From Cladochytrium replicatum (Eukaryota; Chytridiomycota; Chytridiomycetes; Cladochytriales; Cladochytriaceae), in the NCBI GenBank assembly GCA_025526935.1, contig JAHLKD010000037.1:186001-250000 (forward strand): a DNA stretch of 64,000 nt, written 5' to 3'. Numbering within the stretch: the first letter of the stretch is position 1; each line of letters begins with the position of its first letter. Shown here piece by piece: positions 1 to 64,000 of this stretch. Below the pieces are notes generated by a model, which saw nothing but the letters and a program-made list of their open reading frames with translations, ran no database searches and had not been told where the DNA came from. The position numbers and the translations under genes were made by a program.

Positions 1-1323
1 GGTGGTGCGCCTTTCGGTGTCAGCGTGCAGCGTCGTGTGGCCCCCAAGGACATGGCGTATGATTCGTACTACATCGACAGCCCTCCGCCGATGCCCAGAG
101 GGCTTCTGAATGGTAACGATATGACCTACGAAACTTTCGAGCGGTACATGGATAGGACGGACCAGCCACTGCCTCGCTCCAGCCCTGGCTCGTACAACGA
201 TGCCAACCAGTTTGAGAGTTCCGCAAAGAGCTATCCTGAACTGATGATTCTTTCTGGCCCTGCGGGCGGTTTTGGCGATCTCCTCGACATGCGGAGCCGT
301 TTGGGTGCGAACATGTCGGCACCTGCGCCGCGAAGCACCCTTTTGGAGTCCCTTGTATTGCCTTCACGTCTCGAAGGAACGCGTGGGACTCACGCTCTTG
401 CCGAGTTGCTCGAAGGGCCGTCATCTCAATCTTCGTCACACCACCTGCTCCTCCCTAGGTCGACTGGAAATTCCGCCCCGCCTGCTGCTCCAGCACTCGA
501 GCGTGGATTCAGTTCGGCATTGTACAGCTCCGAGTCCCTCCTTCAGAACCGAATGCAAGACCTCCGTATCAATACTTCGCTCAACGTCATCAACGGCAGC
601 GCAAGTACACCGGGCATGGGTGGTCCATCACAGAGCGGGAACATGCTAGGTGTTCACGCCAACCTTGCAGTTCCACAGACAGCTGCGAATCCCGCAATAA
701 CTCCCGGTGGATCACCAACAACCCCGCACAGTGCTTATCCGACACCGTACCGCACTGGAGCAGATCAGAACCCTCCATGTAACACGTTGTACGTTGGCAA
801 CTTGCCCCCAAACACCTCCGAGCAGGAGTTGTGGAATATTTTCTCCCGGTGCGTGGGATTCAAGCGTCTGCTTTTCCGCACAAGGCAAAACGGCCCGATG
901 TGCTTCGTGGAGGTACGTAAACCTCCTGCGTACAGTGATGCATTTTTTGCTTATCTCTCATTTGCTGCCCCTCAGTTTGATGATGTTCAATGTGCCACAG
1001 TTGCCCTTCACGAGCTCTCGGGGCAACCGCTTTCCAACAGCACGAAAGGTGGCATCCGCCTCTCGTTTTCCAAGAACCCGCTTGGTGTTCGTCAGCAACA
1101 GCCCCAGCAGCCCAACGCAAGCATGTCACCACAGGCGACTCCCCTTGTTCCTGGGCATACAACGACTCCGAATTTGTCGATTACGATGCCACCTGGGACC
1201 ATGGCCCAGCATGCTATTCAAGGGCTGAGTACGCCTGGAAGTGCTCCGGGAAGTGCCAACATGTTCTCGCCCCAGATTGCAATTAACTTGGATAAGGAAG
1301 GACGATTGATCCATGGACATTGA
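1..1323 (+). CDS. Whi3/Scw1-like RRM RNA-binding protein, 3' part (5' end outside window)
   Basis: Proteins of this family bind mRNAs in the cytoplasm and act in cell-cycle, cell-size or cell-wall control (family knowledge). The frame is open from base 1 without a convincing start, so the gene begins upstream. About 255 low-complexity residues (Ser/Pro/Ala/Gly) precede one RRM at roughly bases 766-1080. RNP2 is LYVGNL, and the RNP1 region reads GPMCFVE-F once spliced. The RRM ends in RLSFSKNPLGVR, a hallmark of Whi3/Scw1 proteins, and a Gln/Pro/Thr-rich tail follows. An intron at 913-975 (gtacgt...cag, 63 nt) is needed to restore the conserved RNP1. It is a multiple of three with no stop, so the unspliced message also stays open. 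Family members often have a second, N-terminal RRM, which would lie outside the window. The family call is secure; the exact orthologue is not. Confidence 0.85.
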   Translation, partial: GGAPFGVSVQRRVAPKDMAYDSYYIDSPPPMPRGLLNGNDMTYETFERYMDRTDQPLPRSSPGSYNDANQFESSAKSYPELMILSGPAGGFGDLLDMRSRLGANMSAPAPRSTLLESLVLPSRLEGTRGTHALAELLEGPSSQSSSHHLLLPRSTGNSAPPAAPALERGFSSALYSSESLLQNRMQDLRINTSLNVINGSASTPGMGGPSQSGNMLGVHANLAVPQTAANPAITPGGSPTTPHSAYPTPYRTGADQNPPCNTLYVGNLPPNTSEQELWNIFSRCVGFKRLLFRTRQNGPMCFVEVRKPPAYSDAFFAYLSFAAPQFDDVQCATVALHELSGQPLSNSTKGGIRLSFSKNPLGVRQQQPQQPNASMSPQATPLVPGHTTTPNLSITMPPGTMAQHAIQGLSTPGSAPGSANMFSPQIAINLDKEGRLIHGH

Positions 1324-1929
1324 TCAATGATCTCAGTAAGGGCTGGGTGGGTCGTGCTTTTTTGAGAGGGTTTGGTTTCGCAGTTCAGTTTTTTTCTTTT
1401 TGTTTTGCATAAGCTGCTGGTATAAATTTTGCGTCTGGTTTGGTCTGCTTTGACGTTTTTGTTTGGTTTCTTTTTCTTTCGCTTCTTTAATTCGACCCAT
1501 TTCGAATCTGGATCTGCTCCACCTTGTCACCTGTAACCGTCAAACACCTCATTGCCTCAAATCTCGCTACTCTTCCCAGCTCAGCAGAAACGGAGGTCCT
1601 GTATGTTCTTGCTCCCTAATTTTTTTTACGGCATCCGTTACCTCGTTTATCAAATGCTACATTCTACACGTTCATTTAACTTTATCTCTCAAGTCGGTGT
1701 GCCATGTAGTATTTCTTTCACTTCTTCAACATGTGTTTCAGATACGCTTTCCCACGCCCACCACCGTGTTTCGCACGTGAGAGAAACAAAACGCCCAGTG
1801 ACCGGACACAGCACGCATCATCTAAACACCTGAACGCTGGGACGAGGGATCCACAGCTGGGTGGGAACATTTCTCTGAGAAGCAAGCTTCAAATTACACA
1901 CTCAACCGTCGTTTTTGGGACGCTGACGA
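1324..1929. other. Intergenic, T-rich; no gene seen
   Basis: The 3' flank of the RRM gene and 5' flank of the next gene. It holds T-rich tracts, and the small open frames lack coding character. It may contain 5' untranslated exons of the gene starting at 1930. Confidence 0.5.
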
Positions 1930-3902
1930 ATGACAAGCAACGAAAAACACATTGACACTCCACCTGCCAAAGCTACAACCGACGATGGGAATCTCTTGGA
2001 TGATGTCGCCAAGAAGATAGCATCGCTTATCGTCGGTGGTGACCCCGACAAAGCCAAAACCGATAGCGCTGGCGCAAAGAAGAACCCTACATCGACTGAC
2101 GCAAAAATTGTGCCACCCGTTCTGGTACCCGCTGGATCCTCGGCAACTTTACCCCGGCCTAATGGACTTGCATACAGTCACAATCTTCTCCATACCTACC
2201 CGCAACACCCACCTGCACGTCGCCCGTCAACCAACCATTCCTACATGGAGTTTTCTCAGCTCGAATCAGCACCACGGAAAGCACAAACGCTTCCTCGCAT
2301 GCGAAGCAGCCTAGCGACAAGCTTTGGGTCTGGATTGTCGCTTCCGAAACTCAAGGAGGGTCAAGAAGCAAGATCTGAGAGCAACACCCCAAAGATCGTT
2401 TCTGGACCCCACTCTGCTGAGCAATTACAGCAGGATTTAGCGCTGACACCGAACGATATCAACTCTCCCCCAACCGCTCTCAACAACTTGCAACAACAAT
2501 CCCAATCACCACGACTTTCGTTCCAACATTATCGTTCTCAGCTCGCACATGTTCAGGAAGGGGTAAACGACCACTCACACTCACCACCGGTCTCTCCAGC
2601 TCCTGTCCTCCGGCATGCCTTTTCAGATACGACACTCCTAACATCCGCCGAAGACTTAATTGTGACTGTACCGCCAGGCTCACCCGCGCCCACCTCCTCG
2701 TCCATCTCCCCACCAGTATCACCCGCAGTCCCTACATCAGGGCGACAAAGACACTATCGCATCGTTTTGACGCCAACGGCACCGCACGAGCGTTCTGCAT
2801 GTTACCTCACTTTGTACGAGCGTGGTGGGGATGGCTCTGCAGCACAGACGTATGCAGTTGCACAGGGCTCATGCACCTTTGCGAATCTTGGGAGCTATTA
2901 TTCTGGGCACACCATCAACATCGCGTTTCCACTAAGTACTGCAGCGGGACTGAACATTGTTGGCGAAAGCGGACGTGAAGATTCCGATTACCCTGCAGTG
3001 TGCTTCCTTGCAATCTCAAAACAACCTCAAAACCAATACACGGCTGTTCAAGAAGGTAAATGATGTAGCTTCGCCTCCAGTTCATAAGTTGCTGACTTTG
3101 TTTTGCTAACTCAGTCCACCGTCCACCGCTTCCCATCCCACCGCTTAATTCCACGATCGCCTTACGCCGCACGAGTCGCTATGATATGCCTTACCCACCA
3201 ACCGAATACCGATTCTACACACAGTCTGCGCCATCCGCATCCTCACGTCTCTATTCCCCTCACGACGCACCCATCTGGTCACCGTTCTCCGTAAAATGCG
3301 TCGAGAAAGCCAACGAAGGCCAGTCCTCGCTCCTGCACCTGCACCCCGCACCCCACGAACCAGATTGCTTCGATGCTGTCATAATCCAACCGGACTCCAT
3401 CCGGACCCAGCTGGCACCACGCACACCGCACCTGTCCGATTTCACACTTCTCTTCTCCGCTTTCTCCGTGCTCCTCACATCGATCAACAACAACCGATCG
3501 GGACTGAAACAGTGCGTGCAGCCAAGTAGCAGCCCCGTGCGGCGGTGGAACGGGATCCCCCTGTATCGCACGCGGTCGACTGCGTCCGCGGCGTCGACAG
3601 TCTCGGACGAGGATTTCTTTATGGAGGGATCGCGGCGGTCTTCGGAAGGCGGGTCAGAAGTTGGCTACGTGCATGAGGAGGCTGAATCAGCCACGCATGT
3701 GCCGTCACCTGCGTTGCCGTCGGTAAAGCGGAGGGGAAGCGCGTCGAGCTCACAATCTAGACGGAGCGTGTCGGGGTTACCGACGATTCCGGGGATAGAA
3801 GACCGGCGGCGGTACAGCTATGGAGCTTGGATTGATGATGCTGTTGGGCTTGGGGTTGGAGGAGGAGGGATTGTCATGGTGGAAAACTCGAGATTGAAAT
3901 GA
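1930..3902 (+). CDS. Hypothetical Ser/Pro-rich protein, two exons
   Basis: I do not recognise this protein. The model is join(1930-3055, 3115-3902). The ATG at 1930 opens a long frame that would stop just after a donor (ggtaaatg). Removing 3056-3114 (59 nt, gtaaat...ctaactcag) joins it in phase 1 to a frame open to the TGA at 3900-3902. The N-terminal ~250 residues are rich in Ser, Pro, Thr and Gln with clusters of SPPVSPA type, typical of disordered regulatory regions. A more ordered, mixed-composition stretch lies at about residues 270-375 (RHYRIVLTPTAP to about FLAISKQ), followed by a hydrophobic patch (LLFSAFSVLLTSI) and a Ser/Arg-rich tail. No catalytic motif or clear membrane span is seen. 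Function is unknown. Confidence 0.6.
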
Positions 3903-4729
3903 ATTTGGGCTGAAGAATTCGGAAAGCGTGGTGATTTTTTTTGTGTATCATTTCATCTCGACCAACTTTATTTGTTTTATGCTCTACCAACAGCAAGCGG
4001 TATTTTGCTATGAACTCGCTATAATTTTTTCTCCTTTGGTGCTTTGTACCTTTTGAGATCCCAGCTTTTTGGATTAGTGGTGCTTTTTTCTTTCGAATAT
4101 GATCTGTGCTTTTCGTTTCAACCGTTTGGTGGTTTTTTCAGAGCTTAAAATTTTGTTCGGCAAGTCAAAAGCTGTATTCTTGTTCGGGTTTCGGTTGCCT
4201 TCAGACCCACTTCATTCCGGCATCGCCAGTTTCGGCGTCTGAAGGTGGCCCGTCAAAGGTCTGGTGTGCAGGAAGGCTGTCGGAAGGTTCAACATTCCGG
4301 TCAAGTGCTCACCGCCAGCTGGTCCCTGTGCTATTGGTGGGCAGTAAAAATATACAAATGCTTGCTTGACTAACGCCACCACCGTGGGCATTGTTCTGTG
4401 GAGCAAAAAATTGTGTTGTGGTGGCAAGCAGTACCATGCTGCTGTCGATTGGACGACTGTTCTACGGCTGAAAGTGCGCTTAGCAGATCCCAGCCGGGAT
4501 TTGCACCGATCCACGCGAAATTTGTGGAGCATGGCGATGATTCCGCGATCGGCAAATATTGTCACACTACCACAACATGAATATTTCATGCACCACATGG
4601 ATGTTTTTGCCCGATTTGATTTTGCACTGCCCTTTTTGCAGTGTGACCTCTTCCCAGGGTCGCATCCACATCGTTCTGCTTAAATTGTGAGATCAAACCC
4701 ATATGCATCGCCTATGATGAGCAGCTGAG
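3903..4729. other. Intergenic; no supported gene
   Basis: T-rich 3' flank, then an open frame at 4366-4683 without recognisable homology. A stretch near 4485-4530 resembles a tRNA T-arm but does not fold into a tRNA. Nothing here can be supported. Confidence 0.45.
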
Positions 4730-6248
4730 ATGGAGTTCCTTACAAATAACACCATCTACAACGCGACGACAAACACCAACATCCCACGATTCGTGAATCT
4801 TCGAGAGAAGGAATTGAAGGATGGACAGTCCTACGGCCTGTGGGACTTTATCTACTTTTGCTTGTTCGATCGATGGCTGCAAGGTATTTGATTCGGTGGA
4901 TAAGTGGCGATTCGAACTGATCAGATAATCGCTTTGCGAACCAGTATTCGACATCCCTACCCTCCTCATTATCTTCATCGAGGGTCGGCAATGCTTCCAA
5001 AAGAAAATCTCTCGAACATTGGTGCTGCACTGGATCTTCCGAAACATTGGTGGACTGATTTGGTAAGATAGATCCTTTGTTCTAACTAACTTGAACGCTG
5101 CCTAACTTACACTTTGTTCCTCGCTCAAAATTAATCAAAAGGGCTGTCATTGTGAGTTAACTTTCTGCCATGTAGTTGGTTCTGTCTAACTCAAAATATC
5201 GATTAGACTTTTGCTATGCAAACACCTGGGTACTTTAGGGAAAACACATGGCGGTTTAACGTCAGCATTCCAACGGTGTTTTGGGTAAGAGAGGATGAAG
5301 AAACAAGTGGGGCTATTCTGAAGTTTACGCTATTAACAGTATGCCGGCGAGCTGCTTATCGACTCATATCCTTTCCAAAAAGCAATCTCGCTCGCAAACA
5401 ATAGCCCGTTCTTGAAAGCGCTCTGTTACATTGGATTCGTACCTGTTGTCTTGGCAAAATCGTCGATTGTCGTTTTCCGCTACGTCTATACTTACATGGC
5501 TGCCGACAAGAACACATACTTCTTCATAGCGAACCAGTTTGACGCCGCTGTCATTCTTTGTACAACATGGTCGGACATCTGTTGCTGTGCGGTCATTGTG
5601 CATGTCGGCGCAAAGAGTATGAAACTCAGGGTCGGCAACCGGAACCAGTTCCTCAGCGAACTCGTTGCGACAACTGAAATGCGAATGGTTGCATGTACCT
5701 TGCTCTCCGTACTTGCCTCTTCGCTCATGTTTGCCGAGGGATGTCGTTACGACTCGAGCGCCGGCAACTGCGAATACGATGGAGCTCGCGATGTGGCTGT
5801 CACGGTGGTCTACACGCTGTACTACCTGGACTTCCTCATTTTGAAGTATCACAACGTCGTCAAGCAGGAACGTGCAAATCTGATTGCGCTGAAGGGATCG
5901 CCAGGCCAGAATCCCATGCAGTGGCCCAACCTCGGACAGTTCTCTCCGCGCAAGATCGGTGCTTCAACGACAGTGCAGCAGCCCGGGATGTCGTACACCG
6001 TCCGCTCCGACGAAGCGTCGAGCTACAATCCTTACCTCGGCGGCAGCGGAAGCAACCTGAAACCGAACAACCACAATCGGGTGAACAGCGACAGCCCGTC
6101 GTTTAACCAGATCAAGCGCAGTGCCGAGAGGGACGGTTCGTTCAGGACCGACGAAGACACTTCCTTCATTGTGAACGAGCCCTCGCGATACTGGATCGGT
6201 GCGAATGCGAACCGCTACGGTCCGCCTAATCGTGGACCAAACCAATAG
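4730..6248 (+). CDS. Multi-pass (about 7-helix) membrane protein, five exons including a 10-nt micro-exon
   Basis: The model is join(4730-4883, 4945-5062, 5142-5151, 5207-5284, 5340-6248), 422 residues. Every junction has GT-AG ends and keeps frame. Without the 10-base exon (ggctgtcatt) the frame cannot be joined. The N-terminus has two N-glycosylation sequons (NNT, NAT) and no cleavable signal. Hydrophobic segments follow, including FDIPTLLIIFI, NIGGLIWAVITFAM, ALCYIGFVPVVL, QFDAAVILCTTW, MVACTLLSVLAS and VAVTVVYTLYYLDFLIL. The layout suits a seven-helix receptor-like topology with a ~120-residue Ser/Asn/Pro-rich cytosolic tail. I do not recognise a rhodopsin-, Ste2- or cAMP-receptor motif, so ligand and pathway are unknown. 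It could also be a channel or transporter-like protein. Confidence 0.7.
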
Positions 6249-7012
6249 AGGCGAACCATCAACCCGCCAGCCGGTCGTTGCTCCTGCGCCCCCGCTAAGT
6301 TCAACGCCCTTGCAACTCCTACATTTCCTATATTAATTTGCCTACACCTGTGTATATACCCCTGTCTGTTTTGCCTTTGATACACTCAGATACAATACGT
6401 GGTTTTTGCACGATTTTTCTATATCCGTCGTCCCCACGTTCCTGAGCCAAAAAGTACGAAACATTCAGGCGTATGTCGTACAGTATCCTTTCCTTTATTG
6501 CCTCCACACAATTGAACTCTACACGCCCTTTTCACTTTCACCACCCAAACATTTTAGACCTCTTGCGCGCTGTCCACCTTTGTGGTCGGCTTAATTTACC
6601 CACTGCACCACTTCGTGTAGAACCCCAAACCTTACTTGCCGTTTTCTGCTTTTTGAGCTTTGTTGTTCAAACTTTAAGTTTCCCTCTCTACATCTTCTGA
6701 CGTTTATTTATTCAAGTCTTTTGACGGTTTGTAAGATCTTTTGTCCTCACAATCCCCGCCTAGCCCTCCCCGCAGGGGCTTTCCCTTTTCTACCGCTTTC
6801 CCCGTTCTTCTATGTAATTTCATTAATTGCTTGCCAAACTTCGTTCTTTCCTTCACTGCGTTGTAGTATTTATCTATGATAATTGAGGACACAGTGTGAT
6901 CTTTTCAGCTCTTCAATGGACATATTTGAAAGTAGGATATTCAATCGACCCTCGTAAAAAAGTTTTATACAACAAAATACAAAAATGAATCGGTAGTCAT
7001 CAAATCAACGGA
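6249..7012. other. Intergenic, pyrimidine-rich; no gene seen
   Basis: The 3' flanks of convergent loci. It is AT-rich with C/T-rich runs, and no frame has coding character. Confidence 0.5.
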
Positions 7013-9279
7013 TCAACATTCACTCGCTTGGTCGCAATCACTGCAAAACTTTTCTGTTTCGTTGAACTTCAATCCGCACTCAGAATTTCGCAAGCTTTGA
7101 GGGCTGCTCTTGTTGCGGCACTGGCGGTTTGTCCTTGGTTGATTCCCCGTAGTGTGGCGGTATGTGGTCAGCATGGTTTTCCGGGGATGGCAGTGTAGCT
7201 CCTGAAGTGCGATCTGTCCAGGCTGTGTTGAACGCATGAAACACCAAGGTAGACGCAGCAGCATTAGAATTTCCTGTTTGGAGGGTGAAGGAGCTGTTTG
7301 GGCATAAGGAACCCTTGCCGGTTTGGTCGGAGTCTTCGGCCCGGGCTTCTGGAGAGCATTTGCTTCTGCCGAAACCGAGGGAGTAGCAGGGGATTCTGCT
7401 TGGGCTGAGGTCGCAGGAGGATTGGAAATTGATGAAGTTTCTGTCGACTTGGGGTTGTTTGTGCTCGGAACGACGGACTGATTTACTTTTGATTGCTGCA
7501 ACGAATTCAACGAGAGGGTCAGGTTTCCGCCCACCACATTTGCTTTGGAAGTTTGTTGGGGCAAGTTTTCTTGGTTCTCATCTTGCAAAACTGTCTTTGG
7601 CAACTCCGATCTTGCTGAGACCTCAAGCTACTTTCTTTGGTGACCGGCCAGCGGTCTCCGATATCCCGATGTCATTAAGAACATTGGACATTGGAAGATT
7701 GACTACAAGAAGGTACAGTTGCTGGCTCATACTCGCTGACTTTCGAGATGGAAGTTCTGGAGAACTGACCTCCGCTTGTGGTTCCTTGGTGGTCGTCGCT
7801 TGGACACTTTCGCTCTCAGTGTTCTCTCGGGGAACTGGAAACACTGGGACACCTTTTGCTTTGTTGGTGCCGGAGTAGACTCGATGCCCGAACTTTCCGA
7901 TTCACCAGTTGGTTCCGCGGTTTTCAACTGGCGTGCGTCGATCTGTGTGTTTTTGCGGGGAAGAGCATAAATGGGCACGCCTCGCGATTTTGGAATAGAG
8001 GGCACAGCGTCAGTGCTCACTGTATTCGATTCAGATGTCATTGAAGCTGGCTCTTTCGGCTGATTGGATTCACTCTGAGAGCTATTGCGGGTCGCTGGAA
8101 ACACACGAACGCCTCTTGGTTTCGGAGCAGGAGCAGGAGCAGTTGTAGTTGACACGGGATTCGTTGAAGCCGTAGTTTCTTGGTACTCCGACTTTGCGGA
8201 TTCTTTCTGCGTAGGAGCTGGAAACACTGGAACACCGCGTGGTTTTGGGATCGGAGGAGTTGATTTGATTCTCGCTGATTCTGATCCACTAGATGACACT
8301 GGAGCAGCGGGAAACCAGTTCGATTTGGACGGTTCAATTCATACCCTGCCTGGGGAAGGTTCATTCGAAACAGGAGAAGTTTTCAATGTCTGCTCAATGT
8401 TGCGTCGTTCGATATGTTCGTGCTTTGCTCCTTCGGATTCTTGCCGCTCCGTTTTCTCCAGACCTGTTGCAGTCGGTACTTTGTCGGACGATGACTTCGG
8501 CTTTGGCTTTCGCGGCAGAGGTGCAAGCGGTTGAGCCATCTGCTGAGCTGCAAGCGGCGATTGAGATGTGGACGGAGACGAAGCAGGCTGAGCTGGCGAA
8601 ACAGCTACAGGACTTTCAAGTTGTGGGGAATCGAAGCAGGAGATTCAACTTGAGCCTTCTTCAATAAATGATGAGGAGGTCTTCCCGCTGCCATCATGGA
8701 CAGTGCAACACCAAAAATTGGCTTTTTGATAGTAGGGACCTCGATTTTAACTGCTTCGACATCATCACACTTGGGCCGGTGAACGTTTCCAGTCGTGGGA
8801 CTCGATGCTCCAAATTTTTTCTGTTGTGTCCTTGCTGTTCCAGTTGGGCTTTGAACGCTCTAACCAATGAGCTGGCGGTTTTCTGTGTCTGCATATACCT
8901 TTCCCCTGCTACACTTCTTCTGCGCAAACGAGTTCCCATAACTCTGACTCTGGTCTTGGCGCTCAAGAAGTGCCTTGGTATATGAGCCGACAGCCTCCAG
9001 TTTCACCCGTGTCTTTTGCCGACTGGTCATTCTCCTTGGAGACGGCTACCTTTCCGTCGCGAATGTACGGGACAGGTTTTGGACGCAAGGACTCGGAAGA
9101 GGTTGGTGCATCTGCGCTGCTGTTTCCAAAACGACCTAATAAGTGCTTGATCTCCTAAATGTGTAGTCAAGCTACTTTGTATGCAACTCGTCGACACTGC
9201 ATGCCGATTTCCCGGCATTTCCAGATGCTGCACCTTTCGCAACGCCCTTTGCAATCGCAACTGGATTGGGGGCACTCAT
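7013..9279 (-). pseudogene. Decayed gene for a proline/serine-rich protein with RGVPVFP repeats and C-terminal zinc ribbon
   Basis: Read on the minus strand from an ATG at 9279 (MSAPNPVAIAKGVAKG), coding-quality sequence continues to 7013 but jumps between all three frames. Clear segments include ALLERQDQSQSYGNS, IKKPIFGVALSMM, PLAPLPRKPKPK, three to four copies of an imperfect repeat of the type PKPRGVPVFPAP, NAAASTLVFHAFNTAW, and a terminal CGLKFNETEKFCSDCDQ that looks like half of a zinc ribbon. At least seven breaks are visible: in-frame stops near 9174, 8862 and 8340, and single-base shifts near 9017, 8640, 7850 and 7280, some in short homopolymers. A further shift just before CGLKF removes the partner cysteines. 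The flanking genes are intact, so general sequencing error is unlikely. The ancestral protein was about 730 residues; its function is unknown. Confidence 0.6.
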
Positions 9280-9450
9280 GTTCCTTGTTGTAGGTGGAAA
9301 GTTCAGCGCTGTTTGTGGTTTGTTTGTTGAATATTAATATGCGATCTCAAAGGCAGTGTGACAGTATGGTGTTGTGTTCCACCAAGGTTGACCGAAAAAT
9401 GAGGTGGCATTTTAATGATTGACAATAGTTGACTTAACGACATGGATATT

Positions 9451-10497
9451 TCATTTGCCAACCGAAGCGGAACCAATTTCGCCCACTCGGTTCAAAAACA
9501 ATGAAATGTGGCCGTCGTCCGGATAGAAATTGTAGGCCCCTCCAAGATGTTCTGACCAAAGCTTGCCCATCGCGCTCACAATCTGTACATCCTTACCGCC
9601 CTGGAAAATCGTAACTTCAACTCCTGCCTCCCGCACAACCTCCCCAACGTCTTTCAATGAGAACCCAGGATCGTTGAAATAAAGCTGTGCTGACTGCTCG
9701 TACGTTTGGGCAAAAGTCTCCTCTTGTCGATACGCTTCAATACACATGCGGAAGAATATTTCCAATCCGTCGTCACCGTCCTTCGTAGGCACAGAGAACG
9801 CATGAATGTCCGCAGGAAGTGCAAGCCATTTCAATTTCGCGAGAACCTGCCGCTTGTCGCCAGTTGGCGAGAGGTAGTCTTTCGCTAGCGGGATCAGCAG
9901 ATCACGCTGCCACAGGCAGGTTGCTCTCAACCACGAGCGGGGCATGTCGCGCAAAAGTCCGTATGAAAATCTAGTGAGCCACGGCATTTTCCCAAGATAT
10001 TGGGGCTGAAAAATTCCCGGCGGCATCGCGGCGACAAGGACAGCACGGGTGATCGGCGGGATTGAGCTTGGGCGAGTTTGAGGTCGACACCAGTTAAGGA
10101 TGGCTGAGGCAGCATACGGCCCGCCTCCTGAGACACCGATTATGGTCGTTGTTGCCGCTGATATATCAGTACCTTCGCGAGCAATTAGTTCTAGAACATT
10201 GGGAACGTCTTGAGACACGAAGTTGGCGATGGTGTGGTCTGGGATCGTATCTGATTGACCATATCCTGGTCGGTCAATGGCCAAAAGGAGTGCGTTGTAT
10301 TTCTCGGCTTCGTGATTCAGCACGGCTGACTCCAAACGGCAAGATGGAAAGCCATGAAAATAGACCCAAACTTGCTCGGGGCGATTGAGACGCCTTGTTA
10401 TTTAATGAGTACAAATGCTATGATAGGGCTGTATCAATACTCACCCAACTGTGGAGAATGCAATTTTCCGGGAACCCTGTACCAAGAAACGTGTCAT
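9451..10497 (-). CDS. Alpha/beta hydrolase, two exons
   Basis: The model is complement(join(9451-10393, 10445-10497)), 331 residues. A 53-nt first exon starting at the ATG at 10497 joins across a 51-nt intron (gtgagt...caag) to complete YFHGFPSCR, the oxyanion-hole HG region. Then come DRPGYGQSD, the nucleophile elbow GVSGGG (Ser), a late GGKDVQIV segment that can supply the acidic residue, and DDGHISLF with the catalytic His. This is the full serine-hydrolase triad order. No signal peptide is evident, so a cytosolic location is likely. The substrate cannot be deduced; esterase or epoxide-hydrolase-like activity are both possible. The gene is divergent from the next plus-strand reading frame. 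Confidence 0.85.
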
Positions 10498-10931
10498 CCC
10501 GGAACGAACAGCAAAGATAACGACAGCCCTGTAACAAGTGTCGAAATTAAAGATGGGATATAATATGTTTACCATAGGAATAGGATTGAAACAACAGCCA
10601 AATGGCAAACCACCTTGTTGTTCTCAAGCGAAGTTTCCATTAAACACCGGCTGTTAAAAAACCGACATCGCAACTTGAGATTTGCTCTCAAGAACGGTTT
10701 TGATTGTTCGATGAACGCCAAACACAAGCAACGACAGCGATGATATCGACCAGCAATATGTGTAAGCGTCTGACATGTTCATTTGTAAAACGAACAACAA
10801 AAGTTTGTAGGAGCAAAAACCAGAAGAGACTCTAGCCACAAAATATACTTTTAACATAATAATTTGTCATTCAATCTTGGCTGAATGGGGACGAGAACGT
10901 TCTCTACGAGGAGCAGCACAGATCCCACCGC
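10498..10931. other. Intergenic; no gene seen
   Basis: AT-rich spacer upstream of the hydrolase gene. I see no coding frame or RNA gene. Confidence 0.5.
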
Positions 10932-11498
10932 TTGTCATGGCCAACTCTCTTTTCAGCTTTCCTCCTATTCTCCTCTCCCCAATCTACACACGCAACCGTG
11001 GTCCGAATCGATTTAGGCGAAGCCGCTCGCTTCTCGTCACCTTCCGCAATAAGACGCTGTGACCGCGTGAACAACGATCCCTCCAGCAATAGCTTTCTGA
11101 TGCATTCAATCGAGCCTCGCGACGTATCCTACAACTGCATATTTGGTGCGTACGGGACGGGTATTTTGGGGATGCTGCAGAATATGGGGTATGCGACGCC
11201 GTTTCAGCCTCTCGGGGTCGCAGATCAGAGGTGCAACGGCGCCGTCACAGTTGCCACGCAAGACGGTGCCAACGGCAACGCCAAAGTCCACATCTGCCAT
11301 AACGGCCACAACGGGCTCCAGCAGGAGGGCTCACACGAACTATGGGGAGAGATCAAATTATCCATCTTACGCTCGCAAGCTTGCTTGCATCAGTCTCTTT
11401 ACTCCTTTTCTAGTTTTCCTTCAAAACATGATTTGCAATTGTCATTTTGCCGCCTTTTGGCTTTGGTATCTATCGCAAGATCGCTCGCAGTTGAATAG
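10932..11498 (+). CDS. Possible secreted small protein; start not found
   Basis: An open frame of about 188 codons without an ATG at its beginning. The first candidate is a TTG at 10932, and the frame is open back to a TAA at 10860. It begins with a signal-peptide-like stretch (PTLFSAFLLFSSPQSTHA), followed by mixed sequence with a few Cys and the patch YGTGILGMLQNMGYATPF. Coding character fades after about base 11370. The true start may sit on an unseen upstream exon, or this may be a relic. I do not recognise the family. Confidence 0.3.
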   Translation: MSWPTLFSAFLLFSSPQSTHATVVRIDLGEAARFSSPSAIRRCDRVNNDPSSNSFLMHSIEPRDVSYNCIFGAYGTGILGMLQNMGYATPFQPLGVADQRCNGAVTVATQDGANGNAKVHICHNGHNGLQQEGSHELWGEIKLSILRSQACLHQSLYSFSSFPSKHDLQLSFCRLLALVSIARSLAVE

Positions 11499-11630
11499 CG
11501 TTTCCTTACCCCCTCATCGACGATTTTTGCGTTGAACCTATCTTCGGTTTGTTTTTGGCCAGTGAAATCAGTTTTCTTTCGTATCCACTTCAGTTCGATT
11601 TACCTATCTATCTTGGTAATACAATGCGGA

Positions 11631-12747
11631 TCACTGCGGTACGTCTTTATTAAACCGATATTGTACAGAGCAAAGTGCTGGTTCCAGGTTGATGTTGGCA
11701 GCCGGAATTGCACACACATAATCAGACCCAGAGTATCCCTGTGTAATTGCGACGCAGGGAAGCGCCGACCTGTATCGCGGTGGGACCTGCCACAGAAACC
11801 GGTCGAACATATCCTGAGCCCTACCTAAAATCTGAACAGCCATGTCGATTTCCTTTTCTGTGGGCATATCAAGGCGGGGCCACAGTGTTTGCGGGACCAG
11901 TTTGGTAAGCGCATCTTTGTTTTGAAACCGAACTGCAGCGTGCATGTCTTTTAAAGTCTGACGCATCTGGATCACGTCATCTTCCGTCAGCGCGCGGACG
12001 ATGAATGAGATGTCGTCAGGGTCGTCAGAGACACCGCGCATACGAGAGAAGAGCATGGACGCTGAGTTCCACTCTCGCTCCTCCATGGTCCAATTTTCAG
12101 TTAACTCCGAATCGCGCGCAAAACCCGGATTTAATTGGACTAGGAAACGGGAGTGCCATAGGATCGGGGGATCTCCTATTCGAATGCGTCGATCCGTGAT
12201 GCCCGGCGGAGGTGGTGACGACACGAAAGTCCACACCGTCTTCTCAGAACGAATTAGTATCGGATAGTTTGGTGGGGCTGTTACAGGCTTTGATTTCCGA
12301 GGCGCTTGAGACAATGCCGACGTGATTCTGGTGTAGTACTTTGAGAGAATCCTGTCGTCGCTTGTTGGGCCATCTCCTTGCACCCAACTCATTAGCTCGC
12401 TCAAGATCCGTCTGGCAAGAGGTTCATCATGAATCCAATGATTTCGAGGGGGATTTTCAACGATGAGAAGGTGAGCTGTACCGAGGGAGCGGTTGAATAT
12501 AACATCGGAGGCATTTATCCGTTTGATGTCTGAGAGATAGTTTCGTATTTCACCAAGCAACTTTAGGTTCTGGCTCACCTGAAATTGATACACATGCTGC
12601 AGAGGTTTTGTTATCACCGGATAGGGGTCGCAAGAAGCAATTTAGATAGTAGTAGGAAAATCGCGGGGAGAGCTGAGCACGGTATCGAGGTGCCCAGCTA
12701 TTCCGCCGAAGAGCAGCAGCGTGCATGTGGATGCTGTAAGTGTGCAT
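11631..12747 (-). CDS. Protein resembling the C-terminal part of fungal tRNA(Ile)-lysidine synthase, PP-loop domain absent
   Basis: The model is complement(join(11631-12529, 12579-12747)), 355 residues, intron 49 nt (gtgagc...ctcag). The N-terminus is Arg/Ser/Tyr-rich and poor in acids (HAAALRRNSWAPRYRAQL), like a mitochondrial presequence. The body has NPPRNHW, LARRILSELMSWV, PPILWHSRFLVQL and VPPRYRSALPCVAI. In my memory these resemble the late region of fungal TilS proteins, where a helix repeats 'RRIL..', then 'W..RFLV', then a Pro-Leu-Pro-like strand. TilS needs an N-terminal ATP-pyrophosphatase domain with an SGG(V/P)DS loop, and no frame between 12530 and 12940 contains it. Either a split architecture, a truncated paralogue or a different family is possible. 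The assignment is tentative; the gene model itself is better supported. Confidence 0.45.
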
Positions 12748-12942
12748 GATTGGATAAACACAAACACAACCGCTCTGAGTCGTTCTTCTCCAATTATTAC
12801 TCCCAATTTTCCTTCACTTTCACGTGCTGCGTCCCCTGACGCGATCGCTTGACGTTCTCCACCGTCACTTCAACGACCTGAAATTTTTGGGCCTTTTTTT
12901 TGTTTCCTGAAAGACTTCCTGACCCCCATTCCCCCCGCAACA

Positions 12943-13395
12943 ATGGACATGAGCCTTCTCCGTGCACCGCTCCATCCTCCCGCCGCAAAGCTCCCCCGGC
13001 CCCCAACAGCAGCCCTCCCGGCCCTGCAAATACCCCATCGCCGGCGTCTGCTTATTATCGTCCTTCCTATCCTGGTTCTCTTGCTCTCCATCAGCTGGGC
13101 CGTAACCATCACCACGGACCTGTCTGCAATTCAATCGGCTTCGTTCGGGTTTCCGACATCTCTCTTTTCTCCGCCCGTGGCGGTACCTGGACCTGCCCAT
13201 GTGGAATCGATGACACCGCCTGCTTCTATTGAGCGGACGCAGGGGTACTTTGGGAAGAAGATCGCGATGCCGGAGATGGGAGAGAGGGAGACGATCCGGA
13301 TTTGGTTCGGAAGCTTCGTCATGGTATGGGGTGTCGTGTGCCTCGCGGCAATCGTCGGGATGGTTCGAATTCTGTCTACGGAGGACGAAGAATAA
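12943..13395 (+). CDS. Small two-helix membrane protein (150 aa)
   Basis: A single-exon frame from the ATG at 12943 to the TAA. It has a Pro-rich N-terminal arm, a basic RRR stop-transfer flank followed by a strong helix (LLIIVLPILVLLLSISWAV, about residues 36-54), a ~65-residue soluble loop, and a second helix (FVMVWGVVCLAAIVGMV, about 124-140) before an acidic end (STEDEE). I do not recognise it. It lies head-to-head with the gene at 11631-12747, about 195 bases apart, so they may share a promoter region. Confidence 0.65.
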   Translation: MDMSLLRAPLHPPAAKLPRPPTAALPALQIPHRRRLLIIVLPILVLLLSISWAVTITTDLSAIQSASFGFPTSLFSPPVAVPGPAHVESMTPPASIERTQGYFGKKIAMPEMGERETIRIWFGSFVMVWGVVCLAAIVGMVRILSTEDEE

Positions 13396-14494
13396 TTGGC
13401 AGTTGAGCTTTGGATATGGGACAATATTGGACTTTTTCTTGTGCCTTTGGACACTCTTCTTTTTCTCTTTGCTTTTTCTTTGATTGGACTTTCTCTACAT
13501 TTTTTGATGTTACAGCTTCCTTCGAATAGTGTGTTCTGAGTTGTAATTGTAGTATCCCTCTCGGAATTTTGAATTCACCCCTGCAACCATTTCCCTTTTA
13601 GACTGGTTCACCAGTACCATACCTGGATCCGCTGCGAGATGGCTTTCAATTTCATGACTGGTGGGTTGCTGTTTGTTGCCGTCTTCACTTACCTCGCCAT
13701 GTTCTCGACTCCCGATACCGATTGCCAAAACCGACATTCGGTCTAGAGATGGTTTCTAACACTTCTTTCTCTTACCCCAAAAGGTTTTGCATGTGTGGTG
13801 GCGAGTCGTTTACCCGAAGTTGACTGCCATATTTATCGGCCAAGGAAGAGTTTCCTCCTTTCCCCTTTTCCCTCTTCTCTCACAGTATATTTGTATCTCT
13901 GGACAATTGAGCGGACATTTTTTTTCCTTTCTCTCTGGCATGATAGTATTTTGTCATCTGTTTTCTTTTTTTTGTGCTTCGATTGTCACATCGATATTCT
14001 GAAACCTTTGATCCCTTTCTCGAAAGTATTACATTGAACTGAATCGGAATCCTTGATATTTGGTATCTTGTTTCTTGTTCATTTTATGATTGAGGAGTCT
14101 CACTTTTTCTCGAACAGAACGGACTACAGATAGCAAAACATATTGCGGGATTTCTCCTCTCGGACTTTTTACTTTATACTTGAATGGTCTCATTGATCCT
14201 ACTGACGCTCATACAAAGGCATGCTCTGCCTAGCTTTGTGATTTGTGGTAATAAACAAACGAACTCGAACGGAATTCTGGTCCACTTCTCACGTGTCGTT
14301 GCGGCCAATGAAAAGCTCATCCTGTCCGATGCTGCGATGATTCCCTTGCCGATCGCACCGAAACAGAACTGCACCGTCGCATCTCCGAGTTAAACTTACT
14401 TTATTTTCCTTACTCTGCATAATCTCAATTCGCTGCCTGGACGCCCCATACCTGGTTTTTCTCATTGCAACCGGGCAAAGTTGCTTCAGCAGCC
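13396..14494. other. Intergenic; no supported gene
   Basis: T-rich sequence with short open frames on both strands (for example 13510-13737 minus) that show no coding bias or homology. Confidence 0.45.
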
Positions 14495-16458
14495 ATGACC
14501 AACATCCAGCGCATCTCAAAATCCTGTCTCGCAAATGAACAATTCTTTCGTAGCGGTCTTGCACAACTCGAGCGGATATCATTGGTGCAGAATTGGGCGA
14601 ATGCGGCCTCACATAGGCGATACATGGCGTCACTAGTCGCACGCCAAAAAGTTCGTGTTGGGTCTTCGAGGGAGCCGATCGATTTATACCACGAGCTGCA
14701 CGGCTCTGGAAAGCACAAGCTTCTTTTCATAACGGTGAGTGGGAGATTATAAACATCTGGCCCGTAAGCTAACTTTGCGCGCACATTTTGTAGGGATGGG
14801 CTGGGAGCTGTGACAATTGGAAGTACCAGACGGAGTACTTTGGATCGCTTAAGGATTTTCAGGTGTGCATTTATGAAAATCGTGGATCTGGACACACGAC
14901 TGCACCCACATGGAAGTATCGGTGAGTTCTCTGGAGGGACTGAACGTCCCTTGTAGTTGAATATATTATACTGACCTTATCACTAGGATGTCCGATATGG
15001 CACAGGACGCACACGACCTGCTACAGCACTTGGGTTGGAACAAATGTCATGTCGTTGGGGTATCAATGGGTGGGATGATCGCACAGGAGCTTGCGGAACG
15101 GTTCCCAAAACGAGTGGAGAGCTTGGTGCTTGCATCGACACATTCTGGATTTGGAGGACCACCAGTGTGTTGGCCGTTACAAATTCAAGATTTTGTAAAA
15201 TTTCTCACTGTTCTTCAACAGATGAAGGAAGCGAGCGGGCTTCTGAAGACTTTCGGACGTGTCGCTCTAGGACTGGATGATCTGGGCCACAAGGTTCCGC
15301 TGATGCTGTATAGCAAAGTAAGGACTGGTCATCCCAAACTTTTCTTACAAAGTTAATCTGACTCCATTTCACTCTTGAAGAACTGGCTTAATGCACCATC
15401 AGTGAAAGAAGGCAATGCTTTGACAAATTATCAGGAGATTTTGATGGTAAGTTCTCTCCGTTTTCAGGCGGTATTCATCACTCTTTGTCTATTGCCAGTT
15501 CCACGAAGGAAGGAAAAGCGACCGTCCACCACAAAGCATTCGTGCGGCTGCTGCACAATTTTGGGGGATCATTCGACATCATGTATCCACAAGTCGTCTT
15601 CGTAGCCTTGGACAATTCTTGTCATCAAGCTCCATTCCAGCGCTAGTGATTCATGGAACAGAGGATGTGGTAAGTACACAGCTTCGCACAGCTATCAACT
15701 TATCCCTATCAATCGCTTATCGGTTTCTTCAGCTTGTACATCTCCGCAATGCTTTTGATCTCGCACAGAATCTCTCGGCCCGGCTCGTGATCTTCGAAGG
15801 ACGCGGACACTCCATGAACCATGAGGACGTGAACACCTTCAACGAGCTCCTTCTGAAACACTTCCAGTCTGCGATCAAGCATGCTCACAACAGAGCTTCA
15901 GAAGTCCACGCAGCAATGCGAAATCGATTTGTGATGCTCGATGCAGCGGCCCTGGAAAGCGTTCACGACAGTAATCCAAGAAGAGAGATTGGACGATCCG
16001 TGTCGTTGATTGAGTCCCCGCGTGTACGGTCGGTTTCTGTGATCCAGGCACGGACAATTGACAACGTCACTCCGGAGAAGTGGATCCACGCTGTGCCGCT
16101 CTACGCATTCGAACAGGTCGCCCATGCTATCGTCGATTCCAAACGCGGATCGCGTTCAAGCAACCAATCCAGTTCAACTGCGCTCGTCCCGATTTCACAT
16201 GTCAACCCGGCGACGTTGTTCTCACCTTCGTCGTTCGCGATACTGCTTCGTGCTGAAGAGGGAATGTCGGAATACGAAAGGGACGCTTTATGGAGACGAT
16301 TGAGAGCGGCGAGGGAGGAGGCGGAGAAGATGAAGCAGGCGACGCGGCGTGCGATGGCGGTGGGGATGTTGGGGATGATGGTGACGGCGCTGATGGCTGG
16401 GATCGGTGGAGATGCGTCGATGGAAATGGGGTGCGAAGAAGAAGGAATGTTGAGATGA
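14495..16458 (+). CDS. Alpha/beta hydrolase with long C-terminal extension and possible tail anchor, six exons
   Basis: The model is join(14495-14734, 14794-14921, 14987-15317, 15381-15446, 15499-15669, 15733-16458), 553 residues, all introns GT-AG and 53-65 nt. The start ATG gives an Arg-rich, mildly mitochondrial-like N-terminus. Core motifs in order are GWAGSCDNW (oxyanion region, exon 1/2 junction), YENRGSGHT, the nucleophile elbow GVSMGG (Ser about residue 149), IPALVIHGTEDV (acidic residue) and GRGHSMNHED (His). A ~200-residue Ser-rich extension follows. It ends in a coiled segment (RRLRAAREEAEKMKQ) and a hydrophobic stretch (MAVGMLGMMVTALMAG) near the C-terminus, which suggests a tail anchor. 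The substrate is unknown. Confidence 0.85.
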
Positions 16459-16498
16459 TGTAGTGATAGAAGAAGGAATGTTGAGATGATGTGGTGAT
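16437..16498 (+). repeat. Two-copy tandem duplication (~31 bp) across the hydrolase stop codon
   Basis: The motif agaagaaggaatgttgagat followed by gatgt occurs twice in a row. The first copy carries the TGA of the hydrolase gene and the second lies just downstream, with one or two differences. Confidence 0.8.
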
Positions 16499-16941
16499 GT
16501 GGGTCTGCTTTGCTCAAAGCTACCTCTTTAATTATTTAATAGCCATTGCTTCGCAAACGAAACAACGCTGCTCGCAGTCTAGCCGACATCAGCATGTGTG
16601 ATCTGTAGACTGTCAATGCTGGTTGTTGCAATAGTACAACACTTAAGGATCACCAACAGACGGATGTGGTGCTCTGGGCAGAAACTCTGCCAAAGGCATC
16701 GAATGAGGAAGTCATAATGAGTAGCAAAATCATTCCTGCAAAGAGCGGCACAGAACCTGCTGCGCATTCGATACAGAAATAAATTTCAATTGTCGAATCT
16801 GTGCCACGAAAAACAAATGCTTCGGCAGAGTACCGTCCCTTCCTCGGAACGAAGTAAACACCGAGCGATCTGCTTTAAAAGACACGTTTTACTTCCTCTG
16901 ATATTCAATATCTATAGTAAATCAACGCGCGACAAAAAACA
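16459..16941. other. Intergenic; no gene seen
   Basis: Spacer between the hydrolase and the monooxygenase gene. No coding frame or RNA gene is recognised beyond the short tandem duplication at its left edge. Confidence 0.5.
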
Positions 16942-18213
16942 ATGGCCCCAGTTACTCTTGGATCCCGCATCGCCATCATCGGTGCCGGCCCCGGCGGGCT
17001 CACTCTCGCTAATATACTCCAGCGCAATAGCTTCACCAACGTTGTGATCTACGAGCGCGATGAAGCGCGCTACTCCCGCCCGCAAGGCGGATCCCTCGAC
17101 CTGAAACGCGAAACCGGTCAATACGCACTCAAACTCGCCTCACTCCTCGAAAGGTTTCACGATCTCGCACGTCCCGAGGGTGAAGAGCTTATCATCACAG
17201 ACAAGACCGGAAAAGTCTACCTTCACGAAGAATCGTCTCCACCTGGCGAGGACGGCATGTCGTACAACCCCGAAATTGACCGCTTTGATCTGCGTGAGCT
17301 CCTTCTCGACGGACTTGAGCCGGATACGGTTAAGTGGAACCACAATGTTGTGACCATCGACGAATCTGGCGTGTCAACTCTCAATTTCGCAGACGGGAAA
17401 ACCGCCGAAGTCGACCTCGTCATCGGTGCAGACGGCGCGTGGTCTAAAGTGCGGCCGCTTTTTGAAGGATCTTCGGAACCACAGTACTCCGGGATCACTT
17501 TTATCGACATGACCATCTCCGACTTTGACAAAAGGTATCCCAGACACGCCCCAATGATCGGCCATGGGATGTTCGTCGCCTTATCCGACAGCAAAGGCAT
17601 CCTTGCGCAACGAAACGGTCACGGTATCGTCCGGATCTATGTGGCATTGTCGGTTCTTGAAAGCTGGCACAAGACATCGGAACTTGCCAAGGCGACAGAT
17701 CCGAACGTGCAGAAGAAACTGCTTTTCGAATACTTCAATGGTTGGTCCTCGAGCCTGAAGCATCTGATTGAATTTGGTGATCCCGAGTCGTTCGTCGTTA
17801 GACCCATTTATGCACTGCCGGTTGGGCACTCGTGGAAACACAGGTCTGGATTCACGCTCGTCGGGGACGCTGCGCACCTAATGTCACCTTTTGCGGGCGA
17901 AGGCGTTAACGCAGCCATGGCTGACGCGGCCGATCTTGCTACGAAGCTCGTCGAGGGAATCGAAAATGGTGTGGATCTGAATGTTGTTGTTGAGAGCTAC
18001 GAGAAGGACATGTTTGTTCGGGCCGAGGAGGTAACGAGGGAATCGGCGAGCAATCTCAAAGTATTTTTCAACTCGGATGCGCCGAAAGATCTGGTGAACT
18101 TGTTCCTTTCGCATGGTCCGCCTCAGCAGGAGGGAGAAGTTGGGCAGGGGAAGAAGAATATTTCTTTGTATGAGAGGGCACAGCAGCTTCTCATTCGTTT
18201 CTTCAGTCGTTGA
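16942..18213 (+). CDS. TetX-like FAD-dependent monooxygenase, intronless
   Basis: Class A flavoprotein monooxygenases use NAD(P)H and O2 to hydroxylate aromatic or polyketide substrates. The single-exon frame of 423 residues starts with an ATG in a good context (aacaatgg). It has the Rossmann dinucleotide motif GAGPGG (residues 14-19), an FAD-contact YERD, the QGGSLDLKRETGQYAL region typical of TetX-type enzymes, PEIDRFDLRELLLD, the DG-type motif VIGADGAWSKVR, and the GD motif LVGDAAHLMSPFAGEGVN near residue 308. It lacks introns although most neighbours have several, and its family is abundant in bacteria, so transfer is possible but unproven. Substrate unknown; a detoxification or secondary-metabolism role is plausible. 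The C-terminus (QQLLIRFFSR) has no membrane span. Confidence 0.88.
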   Translation: MAPVTLGSRIAIIGAGPGGLTLANILQRNSFTNVVIYERDEARYSRPQGGSLDLKRETGQYALKLASLLERFHDLARPEGEELIITDKTGKVYLHEESSPPGEDGMSYNPEIDRFDLRELLLDGLEPDTVKWNHNVVTIDESGVSTLNFADGKTAEVDLVIGADGAWSKVRPLFEGSSEPQYSGITFIDMTISDFDKRYPRHAPMIGHGMFVALSDSKGILAQRNGHGIVRIYVALSVLESWHKTSELAKATDPNVQKKLLFEYFNGWSSSLKHLIEFGDPESFVVRPIYALPVGHSWKHRSGFTLVGDAAHLMSPFAGEGVNAAMADAADLATKLVEGIENGVDLNVVVESYEKDMFVRAEEVTRESASNLKVFFNSDAPKDLVNLFLSHGPPQQEGEVGQGKKNISLYERAQQLLIRFFSR

Positions 18214-18459
18214 TTGTTTTGTTCGATGTCATGAATTTAATTTGTTGTGTTGTTTCTTTTCGGCTTATCAATATTTGATTCTGGATATCTCGACTATGTT
18301 CATACATCTCCACGTTCCTACTCCAAACGCACAAACCAATTGTCGCGATTATGTTGCACTCTCGATCTCTTCTGTTGAACTGGACGCAAAAAATGGACAC
18401 ACTGACTACTGCTGTTTTCTAGTGGTGGTTGCAAAATAGTAGGCATTTTGATTTTCACC

Positions 18460-19480
18460 ACAGAAAGGAAATACAGCTTTCGATCAACGTGACAATGATC
18501 GCCGAACGTCTTGATGTACCATTCGTGTGGTTATGCTCTTCTGAATGAAATTACTTGCCGTTAGCAATAATGTTCCAGAGAATCCATTGAGCGAGCCACG
18601 AGAAAGTACCCCGTCCAGAGGTTCCCATAGAAATCCGCGTGGGAGGACATACTTCGCTCATCTAGTACAATCACATCCTTTTCGTCAGTCTTCTTTTTAT
18701 CCCTTTGCCGCCTCAGCTTGAACATAGTGCGATCGATCGTGATATTAATCCACATTAAACGCAAAGATCCCGACGGCAGCCCAGTGTCGGGCTGAGATCA
18801 TGATGGATCACAGCGAATCTTGTGTGGCACTTTCGACGCACGGATCAAGTTACTTTGTGGGACGTTCGCCGCAAATGATAAGCTCTTTTGCTGCCCAAGG
18901 ACTTTTTGTTTGTTTTACAGTTTTGTTTCTGCCCCGGGCGGGCGGCATGGCTTAAGAAAGCTCATTTGTAAGTTTGTATTTAAAGGACATTTTGGAACTA
19001 GCAAAAAATTAGTGGTGAACCATCATACATTGTATTACGATCTGCAGATTCCTTAGAAGGAACCCGAACCAACATGATAGCTCAACAGCAAGTACAATCT
19101 TGGACCGGCCATTAAGACAACCCGTGAGCGCTTTGTAAAGTGCCGAGGCAAGAGAACCTCAAAGTGCACGGGTGCCAGTACGTGGGCTTTGATGGGATTG
19201 ATGAACGCTCGGTGAAAATAGTGCGCAATGCAGAGAGAGGCGAGGATGGATTGTGTTGGGAGAGATCGCGGGCTGACAAAGATGGAGGCTGGGGTCAAGA
19301 AGAACGAAATGAGAAAGAACAGGAGTGCGAGGGATTCGAACAACATCCAACCGAGCTGTCTGGGATTTGTGAATCCGAAGCCATAGTTTTCAAACTTCCC
19401 TATAGCGGGAGGAGGAATGATGGAAAATCAGGCCGCAAAGAAAGAGATCACACTGAGACAAATTACTATGAGGGAGAGGA
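18460..19480 (-). pseudogene. Decayed copy of the steroid 5-alpha-reductase-like gene
   Basis: Minus-strand fragments align to the intact gene at 20985-21896. AIGKFENYGFGFTN and RQLGWMLFESLALLFF match MGKFERTGWGFRIS and RLGWMIFENVPF. LPTQSILASLCIAHYFHRAF matches LPTRHTLAALFVAHYIHRAY. Further on, RTMFKLRRQRDKK matches HTMFAMRRKYDAA, and the terminal region near 18467-18530 matches the last exon of the intact gene. The fragments lie in different frames with stops, so the copy is dead. Confidence 0.7.
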
Positions 19481-19560
19481 CCGGTGTCCACTAATGCTTC
19501 AGGGACAATCACGAGCTTTGCAATCTGCTTGTTCGTTTGAGAATCTGCCCACTGATTGCC

Positions 19561-19830
19561 TTAAGCTTGTTCAGTTTCAGGTTTGAAACGAGCCCGAAAG
19601 ACCCAAAATAGCGACAGATATAGTATATCGTCGGCGAAATTGAGAGCGCTCTGATCAAAGCATCTTAAGGAACAGCTCTCAAACCGCACATGTTTCCAAA
19701 AGCAACGAGTATAAATACATTCATGCAGTGGGACGGTTGTGAAAAACATCCAGCCAATAGGACCAGGAACAGAGAAACCATAGCCGAGCTTTTCAAACTT
19801 GCCCAGAGAGATGATCGAAAGGTAGGTCAA
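19561..19830 (-). pseudogene. Second, shorter relic of the steroid 5-alpha-reductase-like gene
   Basis: The minus-strand frame contains LGKFEKLGYGFSV followed by GPIGWMFFTTVPL, corresponding to the GKFE...LGWMIFENVPF part of the intact gene. The sequence then degenerates. Only the N-terminal part is recognisable. Confidence 0.55.
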
Positions 19831-19989
19831 GATGAAAGACCCAAAAGTTGGTCGTTTTGGACGAGGCTCGCTGTGTTGCTCCGGATGACAGAAGAACCCG
19901 TCCGTTAGAGCTGCTAATCGAGATCCTCGTTCTTCTCAGCCAATGAGCAAACGATACGAAACTTGCATTCAACGTTGCAACTTCGCTTC

Positions 19990-20830
19990 GTAGACAGAGA
20001 GTGCAGGTCAAGCTTTTACACCACCTCGTCAAAGACCTTTCGATGATCCGCGCGACCTTTTGCGGGCACATCGGCGGACTGGAAGGGGGAAGAACTAGGG
20101 AATCAAGCTTAAATGGTCAAGAAATTTCATGGATTTTTCCAGCAGGGACTGGAACGTCCAAGTTTTCGAATGGTTGAAGTCAGCCTCGATGTTGTGTGGA
20201 CTGTCGCTGCACTGGATAAGCGAGCGCAAATCTGCACGTTCATGTTCTCGAGTGGTGGAAGCAGAATGTTTTGAAGCTGATTTACACGACCGCTGCGATG
20301 GACGTGCGAGCGAACGTGGTCATGTCGACGTGCTTCATTGGTGGCGATCGCTAAAGAAACAGAGAGCGGACTTGAGAATAAGTACACTGACAATATCATT
20401 CTAGCGAGCGAGAGAGGTCACGTAGATGTTTTGCAGTGGGGGAGAACAGGTTAATTGGACAGAATCAGCAATGGATGTGGCCAGTGCGGAAACGGCATGT
20501 GGACGTTTTGGAATGGTAGAAATCGAGTGGCCTCCAGCTTAAGTGATCAAAAAATGCTAGAAGTTCTCGAGTAGGGGAAGAACAGTGGACTGCCGATAAA
20601 GTGGAAAAGAGAGCGTTCTTGAATGGCGGAAAAGTCGGGATTGAAGTTGCCATGAAGCGAATCTGAAATGGAGGACGCCTTGCCGATCTGCGAACAAAAT
20701 GTGCGAGGAGATCTAATCTTCGGAGAACACATCCAATTCTTCATGATGCCGAGCTCAAATTCGGCGTGGATTTCATTTAGTCTGTGCACGAGTTTGGTTA
20801 GATTGTCATTGGCTGCTTTCAATCGTTAGT
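19990..20830 (+). pseudogene. Ankyrin-like repeat relic
   Basis: The plus strand shows at least five decayed repeats of a ~34-residue unit with the core GHVDVLxWW. Examples in shifting frames are LHVHVLEWWKQ, ERGHVDVLHWWRS, ERGHVDVLQW and, after a base shift, a GHVDVLEWWKSSGLQLK-like unit around 20490-20550. Each is preceded by AMDVASA/AMDVRA-like helices. Stops and single-base shifts separate the units. Such ankyrin-like proteins are commonly multi-copy in chytrids (general knowledge). This copy is dead. Confidence 0.55.
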
Positions 20831-20984
20831 ATTACCATCCCTTTATTAGAAAGAGGCTCAGCAGATAATATGGAAAGGAAACGCTACGGCCTTGCTAAGC
20901 AAAGAAACCGCCCCTGCAAATCGCATACGGGTGTTCAGCAACAAACATGAAAGACGGTGTTGCAAGAGCTGAGTATTTAACACA

Positions 20985-21896
20985 CTACCACAAGAACGGA
21001 AATACAGCTCTTCGGTTGGCAGGGTAGCGATCTCCGAAGGTTTTGATGTACCATTCGTGTGCCTGGATGCCCCTGGGCACTAAATTGCCAAACGTAAAGA
21101 CGGCAAAAGCGACTGAAGCAGGAGTTTTCGCCGCAAGTGCATAGCCCGTCCATTCAACTACTTCCCCAAAGTAGTGAGGTGCTGCAGAATTGTGAGGTCA
21201 GCTCCATTACTTCGACTTCGCATTGTTTCCACCTGCAACGTAATCCCATAGGAATCCACGTGGTAGGAAGTACGTCCGATCGCCCACCATTGCGATTTGA
21301 AATTCATCATCGTTTTTCTTCCCCATCGCCGCATCGTATTTTCTTCGCATCGCGAACATGGTATGATCACTGACGACGTTGATCGCCATTCCAAGTACGA
21401 AAACCGCAACACCAGCCCAGAAGGTCGAATCCTTGACCTCGTTCCCCGAAAAGTCGCCCACAAACGACGCGGTACGTCCATTGATGTACCCGTTCATGAT
21501 ATTGAAGCTGCCCGCGAGCCCAACGATAGTAATGTTGGTCGGCGCGAGCGACGGGGCACTAAGAGGATAAATGTACGCGCGATGGATGTAATGTGCAACG
21601 AAGAGTGCTGCGAGGGTGTGTCGAGTGGGGAGTGACTCTGGAGGAACGACGATGGAGGATTGAGGGAGGAAGTACGACAAAATGAAGGTGACAAAGGGCA
21701 CGTTCTCAAAAATCATCCAGCCTAGTCGCCCGGATATTCTGAAACCCCAGCCTGTGCGCTCAAACTTGCCCATAGGGGGGACGATGGCCAAGTAGATTGC
21801 AAGGTAAACCGCGATCGCGAGGACTATCTCGACATAGGAGATGAATGGGATGAGCTGGCGCTCGTCGTTCCATGAGGTCGGCAGCAGATGTGACAT
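20985..21896 (-). CDS. Steroid 5-alpha-reductase (DET2/SRD5A) family protein, two exons
   Basis: Family members are integral ER membrane enzymes that reduce a C=C bond of 3-oxo-delta4 steroids or enoyl lipids with NADPH. The model is complement(join(20985-21181, 21233-21896)), 286 residues; the 51-nt intron (gtggaa...tgcag) joins ...DYVA to APHYFGEVVEW. Hallmarks are PPMGKFERTGWGFRISGRLGW near residues 40-60, HYIHRAYIYP, GFLWDYVAAPHYFGE, and the C-terminal signature EWYIKTFGDRYPANRRAVFPF, which holds NADPH-binding residues of the family. There are five to six hydrophobic helices. Length is normal for the family. Two dead copies lie downstream on the same strand, evidence of local duplication. 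The physiological substrate is not deducible. Confidence 0.88.
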
Positions 21897-22052
21897 CGAG
21901 CGAAGCGGTTACCCTGAAAAGCCTCAGTGTTGGTTGCTTCGCGAGGAGAAATCAAGCGCCCACGCGGGCCGCAAATTGCACAGATGAAAATTTTCGACAA
22001 GAAAGGTTGTAACAAAAACTGAAATTTGATATGGTTTGATCCTTCTGATCTA

Positions 22053-25000
22053 TTATGCAGTGAACATGGCATCTTCATTGCTCTCCTTGGGGGGATTAAC
22101 CAGTTGCAAACCCTCAAGAGACAAGGTTTTCGTGTTCCACTTCGGAAACACCCTCTTGTACAAATGCATGCAGACTGAAGCGGCAATTTTAGCACAGCAA
22201 ACCAAATAACATCTAATTATCATACCTGTGTCTTCTTGTCGAATCTGTCCATCAAAAATGCACTTCATGTATCCATGCGTTCCAACTGATTCCCGAATAT
22301 GCCCGATCCTTCCAAGCTTCGTGACCAGCTGAACCGGCTTGAAATAAAGTACGTCTTTGGGGTTGAAAAACATGAATCGGATTACCGCCGAGCGTTTGTT
22401 GATCTTGAATGGATGACCGGTCAGGATCAGCCGTTTGGCAATAATTCGCTTCACATCCATGTTGAGAACGGATCCTGTCGCAACAAGCTTTGTTTCTCCG
22501 TCCGCAAGTGCTGAGAACAGAATGACGGGTCCTTGGCCGAATTGGATAGGCGCATAGACTGTGGCAACCGTTGGCTTTCCGATGTGGAAGAAACGCTCGA
22601 ATCTGTAGATGCCGTTTGGTGGCGGAGGTGTGTGCGAAGAGTAGATTGGCTTCACGATGTATCGACGGAACCCACATTGAAGAATCAAGGGGTCTTTGGA
22701 TCGAATAGGCTGATTTTCGATATAGCTGTCTTCGGATGACACTGTGGTGGAGGAAGATGGAGCGACTGGCGTTGGTCGGGTGACAAGAAGGTTCAGTAAC
22801 GAAACTTTTTGCTCATGATAGAGCAATCCAAAGATCGTAAATGGCCTGAAGTTGTCATATGTACCTAACGTTCCGAAATCAGATGTCGTGAACAACCAAG
22901 ATTCAAAATTCCGTACCACAAATTGACTCCGGAACATTGGCAATATTAACCGTCACTCGTGTTCCGGGAGCAACTCCCTCTTCTTGGCATCTCCGTAACA
23001 CAGTTTTATATGTCTGTTTCACATTAGCGAACTGAAAAATCTTTGCATAGTCCTTCGGCAAGTTCTCGTAGGCATCCCATGGCGATGATCGGAAAGATTT
23101 TAGCCCGCGGTAACTTTTTGTGAATTTTTAGGGTTTACGTATGAAACTAACACCCTCAAAATCATACCGCTGGAATCGCACTCGTGCTGGGGTATCCCGA
23201 GGGGTGTCAATCTCATCAGGGAACTCGAGATCGTCTTGAAGTTCGCGTTGCTTCTTCAATTCCTCGTAACTACACTCGCACTTGAACTGCTTGCTATCGC
23301 AGACAAAAAGTTTGTCGCGTACCTGGTCAACTCCTCATTCGCGTCAACATTGTTATCGAAATCGCCGTCCTTCTCCTCAAGAGCTAGCTCTTCATACTCT
23401 TCTTCATCACTCGCAATGTCTGCTTCCGCTCCAATATGCTGAACTATGCTACTTTGTGGCTCATCGACCGACATGCCATTATCGTCCTCACTATCTTCTT
23501 CATCGGATTCTATGATCCAGGCTGCTTGATAGCTAGATGTTCCTTTCGGAACCCGATGAACCTTTCGTTCCATTTTGGCACGTTCCGCTGAACATAAGCG
23601 GTCTTTATGAAAAAGCTCCAATCGAAAACACTTCGAATACATACCATCACCCTCGTTCAATTCCTCCTCAGTTGGCCACGTTTGCTCAGCATCCATTTCG
23701 TCAACCGAATTCTCACTTTGAAGTGATTCCTACATATGTATGGGTTTAAAAATAAAGAGGACTCTGATGAGCTAGACGAATACTAACCTGAAGATCTGGG
23801 ACGGGGATCTCGAGTTCTTCTGGCAATACATCCATAGCACGACTGTTTTCAGTCGTAGGAGCAGACCAGATCTGAACAAGTTAGCGCGGCAGGACTGTTG
23901 ATGAAGAATCAACGTACTGAGCTGATTTGGAAATCTCCATAGTATGGGATGTGGACTAACTGATTTGCTGAAAGCGATCCGCCACGAACATATCCAGTCA
24001 CTTTGAGCGTAACTGAATTCTTTAGCGAACGGATTAATAAATGATTCTAATTGTGCGGCAAAAGTTCATCATACCAGATCTCCTGCTTCATGCTCAACAT
24101 GGTCTGCAAGAATGTAAGAATATTCATCTCGCCATATTACGGGTTTCGGCCTCTGTGCCGTAATTTGTCGCAAAAGATTGACACATTCCTGTATCTCTTG
24201 TATTCAGGCTGCCTTGTCCTCAAACACTTCACTCAAAGCGTACCTGATTTAATCCAGCCGAATACAGCTTCTGATCACCTGGGAAATGAAGCGATACAAA
24301 GCTAAGCAGCGATTTCCTGATAGCGAATTGCTTCTTGGCATCATGTCTCTCTAAATGCTGTGAGGAACGTTGGCAAAGGAAGAATGGACAAACTTCTGTA
24401 TGGAGAATACCTGGACAATGTGATATACAGACGGAAGCCCTTGCGCTTTGATAGAGGTGAGAACAAGGTCCCCAAACTTATCTACCTCGACTTCGGCCGA
24501 CATCAAGAAAACGACGTAGTCGGCCACCTTGACAGAATCAAGAACCGACAGAAGCGATCGTTGAGGTGCAACAAACTGAATGGATTGCTTAAATTCGTTC
24601 TTCAGGCTAGAACGAGAAGATAAGAACAAAATCCCAATGCATGGCAGGTAAAGAATGCATACTTTAAGACAGGGGCATCAGCGAACGATTGCCCGACGCA
24701 TTCAAAAAGTGCAGAAATCGCAGAGGCTACATCAATGTCTGGGCACAGAGGGATCATAGCCTATTTGTGGTGTTATGTTCCAAGTCAAACACGGATCCAG
24801 CATGAACATACGACAATCTTCGGTGCATTATGGAAGAGGCGGTTTGCTTCCACAAGCTCTTGCTTCCGCCTCTGCTGCATCATTTTCGACTGATTCTTTC
24901 TGCCCGCCTTTGTAACTTTTGCGGCATTCTTGATGCTCAGAGTTTGGGACTCGACCTTCCCTTTTCAAGAAATCATCCAAGTTAGATGAATAAGAAGGAC

Positions 25001-25111
25001 ATGCGCAAAGTTTTTACCTTTGGATTTATCTTTTATGCTTCCTTTCGTCGCATGACGTGACTTGAATTGTTTGTTCTGCTGCTTCAAAGTAGAGCGGTGC
25101 TGGTGCTCCAT
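22053..25111 (-). CDS. TSR1: TSR1, 40S ribosome biogenesis GTPase-like factor, 13 exons
   Basis: TSR1 binds pre-40S particles in the nucleus/cytoplasm during 20S pre-rRNA maturation and resembles Bms1 and translational GTPases without being an active GTPase. The model is complement(join(22053-22174, 22226-22864, 22917-23113, 23168-23269, 23323-23729, 23788-23871, 23918-24019, 24075-24188, 24244-24357, 24411-24606, 24663-24760, 24812-24960, 25018-25111)), 805 residues, close to the yeast length. The N-terminus has HRSTLKQQNKQFKSRHATKG. The GTPase-like region includes DYVVFLMSAEVEVDKFG. The mid region holds TGYVRGGSLSANQLVHIP, then an acidic stretch (DEEDSEDD). The conserved C-terminal domain includes FRSSPWDAYENLP, VAPGTRVTVNI, LLYHEQKVSLLN, QCGFRRYIVKPI, TGHPFKINKRSAVIRFMFFNP and ESVGTHGYMKCIFDG. 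The intron at 22175-22225 (51 nt) is stop-free and in frame. Confidence 0.93.
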
Positions 25112-25409
25112 GTTGAAAGAGAAACTGACAGGAAGCGCAATTTGCCTTTTTGTGGCTAAACGAATGGTTTTGGAGCACCTATTTATTTTACAAATAGTAA
25201 TGAAGAACGAGCTCAAATCGAATACTTAACAACTAGCGTCATCTCTTATTATGACCAAGCAATCTACAGAAAGATGGCGCTATTCTCAAATAAAAAGAAA
25301 AAACCTCAAGTGCTGGTGGCAGGAATGTTAATGCAGAAAACAAAGAGAACTTGAAGAAATTGGGCAAACTAGAAAACCCCACGGCAACCATTTCACTCGC
25401 ACGGCACGT
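25112..25409. other. Intergenic, between TSR1 start and zinc-finger gene end
   Basis: AT-rich spacer holding the TSR1 promoter side and the 3' flank of the zinc-finger gene. No motif can be named with confidence. Confidence 0.4.
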
Positions 25410-26852
25410 TCATGTCATTTTTCTACACTTTTTCCTCTGATGTGCCCGCATTGCATCAATCCGTGAGAAACCCACACCACAGGCAAGGCACACATGGGGT
25501 TTGCAGTCTTTCGGCAGATGCGTACTGGCGTGGCGATCAAGATCCTGCTTCCTCAAGAACGATTTGTTGCACTTGTCACAAACAAGTGTTCGGCCCTTCT
25601 CGTGGTGAAGCCGAACGTGTGCTCGTAGATTCGGGAGAGTCTTGAACGTTTTACGACCAGAGTGACTCTCGGGACATATCGGGCATATTAAGGCGCCGTC
25701 CTCATTTCGAACTGCATTTGAGCAAATCGAGGTTGTGTACAGGAACTGGCGGGGTGAGTGCATAGGGCCACCCGAAGAAGGTGGTGAGATAGAGCTAGAG
25801 GCTGGAGAGTTTGGTGACGGCGGTGCAGAGTCAACGACCTCGGATTCGGGCTCTTCGGGGGTATCATCTTCTGACTTAACGGTTACTGTCACCGTGCTTT
25901 CGGGTTGTGGAGTAGCGATTGTCGGGATTGAGGGTGAAGCGGTGAAGACTGAAGGGTCGAATGTGTCTGCTGCGGGCGTTCGGGTGTTGATCAAGTTGTG
26001 GATGATATCTGCGATTGTGTCGTAGGTTGGATCGAAGACTGCTGGCAGATATGTCTCTGGAGTTTCCGCCCGGGACTGGCTCTGAACCGTGCACTGTTCA
26101 GAGGGAGAAGGCATAAATGAGAACGATGGAGTGGGAATTGTGAAGTCAAGCGCTGGTGTTGGAATAGACATGATGAAAGGGGAAGGCGGTGGAACTGCGA
26201 ATGGAACGGCCGGGGTAGTCCCATAGAGCGCATATCCGAATCCTGCTGGGTTTATGCTGACAGACGGGATCAAAAATGCTGCATCGGGGCTGCCAAGGGG
26301 GGTTGCCATCGGGAACGGTGTTGGTGCTATAGAGTTTGCTTCTGACGCCTCTCCCGAACCAAGGTTGAATGTGAACATTGTGTGGGTGAGCGGAGATAGA
26401 TGCGGTAATCCAGACGGGCCGGGATTCATTGGCCCGGTTAAGGGGGTCTGAGCTGGAGTTGGGGAGCTGACCTGCAGCTGCGGAGAGAATGCAGGTGATA
26501 AAATTAGCGGACTGTAGCACGGATTGGCATCTCGAAGCGTTTCGAAAGAAGACGGCATGAGGGAGTTCAGCTGCTGTGACATCACTGGTTGTAGAATTCC
26601 CGGCCGTGGGGTAGGAGGATGCGAGGAAGCTGTGCCGGTGGTATTCAGCGTCGGCGCTTGCTGGAAGTAGTCAGTTGGAATCCAATTGCTCATAAGTGGC
26701 TCGCTTGTTGGTGGTGCAGGCGTTGTGATGAGCATGGGCACGATAGCCGATAGTGCTTCAGTTTCGGCACCAGGGGTGAAAAGATAGAGCGAGTTGGAGA
26801 GTGCCGCCAACAGATCAGACGACTGGGAGTCGTCGGGAATAGCGCTTGCCAT
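25410..26852 (-). CDS. C2H2 zinc-finger transcription factor
   Basis: A single-exon model from the ATG at 26852 (MASAIPDDSQSS), 480 residues. The frame is open further upstream but has no earlier ATG. The first ~390 residues are Pro/Ser/Thr-rich with short acidic patches (KSEDDTPEEPESE) typical of activation regions. Three zinc fingers end the protein: CPIC followed 17 residues later by HVRLHH, then CDKCNKSFLRKQDLDRHASTH, then CLACGVGFSRIDAMRAHQRKKC, where the last ligand is Cys (C2HC). Linkers differ from the canonical TGEKP. It is expected to be a nuclear sequence-specific DNA-binding protein; targets are unknown. Confidence 0.82.
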   Translation of the reverse strand: MASAIPDDSQSSDLLAALSNSLYLFTPGAETEALSAIVPMLITTPAPPTSEPLMSNWIPTDYFQQAPTLNTTGTASSHPPTPRPGILQPVMSQQLNSLMPSSFETLRDANPCYSPLILSPAFSPQLQVSSPTPAQTPLTGPMNPGPSGLPHLSPLTHTMFTFNLGSGEASEANSIAPTPFPMATPLGSPDAAFLIPSVSINPAGFGYALYGTTPAVPFAVPPPSPFIMSIPTPALDFTIPTPSFSFMPSPSEQCTVQSQSRAETPETYLPAVFDPTYDTIADIIHNLINTRTPAADTFDPSVFTASPSIPTIATPQPESTVTVTVKSEDDTPEEPESEVVDSAPPSPNSPASSSISPPSSGGPMHSPRQFLYTTSICSNAVRNEDGALICPICPESHSGRKTFKTLPNLRAHVRLHHEKGRTLVCDKCNKSFLRKQDLDRHASTHLPKDCKPHVCLACGVGFSRIDAMRAHQRKKCRKMT

Positions 26853-27860
26853 CTCGAATTCTTGTCGCACAAGTTGTAATGAAGAAAAGCGCAAGCAACT
26901 CAGCGACCAGCAGATTGTGAAATTTGCGGGTGGAAAAAGTGAAAGGTCGCACAGGGATGAAAGACTCTTAAATGGCAGGGAGGGGCGTAGCTGTCATATG
27001 GAAATGGCAGAGCAGGAACAACAGCCGCATGTGGCGCTGTGTTGATGCAGGCAGACATTGGGTGGATATGACATATCACATCGTACTGGTAATCCAAATC
27101 AAAGAAGTACGCTGCGCATGTGTTTAAGATAAAACATTAAGTTTGTGATCCATTAAACCTCTGTGTGTGCTTAAGAGAAGACGGGCGGATCACAACCAAC
27201 TTCAAAAATTTGTGGCAACCGCCACTGTGGCAAATTGCGGGGTTGTAGATATTAAGGCTGTGAAAATACTGTGAATGGCAGTGCAAGGCTGGTGCGCAGT
27301 AGTACCATTCAACACGTGACGTTCAAATTTGACTGTTCCACTCTATTACACGCCACATTCATAAACGTGTGACTTTCCCAAAGAGGATCACAATGGCGTT
27401 CACCCCGAAAAAATGAGAAACTTCCTGTCATGAAAGTGACGACAAAGAAAATATTTCGAACTTTATGTCCGCATTTTCCTTTCAGGCAGTTTAGAAATTC
27501 ATTTCTATTTAGAAATTCATTTTCTAATGGTTGTCACCTTTGAACGTTGTATGCTTTCAGCCGTCCGAGTCTAATTGGGATGGGTAGAATTTTGAAGTTC
27601 GTGAAGCATATCTATTTCAAATCACCTTCAGTGAATATACATTCGTACAGCGGTAGTTTATGCATACAGTAGCAATCTGCATCGTGATCTGAACAGCACA
27701 TACCGTGATGTTGAAATGAACGAACCTTCATTATTTATTTTAGTTTTTGCATTTATACATTTTCCCGGGTTGGTGCACAGACCTCCACGCTATTTCCTTT
27801 TTGGGAGGCACTCACTTGCTGTCCGCCACAACAACGCGCCAACAAATTTTGTAACCCCAC
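26853..27860. other. Intergenic (~1 kb), with a possible first exon of the next gene
   Basis: Mostly non-coding. An ATG at 27716 opens a short hydrophobic frame (NEPSLFILVFAFIHF) that would make a good signal peptide for the cysteine-rich gene downstream. I could not find a donor/acceptor pair that joins the frames cleanly. A small direct repeat (tttagaaattcatt) lies near 27490-27525. Confidence 0.4.
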
Positions 27861-29320
27861 ATGGATGTCGCTTCAGCGAGTCCGTGCTACACCAAAGCAG
27901 ATTGCCAGGATGGAGCATATTGCGTACCGAATGGTGCATTCCCAGAAACCTCGGAGATTTCAACGTCGTCTTCCCACAAAATCCAGATCACGACATCAGC
28001 TCGTCGTCAGAAAAGGAGATCTGAGGGTCAACGAAGGGGCTACAATACCCCATTGACACCGGCTTACTCAGAAAGCTATGCAACCCCAGTACACAATGCT
28101 CCGCATGTCCCGTACACTGGCATCTGCAGAGCCCAGAAAGCTGTTGGACGTACGTGCAGATTTAATGATGAATGCGTGCAGGATAGTGAGCACCCCCGAT
28201 CCTTTTCGGTCCATACAAGTTGCTGACAATTTGTTACTTTCAGATCCTTGCATAGAAGGAGTCTGCCGGTATCCGTACTCATCCGCAACGCCACCATATT
28301 CAGGCGCAAAGAAAACGTCAGTTCCAACCATCGGTGCCGTAATTGGTGCAGAATGCACACCCACCGCTGTAATGCCTTGCTCAACAGGTATCTGCATTGA
28401 AGTAGACAAAAGCAGGAAATATATCTGTAGCGATTTGTCAACGAACCCGGGCGGGTCCCAGAACGTGGACAGATCTGCTGCATCAACTAGCATTGCAGAG
28501 CACCTTCAGGAATCCTTGGCTATTACAATTTCAGCATCCATAGCCGTGACAATGGTGCTGATCGTGGCAACAATCAGTAAGTGATCTATCGGCCTGATTC
28601 AGCGCGGCGTGCTTAATTCAACTTGCATGTGATCAAGTTCTTGGCGTTGCGATCCGACGCAGGCGAAGGGAACGCAATGATCGTGAAGAGGGAAATAACT
28701 CGACCAAACCACATCAACGACATCTAGAACCTGTTCTACAGGTTCAGATTCCCGAAACCAACATGCTGCGTGATCCAGATCTCCGCTCCATGATGATTGC
28801 TGAAGTTGAACTACAAAGGGAATCGCCAGAGCCTAAAGAAACAGTTCGATCACAGCAAAACTCCCAGTCACAAAGATCACGCAGTCAGGATCGCAGATAC
28901 CAACCAGAACCATACCCTCATTCGTTGGCGGAGGACATTGCTGCACTCCACCGAGAGAAGACATATACCAATGCGATTATGAATCGCCGAATAGAAAGAG
29001 AGCAGAGAAGACGGCAGCCAGCGCTAATCGACCCAATCGTGTTGAAAAGTCGCCCGACAATTCATTCTACTGCACTCTCGATACATTCTACGGACTCTTC
29101 AACTTCGACGTCGTCGATAATCTGGATGGATCCGAGGGTATCTGATGTATCAATCTCCAACATCGAAATGGAGATTGTCGATGTTTATGCCAATCGTATT
29201 TTCTCGAGCGAATCCTCATATAGCGGAATGCAACACCTGCGGAAGAGTAGCGATAGTGAGGTTTGGGTGGATGCTGTTAGCACGGCGGATCCCGAGACGG
29301 ATTATATGTCGGGACGATAA
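27861..29320 (+). CDS. Cysteine-rich single-pass membrane protein, at least three exons; start uncertain
   Basis: The model is join(27861-28185, 28244-28576, 28638-29320), 446 residues from the ATG at 27861, all junctions GT-AG and in phase. The outer part has two small Cys-rich modules (CYTKADCQDGAYC and GICRAQKAVGRTCRFNDEC...CIEGVC) and a later CSTGICIEV. This pattern suits a secreted or cell-surface domain. A transmembrane helix (ITISASIAVTMVLIVATIILGVAI) spans the exon 2/3 junction and is followed by RRRRER, giving a cytosolic tail of about 215 residues rich in Ser, Arg and Gln. The ATG used lacks a signal peptide, so a hydrophobic upstream exon (possibly at 27716) is likely. Function unknown; a receptor or adhesion role is only a guess. 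Confidence 0.65.
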
Positions 29321-29659
29321 ATCTCTTTCTTTTGTATTCTCGAAAATTCTTGCGGATCCGGGCCGTGGGCTCCTTTTTTCTTCATCGTTTGCTGTATTTG
29401 CGTCATAACTTTTCCGTCTACCGTTTCCATCTAATTCTGTCGTAGTGTTCTTGCATTCACTCAGTCTCCCGTCCCTCTTTTTTCCAATATTCACTTCTCA
29501 CCTCGTACCTCTTTTCGAAAATACTGTTGTGGCGTCGCAACCCAAACTTTGGCCAGTCAAAAATTGGTTTTACCAATCGTCGCTGGGGCGGTGGTCAATC
29601 CTCCGACACCTTTTTCTGATCAGGGAACGTCATCGCGTTCCTGATTTACCAACGCCATC
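29321..29659. other. Intergenic; promoter side of the ceramide synthase gene
   Basis: T/C-rich spacer between two plus-strand genes. No coding frame is supported. Confidence 0.4.
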
Positions 29660-30985
29660 ATGCTGCCGTACGCCTTGCAGTTCGACGCTTCCGGCATCGC
29701 TGTTGTCTCCCCTCCGTCACCGTCGCAAGTTGAAGCAAGTGCATCTCCCCCTGCCTCGACATCAGCTGAATCCTTCGTGACGCTCTACGACAAAGGACCC
29801 TTAGATATTGTCGTTGTCTTGGCTTTCCTGTTTGCGTTCCTTCGAATCCGGCGTCTTGCAGAGCGCAATGTGTTCCTCCCACTCGCGCTGCGCTGGGGCG
29901 TCCTCGCACCTCCCCGCAAGCGCAAATCAGCCTCCACGACTCCACGATCGTTGCCCACTATTGCACTAAAGTTCAGTGAGCAATTCTGGCTGATGATCAA
30001 CCACGGTCTTTCTCTCACCTTCGGGATGGCGTTGTTGGTGCACCAACCTTACTACGAAAACTTTTTCTCGCTCACGGCGTTCAGCACTCCCCAGGACGGT
30101 CTTAAGCATCTCTGGCTCGGGTACAGCAATGGGCACCGTTATCTCACAGCCGCGTTTAAGGGCTACTATCTGTTGGAGATTGCGTACTGGGGCCACCTTC
30201 TCGTTGACGAGCTGCGGAATTACATGGCTGTGAAGGCTTGGGAGCGGTATCTTGAGGAGGAGAGGCGGTACAAGAAGGCAAAGGCAAAGTTGGACAGAGA
30301 AGCTGCAAGCGCGAATGGAGGATTGGCGACGCCGCCTGGGACGCCGGTGAGGGTGCCTGCTAGCAAGGCGGCAGCTCTTGAACCACCAAAGAAAGTGGAG
30401 CCGCCGCACGGCAGGCGGAAAGTGAAGAAGGACGCCTTGGAACTCTTCCTGCACCACTTTGTGACTGTTTCGCTGGTGATCATTTCGTACTCCATGCATT
30501 ATACTCGAATCGGCCATGTTATCTTGGTGCTTTTCGATGTAGCTGACGTCGCACTGTCCTTTGCCAAGGTATGAGTGAATAGCAAACGCGGATCAATTGT
30601 TTCTCAGGTATCAATTATGATTTAGGTCCTCAAATACATCCCGGCGATGCCCTCAATGGTGACCGACACAATCTTTGGACTCTTTGTCGTATCGTGGCTG
30701 TACACCCGTCACCTTCTCTTCTGCTTCCGTGTGATCCCGTCGTTGGCGTTCGACGCACACGAGCTGATCGAGGACAAGGAGTTCAAAGGATTCAGCGAGG
30801 GGCACTGGTACAGCTACTTTGTGCAGAGGACGTGCCTTGCTTTCTTGGTAATCTTGGAGGGACTAATGATTTTCTGGTTCTGGTTGATCTTGAAGGTTGT
30901 CGGGAAGGTGCTGACTGGTGGAGCGGCGGATGACGTACGAAGCGATGACGAGGAAGAGGTGGACCTTGGAGAAAAGGACGATTAA
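29660..30985 (+). CDS. Ceramide synthase (Lag1/Lac1, TLC domain), two exons
   Basis: Ceramide synthase N-acylates sphingoid bases with acyl-CoA in the ER membrane. The model is join(29660-30568, 30626-30985), 422 residues, with a 57-nt intron (gtatga...tttag) between AK and VLKY of the Lag1 motif. TLC-domain landmarks are GYYLLEIAYW, then the Lag1p signature starting at LFLHHFVTVSLVIISY with the catalytic His pair at residues 265-266, and VLFDVADVALSFAKVLKY with the required acidic residues. Several helices precede and follow. A basic, Ala/Lys-rich loop (about residues 200-255) interrupts the domain between helices; such loops vary in the family. The C-terminus is acidic (RSDDEEEVDLGEKDD), as in yeast Lag1/Lac1, where acidic or Ser-rich tails are casein-kinase-2 targets. 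Confidence 0.92.
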
Positions 30986-31999
30986 TTGTAGAAGGATTTT
31001 GGCGATTCGCTGATGTTAATTGGGAAGCTTTCGCTTTTTTTTCGTCCGATTATGGATTGCGATTGCATCGCACGGCCCTCTTTCCTTTGTTACTACTTGT
31101 TTGATAATGTTTGTGATGTGGTTGTTGGGTGTGCAAGCAAATCCCCCATTCTTGATATTTTTGATCTTTAATATGCTTAAAACCTCCTAGAGCTTGCGGT
31201 TATATGTAGCGTCGAGTGTTTTTCATTTAACTGAGCTCAACTTTTTTAGATTGACTTTTGTGAGGATGGTAACGAGGTAGAAAGGAAAATGAACCAGAAA
31301 GGAAACGAAAGTGCTGTGTATTTTAACACTGAATCCATCGAGAAACACTACATGAAATGCTGCTTGATCATCCTCAATCGCGCAAGTGCTGTTTCGCTTC
31401 CTCCACTCTCGAATTCGGAAATCAAAGATCTCTGTTTTCCTCGGCCTGGTTCCCATTTCCAGTTGTCGATCTGAAAGGATCTCCTAGATTTTCCCGTAAG
31501 CAGCATCCGTGTGCCTCCAAGAACGCACGAATCGAACGACTTCCTCTCCATCAAAGTTCGACATGGGTCGTCGATTGACTTCTTGAACCCAAAATGCAGA
31601 TCTGATCTCGAATCACAAAAAAAAGTTGGCGGTGGAGGCCCTGAAGCGTAGCTAAAGATGTTTCTCAGAGATGGCCCCTTTTGCGTAAAGTATCTTTCAA
31701 TCCCTGGTAATGGTAATGGTAGTGTGGGCTGAAGGAGTGGAACTGGTAATAAGATAGATGTTGCTACAAAAGTTTTCAAACGATTGCAAGCGTTCGGTTG
31801 CTGGACGTGGCTGTCCGACCTCCCATCTGGTGACTCTGATAATGATGCTCTGACGGCATCGAATGCCTCTGCGAAATCACAGCTAGGCTCTGGTGGTGAC
31901 AACCTTTATAGGCTCTGCGCCACTGACATCACAGCCAATTTGCCAGCCAAAATTACGAAACTTGACAGGGTTGGGTGAAATCGGGCTAGCCCTCTCGAA
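30986..31999. other. Intergenic (~1 kb); one doubtful minus-strand frame
   Basis: A minus-strand open frame at 31348-31902 lacks an ATG and recognisable motifs. The region is otherwise AT-rich 3' flank of the ceramide synthase gene and upstream sequence of the J-domain gene. Confidence 0.4.
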
Positions 32000-32848
32000 A
32001 TGGAATCCTCAGTACGGTGAATGCGCTTCGTTTTATGCTGTCGAAACTGAATATTATTACAGTCCGAATTTGTCGATTACTATGCCCTCCTGGAAATCAC
32101 CCCCAAATCCACAGACGATCAGATCCGACAAGCTTACATCAAGCAATCGGTAACTCAAAACACGCATCTTTTGCGAATTCAAGCACTAAAAAATCTTATT
32201 CTCTCCAGCTGAAATGGCATCCGGACCGTTCTACGTCCCCCGAAGCAACGGCAAAGTTTCAGCAGATCGCCGAAGCATACTATACCCTCAGGTACTTTGC
32301 TCACCGCAGTAGCTTTTTATAGCCTTCTTTCCCTAATTTCATCCATATAGCGACCAAGAGCGTCGCTCGTCGTACGACCGCGCACGTCGTGCAAATGAAA
32401 AGTACGGCGGACCGGACAAGATCGACGCGGTTAACGTGTTCTCGTCGGTCTTTGACGAGCTTTTGATTCCCGAAGTTCCTAACCCGGTGTGGTTCTGGCA
32501 GCCCGTCGGCTCAGGTGGAGATACTGAAATGCCGAGTGTGAAGGTTATCCAACTGACGCATGGTAAAAATGTTAATAGTTGCTGGATTCTGCCTTGGATT
32601 TATCGTGTTCAATATCCCTGGCGCCATCTTCGGAGCATATACGGGCAGCAAGATGGGGAAAGTGCGGGACATGAAGGGGGTCTCTGTGTACGAGGCATTC
32701 TCGAAACTTGGGCAGGAGAAGAAGGTACGATCGGTGCACACGGGCTGCTCGAGGAAACGTATCGGCTGATTTCTGTGATCTTTCGTATTTGCAGGCAAAG
32801 ATCCTCAGTGCTCTCGCGAAGAAGTTCTATCCAAACATGATCCCTTGA
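32000..32848 (+). CDS. J-domain (DnaJ) protein with glycine-rich membrane-like C-terminal segment, six exons
   Basis: J proteins stimulate the ATPase of Hsp70. The model is join(32000-32011, 32063-32149, 32209-32291, 32351-32514, 32579-32724, 32795-32848), 181 residues; every intron is GT-AG and in phase. The tiny first exon encodes MESS. The J domain covers about residues 7-70: DYYALLEITPKST, the invariant HPD tripeptide at 37-39 (KWHPDRS), KFQQIAEAYYTLSD and RRSSYDRAR. A PNPVWFWQPVG stretch follows. Then comes a Gly-rich hydrophobic segment (VAGFCLGFIVFNIPGAIFGAYTG), a GKVRDMKGVSVYEAF motif, and the end ILSALAKKFYP, a C-terminal layout I associate with small fungal J proteins. It is probably membrane-associated; its partner Hsp70 is unknown. 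Confidence 0.85.
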
Positions 32849-33320
32849 AGTGCTGACTGAAGACGATCATAATGTGCAGTGGTCGAGCGATATTTAATAT
32901 TTTTATCATCTATTCTCTAATTCAAATTCAACAAATAACGGTCCTTTTTTAAAACTTGAAACAACTCTCCGGTTCAAACATTTTTCACCAACACTGAGTC
33001 TTAGTACAACCAATCGCCGACCGAACCTTTCTCACACATCCATACTCGACTTGTCTCTCGCATCCTCTCACCTCCGCACCATCATACTTCCCACGCTCAA
33101 TATCATCTTTAAGTCTTAAACATACGCAATCTACACGACATCCGCTTTCATCCCGCGTTCTGATCACCATCTCCAACACACAACTCAACCATGTCTCCCT
33201 AACCATTTCGTCCCGGACAAATCTTTTATGAGCGCCTTAGCCTCTCACGCTCACAATGCCTTGGCTTTGGGAATGGTGAGCAAATGTTACCTCGTTGCAA
33301 CTGCAAGCAGTTGAATAGGC
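32849..33320. other. Intergenic; no gene seen
   Basis: AT-rich, then C-rich sequence. A short frame from the ATG at 33228 (MSALASHAHNALALGM) could be a first exon of the small frame at 33321, but the frames do not join cleanly. Confidence 0.35.
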
Positions 33321-33536
33321 ATGCCTACACCCTCAATTTTTCCGACCGGATCGACGCTGCTAAACATCAGCAGTGCCTCTCAAATAACCGATATCTCAGG
33401 CACTCTTCCCAGCTCCTCGTCAACGGCATCAGCGGACGCCATGCCGCTCACATCATCACTTGGATCCCAAGTTGGTGTGGGAGTTACTGGGGCGGGCGAC
33501 GCTTTTGCTCTCGTCGCTGCGATCATGTTTGTGTGA
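33321..33536 (+). CDS. Small Ser/Thr/Gly-rich open frame, doubtful
   Basis: A 71-codon frame, rich in Ser, Thr, Ala and Gly, with a short hydrophobic end (GDAFALVAAIMFV) that could suit a GPI-type surface protein. No signal peptide is present from the ATG used. It lies 155 bases upstream of the dynein light chain gene. It may be a real small exon or chance. Confidence 0.25.
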   Translation: MPTPSIFPTGSTLLNISSASQITDISGTLPSSSSTASADAMPLTSSLGSQVGVGVTGAGDAFALVAAIMFV

Positions 33537-33691
33537 GACGACGAAGCCGAAGGGAGCGCGAACAGCAGATGCAGAGGATGTTTGGTTGTTTTTTCTCCCA
33601 CACCATGTAGATTTTTGTTTCTTTAGGGCAAATGCACGTGACGCTTGTTTTATGATCTCCTCTTTCCGGCGGATCACAGACTCAAAAAACG

Positions 33692-34863
33692 ATGATCCCG
33701 GCACAATCACTGGTGCGGTACGACAATCCTGTGCTCGTATCTCGTACAGACGCAAATGTGGGAGCCAATGTAGGTGGACCGGGGGGGAAAGCTGCTGTCG
33801 GTGCACAGAATGCAGGTGCAAAAGATTCGTTGGTGAAGAAAGACACGTCGAAACTTGTCGCACAAGCTGCCGCTGCTCCAGGAGCTCAGGCCCCTGCCGG
33901 TGTGGCACCTGCCACCGGCGGACCGTTACCGAAGAAACTACCTCCCGTGGAAGAAAAGGGTCGAGCGAAAACGCCGACTTACACAGACGATATTTTAAAC
34001 TCAATCCTACCTCCGCGGTTAGTACTAAATTGAACAAGGAGATGGGCGACTTAACCGGGTTGTTTTCAGAGAGTGGGAAGAAGGTGGTCAGCTCTGGGTG
34101 CAGAAGGTTTCGAGTACGCCGGCGACACGACTTGACGTCATCAATCTCCAGGTATACAATCATAGGAGTTCTTGGATCTCAGAAGATCATGAATTTTTGG
34201 GGGCGCTATTTGCGACAGGAACAATTGGATCATATGCTTCAGAAGCGCCAAGCTCGTGAGACCGGAATCGATCCAGTTCGCAGGGAACTATACACTCAAT
34301 GCTTTGGTGAGTACCGATCAAGAGACAGACATGCTAGTCTGACAGATCTTTCCACTAATCACCAGATGAACTCATTCGCCATGTCACCATCTCCTGCCAA
34401 GAACGTGGTCTCCTCCTCCTTCGTGTACGTGATGAAATCCGAATGTCGATTGCAGCGTATCAGACCCTTTACGAAAGCTCCGTAGCGTTCGGGATGCGCA
34501 AGGCACTCCAGGCAGAACAGGGCAAGACGGACATGGAGAACAAGGTTTTGGGAATGTTCTGATGGAACGACTTGGATATTTTCTAAGACTGGACTTCCTT
34601 TTCCAGATCCAGGAACTTGAGGAGGAAAAGCGGCAGTTTGAACAGACGGTTATCGAGCTGAAAGCCAAATGCGAAGCTATAGAGAAGCGTGAGAGCGAAA
34701 GGAGAGCTATGGAAGAGCGAAAGCACGCGGAGGAGATTGCGTTCCTTAAGAAAACGAACGTACAATTAAAGGTATCTACTGTTGATGGGCAGTGGTAATG
34801 CTGTACTGATGTTTTGATCCTCAGACACAATTAGAAGGAATTCTCAGCCCACAAAAAAAGTGA
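33692..34863 (+). CDS. DNALI1: Axonemal inner-arm dynein light chain p28/DNALI1, six exons
   Basis: p28 binds monomeric inner-arm dynein heavy chains with actin/centrin in the flagellar axoneme. The model is join(33692-34017, 34070-34151, 34219-34306, 34366-34544, 34607-34771, 34825-34863), 292 residues, with all junctions in phase. Family signatures run in order: start MIPAQSLVRYDNPVLVSR, TDDILNSILPPREWEE, LWVQKVSSTPATRLDVINL, KRQARETGIDPVRRELYTQC, LLLLRVRDEIRMSIAAYQTL, FGMRKALQAEQGK, and a C-terminal coiled coil (ELEEEKRQFEQ to RKHAEEIAFLKKTN) ending QLEGIL. It is longer than animal forms because of an Ala/Gly/Pro-rich insert near residues 25-75. Its presence indicates a flagellated (zoosporic) organism, where it would be needed at zoospore formation. 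Confidence 0.95.
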
Positions 34864-35639
34864 TGATGATTTCAATTTAAAAGCTTATGGCATTTGTACT
34901 TTTTGTCCAGTGATAAGTTTAACTTTTTGTAAGAAGTAGTATATCACGAGATGGAGGTGAACCAATAAATCCCAAAATTTCAAGGATGGTTTACAATGTT
35001 ATTAATCCACATTCAGACATACTTTATGGCGATCCTCCACCTTGGACCCAATGCCTATGTTTCGGGTCCCAAAAGTGTGGGAACTCCGATCATTCTGGCA
35101 AATTGTTAAACTCCTGGTCCACCAGATACGAGTAAGTCTCTCTATTATAACTATATATATCACTACATTCTTACCTGGTCCACCACATACGAGTAAGTCT
35201 CTGGGGACCATCTGAGCCACGCTCTCTCATTTAAACACGTGCTACGGTTGCTATTCCAACACAGGGGCAGCCTGAAACAATTTTGTAGTTTTATCAATTG
35301 TCAATGTGCTGAGCAAAGAAGGTCGCTGCCTTACTCTGTGGATTTTCGACTTTGAAGACTTTGCATATAATCTACAAGACCGAACGTTTTTCAAGTGGGA
35401 ATGACACAATCAAATGATGACATGTGCTGGTCAGTGCTTACTCCCAATGAATGCACAACTTTCATGACATCCTGTAACTGGTGCTCTGCTAGCATCAGGT
35501 GCTTTAGAGGAGATTGTCCCAGATCAAGTATGTTCCAATATACTCTGGGCATTAGTTATGGTGCTTAGTGTGGACAATTGCATTTGAACTCGGAGTCGAT
35601 AAAATCTCGGCTGAAACATTGCTAAATCTTCAATTTTGT
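34864..35639. other. Intergenic with a short direct repeat; no gene seen
   Basis: AT-rich sequence. A direct repeat is annotated separately at 35112-35203. No coding frame is supported. Confidence 0.45.
35112..35203 (+). repeat. Direct repeat, two copies of ~30 bp, about 61 bp apart
   Basis: The string ctggtccacca followed after one to two differences by tacgagtaagtctct occurs at about 35114-35142 and again at about 35175-35203, separated by an AT-rich spacer. Confidence 0.75.
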
Positions 35640-36325
35640 TAGAGCATGCTCAACCGCTGATATAGACGCTGGAGTTTGCTACCAATATTTGGGCCCATCC
35701 GCCAGTTTGTGCCAACTCAGTCATTGTAGAGGGGTAGAAGTTGCTGGCTCTGTGAATTGCACAACAACTCCTCCAACGGGAATCACACAGATTGTTTGTG
35801 ACGCTGATTGTCTTTCGCAGCTGGAGTCGCAGGACTCTTCTTGTACGTTCAAATAAACCAATATTGCGAACGAGAAGACTCAATGTTTCCCTTTTTCGTA
35901 GTCTCAGTGCTACAAGCAGATTTAGTTTCACAAGTAATATCAACAATTCGGTTAGTTACCTCAACAACGTCAACTTCGACATCCACGTAAACAACAACAA
36001 TCCGTTCGGGAGCCAGAACAATACCAGCTGAAAATTCTGAGTGATGGGTCGTACCCTGCGTCGAGCCCCAGAGCAAACCTGGATGATTTGTTCTCAGGCA
36101 ACCTTACGGCTCAAAATTTTTTTCTTGGTCGCAGTCAGCTCGATAGTGTTAATTGGTCTATTGGCTCTGTTGATATTCGGCTTAATGCGGCGCTGTCAGC
36201 TTGCCATGGATCTCAAATACAACAAAAAGAGTTCCGGGTCCCCACCACAAGTGGGAGCTTTGAAGGTGCATGAAATGGGGAATCATCAGCGGTGGAGAGC
36301 AATTTGGGACCGTGTTGATGAATAG
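35640..36325 (+). pseudogene. Relic of a secreted/transmembrane Cys-containing protein
   Basis: Coding-like stretches in different plus frames include VEVAGSVNCTTTPPTG, CDADCLSQLESQDSSC, then ANLDDLFSGNLTAQNFFLG. A last frame (36041-36325) has a clear transmembrane helix (IFFLVAVSSIVLIGLLALLIFGLM) followed by basic residues and a short tail ending WDRVDE. Stops and frame changes separate the parts with no splice sites that join them. I read it as a decayed type-I membrane protein gene; a multi-exon gene cannot be excluded. Confidence 0.35.
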
Positions 36326-36330
36326 AATTG

Positions 36331-36660
36331 TCAAGGAAGGACACAGTACTGGAAAGTGGCCACTTGATTGCAATCAACAAATGCTTTAGGAGGTGAATGT
36401 CCTGTTGAAGCAAAAGAATGGTTTGATGCAAAGATAGTGTGGTTTGCAGGTTTATATGGGAATCAAGAGGCTGAAGCTGGTGGCTAGGAGGAGTGGACAC
36501 CAAAGAGTTGGTGGGAGGAGGTCAGTCAGCTATCAGAGTCCGTCTGTAAAGACAGTTGTGGAGTCACTCCTGACGACCCAGAACAGGGCAATGTGGGAAG
36601 TGGTTAAGTGGAAGCCTGAGGGGTGGGCTGTGTGTTGGAATTTCCTTTTTATAGTTGCCA
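36331..36660. other. Intergenic, purine-rich; no gene seen
   Basis: GA-rich sequence before the 171-bp duplication. No coding frame is supported. Confidence 0.4.
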
Positions 36661-37000
36661 GGCTACCTGGCGGGTATCACAAGATGGAACTCTTGTGTAA
36701 GGGGAATTGTTCACTAGTGTGGGAAATCTGTGAGGGACTTTAAAAGACACTGAAAGAAGATTAGTTGTGCTGATAGTAATGGAACCACGCTAGAATGTCG
36801 ACACCATTCCACATTCCAGCGAACCTTCAAAGGCTACCTGGCGGGTATCACAAGATGGAACTCTTGTGTAAGGGGAATTGTTCACTAGTGTGGGAAATCT
36901 GTGAGGGACTTTAAAAGACACTGAAAGAAGATTAGTTGTGCTGATAGTAATGGAACCACGCTAGAATGTCGACACCATTCCACATTCCAGCGAACCTTCC
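36661..37000 (+). repeat. 171-bp tandem duplication, two nearly identical copies
   Basis: The block starting ggctacctggcgggtatcac at 36661 is repeated from 36832 with a period of 171 bases, ending near 37000 (cagcgaacctt). Copies appear almost identical, so the duplication is recent. It lies just before the tRNA-Lys gene. Confidence 0.9.
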
Positions 37001-37020
37001 AATGAATAGAAGGCAAAGAC

Positions 37021-37093
37021 ACCCGAGGGGGGTCTCGAACCCCCAGCCTTGAGATTAAGAGTCTCACGCTCTAACCAATTGAGCTACCCAGGT
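37021..37093 (-). tRNA. tRNA-Lys (anticodon CTT)
   Basis: The reverse complement folds as a cloverleaf of 73 nt. The 7-bp acceptor stem is ACCTGGG with CTCGGGT (two G-T wobbles). The D-arm is GCTC/GAGC, the anticodon stem TGAGA/TCTCA with loop CTCTTAA (anticodon CTT), and the T-arm GGGGG/CCCCC with loop TTCGAGA. Pol III A box (TAGCTCAATTGG) and B box (GGTTCGAGACC) are intact. No intron is present. Confidence 0.95.
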
Positions 37094-37130
37094 CATACCC
37101 AGCAGGTCCCTGTGGGGACTTCTGTTTCTC

Positions 37131-39562
37131 GTGCAGTGGCCCAGAGCAATTGATTCTGCATTTCAAATTATAGTTGATTTTGTTGAGGCAACAGCAGTTC
37201 TGACATTGGGACCACCAACACCTCGTCGTAGAGCACCAGCGACCACTCCTTTGCCCCCTGAGATTGCTTTGTTGCGTAGTAAGGCTCGTTCAGCATTCCG
37301 TGACTATTATTCCCTCTTTCACCACAATTCTTCTGACCCTCTTCTTCCTTTTCTAAGAACTCGCCAACGTGATAGTCACAAAGCATTCAAATCAGCTCTG
37401 AGATCACACAGGCGTAAGACAAAAGCAAATTTTTTTGATGACCCTAGTTCTTCATCAGTGCCTTCTCTTCTGAAACATGTGTCTCATGCTCGGCGCTGCG
37501 CTAACTTTCGTACTTCAGCTAATGGTTTAGATTTTGATCCTCAGTCTTTAGCCAAATATTCTGATCATTTTGCTAGTGTCTACAATGCTCAAGCTGCTGA
37601 CCCAGTTTCACCTTCAATTGTTCTGTGTGATTTTCAGCTGCCATTGGATGTTGAAGCTTTTGTTCTAGCTATTAGGGACTGCCCTTTGGAGTCTGCCCCG
37701 GGTCATGATCGTCTGCCTGCAGAACTTTATCGCCCAATTTCAGCTATTCTTGCTCCATTGTTCTTGCAACTTTCTCAGTCCATTTTTCGCAGTAGTCTTA
37801 CACCCACTTCATGGAATCTTGGGCTTTTGCACCCAGTTTGGAAGCAACGTGGTACACTTGGTGATATTACTAATTATCGCCCCATTACTCTTTCGTGTGT
37901 TGCCCGAAAAATTTTTGAGCGAGCTTTGTTGCCACATCTTTATTCTGCTATCACGTCTCAACGCCCACTTGATGCTGCCCAAGCGGGATTTCAGTCACAC
38001 CGCTCGGGAATGGAATGTGTTTTTGGTCTTCAGGCATGTATCTCCCGTGCGTCTAATGCCAAGGTTCCTTGGGTTGCTGGTTTTTTAGATATTCAAGCAG
38101 CTTATGACACCACAAATCGTGCAATTCTTTGGGCTGAGCTTCTTTCTAGGGGAGTACCGTTGCCATTTGTTTTTGTTTTGAAGTCTCTGTTTGATTTTTG
38201 TTCTTCCAGAGTGGTTGTTGCAAATTGTTTTTCAGATGCTTTTGATTTGTTTAGAGGTTTGTTTCAAGGTTCTGTTCTCAGTCCACTTCTCTATATCACT
38301 TTTCTTGATCCTCTACCTGGGCTCCTCCGACCATTTGCCCCACCTATAACACTCTTTCATCCTGCCAAACCACGATATAATTCTTTTTTATTTGCAGATG
38401 ATTTGGCCTTGTTTGCAATTACTTTGGATGCTATGCAGGTTCTTCTCTCTGTTTGTGACCAGTTTGCCCAAGCTCGTGGTTTTTCTTTTGCTCCTTTGAA
38501 GTCTGTGATTCTCACAAAAATTCCTATTCCTGCTCATTCGCCTTTGCTTCTTCATGGTCAACCTCTGCCTGTCAAGCCTTCATTTCGTTATCTGGGTTGC
38601 TTTTTTGGAGATACTGGATTTGAGTTTCACTGACTATTTCCCATCGACTTGCCAAAGCGCGCGCAGCTTCTTTTGCTTTGCTTTCTTTTTCAAGGATGTT
38701 TGGTTCTCATTCTCTGGTTGTGGTTCGTCATTTGTTTTTGTCTTTTATTCGACCTACGCTTGAATTTGGTTTATATTTTATTCTTCCCTCTGTTGCTGTT
38801 TGCAAACCAGTTCGGACTTTTATTCACCAATGTTTGTGTCGATTTCTTCGCCTTTCATTTTCCACTTCAATTGCTGGGGTTTTACTGTTTTTTAAGTTTC
38901 CTGACCTTCAGTTTCGGCTTCAATATCTGCAGTTTCAGATGTTTCAACGTTGGCTGGATGATGATGCCCCTGATATGGTTCACTCTATGTTGTCATTCTT
39001 TCTTCACCAGGGAAAGCACTTTCGTTGTTCTCCTGTCCCTTTCAACAATCACTTCCTCTTCCCGGCTGCAAATGTTGTAGTTCCCAAACCTTCTGATGTT
39101 ATCGCAAATCACTTTCACCAAGTAGCCTCATCTGCCTATGGTTCTATAGCTGCTAGCTTTGCTCCCCTTGCATCTGCACACCCTCATGCGCTAGCAATTG
39201 CTCCTCCATGCTTCCCTATTTCGTCAATCTTGAGGCTTCTGCAGTATCGCCTTGGACGTTTGTTTTATCACCCCCGCAAGCAGTGTTGTCACTGCCGCAC
39301 TGCAACTCTCTCTAGATCTCATGTTTCAGAATGTTTGCGTCTTGACCTATTGTTGCCTCCTGTTCCTGTTCCTGTTTTACAACTTCCGCTTGACGTTGCA
39401 ATTGATGGCCTTCGTCCACTTCGCATTGTCAACCCAGTGAATCTTGCACCGTGGTATCTAGTTTTTCGTTGTCTCCATAAGATTTGGCTTCACTGTATGG
39501 GTCTGCCATTAGAAGTTTCTCCTCCAGACTCCCTCTTTGGCCCTGCATTTGTGGATCTTTAA
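37131..39562 (+). pseudogene. LINE A ORF2: reverse transcriptase plus C-terminal CCHC region, frameshifted
   Basis: The first frame (37131-38633) carries RT motifs in order: PGHDRLPAELY, LLHPVWKQRG, NYRPITLSCVARKIFERAL, QAGFQSHRSG, FLDIQAAYDTTNRAIL (motif A), GLFQGSVLSPLLY (motif B) and the active-site FADD box in FLFADDLALF (motif C), then the thumb-like RYLGCFFG. Coding continues in another frame from about 38640 to the TAA at 39560-39562 after a one-base shift. That part holds the C-terminal CCHC-like cluster QCCHCRTATLSRSHVSEC. Endonuclease is missing because of 5' truncation. The RT belongs to the fungal LINE type; I cannot fix the clade without a tree. Confidence 0.85.
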
Positions 39563-39811
39563 CGTTTTCTTTTCTCATTATTTATTACTCACCTGTTTTT
39601 TTGGCACCTTAGCAGTATCTGACGGGTAGCCACAGGTTTGAGTTTACATTCTCTGTTTTGCTTTGTTGCTTTTCCTTATGCTGCGCGCGCTTCCCTATGT
39701 GCTGGTCCATGACCATCTTGTAAGGCACTTTGGGTGTTGTTTTTTGTTATGCATTGTATGTGCAAAATAAATAATAATATTGTTAAAAAATAAAAAAAAA
39801 AAAAAAAAAAA
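37131..39811 (+). mobile_element. LINE A: 5'-truncated non-LTR retrotransposon with poly-A tail
   Basis: The element begins within ORF2, downstream of the endonuclease region; the start is homologous to the last codons of the endonuclease ORF in LINE D. It contains the reverse transcriptase, a C-terminal region with a zinc-knuckle-like Cys/His cluster, and a 3' UTR with the shared tail motifs tgacgggtag and gtgctggtccatgacc. It ends in a ~20-A tail at 39792-39811. It lies on the plus strand about 38 bases from the tRNA-Lys gene. A frameshift near 38620 makes it inactive as read. Confidence 0.88.
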
Positions 39812-40112
39812 GACCTCATAGTGGCTCAGTCGGTACGAATGCGACTTTTCGAAGCTAAACTCCGCGGTTCGAATCCTATAGGGGACTGGATTCGAATTTC
39901 CTACGAAATATATCTCTCGCAATATCGTGTCACGTGCAAGTACCGCGCCACACCTCCTTCGATTCGCCATTGCCTTCGCTCCTCTTTCCTACGGCTCGCA
40001 CGGCTCCCCAAGTACTGAAGATTCCAAATCTTGGTTGAAGTACACGTGGGTGACATGTACTGATTAAGCATTGTCAATACATGTTATAACATTCAAAAAA
40101 AAAAAAAAAAAA
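39812..40112 (+). mobile_element. tRNA-derived SINE with poly-A tail
   Basis: This ~300-bp unit starts immediately after the LINE A poly-A tail. Its head resembles a tRNA: a perfect Pol III A box (tggctcagtcgg, 39822-39833) and a B box (ggttcgaatcc, 39866-39876) at normal spacing. The acceptor and T stems no longer pair, so it is not a functional tRNA. A tRNA-unrelated body follows, and the unit ends with an A-tract at 40095-40112. These are the defining features of a tRNA-derived SINE. Confidence 0.75.
39822..39876 (+). promoter_or_regulatory. Internal RNA polymerase III promoter (A and B boxes)
   Basis: The A box tggctcagtcgg and B box ggttcgaatcc both match consensus and are separated by about 32 bases, inside the SINE head. 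Confidence 0.75.
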
Positions 40113-41325
40113 ATGGCCCTTCTTTTCACCTCTGCTCCTCTCTCCCTTAGCTCTCCATTGACCCTCTCACCTGCTTCTCTTCTGAGCAGTCTGCTGACTA
40201 GCAGGGGCTACTCCCCTGCTCATCCCTTATCTCTCTCACTTGCCTCTGCTCTGCCTTCTGACTTTGCAAGTTCCCTGACCTTCCTAAAGTGCTCTGCACT
40301 TGTATTGCGCTCCCTTTCTGCTCTCTCCCCTGCTACCCTCAACCCTGATCTGCTTCCAACTCTCCCTGCTTCTCCTCCACATTTACACGTCGCTGCCACC
40401 TGTGCTGTGCCCTTGGTGCCACCAACACTGCCACCAGCACTGCCCCTGGTGCCACCCACACTGCCACCACCACTCTTGACAGTTCAGCCACCTGCTCAGC
40501 CCCATCTCCAGCCTCATCACCTGCCACCAATGATTCCATGAATGAGCTTACTTGTTCGCACTTCCTCTTGGACGACCTGCCGACCTCGCATAGAAGCTTC
40601 AAATTTGTCAAAGAATGTGCCGAATCCTTCACTACTCTCCGATTTTCTGGTTTTACTCGTCGCCCAATCAGGGACCTTCGTGTGTTGCTTCGCAAAGATC
40701 TTCCGTATACCGCTTACCATGGCATCCGCTACATCTCATTTCTCGGCTCTGATTCTGTTGAATTTCTTTGTCGTTCTTATGCTGCTGATCTGATCCGCAA
40801 ACACATACCTGGTCGAGAAATCACTGATTTGGATGTGTCCCCTCCTTCGTATTCTGACAGTTCCGACTCTCTGCAATGCTATGACTCTCTGCTCCATCGA
40901 AGTGCCAAGGCGATTGCTACTACGTCTGAGCCAGCTGTTGCATTGTTCTACCGCAATCTTGTTGATCCGTCTCATCTTTCTACGCTGTTGCATCTCGCTC
41001 GATTATATGCCCCTTCGATGACCTCAGCTTCTGACCTTCGTTTGACCCAGTGATTTGCTCTTTGCTGTTATATTCTTCACAATGTTGAGTGTTCTTTCTT
41101 TTCTTTATCCCTCACCTGTATTTGACACCTGAGCAGAGCCTGACGGGTAGTCACAGGAATGAGTTTTTAAGATCTCTGATTTCTATTTCGCTTTGCCCTC
41201 CGACTTGCGCGCTTCCTTATGTGCTGGTCCACGACCATCTTGTAAGGCACTTTGGGTGTTGTTTATTGTTATGCATTGTATGTGCAAATAAATAAATAAT
41301 ATTGTTCAAAAAAAAAAAAAAAAAA
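40113..41325 (+). mobile_element. LINE derivative B: ORF1-only non-autonomous element
   Basis: Begins at the end of the SINE A-tract. It encodes an ORF1-type protein: a Ser/Leu/Pro/Thr-rich N-terminal part (40113-40541), then after a frame change a conserved C-terminal part (40538-41053) with HFLLDDLPTSHRSFKFV, RPIRDLRVLLRKDLPY and GIRYISFLGSDSVEFLCRS. The latter is homologous to ORF1 of LINE D (GIRHISFVGHNIASFICIRS). No endonuclease or RT follows. The 3' UTR (tgacgggtag, then gtgctggtcc, then ttgttatgcattgtatgtgc) matches LINE A, so LINE A-type RT may mobilise it. It ends with an 18-A tail at 41308-41325. Confidence 0.8.
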
Positions 41326-42593
41326 TAATTTTACTTGCTTTTTAGTGTTCTCTGCCATGATCATTTGCACCTCACCTCCGGTTATCCATCGCAAATGTGA
41401 GCCTTGTAACCCTGCTGCCCTTCTTTTCACCTCTGCTTCTCTCTCCCTTAGCTCTCCATTGACCCTCTCACCTGCTTCTCTTCTGAGCAGTCTGCTGACC
41501 AGCAGGGGCTACTCCTCTGCTCATCCCTTATCTCTCTCACTTGCCTCTGCTCTGCCTTCTGACTTTGCAAGTTCCCTGACCTTCCTAAAGTGCTCTGCAC
41601 TTCTATTGCGCTCCCTTTCTGCTCTCTCCCCTGCTACCCTCAACCCTGATCTGCTTCCAACTCTCCCTGCTTCTCCTCCACATTTACACGTTGCTGCCAC
41701 CTGTACCCTTGGTGCCACCAACACTGCCACCAGCACTGCCCCTGGTGCCACCCACACTGCCACCACCACTCTTGACAGTTCAGCCACCTGCTCAGCCCCA
41801 TCTCCTGCCTCATCACCTGCTGCCAATGATTCCATGAATGAGCTTACATGTTCGCACTTCCTCTTGGACGACCTGCCGACCTCGCATAGAAGCTTCAAAT
41901 TTGTCTAAGAATGTGCCGAATCCTTCACTACTCTCCGATTTTCTGGTTTTACTCGTCGCCCAATCAGGGACCTTCGTGTGTTGCTTCGCAAAGATCTTCC
42001 GTATACCGCTTACCATGGCATCCGCTACATCTCATTTCTTGGCTCTGATTCTGTTGAATTTCTTTGTCGTTCTTATGCTGCTGATCTGATCCGCAAACAC
42101 TTACCTGGTCGAGAAATCACTGATTTGGATGTGTCCCCTCCCTCATATGCTGACAGTTCCGACTCTCTGCAACGCTATGACTCTCTGCTCCATCGAAGTG
42201 CCAAGGCGATTGCTACTACGTCTGAGCCAGCTGTTGCATTGTTCTACTGCAATCTTGTTGATCCGTCTCATCTTTCTACGCTGTTGCATCTCGCTCAATT
42301 ATATGCCCCTTCGATGACCTCAGCTTCTGACCTTGCTCTTTGCTGTTATATTCTTCACATTGTTGAGTGTTCTTTCTTTTCTTTATCCCTCACCTGTATT
42401 TGACACCTGAGCAGAGCCTGACGGGTAGTCACAGGAATGAGTTTTTAAGATCTCAGATTTCTATTTCGCTTTGTCCTCCGACTTGCGCGCTTCCCTATGT
42501 GCTGGTCCATGACCATCTTGTAAGGCACTTTGATGTTGTTTATTGTTATGCATTGTGTGTGCAAATAAATAAATAATATTGTTCAAAAAAAAA
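41326..42593 (+). mobile_element. LINE derivative C: second ORF1-only element, near-copy of B
   Basis: Very similar to B over most of its length but extending further 5' (about 41345) and with an ORF1 frame 41345-42403. One nonsense codon breaks it at 41906-41908 (gtctaag where B has gtcaaag). The Ala/Thr-rich segment is in frame here while B is shifted. It shares the same 3' UTR and A-tail (42585-42593). About 20-30 AT-rich bases separate it from the tail of B. Confidence 0.8.
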
Positions 42594-42630
42594 TTTTTCT
42601 CTCTCTCTCTTTCTCTCTCATAAAAATTAA

Positions 42631-44003
42631 TGCCGCCTCCCAGCTCTCCACATGCACAGCCGCCTGATGCGCCACATTCCGCGCCGCCTGCTGATCTGGT
42701 GGCACTGTGATTTTTGAGGCCCGTTCGCCCCCCCATGCCTCCTCTGTTGAAAATTCCGCTCCACAGCATCCATTCTCCGCTCCTGCCTCTCCAATTCACT
42801 GGGCTGATGATGTGAATATGGGGGAGGATGAAAATGCCGAATCACGCGACTTCCGATCACGTGACCGACGTGCCAAAAGACCTGCTGAACATGAATTGGG
42901 TCGTGGTCTCTCCCGTTCTCGTTCGCGATCACATCTGCCCGGTGTCCGGGTTCTTGCTGCTGTGGCTGCTCCCTCGACTGTTGCATCCCTGGCTGATCTC
43001 CGTGTCGTTCTCACTCAGATGCGATCTGTTTGTGCCACCTTTGATCCGTTGGCGATGCTGGATCCTATGCTTGCACATTTGCCGAGGGACACTCCTGCTG
43101 AATTTTTTAGTGTTTGTCGTGATATGGCTGAGGATCTGGTGGGTCGCTTTGGGAGGCTGCTGTCTTCGCCTTCACCTCCGGTTGCCCCTGTCTCCCGCCC
43201 TGATGATGTGGCTGTGCCTGTGTGCCTTCCCCCTAGACAACTGCATGGTAATCCTCCAATTCGGGACGATCTTGGGAACTCTGGTGTCCATGGCCCTCGC
43301 CCCCCATCTAGTCGACCTGCCCCACGTGGACCTCGTGGTCAACGCACTTATGCTGCTGCTGCTGCCAATGCCCGTGCCCGTGTGCTTGAGAGTCTCCCCA
43401 CACTGAGTGCTGAATCTCGTTCAGAAGCTGTCAGGACTGCCCTTGCTGGTCGTGACCCCACTTCAAATGTCAGCCTTTGTGGTCCTCACCCTGTCGTATT
43501 CTATCCACCGACCTCTCCGCTGTTGGTCTCCCCACCTGCTGATCTTCAGGCTCGTGTGGATGATTTGACCACTGTGTACATCAAGGACATCATGAGACAG
43601 CGGCTTGGCTTTGTGCGGACCATGCTGAGGGCTCTTTTGGGCGATGAGGTGGTGGCGTGGTATCCGCCACATCAGTTTTGTTGGTCACAACATTGCTTCC
43701 TTTATCTGTATTCGCTCAACCGCAATTGCTCTCTATGCGCACTTGTCCACCCAGGAAGCTTCCACTGACGAATCAAACCCTGACTATCTTCGCCGAGCCT
43801 CTACTCTGCCTTTGGAGCAGCGGGAGGCTGCAGTCAGGAAGGTTGTCCACAAGAGATATGCATATATCCTCAGTTCAGTTACTGATCCTGCTATTTTCCT
43901 GTATGTCTGTGGTCAGCTCCCATGGATGCTCAGGAAACTGTGCTGGACAGTGCCTGCGGGATTGCGCGTCAGTCTTGCTCAACCCATCTTCGTCAATGAT
44001 TAG
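42631..44003 (+). pseudogene. LINE D ORF1 with frameshifts
   Basis: Opens at an ATG (MPPPSSPHAQPPDAPHS), shifts frame near 42705, continues through an Arg/Ser-rich patch (RGLSRSRSRSH) and a middle region (LADLRVVLTQMRSVC, PRDTPAEFFSVCRDMA), and shifts again near 43640. It ends as RHISFVGHNIASFICIRS...FVND. The end region is homologous to ORF1 of elements B and C. It probably encoded the nucleic-acid-binding ORF1 protein of the LINE. Two one-base shifts make this copy inactive. Confidence 0.65.
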
Positions 44004-44982
44004 TGTTCGAGTTGGTACCTTCAATTGTCAAAATTTGAGCTTTGGAGTTCTTGATTCACTGTTTCGTTTTATGCACACAAATCACATTGTTTTTCTGCTC
44101 CTGACTGAAACACGCCTTTTTCCTTTAGACCCGCTGCCTTCCCCAGATTTGATTTTTGACACTCGTTTTTCTCCTGGGTCATCGGGTACACGACGGGCTG
44201 GTGTGGGAGTCTTGATCAATCGCAGTCTTTGTAGAGCTTCTGATTTCCGTCTTGTTTCTAGTTCTGGTGGCACCTCTCTATGGTTTACATTTCGTGGGCT
44301 TTTGGTTGGAGGGTATTATTTGCCTCCGTGTGGTATTGCTCAGGACCCCTTCCTTGAAGAGTTTATTGCTTCGCTTCCTCAACATGTCCCGTCGTCTCCA
44401 TGCCCTGTTCTTTTGTTGGGCGATTTCAATGCCCGTTTTTTAGCTACTGGTGATCATTCTTCAAATCGTAGGGGTAGGTTGTTTGAGCAATTTATTTCTG
44501 CCGCTAGTTTCTCTCTAGTTAAGCACCCTTCCTGTCATAACCCCACATTTTCTTCTCGCAATGGTGACTCCATTATCGATTTGTTGTTTGTCAACCCTCT
44601 GCTTCAATGTGATCCTATTTCTTACATAGTTCATAGTCTTTTAGCCGACGGTGAGTTTATGCCTTGGGCTTCTGACCATTTTCCGGTTACAGCTGTTTTT
44701 TCTTTTGCTCCTCCCAATGCTCCCTCTCCTGCTCCCCCCCACAAGCGCTGGGCTGCTCATCTGTTGCGTGAACCTGCTGTCTTTCAAGCAATGGAGGAAG
44801 TGGGACATTTGTTTTTTGATCCCACCCTTGCTGATGTCAATGCTGCGCTCAGTCCAATTTTAGAAGCTCCCACCTTTGCCCAAATTTCTGTGGATGTTGC
44901 ACAGGGATGTATTGACTCTGCATTGGATATTATTTTGTCCTTTGTTACTCGTGTGCTGCTTGTGTCATTGGACCCCCAGTAA
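43996..44982 (+). CDS. LINE D ORF2 N-terminal part: APE-type endonuclease
   Basis: The ATG at 43996 overlaps the ORF1 stop (atgattag), a common LINE arrangement. Endonuclease motifs in order are VGTFNCQN, FLLLTETRLF (catalytic Glu), the central GVGVLINR and GGYYLPPCG, LLLGDFNAR (Asp/Asn), DSIIDLLFVN and ASDHFPVTAVF (Asp-His). All metal- and phosphate-binding residues of the APE family are present. The frame ends at a stop right where the element breaks off, so the RT is lost from this copy. It would nick target DNA for target-primed reverse transcription. Confidence 0.85.
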   Translation: MISVRVGTFNCQNLSFGVLDSLFRFMHTNHIVFLLLTETRLFPLDPLPSPDLIFDTRFSPGSSGTRRAGVGVLINRSLCRASDFRLVSSSGGTSLWFTFRGLLVGGYYLPPCGIAQDPFLEEFIASLPQHVPSSPCPVLLLGDFNARFLATGDHSSNRRGRLFEQFISAASFSLVKHPSCHNPTFSSRNGDSIIDLLFVNPLLQCDPISYIVHSLLADGEFMPWASDHFPVTAVFSFAPPNAPSPAPPHKRWAAHLLREPAVFQAMEEVGHLFFDPTLADVNAALSPILEAPTFAQISVDVAQGCIDSALDIILSFVTRVLLVSLDPQ

Positions 44983-44984
44983 GG

Positions 44985-45165
44985 TTGGGCGGGTCCGGGT
45001 CGGGTCCGGGTTTCATGGTGACCCGCACCAAACCCTTTGGGTCGGGTCGTGTTTGTCTGGGGACCCGCCGGGTCACTGACGGGTACAAAGGGAATACCCG
45101 GACCCGAAGTGGTTGAAACCCGTACCTGACTCTAACCCGCCGGGTTTTTGCTGCCCAGGAGAGGA
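44985..45165. repeat. CGGGT/ACCCG-rich segment with internal inverted repeats
   Basis: Many copies of gggtc/cgggt and, further on, acccg/gaccc, for example gggcgggtccgggtcggg at the left and cccggacccg near 45115. The composition is unlike its surroundings. The left edge follows cccag of LINE D and the right edge also reads cccag (near 45155), which could be a 5-bp target duplication of a small foldback insertion. This is suggestive only. Confidence 0.45.
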
Positions 45166-45271
45166 TTGATTGAATTTTGAGTTAGACCACGGATATTTAC
45201 ATGAACACTTTGTGTCTGTGTGGACAGTGTGTATTTTAGAAACACTATCGTAAAAAGAAACAAAACTCCAA

Positions 45272-46934
45272 TCACAAGTTGATAGGTGGAACAGCCCAAA
45301 TCAGCTTCTGTATCTGGTTCATATCGTCAGAGTCCCATCCACCACTGGTTACGTCCTTCGCCAACCCAGTCCTGATGAACCGATCAATGTCGTCATTTGA
45401 AAGCATGAAATCCTTGGCTAAACCTGTCTTCCAAGGTTTCCAATCCACCTCAGGGAGCATGGACGAAAGATGCCCGATGTATGCCGTCCAGAACCTTAGC
45501 CACTCAGAAGGATAAGCATCCACTAATGCCCTGAACATGCGATAGATAGTGGCAGACGTACTTAGCGAATTATTGTGCCGTATCCAGTTTCCGAGCAAAA
45601 TGTGCACCCTAAGAAGAGTAAGGCTGCTCCGAGAACTGCTACTTGAAGTTGATATTCGGCTTGAGCGGTCGTCTGATTCAACAAATATGGGCCGTAAAAA
45701 CTCATTTCGGGAGAGGACTTCGTAGTTTACATTGACGTACTTGATTGATGGTGGAAGAGACGGCAATTTAAGGTCATAAATAACCTCATTGATCTATGCA
45801 TCTGGAAGCAGATACCCTGGATGACCTCTTTCACCAAAAGGATAGCCGTACGCCGATGCTGCTGCAGGCTAAGCAATGCAAGGGAACTCGTTGGAGAACT
45901 GGTTCGATGTACCTTCGGAATTCTACCAATCCCTTGATAGCCGACGATATGCTTATTAGGCCACCTGTTGATGTTGGCGCCGCAGGTGCTGCAGCTTCTG
46001 AATGACCAGCCTGTCGTTTCAGAGCAGCAAGCTCTCCCTCCAGGGCGGTCACACGTGATTTCCATTGTGAAATCTCCTGGGAAGTTGCCTGCTTCTCCCT
46101 TTCCATTGCAGCGGTGATCTCCCTGAATCTTGCTAGCTCTTCGTGCTCGCCGTGCTGAATCAATGCACCCGCCCTGCCCAATTCATCAATGAGAGCCTTC
46201 TCTCGCACTTCTGCTGCGATGCGGGTCCTTCTCTCGTTCATTGCAGTCTCTTCAAGATCTTTTGTCATGTTCAACAGTCGTTCTGACTGTTTGAGGACCT
46301 GTTTTGTCCTTTCACGGTCCTCATCTGCTCGTTTGATGGTCGCTTGGAACTCGTCAACCTTTGCAGTGACAGGCATTCCTCTGTAAATGCCGTACTTGTG
46401 TCCCTGCCGCCTGTAAAAGTCCAGAAATGTTGTTTCCTTCTGAAAGGAAGAGCTTTTCAAGCACTCCATACGATAGGCGTTTGCTGCTGTTATGAACTCC
46501 GTTCGTCCACTGCATTCATCGTGAATTTCGTTCAGGGCTTGACGAACTAGCTTGCTGTCAGAGTTAAGTCGGTCGATCAACCCTTGAAGAACAAATCTTG
46601 GGCCGCATTCATCACGATTTGTTTGACAGTTGCTGATGAAGTCCTCCGAGTCGTAGCTGTGGCCGCTTGCTTTGAATTTTCGATACCAAAGTCGTATGTC
46701 TGAAGCAGGACAGAGTCCGTCGATGAGCAAATAGTCAGCATCCCCTTTAGTACCACGTCGCGCCGGTTTCTTTGAAGGAGCTGTCGATTTGACATCAAGG
46801 CCAACTTCTGCTTCTTCCACTTCAGAACCCGATCCCAGAGATGTTTCAGGTGCAGTCACAGGTTCTGCACTTGATTCTCTTTCAGATGATGGTCTGGATT
46901 GTTTTAACGCTCGCTTCTTTGTAGTTTGAGGCAT
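45272..46934 (-). CDS. Coiled-coil protein of unknown function inside the retroelement block, three exons
   Basis: The model is complement(join(45272-45784, 45826-45868, 45913-46934)), 525 residues; short introns of 44 and 41 nt keep frame. The N-terminus is basic and Ser/Glu-rich (KKRALKQSRPSSERESS). A compact region (YLLIDGLCPASDIRLWYRKF to FLDFYRRQGHKYG) follows, then a long coiled coil at about residues 205-310. The C-terminal domain includes LLVKEVIYDLKLP, FLRPIFVESDDR and FWTAYIGHLSSMLPEV and ends AVPPINL. No transposase, nuclease or RT motif is recognised. It is intact although the LINE pieces on both sides are broken. It may be cargo or a gene of an unrecognised mobile element, or a host gene hit by retroelements. 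Confidence 0.6.
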
Positions 46935-47084
46935 GGTGATTGTACTGTTTGTCGTGGGAAGATCCTGGCCCGGTGTTCTTAGCCGGAATGTTACAGGAAT
47001 GTATGCTATAATACTTCCCTGACACTATAGTTTTCTACCCGATCTGAAAATAATAATAAGCTAGGGAAGAAACTGGCTAGTAAC

Positions 47085-47305
47085 ATTGATAGAGAGGATT
47101 CTGTCCGGGTGGACAGAATCTTATTGCTAGTAAAATTGATAGAGAGGTTAGCTGTACTTGATAGAGATCACTGAAGTACCGTCAATGAGTTGAGAAAGTG
47201 TCTGGGTGGACAGAATCTTATTGCTAGTAACATTGATAGAGAGGTTAGTTGTACCTGATAGAAATTACTGAAGTACCGTCAATGAGTTGAGAAAGTGTCC
47301 GGGTA
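47085..47305 (+). repeat. 97-bp tandem repeat, about 2.2 copies
   Basis: The string gggtggacagaatcttattg starts at 47107 and again at 47204, and a third partial copy begins at 47301 (gggtag). Within units, ttgatagagaggtta and gaagtaccgtcaatgagttg recur with few changes. Confidence 0.85.
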
Positions 47306-47310
47306 GCTTT

Positions 47311-47730
47311 CTTAGTACAGCTAATGGTTTAGATTTCGATCATCAGTCGTTTGCCAAATATGCTGATCATTTTGCTAGTTTCTAAAATGCTCAGGCTGCA
47401 AAACCGGTTTCACCTTCTATTGTTCTGCGTGATTTTCAGCTGCCATTGGATGTTGAAGCTTTTGTTCTAGCCATTAGCGACTGCCCTTTGGAGTCTGCCC
47501 CTGGTCATGATCGTATGCCTCCAGAACTTTATCGCCCAATTTTAGCTATTCTTGCTCCATTGTTCTTGCAGCTTTCTCAGTCCATTTTGACATTACTAAT
47601 TATCGCCCCATTACTCTTTCATGTGTTGCCCGAAAAAAATTTTGAGCGAGCTTTGTTGCCACATCTTTCTGCTATCACGTCTCAACACCCACTTGAACTC
47701 CCAGCACAGGGAATTTTCAATCAGAAAGCA
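47311..47730 (+). mobile_element. LINE fragment E (part of ORF2)
   Basis: Closely matches LINE A from about 37512 onward: aatggtttagat, then gattttcagctgccattggatg, DCPLESAPGHDRMPPELY and the tyrosine/arginine NYRP region. It has an internal deletion of about 85 bases after the cagtccatttt stretch and several stops. It contains no A-tail. Orientation is the same as D, so D and E may be parts of one insertion split by later events. Confidence 0.8.
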
Positions 47731-47780
47731 CTTATCCAAGAATTATTCCAATTTGGCCATCACATTCCAGGTTTCCATTT

Positions 47781-48570
47781 TAAGTAGTTTGATCAGGTAT
47801 ACTAGGTGCGATCATGTGTATATGCAATCGTTAAAAACTACACAGGTGGCATGTATTATCCCCGAGAACCACAACGAATATATCAAGGTGTTGTTGAGAA
47901 GTGCAAAAAGAGGTGACGTTCATACTATCTTGCGATGACGGCAGCCCAAACCGCCTTCGCACCGCGGAAATGCCACCAGCACCAACCTTGAGGTAATTTC
48001 CGGTGACAGAACAATATTATAAAGCTACCTTCTGAGCTTATTTCGATCAGGATAATCAAGCATGATGCAACCACCAGTTTACAATTTCTCATGAGCCCAA
48101 TAAACAACCAAGTCCCTGGGTGTCTCACTTGGCATCTTCCCAGCACCGTCCATTCAATCAAGTCCGGCGAAGCAGTGCGGCAAGCAACTGACGATTTTCT
48201 GTACGTCAAGCAGAGCAAGAGATCCGCTTTAATATGCTTGGATCCACCAACAATCTCATCTTCCCGAATACTATGCCATCAATTCAGTGTTTGTTTTGGA
48301 AACACTTTTCAACGCTGGAGCACAAATCTCTTTCTGCGATCTAGTAACAAGAGTGATGCTTATCCACACAAACTTAGATGTGGCTGTGCTCCACCCAAAT
48401 TCCACCATGAACTTTTTGGTCAGCTTATATAATAAGTCATTTCCTATCCTCTGTGACCAGCTGCTCATCCTGTCTATCATACCATATAGCCCCAAGCTGC
48501 TCGCTCCCTGCGCGCCATCTCACATGTCCGTACCGCCATTGTTCGGCCCGCGGTTGGCTGGTCTTCCCCG
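47781..48570. other. Intergenic; possible presequence exon of the glutaredoxin gene near its right end
   Basis: No independent gene seen. From 48485 a frame (PQAARSLRAISHVRTAIVRPA) runs in phase into the glutaredoxin ATG at 48571. It follows an acceptor-like tatag and looks like a mitochondrial presequence, so an upstream exon probably exists but could not be placed. Confidence 0.5.
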
Positions 48571-49287
48571 ATGATCGCTATCCAACGACGGTTACTTTCT
48601 GAAGATCTCCGAGCGCGCATCGAGCAGGTAAGAAGAAGACTTCCAGTACCATGCTTTTCGGGGTAGCGCGGGTTAGATTGTCTCAGGTCGGACAAAATCG
48701 GGTGCAGTGAAATTGGATTTGTCAGCTGCTGCGGTTCTATTTGAAACGTCAACTTAGTCAGTTGTTGAACGAGATCGGGATAAGAATCCTTATGGAAATG
48801 CCATTTTTGCATCTGAAAGCTTACATCGATCCAATTTCTAACAGGATGTGAAAGGAAACGATATGATCGTGTATATCAAGGGTACTCCTGATGCTCCTCA
48901 GTGCGGTTTCAGTCGTGCTGTGGTTCAGATGCTCCAGGCTGAGGGTGAGGCATGACCGATACTCCAGCAACATCGTTGATTGATCTGCTTCTTCCATGAT
49001 GCAAAGGCGTTCGTCAATACGCATTCATCAACATTCTTGAGAACGAGGAGATGCGGAGTGGATTGAAGGAATACTCGTAAGTTTTGGCAGAGGTCAGCAC
49101 TAACAGACGACCCTAACTCGAACCCGAATTCGCAAGGCAATGGCCAACTTTCCCACAGGTTTATGTGAAGGGGGAGTTTGTCGGCGGGTGCGACATTGTG
49201 ATGGGGATGTTTAAGAACGGAGAGCTCACAACGCTGTTGAAGAAGGAGGGTATCATTTCGGCTGATGCGGAAGGACAGTCGTCATAG
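48571..49287 (+). CDS. GRX5: Monothiol glutaredoxin 5 (mitochondrial Fe-S cluster carrier), four exons; N-terminus incomplete
   Basis: Grx5 transfers [2Fe-2S] clusters in mitochondria. The model is join(48571-48627, 48845-48944, 49007-49076, 49137-49287), 125 residues from the first in-frame ATG. Motifs are [22 protein letters not shown], the CGFS active site (about residues 39-42), [41 protein letters not shown] (the cis-Pro TFPQ and GSH-binding GGCD), and [15 protein letters not shown]. Length is short for Grx5 because the presequence is missing; in-phase Arg/Ala-rich codons from 48485 probably supply it through an upstream exon. Intron 1 is unusually long here (217 nt). Confidence 0.92.
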
Positions 49288-49750
49288 ACCTGCTTTTTGA
49301 AGTGAAGAAAAAAATGATTATGGAAACATCCTGAATGCGCTTACTGAGCTTCTTATCTGTCGTAGGTAGAGTTTAGTACGGAAGAGTTGTTTGAAAACCA
49401 TGAATTTTTAAACCAAGATGGCCCGTTAGCATTCGCCGAAATTCGTTCTTAAAGTCCATTGCGCAAACATTGTCTTTTGTCTCACCAAGTTAGATCACTC
49501 CCTGTCATGTTCCTTTACCTTCGTTGCGGAAGCAAAACATGACCACAACTGATCCCGATCGGCAATCGATCGAAAATGACCAGCTAACAGTCTTGAGAAT
49601 CAAAAAATTGTCAATGTGTGATTCAGAACACCGAGAGAGTTCCAAGCGCTCCGAAAGCGGTTGGATTTGGTATCAATATAATTTAAAGCAATACTTTTAA
49701 GCGAATCAAAAATCCTGGCGTATCTTCTCGCCAGCTGTGAAGATAAAGTA
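49288..49750. other. Intergenic; no gene seen
   Basis: AT-rich spacer between convergent genes. No coding frame is supported. Confidence 0.5.
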
Positions 49751-50750
49751 TTATTTACATTTGCGGTCGCGATCCTGTAACTGCAATGCGAATTGAACCA
49801 TTGATAAGCATCTCCACACTTTAATCACTCCATCACAGAAGCACTCACCGAATCGAACCATAAGCGAGAACTCGCTATACGCAAACCATTTCACCGAGCA
49901 ATGACAATCTGTGCACTTCTCTTCGTTCGTTTGCAAGAGCTCCAGCGCGCTCTTCTTGACCCAACTTTGCGCAAGCAACTCGCATATCCGTCGCTTCTTC
50001 TTCCCTGTTGACGCGTCGACATGATCGTCCGGATGCGCCGCGAGCGTTCTGAACCTCCTCCATTCAGAAGTGAAGCACGGGGTGCAGATGCGTTCTTCGG
50101 GAGGGGATGTTGTGGTGGACGGGGACGCGGGGAGTGGACGTGCTTTGCGGAGGGATGCAGGAGGGTGGAGGGTGTGGCAGCGATGACAGGAGTTAGTTGG
50201 GTATGCGTTGGCGAAGGCTTGGAGCCAGGTTGTGTCGGCGGTGATTTGGGGCGGGTCGAGGGGCGAGGCGAGGAATGAGTCGCGCCAGAAGCTGAGGTTT
50301 CTCACGAGGACGTGTAGGAATCGATTTGCGCGAGAAGCTTCCATTGCAAATCTATTTGCCAGCAGTTTGAGTTTTGTATTTGGACAGAGCTCCGGTGAGT
50401 ACTTACTTTGGATGTATCGCGGCGGCGCTTGAGAGGATCGATTGGAGGATCTCTTTCGGGAGCTCCAGCAGATTCGGCTGATTTCGGTTGCTTGAGTGTG
50501 ATCTCACCATACGGCGATTATTTGCGCATGCACGCTTATTGAATCTCGAATCCTTCATCTTGATCAGAGACGAATGTCTTCGTTTCCGAGACGGGTGATC
50601 ACTACAGTTCCAATCCACCACCACGTCGTCTTTTGATGATGGCGAGATCGGTTCAGCAGTGTCTAGCGAGCACAGATCTTCGAAAGAGGTATCGGAAATT
50701 GGTGAAGGCAAGGGTTCGTATCGACGTCGACGCCGTCTAATTGGTGGCAT
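49751..50750 (-). CDS. F-box protein with Cys-rich module, two exons
   Basis: F-box proteins bring substrates to SCF ubiquitin ligases. The model is complement(join(49751-50351, 50407-50750)), 314 residues, from the ATG at 50748-50750 (MPPIRRRRRR). The N-terminal arm is basic and Ser-rich with RKRRHSS, nuclear-signal-like. The F-box start NLLELPKEILQSILSSAA lies around residues 95-115 at the intron, continuing as FAMEASRANRFLHVLVRNLSFW. The C-terminal half has paired cysteines (CHRCHTLHPPASL, RICTPC, CTDCHCSV) that may bind zinc. A possible second donor at RFG-gtgagt near the end would give a shorter C-terminus. The substrate is unknown. Confidence 0.72.
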
Positions 50751-51130
50751 TTCGGGACATTGCGACGGAGGTATTGTACAAAAAACGGCTGAACGCGATG
50801 GATTGCATTCTATGCGCTTCATTTTGGATTCTTGACGACGGTACTGAGACGATTCACGTCGATGGTCGATCCCGTCCGCTTTCGCTATGTGGGAAAAGGA
50901 GTGCATGTGTTGACGGATGTTGGTTGAATGAGACAGGGTATAATTTGAAGGCTGCACGAACAGATGGGGTCTTTGTTTCCTATGCTATATTCCATTTCAT
51001 TTATCGACTTTGCTTGACGATGCCTGTCCAAATGACACGACAGATCTCCAGTTTGACAGCACAAGGACAATGGCGAAATTTTCATATAACAACATGAGGG
51101 CACTTACGCAAACTGTACTAAACATAGTGA
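50751..51130. other. Intergenic between two minus-strand genes
   Basis: Upstream side of the F-box gene and 3' flank of the MOSC gene. Plus-strand frames here look like chance. Confidence 0.45.
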
Positions 51131-52492
51131 TTAATTCTTTTTGTCTTTCAAAAAATTTTCCAGCGCCTCCTCGCTTCTCATCGTTTCTGAAGGTTTCTTT
51201 CCCCACCACACTCCTCTCCGATCATGAAAACCTGTCTGATCCACTCTGACTCCATCTCCAACCGCAAGATACCCCACTGACGCCGCGCACACGCAATTGA
51301 CACCAAAGCAAGCCGAGTATTTGTCCCCCTTGTCCACTCTCCTGAATTTCATCAGAGTCTTCAGTGGCTCAGTCCGCATAACACCTTTCTGTATGTCCAC
51401 GTTGGGCATCTGGCATCGCGTGCAGCGCGAGCACACAAAAAGTTCCAATGCTGGGCGAGAGGAAGTTGCCGGCGGAATGAAGTGGAGTTGTAGGATGGTG
51501 TCTTCGTAGAAAGGCGTGGGCACGTTGCGGACCACGATGTTGGGACGGAAGTTGTGAATATTGAGGGATTTGACGTCCGGCGAGAGCGAACCGCTTGCTA
51601 GGCGAGAATTGAGCTCCGAGAGGGATTCTTCGGAGCAGAGGAGGAACGGGTATCCATCCGCAAACGCGGTCTACGACGAGCATAAAAAACGTGTAAGAGG
51701 AAAGATGAATTGCGTTAGGGGTATTTATAAGCACCTGCGGATCGTCATCGAACAAGTTTCGCGATGGTACGTGTTTGGCGGTGAGCGGACGGATCACGTC
51801 GTTGTTTTTGGAAATGATTCGCGCTGGGAAGCCGAGGTACTCCGAGACCCATGCGGCAGCTTCATCCCCTTGGTCGAATCCAACGACGGGTTTCCCCCAC
51901 ACCTCTGAACGAACCTCTCTTCGTCGAACACCGCCGTCGGAACCCTTGAATGGGATCACGAGGTCTCTAGCCATTCCTGGAGCTTTCAGAACCATGCGCC
52001 CTTTGCTATTGTACAGATCGTTCCAGTTTAACACAGAGTTTCCGTTTCGCAGTCCTTCGACTGCGAGCGCAGTTCCGTCGGGACCGACAATCTCCAGACG
52101 GGGCTCGATGAGAACCATGTTCGGATTTTCACGCTGTGTTACAAATTTGTAATCTTCGGTGTCGGACACGATCATCCAGAAGCGGTCAAGTTCGAACCCA
52201 TCTGTGGAAACAACATGTCAGCACAACCTTGAGTACTGCGATAACGTACTCTTGTCGATGGGCCACTGATTAACCCGTATTCCTCTGCAGCTTTTCACGG
52301 GCTAGAGATTATGAGAGACGTCAATGGTAAAAGCAAAAACAAATTAATGCAATTGCATACGTAAATATAGATTGCGGAAACGTCAATGTTCTTTGGAGAT
52401 GCGGTGATGCTACTCTGCCATTTGAAAGCGAAGGTAGCGATGATGCGAACCCACAGCCATTCGAGGAAGGCAAAGAGCGAAAAGTTGTCCAT
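51131..52492 (-). CDS. MOSC-domain (mARC-like) molybdenum-cofactor sulfurase-type protein, four exons
   Basis: mARC-type proteins are membrane-anchored molybdoenzymes that reduce N-hydroxylated compounds with electrons from cytochrome b5. The model is complement(join(51131-51670, 51735-52201, 52250-52301, 52361-52492)), 396 residues. The N-terminal ~25 residues are hydrophobic (FAFLEWLWVRIIATFAF), a likely anchor. The MOSC N-domain follows: AIYIYPVKSCRGI, GFELDRFWMIV, FVTQRENPNMVLIEP. The MOSC domain has FADGYPFLLCSEESL, NFRPNIVV, the Cys/pterin region LFVCSRCTRCQMPNVD, and KYSACFGVNCV. The conserved Cys that ligates molybdenum in this family is plausibly in CSRCTRC. A functional link to the cytochrome-b5-type fusion next door is conceivable but only inferred. 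Confidence 0.88.
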
Positions 52493-52836
52493 TGTGGAGA
52501 CCAGAGGGTGGAGGGTATCACATGACCAGCCTTGAGATCACCGAAATTCAAGATTGTAGAATGTCGAATTGTCAGGTCGGAGGCTACTGTGCATTGATTG
52601 CTGCTGTGTGGGAGAACGCCGCATTCGAACGGAGTCACCGAGTGCACGCACATGACAGTGACTCGCTTCCAATTATCATGGATGTGTGATTGAAATTGCA
52701 CGAATGACTCGGACATGACATTGACATGCCGATGTGATTGTCAAAATAGTTCGATATGCCCTTAATTGTATTCAGTGATAGAGTATTATTCTGTTGGTGC
52801 CCCATCCCACCTAAACTCTGATTGTGTGGATACCTC
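52493..52836. other. Intergenic between divergent MOSC and DOMON-fusion loci
   Basis: About 460 bases in all separate the two starts. No coding frame is supported; a motif shared with the paralogous locus is annotated at 52837. Confidence 0.4.
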
Positions 52837-52855
52837 ATCAGTGGCAGTGTTGCGG
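52837..52855 (+). promoter_or_regulatory. Conserved 5'-flank motif shared by both DOMON-fusion genes
   Basis: The motif atcagtggcagtgttgcgg lies 96 bases before the copy-1 ATG. The same 19 bases with one difference lie at 58984-59002, 46 bases before the copy-2 ATG. It may be a promoter or 5' UTR element retained after duplication. Confidence 0.35.
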
Positions 52856-52950
52856 CGTAGAATTTAGCCGCAAAAAATCATAAAATATCCCCAGGGCCCC
52901 AGGGCAGCGCTCAAATTTAGTTGAACCTTGTTCTGCCGGCATGATCTTTA

Positions 52951-55900
52951 ATGCCCTCGATACCGCACCTAATGGCCCTTGCGGCGCTTCTCCTGCCTGC
53001 CATCGCTGTCCAGAATACCGCCCCGCCTTCCTACAGATCCATACAGCTCGCCCAGTTCAAGAATGTCGATGTTATTGACCAGGTCGGCGCATTCCGTCTG
53101 TATTGGACTGTAGACAGAGTCGTTGAGCTTGAATACGAAAACGAATCTGCGAGGGACAACAAAGCCTCGACGCCTGTCTCTTCTTCGGCTTCGCGGACGA
53201 GAACCACATCTCCACGCACGTCAAATCGTGCTACAACTACGAGTTCAAGGACAACAACTTCCACAACTTCATCACGTCCTGTACAGATTTCGGCTATCCC
53301 CGGTATTCCTGGTGGGGATGATGACGATGATGTGCGTCTTGAAGATCCAACAACTCGTCGCACAACCACTTCCCTTACCACTTCGAGAACTACCACCGCG
53401 ACAACTACCACCACTACCACCACCACAACCTCTCGTACCACCACCACTACTAGACCTGTTCGTGCCTCAAACCGTCCCGCGAGACAGCCGCCAAGAAATG
53501 ACGACGATGAAGACGACGATGATGACGATGACGATGATGACGACGACAATCGTGAACGCGGACGCGGCAATGGAAGGGGGAGGAATGACGACGACGACGA
53601 CGACGACGATGACAGAGAAGGGAGAGACGACGACCGTCGCAGATCGAAACTGGTCCGTCGCCAAACTGTCTTTATCCTCTCCCGCGATGAACCCGTGCGA
53701 GTCAGCCTCCACTTGTGCCTCGTTCTCGACCCAACTGCAAGAGGAAAGCTAAGCACCGAAAAGATTGTCTCGTCAAGTGCAGCCTGGACGCAGAATTCGT
53801 CATTGCACACCTGCAAGATCCACCTGCGTCCTCGGCAGTCACCGCGCCGCTCTCTGGTCTTTCATCTTATGTTTCAACTCACTACTACATGCCTCCGGTA
53901 ACGGAGTACAAGTTCCTGTTGCAGTTGGATCTAACTCTATTGATCAGGCCAGAACTTCGAACACCAACGATCGCTTTACTATGACACCCGGTGTTTCGGT
54001 GATCGAGAACGGAACCATGATAGCGGAATTCAAGATCACAAACTTAATTGTGCAGGATGGAATTCAGTCCCTTCTCTTTGCTTACAACCCGCGCGCTCCA
54101 AAAACTTCTCTGAATGGATGGATGGGTTTCCATGACGACAGATACTACCGCCTCAAAATGAATACCCTCCTCACTGATGAAGCGTCCCCACTTTTCCGTG
54201 TCGACGTCGTCTCACTCCAAGCGAAGAAATTCCACGGTACTGGTTTCGCGGTGACTTTGCTCCTCTTTACTGCCGCAGCGTACTTCTCGCGCTATTTAAA
54301 GGTTAGCATCTAGTACGCCTGTTACGTCGCACCGGTTTCTCACGATCATCCTAGTATTTGTCAATCTGGATTTACGTGCACGTCGTTGGTGCATCCATCG
54401 CTCTGCTCCTCGTTATCGTCTTCACCATCGTAATCTTTGTGAACATGCCTGCCGAGGCGGACACGTTCCTCGGTATCGACGCAGGACAGCCCCACACCAT
54501 TCTCGGCCTGGTCTTGATTCTCCTTCTCATGCTCCAATCCATTCTCGGCGTGCTCAATCTCTCCTCCCTGCGATTCGAGTTCATCGAGAACCACAGCACG
54601 GCCATCCGTCTCGCTCACAAGCTGCTGGTAAATTTGATCTCAATAATCATAGTTTTCTTCACTTTTATTTTTTTGAACGCAGGGCTGGCTCACAGTGCTG
54701 ACGATGTTGGCGCAGACCATTGTCGGCGTCGAAGTTCTGTACCCTCTCCAAGAAAACCGCGGTCGCGAAGCATGGTACTTTACACTCGTTGTCGTCACCT
54801 TGATTGTCGGCGGCTTCGGCGTGTCGGAGTTCTTCCACCAGCGCAACCGCAACGAGCTCAATGTTGTAGAGCAGTGGATTGCGAAACAGTTTGGCTCGCT
54901 GTCGAGGAGCAAAAAGCAGCGTGCAGAGTACAAGGACTTTGGATTCGTGGATAAGAAGGTTACGGACGCGTTGATGCACTTGCAAAACTTGGAAAGGACA
55001 CGAATGGGAGATATGAAGCTGTGCAGCGTGGGGAAAAGGCGATTGCGGAGCTAATGAGTCAGGCTTCGGTGAAGAGCCCAGAGAACTTGAGGTCATACAC
55101 TTGGGACGATATTGCGGAAGCGACGAAGAACGGGTGAGTATGGAGCAGATCGATGTGCGCGCAAAACTAAACATGCTTTCCTATGCTCAGCGAGATTCCG
55201 GTGGTTGCAAACAGGAAGTATGTGTACAGTGTCGACACATGGGTGAAGTCACAGTAAGTAGAGTTGTTTTCAGGGTTGATTCTTTTCTATTGATTCTTTT
55301 CTAAATTATGTCACCTATAGTCCCGGAGGTCAGCTGGTCTTATACTCCGTGGCAGGGACAGACGTCACCAACGACTTCTTCAAAGAAGCGGTATGACGCA
55401 ACGGACTTCATGATCAAGGCTCCACGTCCCGATTCATTCAGCGATGTCTCGGGAATGCGCCGCCGACTGCCTTCAACAGCGAGCGCCGACATTCCAGTAA
55501 CGCAGGTTCTCATGAGCCCGAATGCGACCCAACATCAGCAATTCAACACTCAAATGTCTGTGCTCTACCCTGACCCGCAACAGCAATTCCAGACGCCAAC
55601 TTCGCCAGTGTCCCGTCCCCCTCCGCAGGAAGAACAGAACTTGTTTGAGCTCACAGAAGGCGAACTTAAGCACCTCCTCCGCGCACGTCGACCACACGTA
55701 CACACTAAATCAGCGATCCAGAAATTTAGCACCTTCCTCGTTGGCCAGCTCGTGCCGACCAAATCATCAATCATGGACGGCGTTGCGAAAGGCGGGCTGG
55801 ATCCTACCGAGTACCGCCGGTACGCGCTTGTCGAGAACACGTTGCTGAATGAAGGCGGCGCGTCCACGGCAAAGATCACTTATGTTGCAGGGGTTGTTCA

Positions 55901-57227
55901 TAAGCTCAAATTTGTGCTTTTGTACCCGTCGGACCCCTGCCTCGCGATGGCACGCAACGACGATCTAACACCATTCCTCCCAGGCGAATGTGTAGAGATC
56001 CAGGCGAGAGTGAGCTTCAAGAGCCCTGAAACGGGGAAGAGCAGCATGCAGTGGGTGTCGAGGTACTTTACCCCGCTTAGAGGGTCACCAGCTTGCTTCG
56101 AGGTGTACATCAAATTTAAGTCGAGCGGCGCGTTGAGCCCGTTTTTGTGCAACTTGAAGCCCGGATCACGCCAGATTCGAATCCGCGCGCCGTTCGGGAC
56201 GTCGATCATTGCCCGTGCGAACATGAAACCTTCTGGAGCTCCATCGATGCCGCCTATGCCCAGCACGGTCGGAACCACCGGCGGTGTTCCGCCCATGCCC
56301 GACTTTGGATCGAGCACTTCATCGCGCGCAAGCGTCCGCATCGTGACTTCCACGATAGGTTCCAACCCGACTGTGTCCTCCAACGCCTCGCTCACGGCCC
56401 CGTTGAGCTGGAACCGCAAGTACATGTTCTTCACGGCGGGTTCGGGTCTTACACCTGCGCTTCACATCATCCAGTACCTGTTCCTGCCTCTAGACATTCC
56501 TCTCCTCGTGCACACACAGTACGTTCCCTCAAGCCAGGACGAGATCGCGCTGAAACCGGGTGAACATGTCGTTGCCAAGTGGCATTCTTACGACGGCTGG
56601 GCGCACGGACGGAACCTGACCACGGGCGCAGAAGGCGTCTTCCCCTTACCAGTGACCTACCCCCGGACCGTGAAATCAAAATGCGACGCCGCAAAGATCC
56701 CGACCGTCGTCGTCGTGCACTCGATCCGCTACGCCGTCGAAGCCTTCGGTCTCGACCTGATCCGCGGTGCTGCACTGGCCTACCCTAACCATGTCAAACT
56801 CGCTCACTGCGTCTCGCAACCATACACTTATAAACCCAACTCGGCATCCAACTCTGGATCCACAGGCCTCGTCCGCAAGAAATCTGTTGCAGAGATGGGC
56901 GGAGACCCGTTGCGCAGACTTCAGGGCATGTGCGCGGGCTATGTCGAGAGCAACGGTGGGGAATGGACTGGAGAGAGCGACCTTGCGCCTGGCACACACG
57001 TCGTGTTTGGAAGGCGTTTGGAGGGGTCGATTGTCGGATGGGCGGTGAAGGAGTTTGCTGGGTGGAAGAGGGAGGATGCCGAAGAGGGGAAGGCGGTGTA
57101 TGTGTGCGGGCCGAGGAATTTTGAAGGGTTCGTGTACGAAGCGCTGGTGGAGGGGTTGGCGGAGGATGATGAGTGCAGAGTCGACCACGAGGAAGTTGTT
57201 GTTTTGCTGGACGACCATTACTTGTGA
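52951..57227 (+). pseudogene. Copy 1 of the DOMON-cytochrome b561-cytochrome b5-reductase fusion, frame-broken
   Basis: It has the same six-exon plan as the intact copy: exons 52951-53897, 53948-54301, 54355-54627, 54683-55133, 55191-55253, 55321-57227. It retains the signal peptide (MPSIPHLMALAALLLPAIA), a Thr-rich and an extreme Asp-rich linker, most of the DOMON core, the b561 helices, the HPGG heme motif and a full reductase/SH3-like end. Three lesions break it. First, a 31-base deletion at 53787/53788 removes the part corresponding to MGMGFGDSML with the presumed heme-ligand Met. Second, one base is lost near 54959. Third, one base is lost near 55390. The first leads to a stop at 53899-53901. 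The losses sum to 33 bases, but the intervening frame is wrong and has stops. The long final frame is still well conserved, so inactivation is recent, or a shortened product is made. Confidence 0.7.
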
Positions 57228-58983
57228 GGAATTTTGGACTTTTGTTTTTGGCAGCACGAATGGACTGCCGGTCTTCCTTAGTTTTTTGCACTTCATGATT
57301 GAAATTTCAGCGTGTTTCGATCTGCCCGCTCCTATTCTTCAGTTTTGTTATCAATTTGTATTGTACACCTTCAAATGCACATCTTGGTACCCCAGCGGTT
57401 TATTTGCTCCCGTCGTTTGTTATGCGTTTACACAAATGTAAAGCATGACAGCACACAACAATTTTGTGGAATAAAACTAGTCGAAAAAAGCACATTCTGT
57501 TTAATTAGTCAGAAGATGCTTTTGATTTTCTTAATAGAGGGGGCAGTACAGCCGTCCATCTTGTCCTAAAGTTTTGAAGTTTAGCTCCATCAGTTCCTCA
57601 CGAATCTACCCTCTTCTATAAGAACAGCTTGAACACTACCTTTAAATATGAATAACTTGGAGCTGTAGTGTCTGCTGATCTGAATTGATGTGTTGTCCTT
57701 ATGGGCATTGGTATAATAACTGAAATACATTCAGCACCTGCCCATTCTTACTCAGGTATCCGATAGCTCTTGTCTTCTTCTTTTTCAAGATTGCGATAAC
57801 TATGGCATTGTGGGATAGGAGACACAGGAGATATTCTCTGTAATGTATAATTTGAGAAAGATTTTCTTAATAAGCTTATGCAATTAACGTAACTGTCTTA
57901 CTCTTGGGATTAGTACATGTGTATTCAACATGGTCATCTTGTTCTGTTCTTTCCCAGTTCCCAATCTTCTGGCATATCATTATGTTCTTTATTTTTTGTT
58001 CTCACTGTGAATGTTGTTTGTTGTTACAGTGTTATTGTCATGTTGATTATGTGGTTTTCTGAAGGCAATCCATTGATGCCCTATTTGCTATCAGAGATAA
58101 TGGTAAGCCTTTGTCTTTATTTTTTCGCTTTTCCATGGCTGCTCGCAAAGAGATTTTTGCAGGAATCAACTCATTACACTGAACTGTGATCTGTTGATAA
58201 TAAGAAAGATATTATATTAGGACAAAAGCATAATCGACTGGCTCTATGAATATTTATCCATAGAGAAAAGTAGGAGCTCCTAATTTCTTTCCTTTTATTA
58301 TTGGAAAGGTGTTTTCATAATTCTATTCAAGTGCTGAACATTAGTATGGAGTGACTAAGGCGATTTCCAAAAGAAAAATTGAACAAAAGAAACTTAATTG
58401 TTTAGTTTCCAGTCAACCGACAGTCAGCCCATAACAGACTCCACTCTCATGAACTAAGGTTACATTTATGATATTGACTCCCTTCAGGGTCCTTCTATTA
58501 ATTTTATATTTATTATTGCTTTTTTATTAAGTGATTTCTTATATTATAAAATAAGCAGAGCTACGGCTCTTACTGCCTTAGTTGTATATTTATTACGAAA
58601 CAATCTTGTTTGTTCTATTTTGAAATTGCTTAAGTTGGGCAATTGTTCCGCAACTTCCAACAGCACATAACTTCGAAATAAGTTACTCTCCCATTCTTGC
58701 AAACCGCTCACCCACATTTCCACCGAATGACCACTCTTCAACAACCAACTACACCAAACAGTTAGTTGTCTACAGCAAACTACCAACCACCTGAGTAAAG
58801 TAGCCAAATATATGTGATCCAAAAGACTTTTTAACAAACACCACACCAAACAACAACACATAATATTTCAAATCTTTTAACAAATGCCAAACCAAAGTTT
58901 AAGACCATTGTGTGATCTGAAATCACAATTCCACAACATTCCATCCAAATTTTACGCCGCGCCGCTGCCATCTATTTTTGCTA
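57228..58983. other. AT-rich spacer between the paralogous oxidoreductase loci; no gene seen
   Basis: About 1.75 kb, markedly more AT-rich than the flanking coding sequence. Short frames (for example 57917-58189) lack recognisable motifs. No RNA gene, repeat array or element ends are recognised. Confidence 0.5.
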
Positions 58984-59002
58984 ATCAGTGGCAGTGGTGC
59001 GG
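58984..59002 (+). promoter_or_regulatory. Conserved 5'-flank motif, copy 2
   Basis: The motif atcagtggcagtggtgcgg matches 52837-52855 with one difference; see that entry. Confidence 0.35.
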
Positions 59003-59047
59003 TGCTTAACGAAAATATTCCTAAACGTTGACAGAATGCTAGGCAGA

Positions 59048-62000
59048 ATGGCCTCTATACCACTCATTCTCGCCCTGGCGGCTCTTCTACTTCCCTCTCT
59101 CGCCATCCAAAACACCGCTCCACCCTCTTTCAGATCCATTCAGCTCGCCGACTTCAAAAATGTGGATGTTCTTGACAAGGTTGGGGCATATCGTCTGTAT
59201 TGGACCGTAGACAGAGTAGTCCAGCTCGATGACAAACAACCTCAAAATGAAGGGAAAGCTCCGACAACCACATTGCGTTCAGGGGTAAGAACAACGACGA
59301 CAGGAGCACCAACGAGAACATTCAGAGCGGCGATTACTACAACGTCCGTTACGAGAACAACGACCACTACTGCGAGGCCCATTCAGGTGTCCGCCATCCC
59401 GGGCACTGGGGGTAGCAGTAATAATGTTCGCCTGGACGATCGGCCGTCTCCATTATCGGACGACCTCGACCATGATTATGACGATCGTGAGCTCGAAGCT
59501 GACGATGACGATGATGAAAGGGATGATGACAGGGATGATGAAAGGGACGACCGCCGCAGGAGGAAGCTGACCCGTCGCCAAACGGTCTCAACCTTATCCG
59601 ATGATAGTCCATTACGAGTCAACCTCCACCTATGCCTCGTCCTTGACCCAACTGCAAAAGGCAAGCTAACTGCAGAAAAGATCGTATCAACCACTGCAGC
59701 CTGGATGGGCATGGGTTTTGGCGATTCGATGCTTGACAGTAATTTCGTCATCGCGCATCTGCTCGACCCACCTTCATCTGCAGTCTCCAGTGCCCCGCTA
59801 TCTGGCCTTTCAACATACGGGGCGTCACACTACTACATGCCGCCGGTAAATTCAACCGGCTTCTGACATTATCTTTGAAATATCTCACACTATGCTTAAT
59901 AGGTGAAGCTTAAGAACAACGATCGATTCACTATGACACCAGGTGTCGCGGTTATTGAAAACGGGACCATGATCGCAGAGTTCAAGATTACAAATCTGAT
60001 TGTGTTTGGTGGTGTTCAACCTGTGCTGTTTGCATACAACCCCCGCGCACCAAAAACATCTTTGAGCGGATGGATGGGTTTCCACGACGACAGATACTAT
60101 CGATTCATGATGAACACACTTATAACGGATGAAGCCTCTCCACTAAATCGGGTGGATGTGATCTCGCTCCAATCGAAGAAGATCCACGGTGTTGGCTTCA
60201 CCGTCACGGTGCTGCTCTTCACTGTGGCAGCGTACTTCTCCCGCTACCTAAAGGTTTGCAAGACACCATTTCTTTCATCAGAATCCTCACCTGTTTTAGC
60301 ACTGGTCAATCTGGATATTCGTGCACGTCATCGCTGTTTCGCTCGCCCTGCTCCTCGTTGTCGTTTTTACCGTGGTGATTTTTGTGTCGATGCCTTACGA
60401 GCCAGATATTTTCATGGGTATCGATGCGGCACAACCACATGCCATTTTCGGATTGGTCTTGATAGGTCTTCTGATGCTCCAAGCCGTTCTCGGAGTCCTC
60501 AACATCTCCTCGCTCCGATCGGAGCTAATCGAGAAACACCGGACTATCGTCCGTCTCGCCCACAAACTCCTGGTTCGTAAGATCTGCATTCTCGCCTCCC
60601 TTCTTCTTACATTCATATGATCAGGGCTGGCTCACCGTTTTGGCCATGTTTGCACAAATCGCAGTTGGTGTCGAAGTGCTTTACCCTCTCCAAGAAAATC
60701 GGGGCCGTGAAGTATGGTACTTCACACTCGTGGTCGTGACACTCCTGATCGGTGGCTTTGGGGTGTCGGAGTTCTTCCACCAACGCAACCGAAACGAACT
60801 CAACGTTGTCGAACAGTGGTTCGCGAACAGATTCGGGTCAGCGTCCAAGAAAAAGAAACAGGGCGGGAATTACAAGGACTTTGGGTACGGGGGCATGGAG
60901 AAGAAGGGGTACGGACGGGTTGATGCGCTTGCGAAATCGATGGGAGTGAAGAACAAAAATGGGGGATATGAAAAGTTGGATGTTGGGGATCAGGCGATTG
61001 CCGAACTGATGAGTCATTCTTCGGTCAAGAGCCTGGAGAATCTGAGGTCATATACGTGGAATGACATCGCTGAAGCGACAAAGAATGGGTGAGTAAAAGA
61101 GTGCGATCAGGATGCAGACATTCCTTAACACTTTGCGTGTATTTAGGGAGGTCCTGGTGGTTGCGAACAGGAGGTTTGTGTACAGCGTGGATACTTGGGT
61201 GAAGTCACAGTAAGCCCCTCCGCTTTGATGCAAGCGCATTTGCCTAATTTGTCTATGTTTAGTCCCGGCGGTCAGCTGGTCTTGTACTCCGTTGCAGGCA
61301 CAGATGTCACCAACGACTTCTTCAAAGAAGCCGGATACGACGCGACTGAATTCATGATCAAACCCCCTCGACCAGGGTCATTCAACGAAGCATCTGGAAT
61401 GCGCCGTCGTCTACCTTCCACAGGCAACCCAAATGTCCCAGTTGCACAAGTTCTCATGAGCCCAAACAGGATGCAACACCAGCAACAACTCAGTTCCCAA
61501 ATGGGCATACTCTATCCGGACCCACAGCAACAATTCCAGATGCCAATGTCGCCAGTGACACGCACCCCTCCCCACGAAGAGCAGAACGTCTTCGAGCTCA
61601 CTGAAAGTGAGCTGAAGCACCTGCTTCGCGCACGTCGCCCACACGTGCACACGAAAACGGCCATCCAGAAACTTAGTACTTTCTTGGTTGGGCAGCTTGT
61701 GCCCAGCCAGTCTGCGCTCATGGACGGCACAGCGGCAAAAGGTGGGCTGGATCCGACCGAGTACCGCCGCTACGCGCTGGTCGAAAACACATTGCTGAAT
61801 GAAGGCTGTGCGGCAACTGCAAAGATGTCAAACGTTGCTGGGGTCGTGCACAGGCTCAAATTTGTGCTATTGTACCCTTCGGACCCGAGTCGCGCTGCTG
61901 CGAGGAAGGACGATCTAACGCCTTTCCTCCCCGGAGAATGTGTGGAGATCCAGGCGAGGGTGACAGTGAAGAGTTCTGACACGGGGAAGAGCGGCATGCA

Positions 62001-63231
62001 GTGGGTTTCGAGGTATTTCACCCCGCTCAGTGGGTCACCAGCTTGCTTTGAAGTGTACATCAAGTTCAAATCGAGTGGCGCTTTGAGCCCGTTCCTGTGC
62101 AACCTCAAGCCTGGCTCTCGACAAATTCGCATCCGTGCACCGTTCGGGACGTCTATTATTTCAAGGGCAAACTCGAAGCCTTCCGGAGTGCCGTCGATGC
62201 CGCCATTGCCAAGCATGTTGGGAGCCGCGGGCATCCCACCTATGCCGAACATTGGCGGCGGTGCTGGTATTCCACCCAGGCATAACGGACTCGGATCGAG
62301 CACTCCAGACTACAGTTCCAACGGTCGCCCCAACGTCCGTATTGTGACATCCATGATTGGCCCTAACCCCACCGTATCCTCCAACGCCTCGCTCACTGCC
62401 CCGCCGACGTGGTACAGCAAATACCTGTTCTTCACAGCAGGTTCGGGTCTCACACCCGCCCTTCACATTATCCAATACCTATTCCTACCCCTCGACGTCC
62501 CCCTCCTCGTTCATACTTCGTACATCCCGACTAGCCAAGACGAGCTCGCTCTGAAACCCGGTGACCACGTCGTCGCCAAGTGGCACTCGTTTGATGGCTG
62601 GGCGCACGGGAAGAACCTGACCACCGGTGCGGAGGGCGTCTTCCCCCTTCCAGTAACCTACCCGCGCATCGTGAAATCCAAGTCCGACGCTGCCAAGATC
62701 CCAACGATCGTTGTCATACACTCGATCCGCTACGCCGTCGAAGCCTTCGGTCTCGACCTGATACGCGGTGCAGCATTGGCGTATCCCACTCACGTCAAAC
62801 TCGCGCACTGCGTCTCGCAGCCGCACGTCTTCAAACCCAACTCTTCTTCCGGTTCCGGATCCTCTTCGGCCCTCGGCCGCAAAAAGTCTATTGCGGAGAT
62901 GGGCGGCGACCCGCTGCGAAGACTTCAGGGCATGTGCGCGGGATATGTCGAGAGTAACGGCACGGAATGGAGTGGAGAGAGCGACTTGACGCCTGGCACG
63001 CATGTGGTTTTCGGAAGGCGGTTGGAGGTTTCGATTGTGGGGTGGGCGGTGAAGGAATTTGCGGGGTGGAAGAGGGAGGATGTGGAAGAGGGGAGGGCGG
63101 TGTATGTGTGTGGGCCGAGGTGCTTTGAAGGGTTCGTATACGAAGCGCTTGTGGAGGGGCTGGCTGAGGACGATGAGTGTAGGGTCGACCATGAGGAGAT
63201 CATAGTGTTACCGGATAACCATTACGTGTGA
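59048..63231 (+). CDS. DOMON-cytochrome b561-cytochrome b5-FAD/NAD(P) reductase fusion with SH3-like insert (1305 aa), six exons
   Basis: The model is join(59048-59845, 59903-60253, 60300-60572, 60625-61088, 61147-61209, 61263-63231); all introns are GT-AG, 46-58 nt, in phase. The ATG at 59048 aligns with the copy-1 start; an in-frame ATG lies 12 bases earlier. Layout: signal peptide 1-21; DOMON strands YRLYWTVDRVV near 50, split by Thr-rich and Asp/Arg-rich linkers, resuming LRVNLHLCLVLD with W219-MGMGFGDSM228, where M228 is the probable heme ligand. Five helices (about 360-555) follow, with His in FVHVIA, QPHAIFG, RLAHKLLGW and EFFHQR, as in b561. The b5-like HPGG is at 650-653, and its second His probably lies in PHVHTKTAIQKLSTFLVG after a Gln/Met/Pro-rich insert. 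FAD motifs are SRYFTPLSG and IRAPFG (about 939). NAD(P) motifs are AGSGLTP (about 1040) and YVCGPR (about 1264). An SH3-like segment (DELALKPGD, DGWAHG, GVFPL) lies near 1060-1110. The predicted role is to carry electrons from cytosolic NAD(P)H across the membrane to an extracellular acceptor such as Fe(III). Confidence 0.88.
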
Positions 63232-63583
63232 AATTGCGTTTTCGAGCGTTGTTGTTTACAGTTGCTGTTTATTTGGTAAGCGCACTCTTTTCGGCTCTTT
63301 TTCGTATTATGTTTGTATTATATCCCCAAGCATGCGTTTCTCTTTTTGGTATCATGGTATTATTTAATTGCCTGCATTTGCCTTCTGTTTCTGGCTTTTG
63401 CTCCAGTCGCCCAGTGTTTTGTGTTTGGAAGGGCTCTTTCTTCTTGCCCTTACTTTTTTTGGAAAATAAATAACGTTTGCAGTCAAGCTGTTCACATGAG
63501 CAGGGAATCACCTATCTGACTGCAAAACCGGACGTTCTGCTTACTCCAGTTCAGAGACTTAATTTAAATCATGCAGGAAAACA
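63232..63583. other. 3' flank; no gene seen
   Basis: T-rich 3' flank of the oxidoreductase gene and of the convergent partial gene. No coding frame is supported. Confidence 0.45.
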
Positions 63584-64000
63584 TTACTTGCGAACGCCTT
63601 GACTTGCTCTAGGCTTTTCTGGCGGAGTTCGGTCTGAACATCCTTGTTGTCCGCATTCGGGTTCGTTTGCGACATTATTGCAGTTATCGAAGTACGCACC
63701 ACTGTTTGACAGCACCGAGACGTACAGCGCGTTCAGTGAGCCTTCCTCTTCCATCTCCCTCAGGATCAGAAATCCTCTCAGAGTGGCAAGCTCAGTGCGA
63801 AGTCCTTGGGCTGTCGCTTCCTGCTCAGTGATCTGTGCCCGGAGCTTCTCCAATTCATGTATCCGGCTGGATCACTCCCTCATCTTGGTCCTCCAAATGC
63901 TGTGCCCTGTTTCTGCGACTGACAGGAGGGAGAGAACGACTTGTTACATTGCATCCATCTCTAAAGTGTCCAACAACCCGGCACTTTGAGCACCACGCAT
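63584..64000 (-). pseudogene. Partial locus at window edge: CCHC zinc knuckle followed by coiled coil, frame-broken as read
   Basis: On the minus strand, codons near 63990-63948 read CSKCRVVGHFRDGC, a perfect CX2CX4HX4C zinc knuckle, continuing SRSLPPVSRRNRAQHLEDQ until a TGA near 63878. In another frame from about 63865 a coiled-coil-like part (IHELEKLRAQITEQEATAQGLRTELATL) runs to the stop at 63584, ending KPRASQGVRK. No splice pair joining the two frames was found, so this may be a broken Gag-like gene or a gene with an unseen intron. The 5' part lies beyond the window. Confidence 0.4.

Follow-up and report, generated by a model that had tools for sequence, protein, structure and literature searches.

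Parts of the protein described here are known from several systems. Cellobiose dehydrogenase is a secreted enzyme that lacks a membrane part and oxidises sugars at its flavin domain; as may be the case here, its flavin feeds a DOMON-fold heme domain. The b5/b5-reductase fusions CYB5R4/Ncb5or and nitrate reductase, which are soluble and have no b561, DOMON or nested SH3, share with our protein the order of a cytochrome b5 followed by a FAD/NAD reductase. NOX and DUOX enzymes share the predicted cytosolic flavin head and two membrane hemes, and the N-terminal peroxidase of DUOX has its counterpart in five sister loci of our gene. In the CYBDOM proteins (plant HYP1/CRR, insect CG8399, human FRRS1/SDR2), as predicted here, a secreted-side DOMON with Met/His ligands is followed by a four-His b561; those characterised to date use ascorbate, according to PMC10784544, and a DOMON heme site made of Met plus His is described in PMC10691727. 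The eFRE ferric reductases with DOMON (Naegleria, Albugo, Phytophthora), as presented in PMC3591440, are, as predicted for our protein, single polypeptides with a FAD/NADPH head, membrane hemes and an extracellular DOMON.

The window that we analysed is a stretch of 64,000 nt of the assembly GCA_025526935.1 (contig JAHLKD010000037.1, positions 186,001 to 250,000, forward strand), and all the coordinates are positions in this window. The features considered were the following.

59036..63231, + strand: whole gene, six exons; 1309 aa (1305 aa if translation starts at the ATG 59048)
59048..59107, + strand: predicted signal peptide (hydropathy), hydrophobic start MASIPLILALAALLLPSLAI
59108..60100, + strand: DOMON domain (family matches, conserved ligands), interrupted by the intron 59846-59902
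59261..59581, + strand: Thr-rich then Asp/Arg-rich insertion inside the DOMON region (sequence)
60167..60780, + strand: cytochrome b561 core of five helices (hydropathy, paralogs, conserved His), interrupted by the introns 60254-60299 and 60573-60624
61021..61347, + strand: first half of cytochrome b5 with HPGG (Pfam Cyt-b5, profile 1-54 of 74), interrupted by the introns 61089-61146 and 61210-61262
61348..61626, + strand: Gln/Pro-rich stretch of about 93 residues separating the two b5 halves (sequence)
61627..61716, + strand: second half of cytochrome b5, HxH[STG]xxA...VG (alignment to solved b5)
61717..62166, + strand: FAD-binding lobe of the reductase, RYFT motif at 62011-62022 (paralogs, structure-profile match)
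62167..62409, + strand: Pro/Gly-rich linker with three PxxP motifs (sequence)
62410..62499, + strand: first strand and helix of the NAD lobe, GSGLTP (G, G and P in 15/15 models)
62506..62667, + strand: SH3 domain lying within the NAD lobe (SH3_9 just below its cut-off)
62668..63228, + strand: second part of the NAD lobe with CGP motif (Cys and Gly in 13/13 covered rows)
52951..57224, + strand: damaged tandem copy upstream of the gene (its aligned model has three frameshifts)

The sequence confirms the window gene as one predicted coding unit. Its six exons (59036-59845, 59903-60253, 60300-60572, 60625-61088, 61147-61209 and 61263-63231) are separated by five GT...AG introns of 57, 46, 52, 58 and 53 bases, and the spliced reading frame contains no internal stop. 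Translation from the ATG at 59036 gives 1309 residues and from the in-frame ATG at 59048 gives 1305, the single protein that the first-pass annotation had read from these exons. A spliced aligner recovered the same five introns from the raw window DNA, with the window protein as query; the query was derived from the same exons, hence this is a consistency check and no independent proof. Exon 1 encodes the signal peptide and the start of the DOMON, exon 2 the end of the DOMON and helix 1, exon 4 helix 5 and the start of b5, and exon 6 everything from the HPGG half of b5 to the C-terminal end. Each domain join thus falls within an exon and the introns interrupt the domains themselves, so that the fusion does not depend on splice predictions. 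Against the intact paralog L040 we obtained a dN/dS of 0.106 over 1289 codons, with dS (1.24) near saturation, and values of 0.01-0.25 in the 12 of the 13 gene segments in which it was calculable. Since the same domain order recurs at other loci with different intron positions, in paralogs 31-37% identical, and since coding constraint is at this level, the order is more than chance.

In the Pfam scan of the window protein alone, Cyt-b5 was the sole domain over its cut-off (35.2 bits, cut-off 23.7). Of the other domains for which the first-pass annotation proposed a search, SH3_9 (28.6, cut-off 30), Cytochrom_B561 (15.1, cut-off 23) and FAD_binding_6 (12.5, cut-off 21.1) were below threshold, and DOMON and NAD_binding were absent from the matches with E up to 1; in a separate scan DOMON reached 13.1 bits (cut-off 32.7). 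The Pfam matches of the window protein included no peroxidase and, at E up to 1, no ferric reductase domain PF01794; the NCBIfam scan gave no matches. Because only b5 passes in the window protein alone, the other assignments rest on its paralogs in the same genome. In fact, the gene had been read as a lone protein, and it belongs instead to a set of at least 20 related loci of this genome, some of them damaged, several with the same order. The membrane part was not found in four of them (soluble group L047, L048, L049 and L052). Conservation was counted over 15 models, considering as covered rows the models reaching the site in question, and L051 was scanned for Pfam domains without its last 189 residues. 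A TIR-like N-terminus of the soluble group was a by-eye impression, discarded after two of the four N-termini were scanned with no TIR match.

The candidate heme ligands of the DOMON are a Met at 59729-59731 and a His at 60083-60085, both kept in 10/10 covered rows; one frameshift of the tandem copy falls at the stretch that bears this Met in the window gene. All seven members scanned matched DOMON at E up to 1, the cut-off being exceeded only at three peroxidase-bearing loci, C135, C80 and C84 (33.8 bits in L041, 36.6 at C80, 70.1 at C84), while the window protein and the scanned peroxidase-free paralogs gave 13.1-20.4 bits. With hhalign, the match of the window DOMON to four sister DOMON regions reached 61% and was confined to 34 columns around the Met, and the best PDB match of the family profile was cellobiose dehydrogenase (E 0.52). 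The position of the DOMON before b561 is clear by homology to the paralogs whose DOMON passes, the window DOMON itself remaining at the values given above. Its insertion is the fastest-changing and least conserved segment of the gene (pN 0.29, window versus L040).

For the b561 core, Pfam was passed in two paralogs (46.2 and 29.1 bits), to which the window region aligned with an hhalign value of 97.3%. The codons of the four heme His start at 60185, 60324, 60438 and 60561 and are kept in 11/11 covered rows. Their spacing in the window protein, 31/38/41, resembles the 34/33/36 of the plant CYBDOM HYP1 (PMC10784544). The family profile retrieved no solved b561 from PDB, only a pilin (E 0.015). 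According to hydropathy and charge, the five helices have more basic loops on the inner side, which would place b5 and the reductase in the cytosol. The window protein also has Arg 7 and 15 residues before the fourth His, where HYP1 has two Arg of its ascorbate site, and so ascorbate could still feed this b561; by direct count, Arg is at -7 in 7/11 members and at -15 in 3/11.

Cytochrome b5 is split by an insertion. The usual distance between the two axial His of b5 is about 24 residues, and a heme-free b5 was first suspected, no His being at the usual place; this was ruled out by a GHS-like helix further on, with a candidate second axial His at 61648-61650, 129 residues after the HPGG His. 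Such a helix lies 95-129 residues past HPGG in 13 of the 15 models retrieved, as it does in the window protein; of the two models without a pattern match, L040 has the motif in the alignment (one letter off the pattern) and L053 is truncated. In the alignment both the HPGG His and the second axial His are present in 15/15 models. When the insertion was left out, b5 aligned to the HSxxA helix of a solved b5 (7bwh, E 1.4e-9), and the Cyt-b5 profile was covered to position 73 of 74 in three constructs (45.7, 41.5 and 43.4 bits); with the shorter insertion of C84 left in, the match extended only to position 56. The matching controls with a hand-scrambled second half gave 40.3, 39.6 and 39.3 bits, a weak control (one scramble each; two of the three are a single letter away from a true shuffle, and in the third construct pair the opening three letters, outside the matched stretch, were mistyped), and the alignment to solved b5 carries more weight. 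Prokaryotic or viral relatives were dropped: a 58-residue b5 profile gave 114 pattern matches in GTDB contigs and 26 in IMG/VR, of which tblastn at 1e-3 confirmed none.

The reductase head belongs to the ferredoxin/b5 reductases, as the superfamily motifs RxY[ST], GxGxxP and CG(P) are present in the family. FAD_binding_6 is over its cut-off in three paralogs (34.4, 34.9 and 23.3 bits), and the family profile with the SH3 left out matches NADH-cytochrome b5 reductase 7rom (E 6.1e-12). The FAD motif varies among the 15 models (R to K in 2/15, T/S to N in 2/15, Y to F in 3/15 including RYFT of the window protein) and GxGxxP is kept in all of them. The SH3 passes SH3_9 in L046 (35.1 bits), its family profile matches the vinexin SH3 (E 4.5e-7), and its binding-face Trp and Pro are each present in 15/15 models. 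It is flanked by NAD_binding_1, of which profile positions 1-18 align ahead of it in L041 and 29-107 behind it in L048, in each case below the cut-off. The PxxP linker is not family-wide, there being none in L046, L048 and L049. Altogether, the conserved ligands and motifs support the order of DOMON, b561, b5 and reductase given by the first-pass annotation, which missed the b5 split by an insertion, the placing of the SH3 within the NAD lobe and the peroxidase of five sister loci.

From features legible in the sequence itself (gene model, domain order, ligand and cofactor motifs, coding constraint and paralogs), we consider the window protein to be probably an NAD(P)H-fed transmembrane electron chain built on b561. 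Precisely, a single protein of the plasma membrane or an endomembrane, with the predicted topology and heme and FAD loading, would accept electrons from cytosolic NAD(P)H and pass them to FAD, the b5 heme, the two b561 hemes and the DOMON heme on the far side, which would reduce an acceptor outside, with O2, Fe3+ and quinone as candidates. The first-pass annotation had proposed this path and this direction of flow, and the conserved ligands and motifs support it as an inferred one. The SH3 may gate the reductase via a proline-rich partner, perhaps the protein's own PxxP linker. Such a protein would work like a NADPH oxidase or a ferric reductase, the b561 core and b5-reductase head replacing the ferric reductase domain and its head.

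As regards the acceptor, a dual-oxidase-like role, in which the chain mainly turns O2 into superoxide/H2O2 outside for the fused peroxidase in the sisters and for soluble oxidoreductases near the window protein, is a possibility that we hold tentatively, at less than even chances. Five of the six An_peroxidase loci of the genome bear the redox module downstream, and in L041 the end of the peroxidase (70.2 bits), the DOMON and the start of b561 (profile 1-95) are in one open frame. REHN and a proximal FRYGHS/LRYGHS motif are present in 5/5 peroxidase-bearing loci, against a DUOX peroxidase without proximal His in the account of PMC4420034, and the DUOX clades presented in PMC9421330 are animal. 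However, the window protein has no peroxidase, the distal His, read at four of the five loci (all but C104), is apparently replaced at C135/C80 (WGEFIAQ), displaced at C19 and kept only at C84, across an inferred splice, and the 14 ferric-reductase/NOX-type matches elsewhere in the genome, 13 of them over cut-off, may already fill the role. Somewhat less probable is a CYBDOM/HYP1-like ferric or cupric reductase for metal uptake, with NAD(P)H replacing ascorbate: both substrates are reduced by HYP1 (as reported in PMC10784544) and the extracellular insertion of the window protein is acidic, but it is the least conserved segment. A role in passing electrons to the extracellular oxidoreductases that break down polymers (LPMO, peroxidases), suggested by five AA9 matches in the genome and by the DOMON-fold heme of cellobiose dehydrogenase (PMC10691727), is improbable, as no link was observed between the window family and AA9, and the matches occupy three places, one with internal stops, against 20 family loci. 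That two adjacent genes were mistaken for one, or that the assembly is chimeric, could be argued in that the model is drawn from genomic DNA, and is very improbable given that all joins lie within exons and that the order is repeated at other loci with different introns.

The NAD(P)H-fed b561 chain remains the preferred reading. The general view is that fungi lack ascorbate or replace it, and a b561 core with an NAD(P)H reductase in the same chain would illustrate how b561 can do without it. The SH3 inside the NAD lobe would represent a built-in switch on the electron chain, and one polypeptide would make the whole chain testable in one membrane preparation.

The first-pass annotation knew of no described protein joining all four modules. 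Our search of the open-access literature found no report of a DOMON-b561-b5-b5R architecture, and what is new is this b561/b5/b5R version; a single FAD/NADPH-to-DOMON chain with a ferric-reductase core, that is, the DOMON-ferric-reductase fusion, is already published (PMC3591440). The eFRE proteins, as that paper presents them, have a ferric reductase domain for their membrane core, with no mention of b5, and one of its legends places an SH3 in one ferric-reductase-domain model, M17. HYP1, in the description of PMC10784544, consists of DOMON and b561 fed by ascorbate, whereas the window protein adds b5 and a flavin reductase. With respect to NOX/DUOX, it has a b5 interposed, an SH3 within the NAD lobe and no ferric reductase domain found. 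The family would have solved the NOX/DUOX problem convergently, in a genome where ferric-reductase-domain loci also occur. We give about even weight, for and against, to its being a second, independently assembled NOX/DUOX-type machine. In such a machine the core would be b561 and the coupler a split b5, the NAD lobe of the b5-reductase head would contain an SH3 switch, and the outer DOMON would occur either alone or together with a heme peroxidase. The family would have expanded in one genome into about 16 loci with a membrane part, of which at least three are damaged or truncated, and four soluble ones; it may thus be a counterpart of the animal reactive-oxygen enzymes, with a peroxidase in some of its members.

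The window gene was read as a single frame with 0 internal stops, of 1309 residues from the ATG at 59036 and 1305 residues from the ATG at 59048. Since the spliced frame is open and its five introns are all GT-AG (46-58 bases), the first-pass reading of the exons as one 1305-residue protein holds. The same five introns were returned by a spliced aligner run on the raw window DNA; as the query was the protein obtained from those exons, we considered this agreement a consistency check only. It follows from the exon contents below that each domain join sits inside a single exon.

Exons of the window gene and loci of its family
Exon 2 of the window gene: end of DOMON and helix 1
Exon 4 of the window gene: helix 5 and start of b5
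Exon 6 of the window gene: HPGG half of b5 through to the C-terminus
Window-type loci in the window: the window gene, and a damaged upstream copy at 52951-57224 (+)
Window-type loci, two per contig: C32, C135, C80, C41
Window-type loci, one per contig: C22, C67, C93, C74, C145, C76
Truncated window-type locus: L053 (G000:C21:366500-373000), whose match ends within b5, with HPAG instead of HPGG
Animal-type heme peroxidase ahead of the b5-reductase module, five loci: L041, L042, L056/L058, L059/L065, L060/L066

When the genome that contains the window (G000; 50.5 Mb in 198 contigs) was searched, 54 matches at exon level were obtained; as 36 of 83 candidates were scored, all locus counts are lower bounds. 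With the peroxidase and b5 searches added, at least 20 loci carry the b5-reductase module: at least 17 of the window type and at least three more distant (C84, C104 and C19), the latter known as open-frame pieces and not as full models. DOMON match clusters were seen elsewhere in this genome (five on C82, three on C130). The copy just upstream of the window gene has three frameshifts in the aligned model, one in the DOMON stretch that carries the heme Met, one in the linker preceding b5 and one beyond the HPGG of b5; it looks decayed, or else affected by assembly errors. A MOSC protein gene at about 51131-52217 (-) adjoins this copy (MOSC_N 52.7 and MOSC 61.0 bits, two open frames); MOSC proteins of the mARC type have cytochrome b5 and b5 reductase as partners. 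The model of L039 (G000:C32:272000-277600) contains two stops and two frameshifts and that of the adjoining L040 none; here too, one copy of a tandem pair is damaged.

As for domain identity, the domains proposed in the first-pass annotation were recovered in part: in the window protein taken alone, Cyt-b5 was the only Pfam domain above cut-off, SH3_9, b561 and FAD_binding_6 were below it, and DOMON and NAD_binding were absent from the listing. Given these weak scores, the domain case rests on the relatives. Among six paralogs scanned, the cut-off was passed by Cyt-b5 in all six, by FAD_binding_6 in three (34.4, 34.9 and 23.3 bits), by b561 in two (46.2 and 29.1 bits) and by SH3_9 in one (35.1 bits); the b561 of C84 and C104 stayed below it (16.1 and 15.3 bits). 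DOMON was above cut-off only at C135 (33.8; 36.9), C80 (36.6) and C84 (70.1 bits), all three peroxidase-bearing, and scored 13.1-20.4 bits in the window protein and the other members scanned; all seven DOMON regions scanned matched it at E up to 1. By hhalign, the window b561 gave 97.3% against the two Pfam-passing paralogs. For the window DOMON the value was 61%, limited to the surroundings of the heme Met, against the DOMON regions of four sisters, of which three pass the Pfam cut-off and the fourth, C19, was identified by alignment only.

Ligands were examined in an alignment of 15 rows of models, which includes the damaged L039 and L050 (one frameshift in the model) and leaves out the damaged window copy and the truncated L053. 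The HPGG His and later HxH[STG] His of b5, the GxGxxP motif and the Trp and Pro of SH3 are kept in 15/15 rows; among covered rows, both DOMON Met and His are kept in 10/10, the four b561 His in 11/11 and the CG pair in 13/13. Exceptions in the FAD motif are R to K in two rows, T/S to N in two and Y to F in three, the window protein among them. Comparison of the window copy with L040 over 1289 codons gave a dN/dS of 0.106, with conservation lowest in the Thr/Asp-rich insertion, where dS is saturated. This Thr-rich, then Asp/Arg-rich insertion inside DOMON (59261-59581) differs between copies and is possibly a glycosylated or metal-binding stretch.

Two further domains are interrupted. From HPGG to the second axial His there are about 24 residues in an ordinary b5, 129 in the window protein (95-129 in the family), 46 at C84 and 47 at C104; at C19 there are 124 if the frame is unbroken and 46 with an aligner-placed intron. 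Without the insertion, the b5 profile aligned nearly end to end to a solved b5, with the late His on the canonical His. The NAD lobe is interrupted by the SH3 domain: NAD_binding_1 positions 1-18 precede it in L041 and 29-107 follow it in L048, both alignments being below cut-off. The family profile matched SH3 structures (E 4.5e-7), and the reductase profile without SH3 matched NADH-cytochrome b5 reductase (E 6.1e-12); SH3 was not found by Pfam in the C84 pieces scanned. PxxP motifs in the pre-SH3 linker are numerous in the window protein, L040, L041 and L042 and single or none in the others examined, and because of this unevenness, binding of the SH3 to its own linker is a guess.

An_peroxidase matches fell at six loci, with the module downstream at five (C135, C80, C84, C104, C19); it was not found at the sixth, on C134, within the stretch read. 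In L041, one open frame spans the peroxidase end, DOMON and the b561 start, the remaining b561 lying beyond a predicted intron; DOMON was not found at C104. All five peroxidases have the REHN and RYGHS motifs, and as for the distal His, C84 seems to retain it, C19 to have it in a displaced position and C135/C80 to have another residue there. At four other loci (L047, L048, L049, L052), no b561 or DOMON was found within 2.3-2.9 kb upstream of b5. These four have a long linker, which is rich in Gln and Pro in two of them, and at the N-terminus an open frame of no recognised kind; they are apparently soluble relatives with b5 and an SH3-bearing reductase. A TIR-like N-terminus, suggested by eye for this group, gave no TIR match in the two N-termini scanned. 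An 18-row tree set C84, C104 and C19 apart from the window type and grouped the peroxidase-bearing C135/C80 pair with the soluble set (support 90/94), its deep order being unsure because of long branches.

A predicted signal peptide, the count of five helices and the more basic character of the inner loops point to DOMON outside and b5 and the reductase inside, in line with the NAD(P)H-to-outside wire of the first-pass annotation; heme content, flow direction and acceptor are the parts that we infer. Electrons would pass from NAD(P)H to FAD, b5, the inner and outer b561 hemes, the DOMON heme and an acceptor. Ascorbate may also feed the window protein, since Arg persists at the offsets of the ascorbate site of HYP1, a plant CYBDOM (DOMON and b561) protein.

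Among the matches listed from the open-access full-text literature, none reported a DOMON-b561-b5-b5R protein in its title or abstract start. Excerpts of published work describe DOMON-ferric reductase fusions and record an SH3 in one ferric-reductase superfamily model (PMC3591440). In similar excerpts, DUOX clades are animal and fungal NOX are NOXA-C (PMC9421330), and the DUOX peroxidase is without the proximal His (PMC4420034). The Met/His DOMON site is described as kept in insect and animal CYBDOMs (PMC10691727), and HYP1 as taking electrons from ascorbate to reduce iron and copper (PMC10784544).
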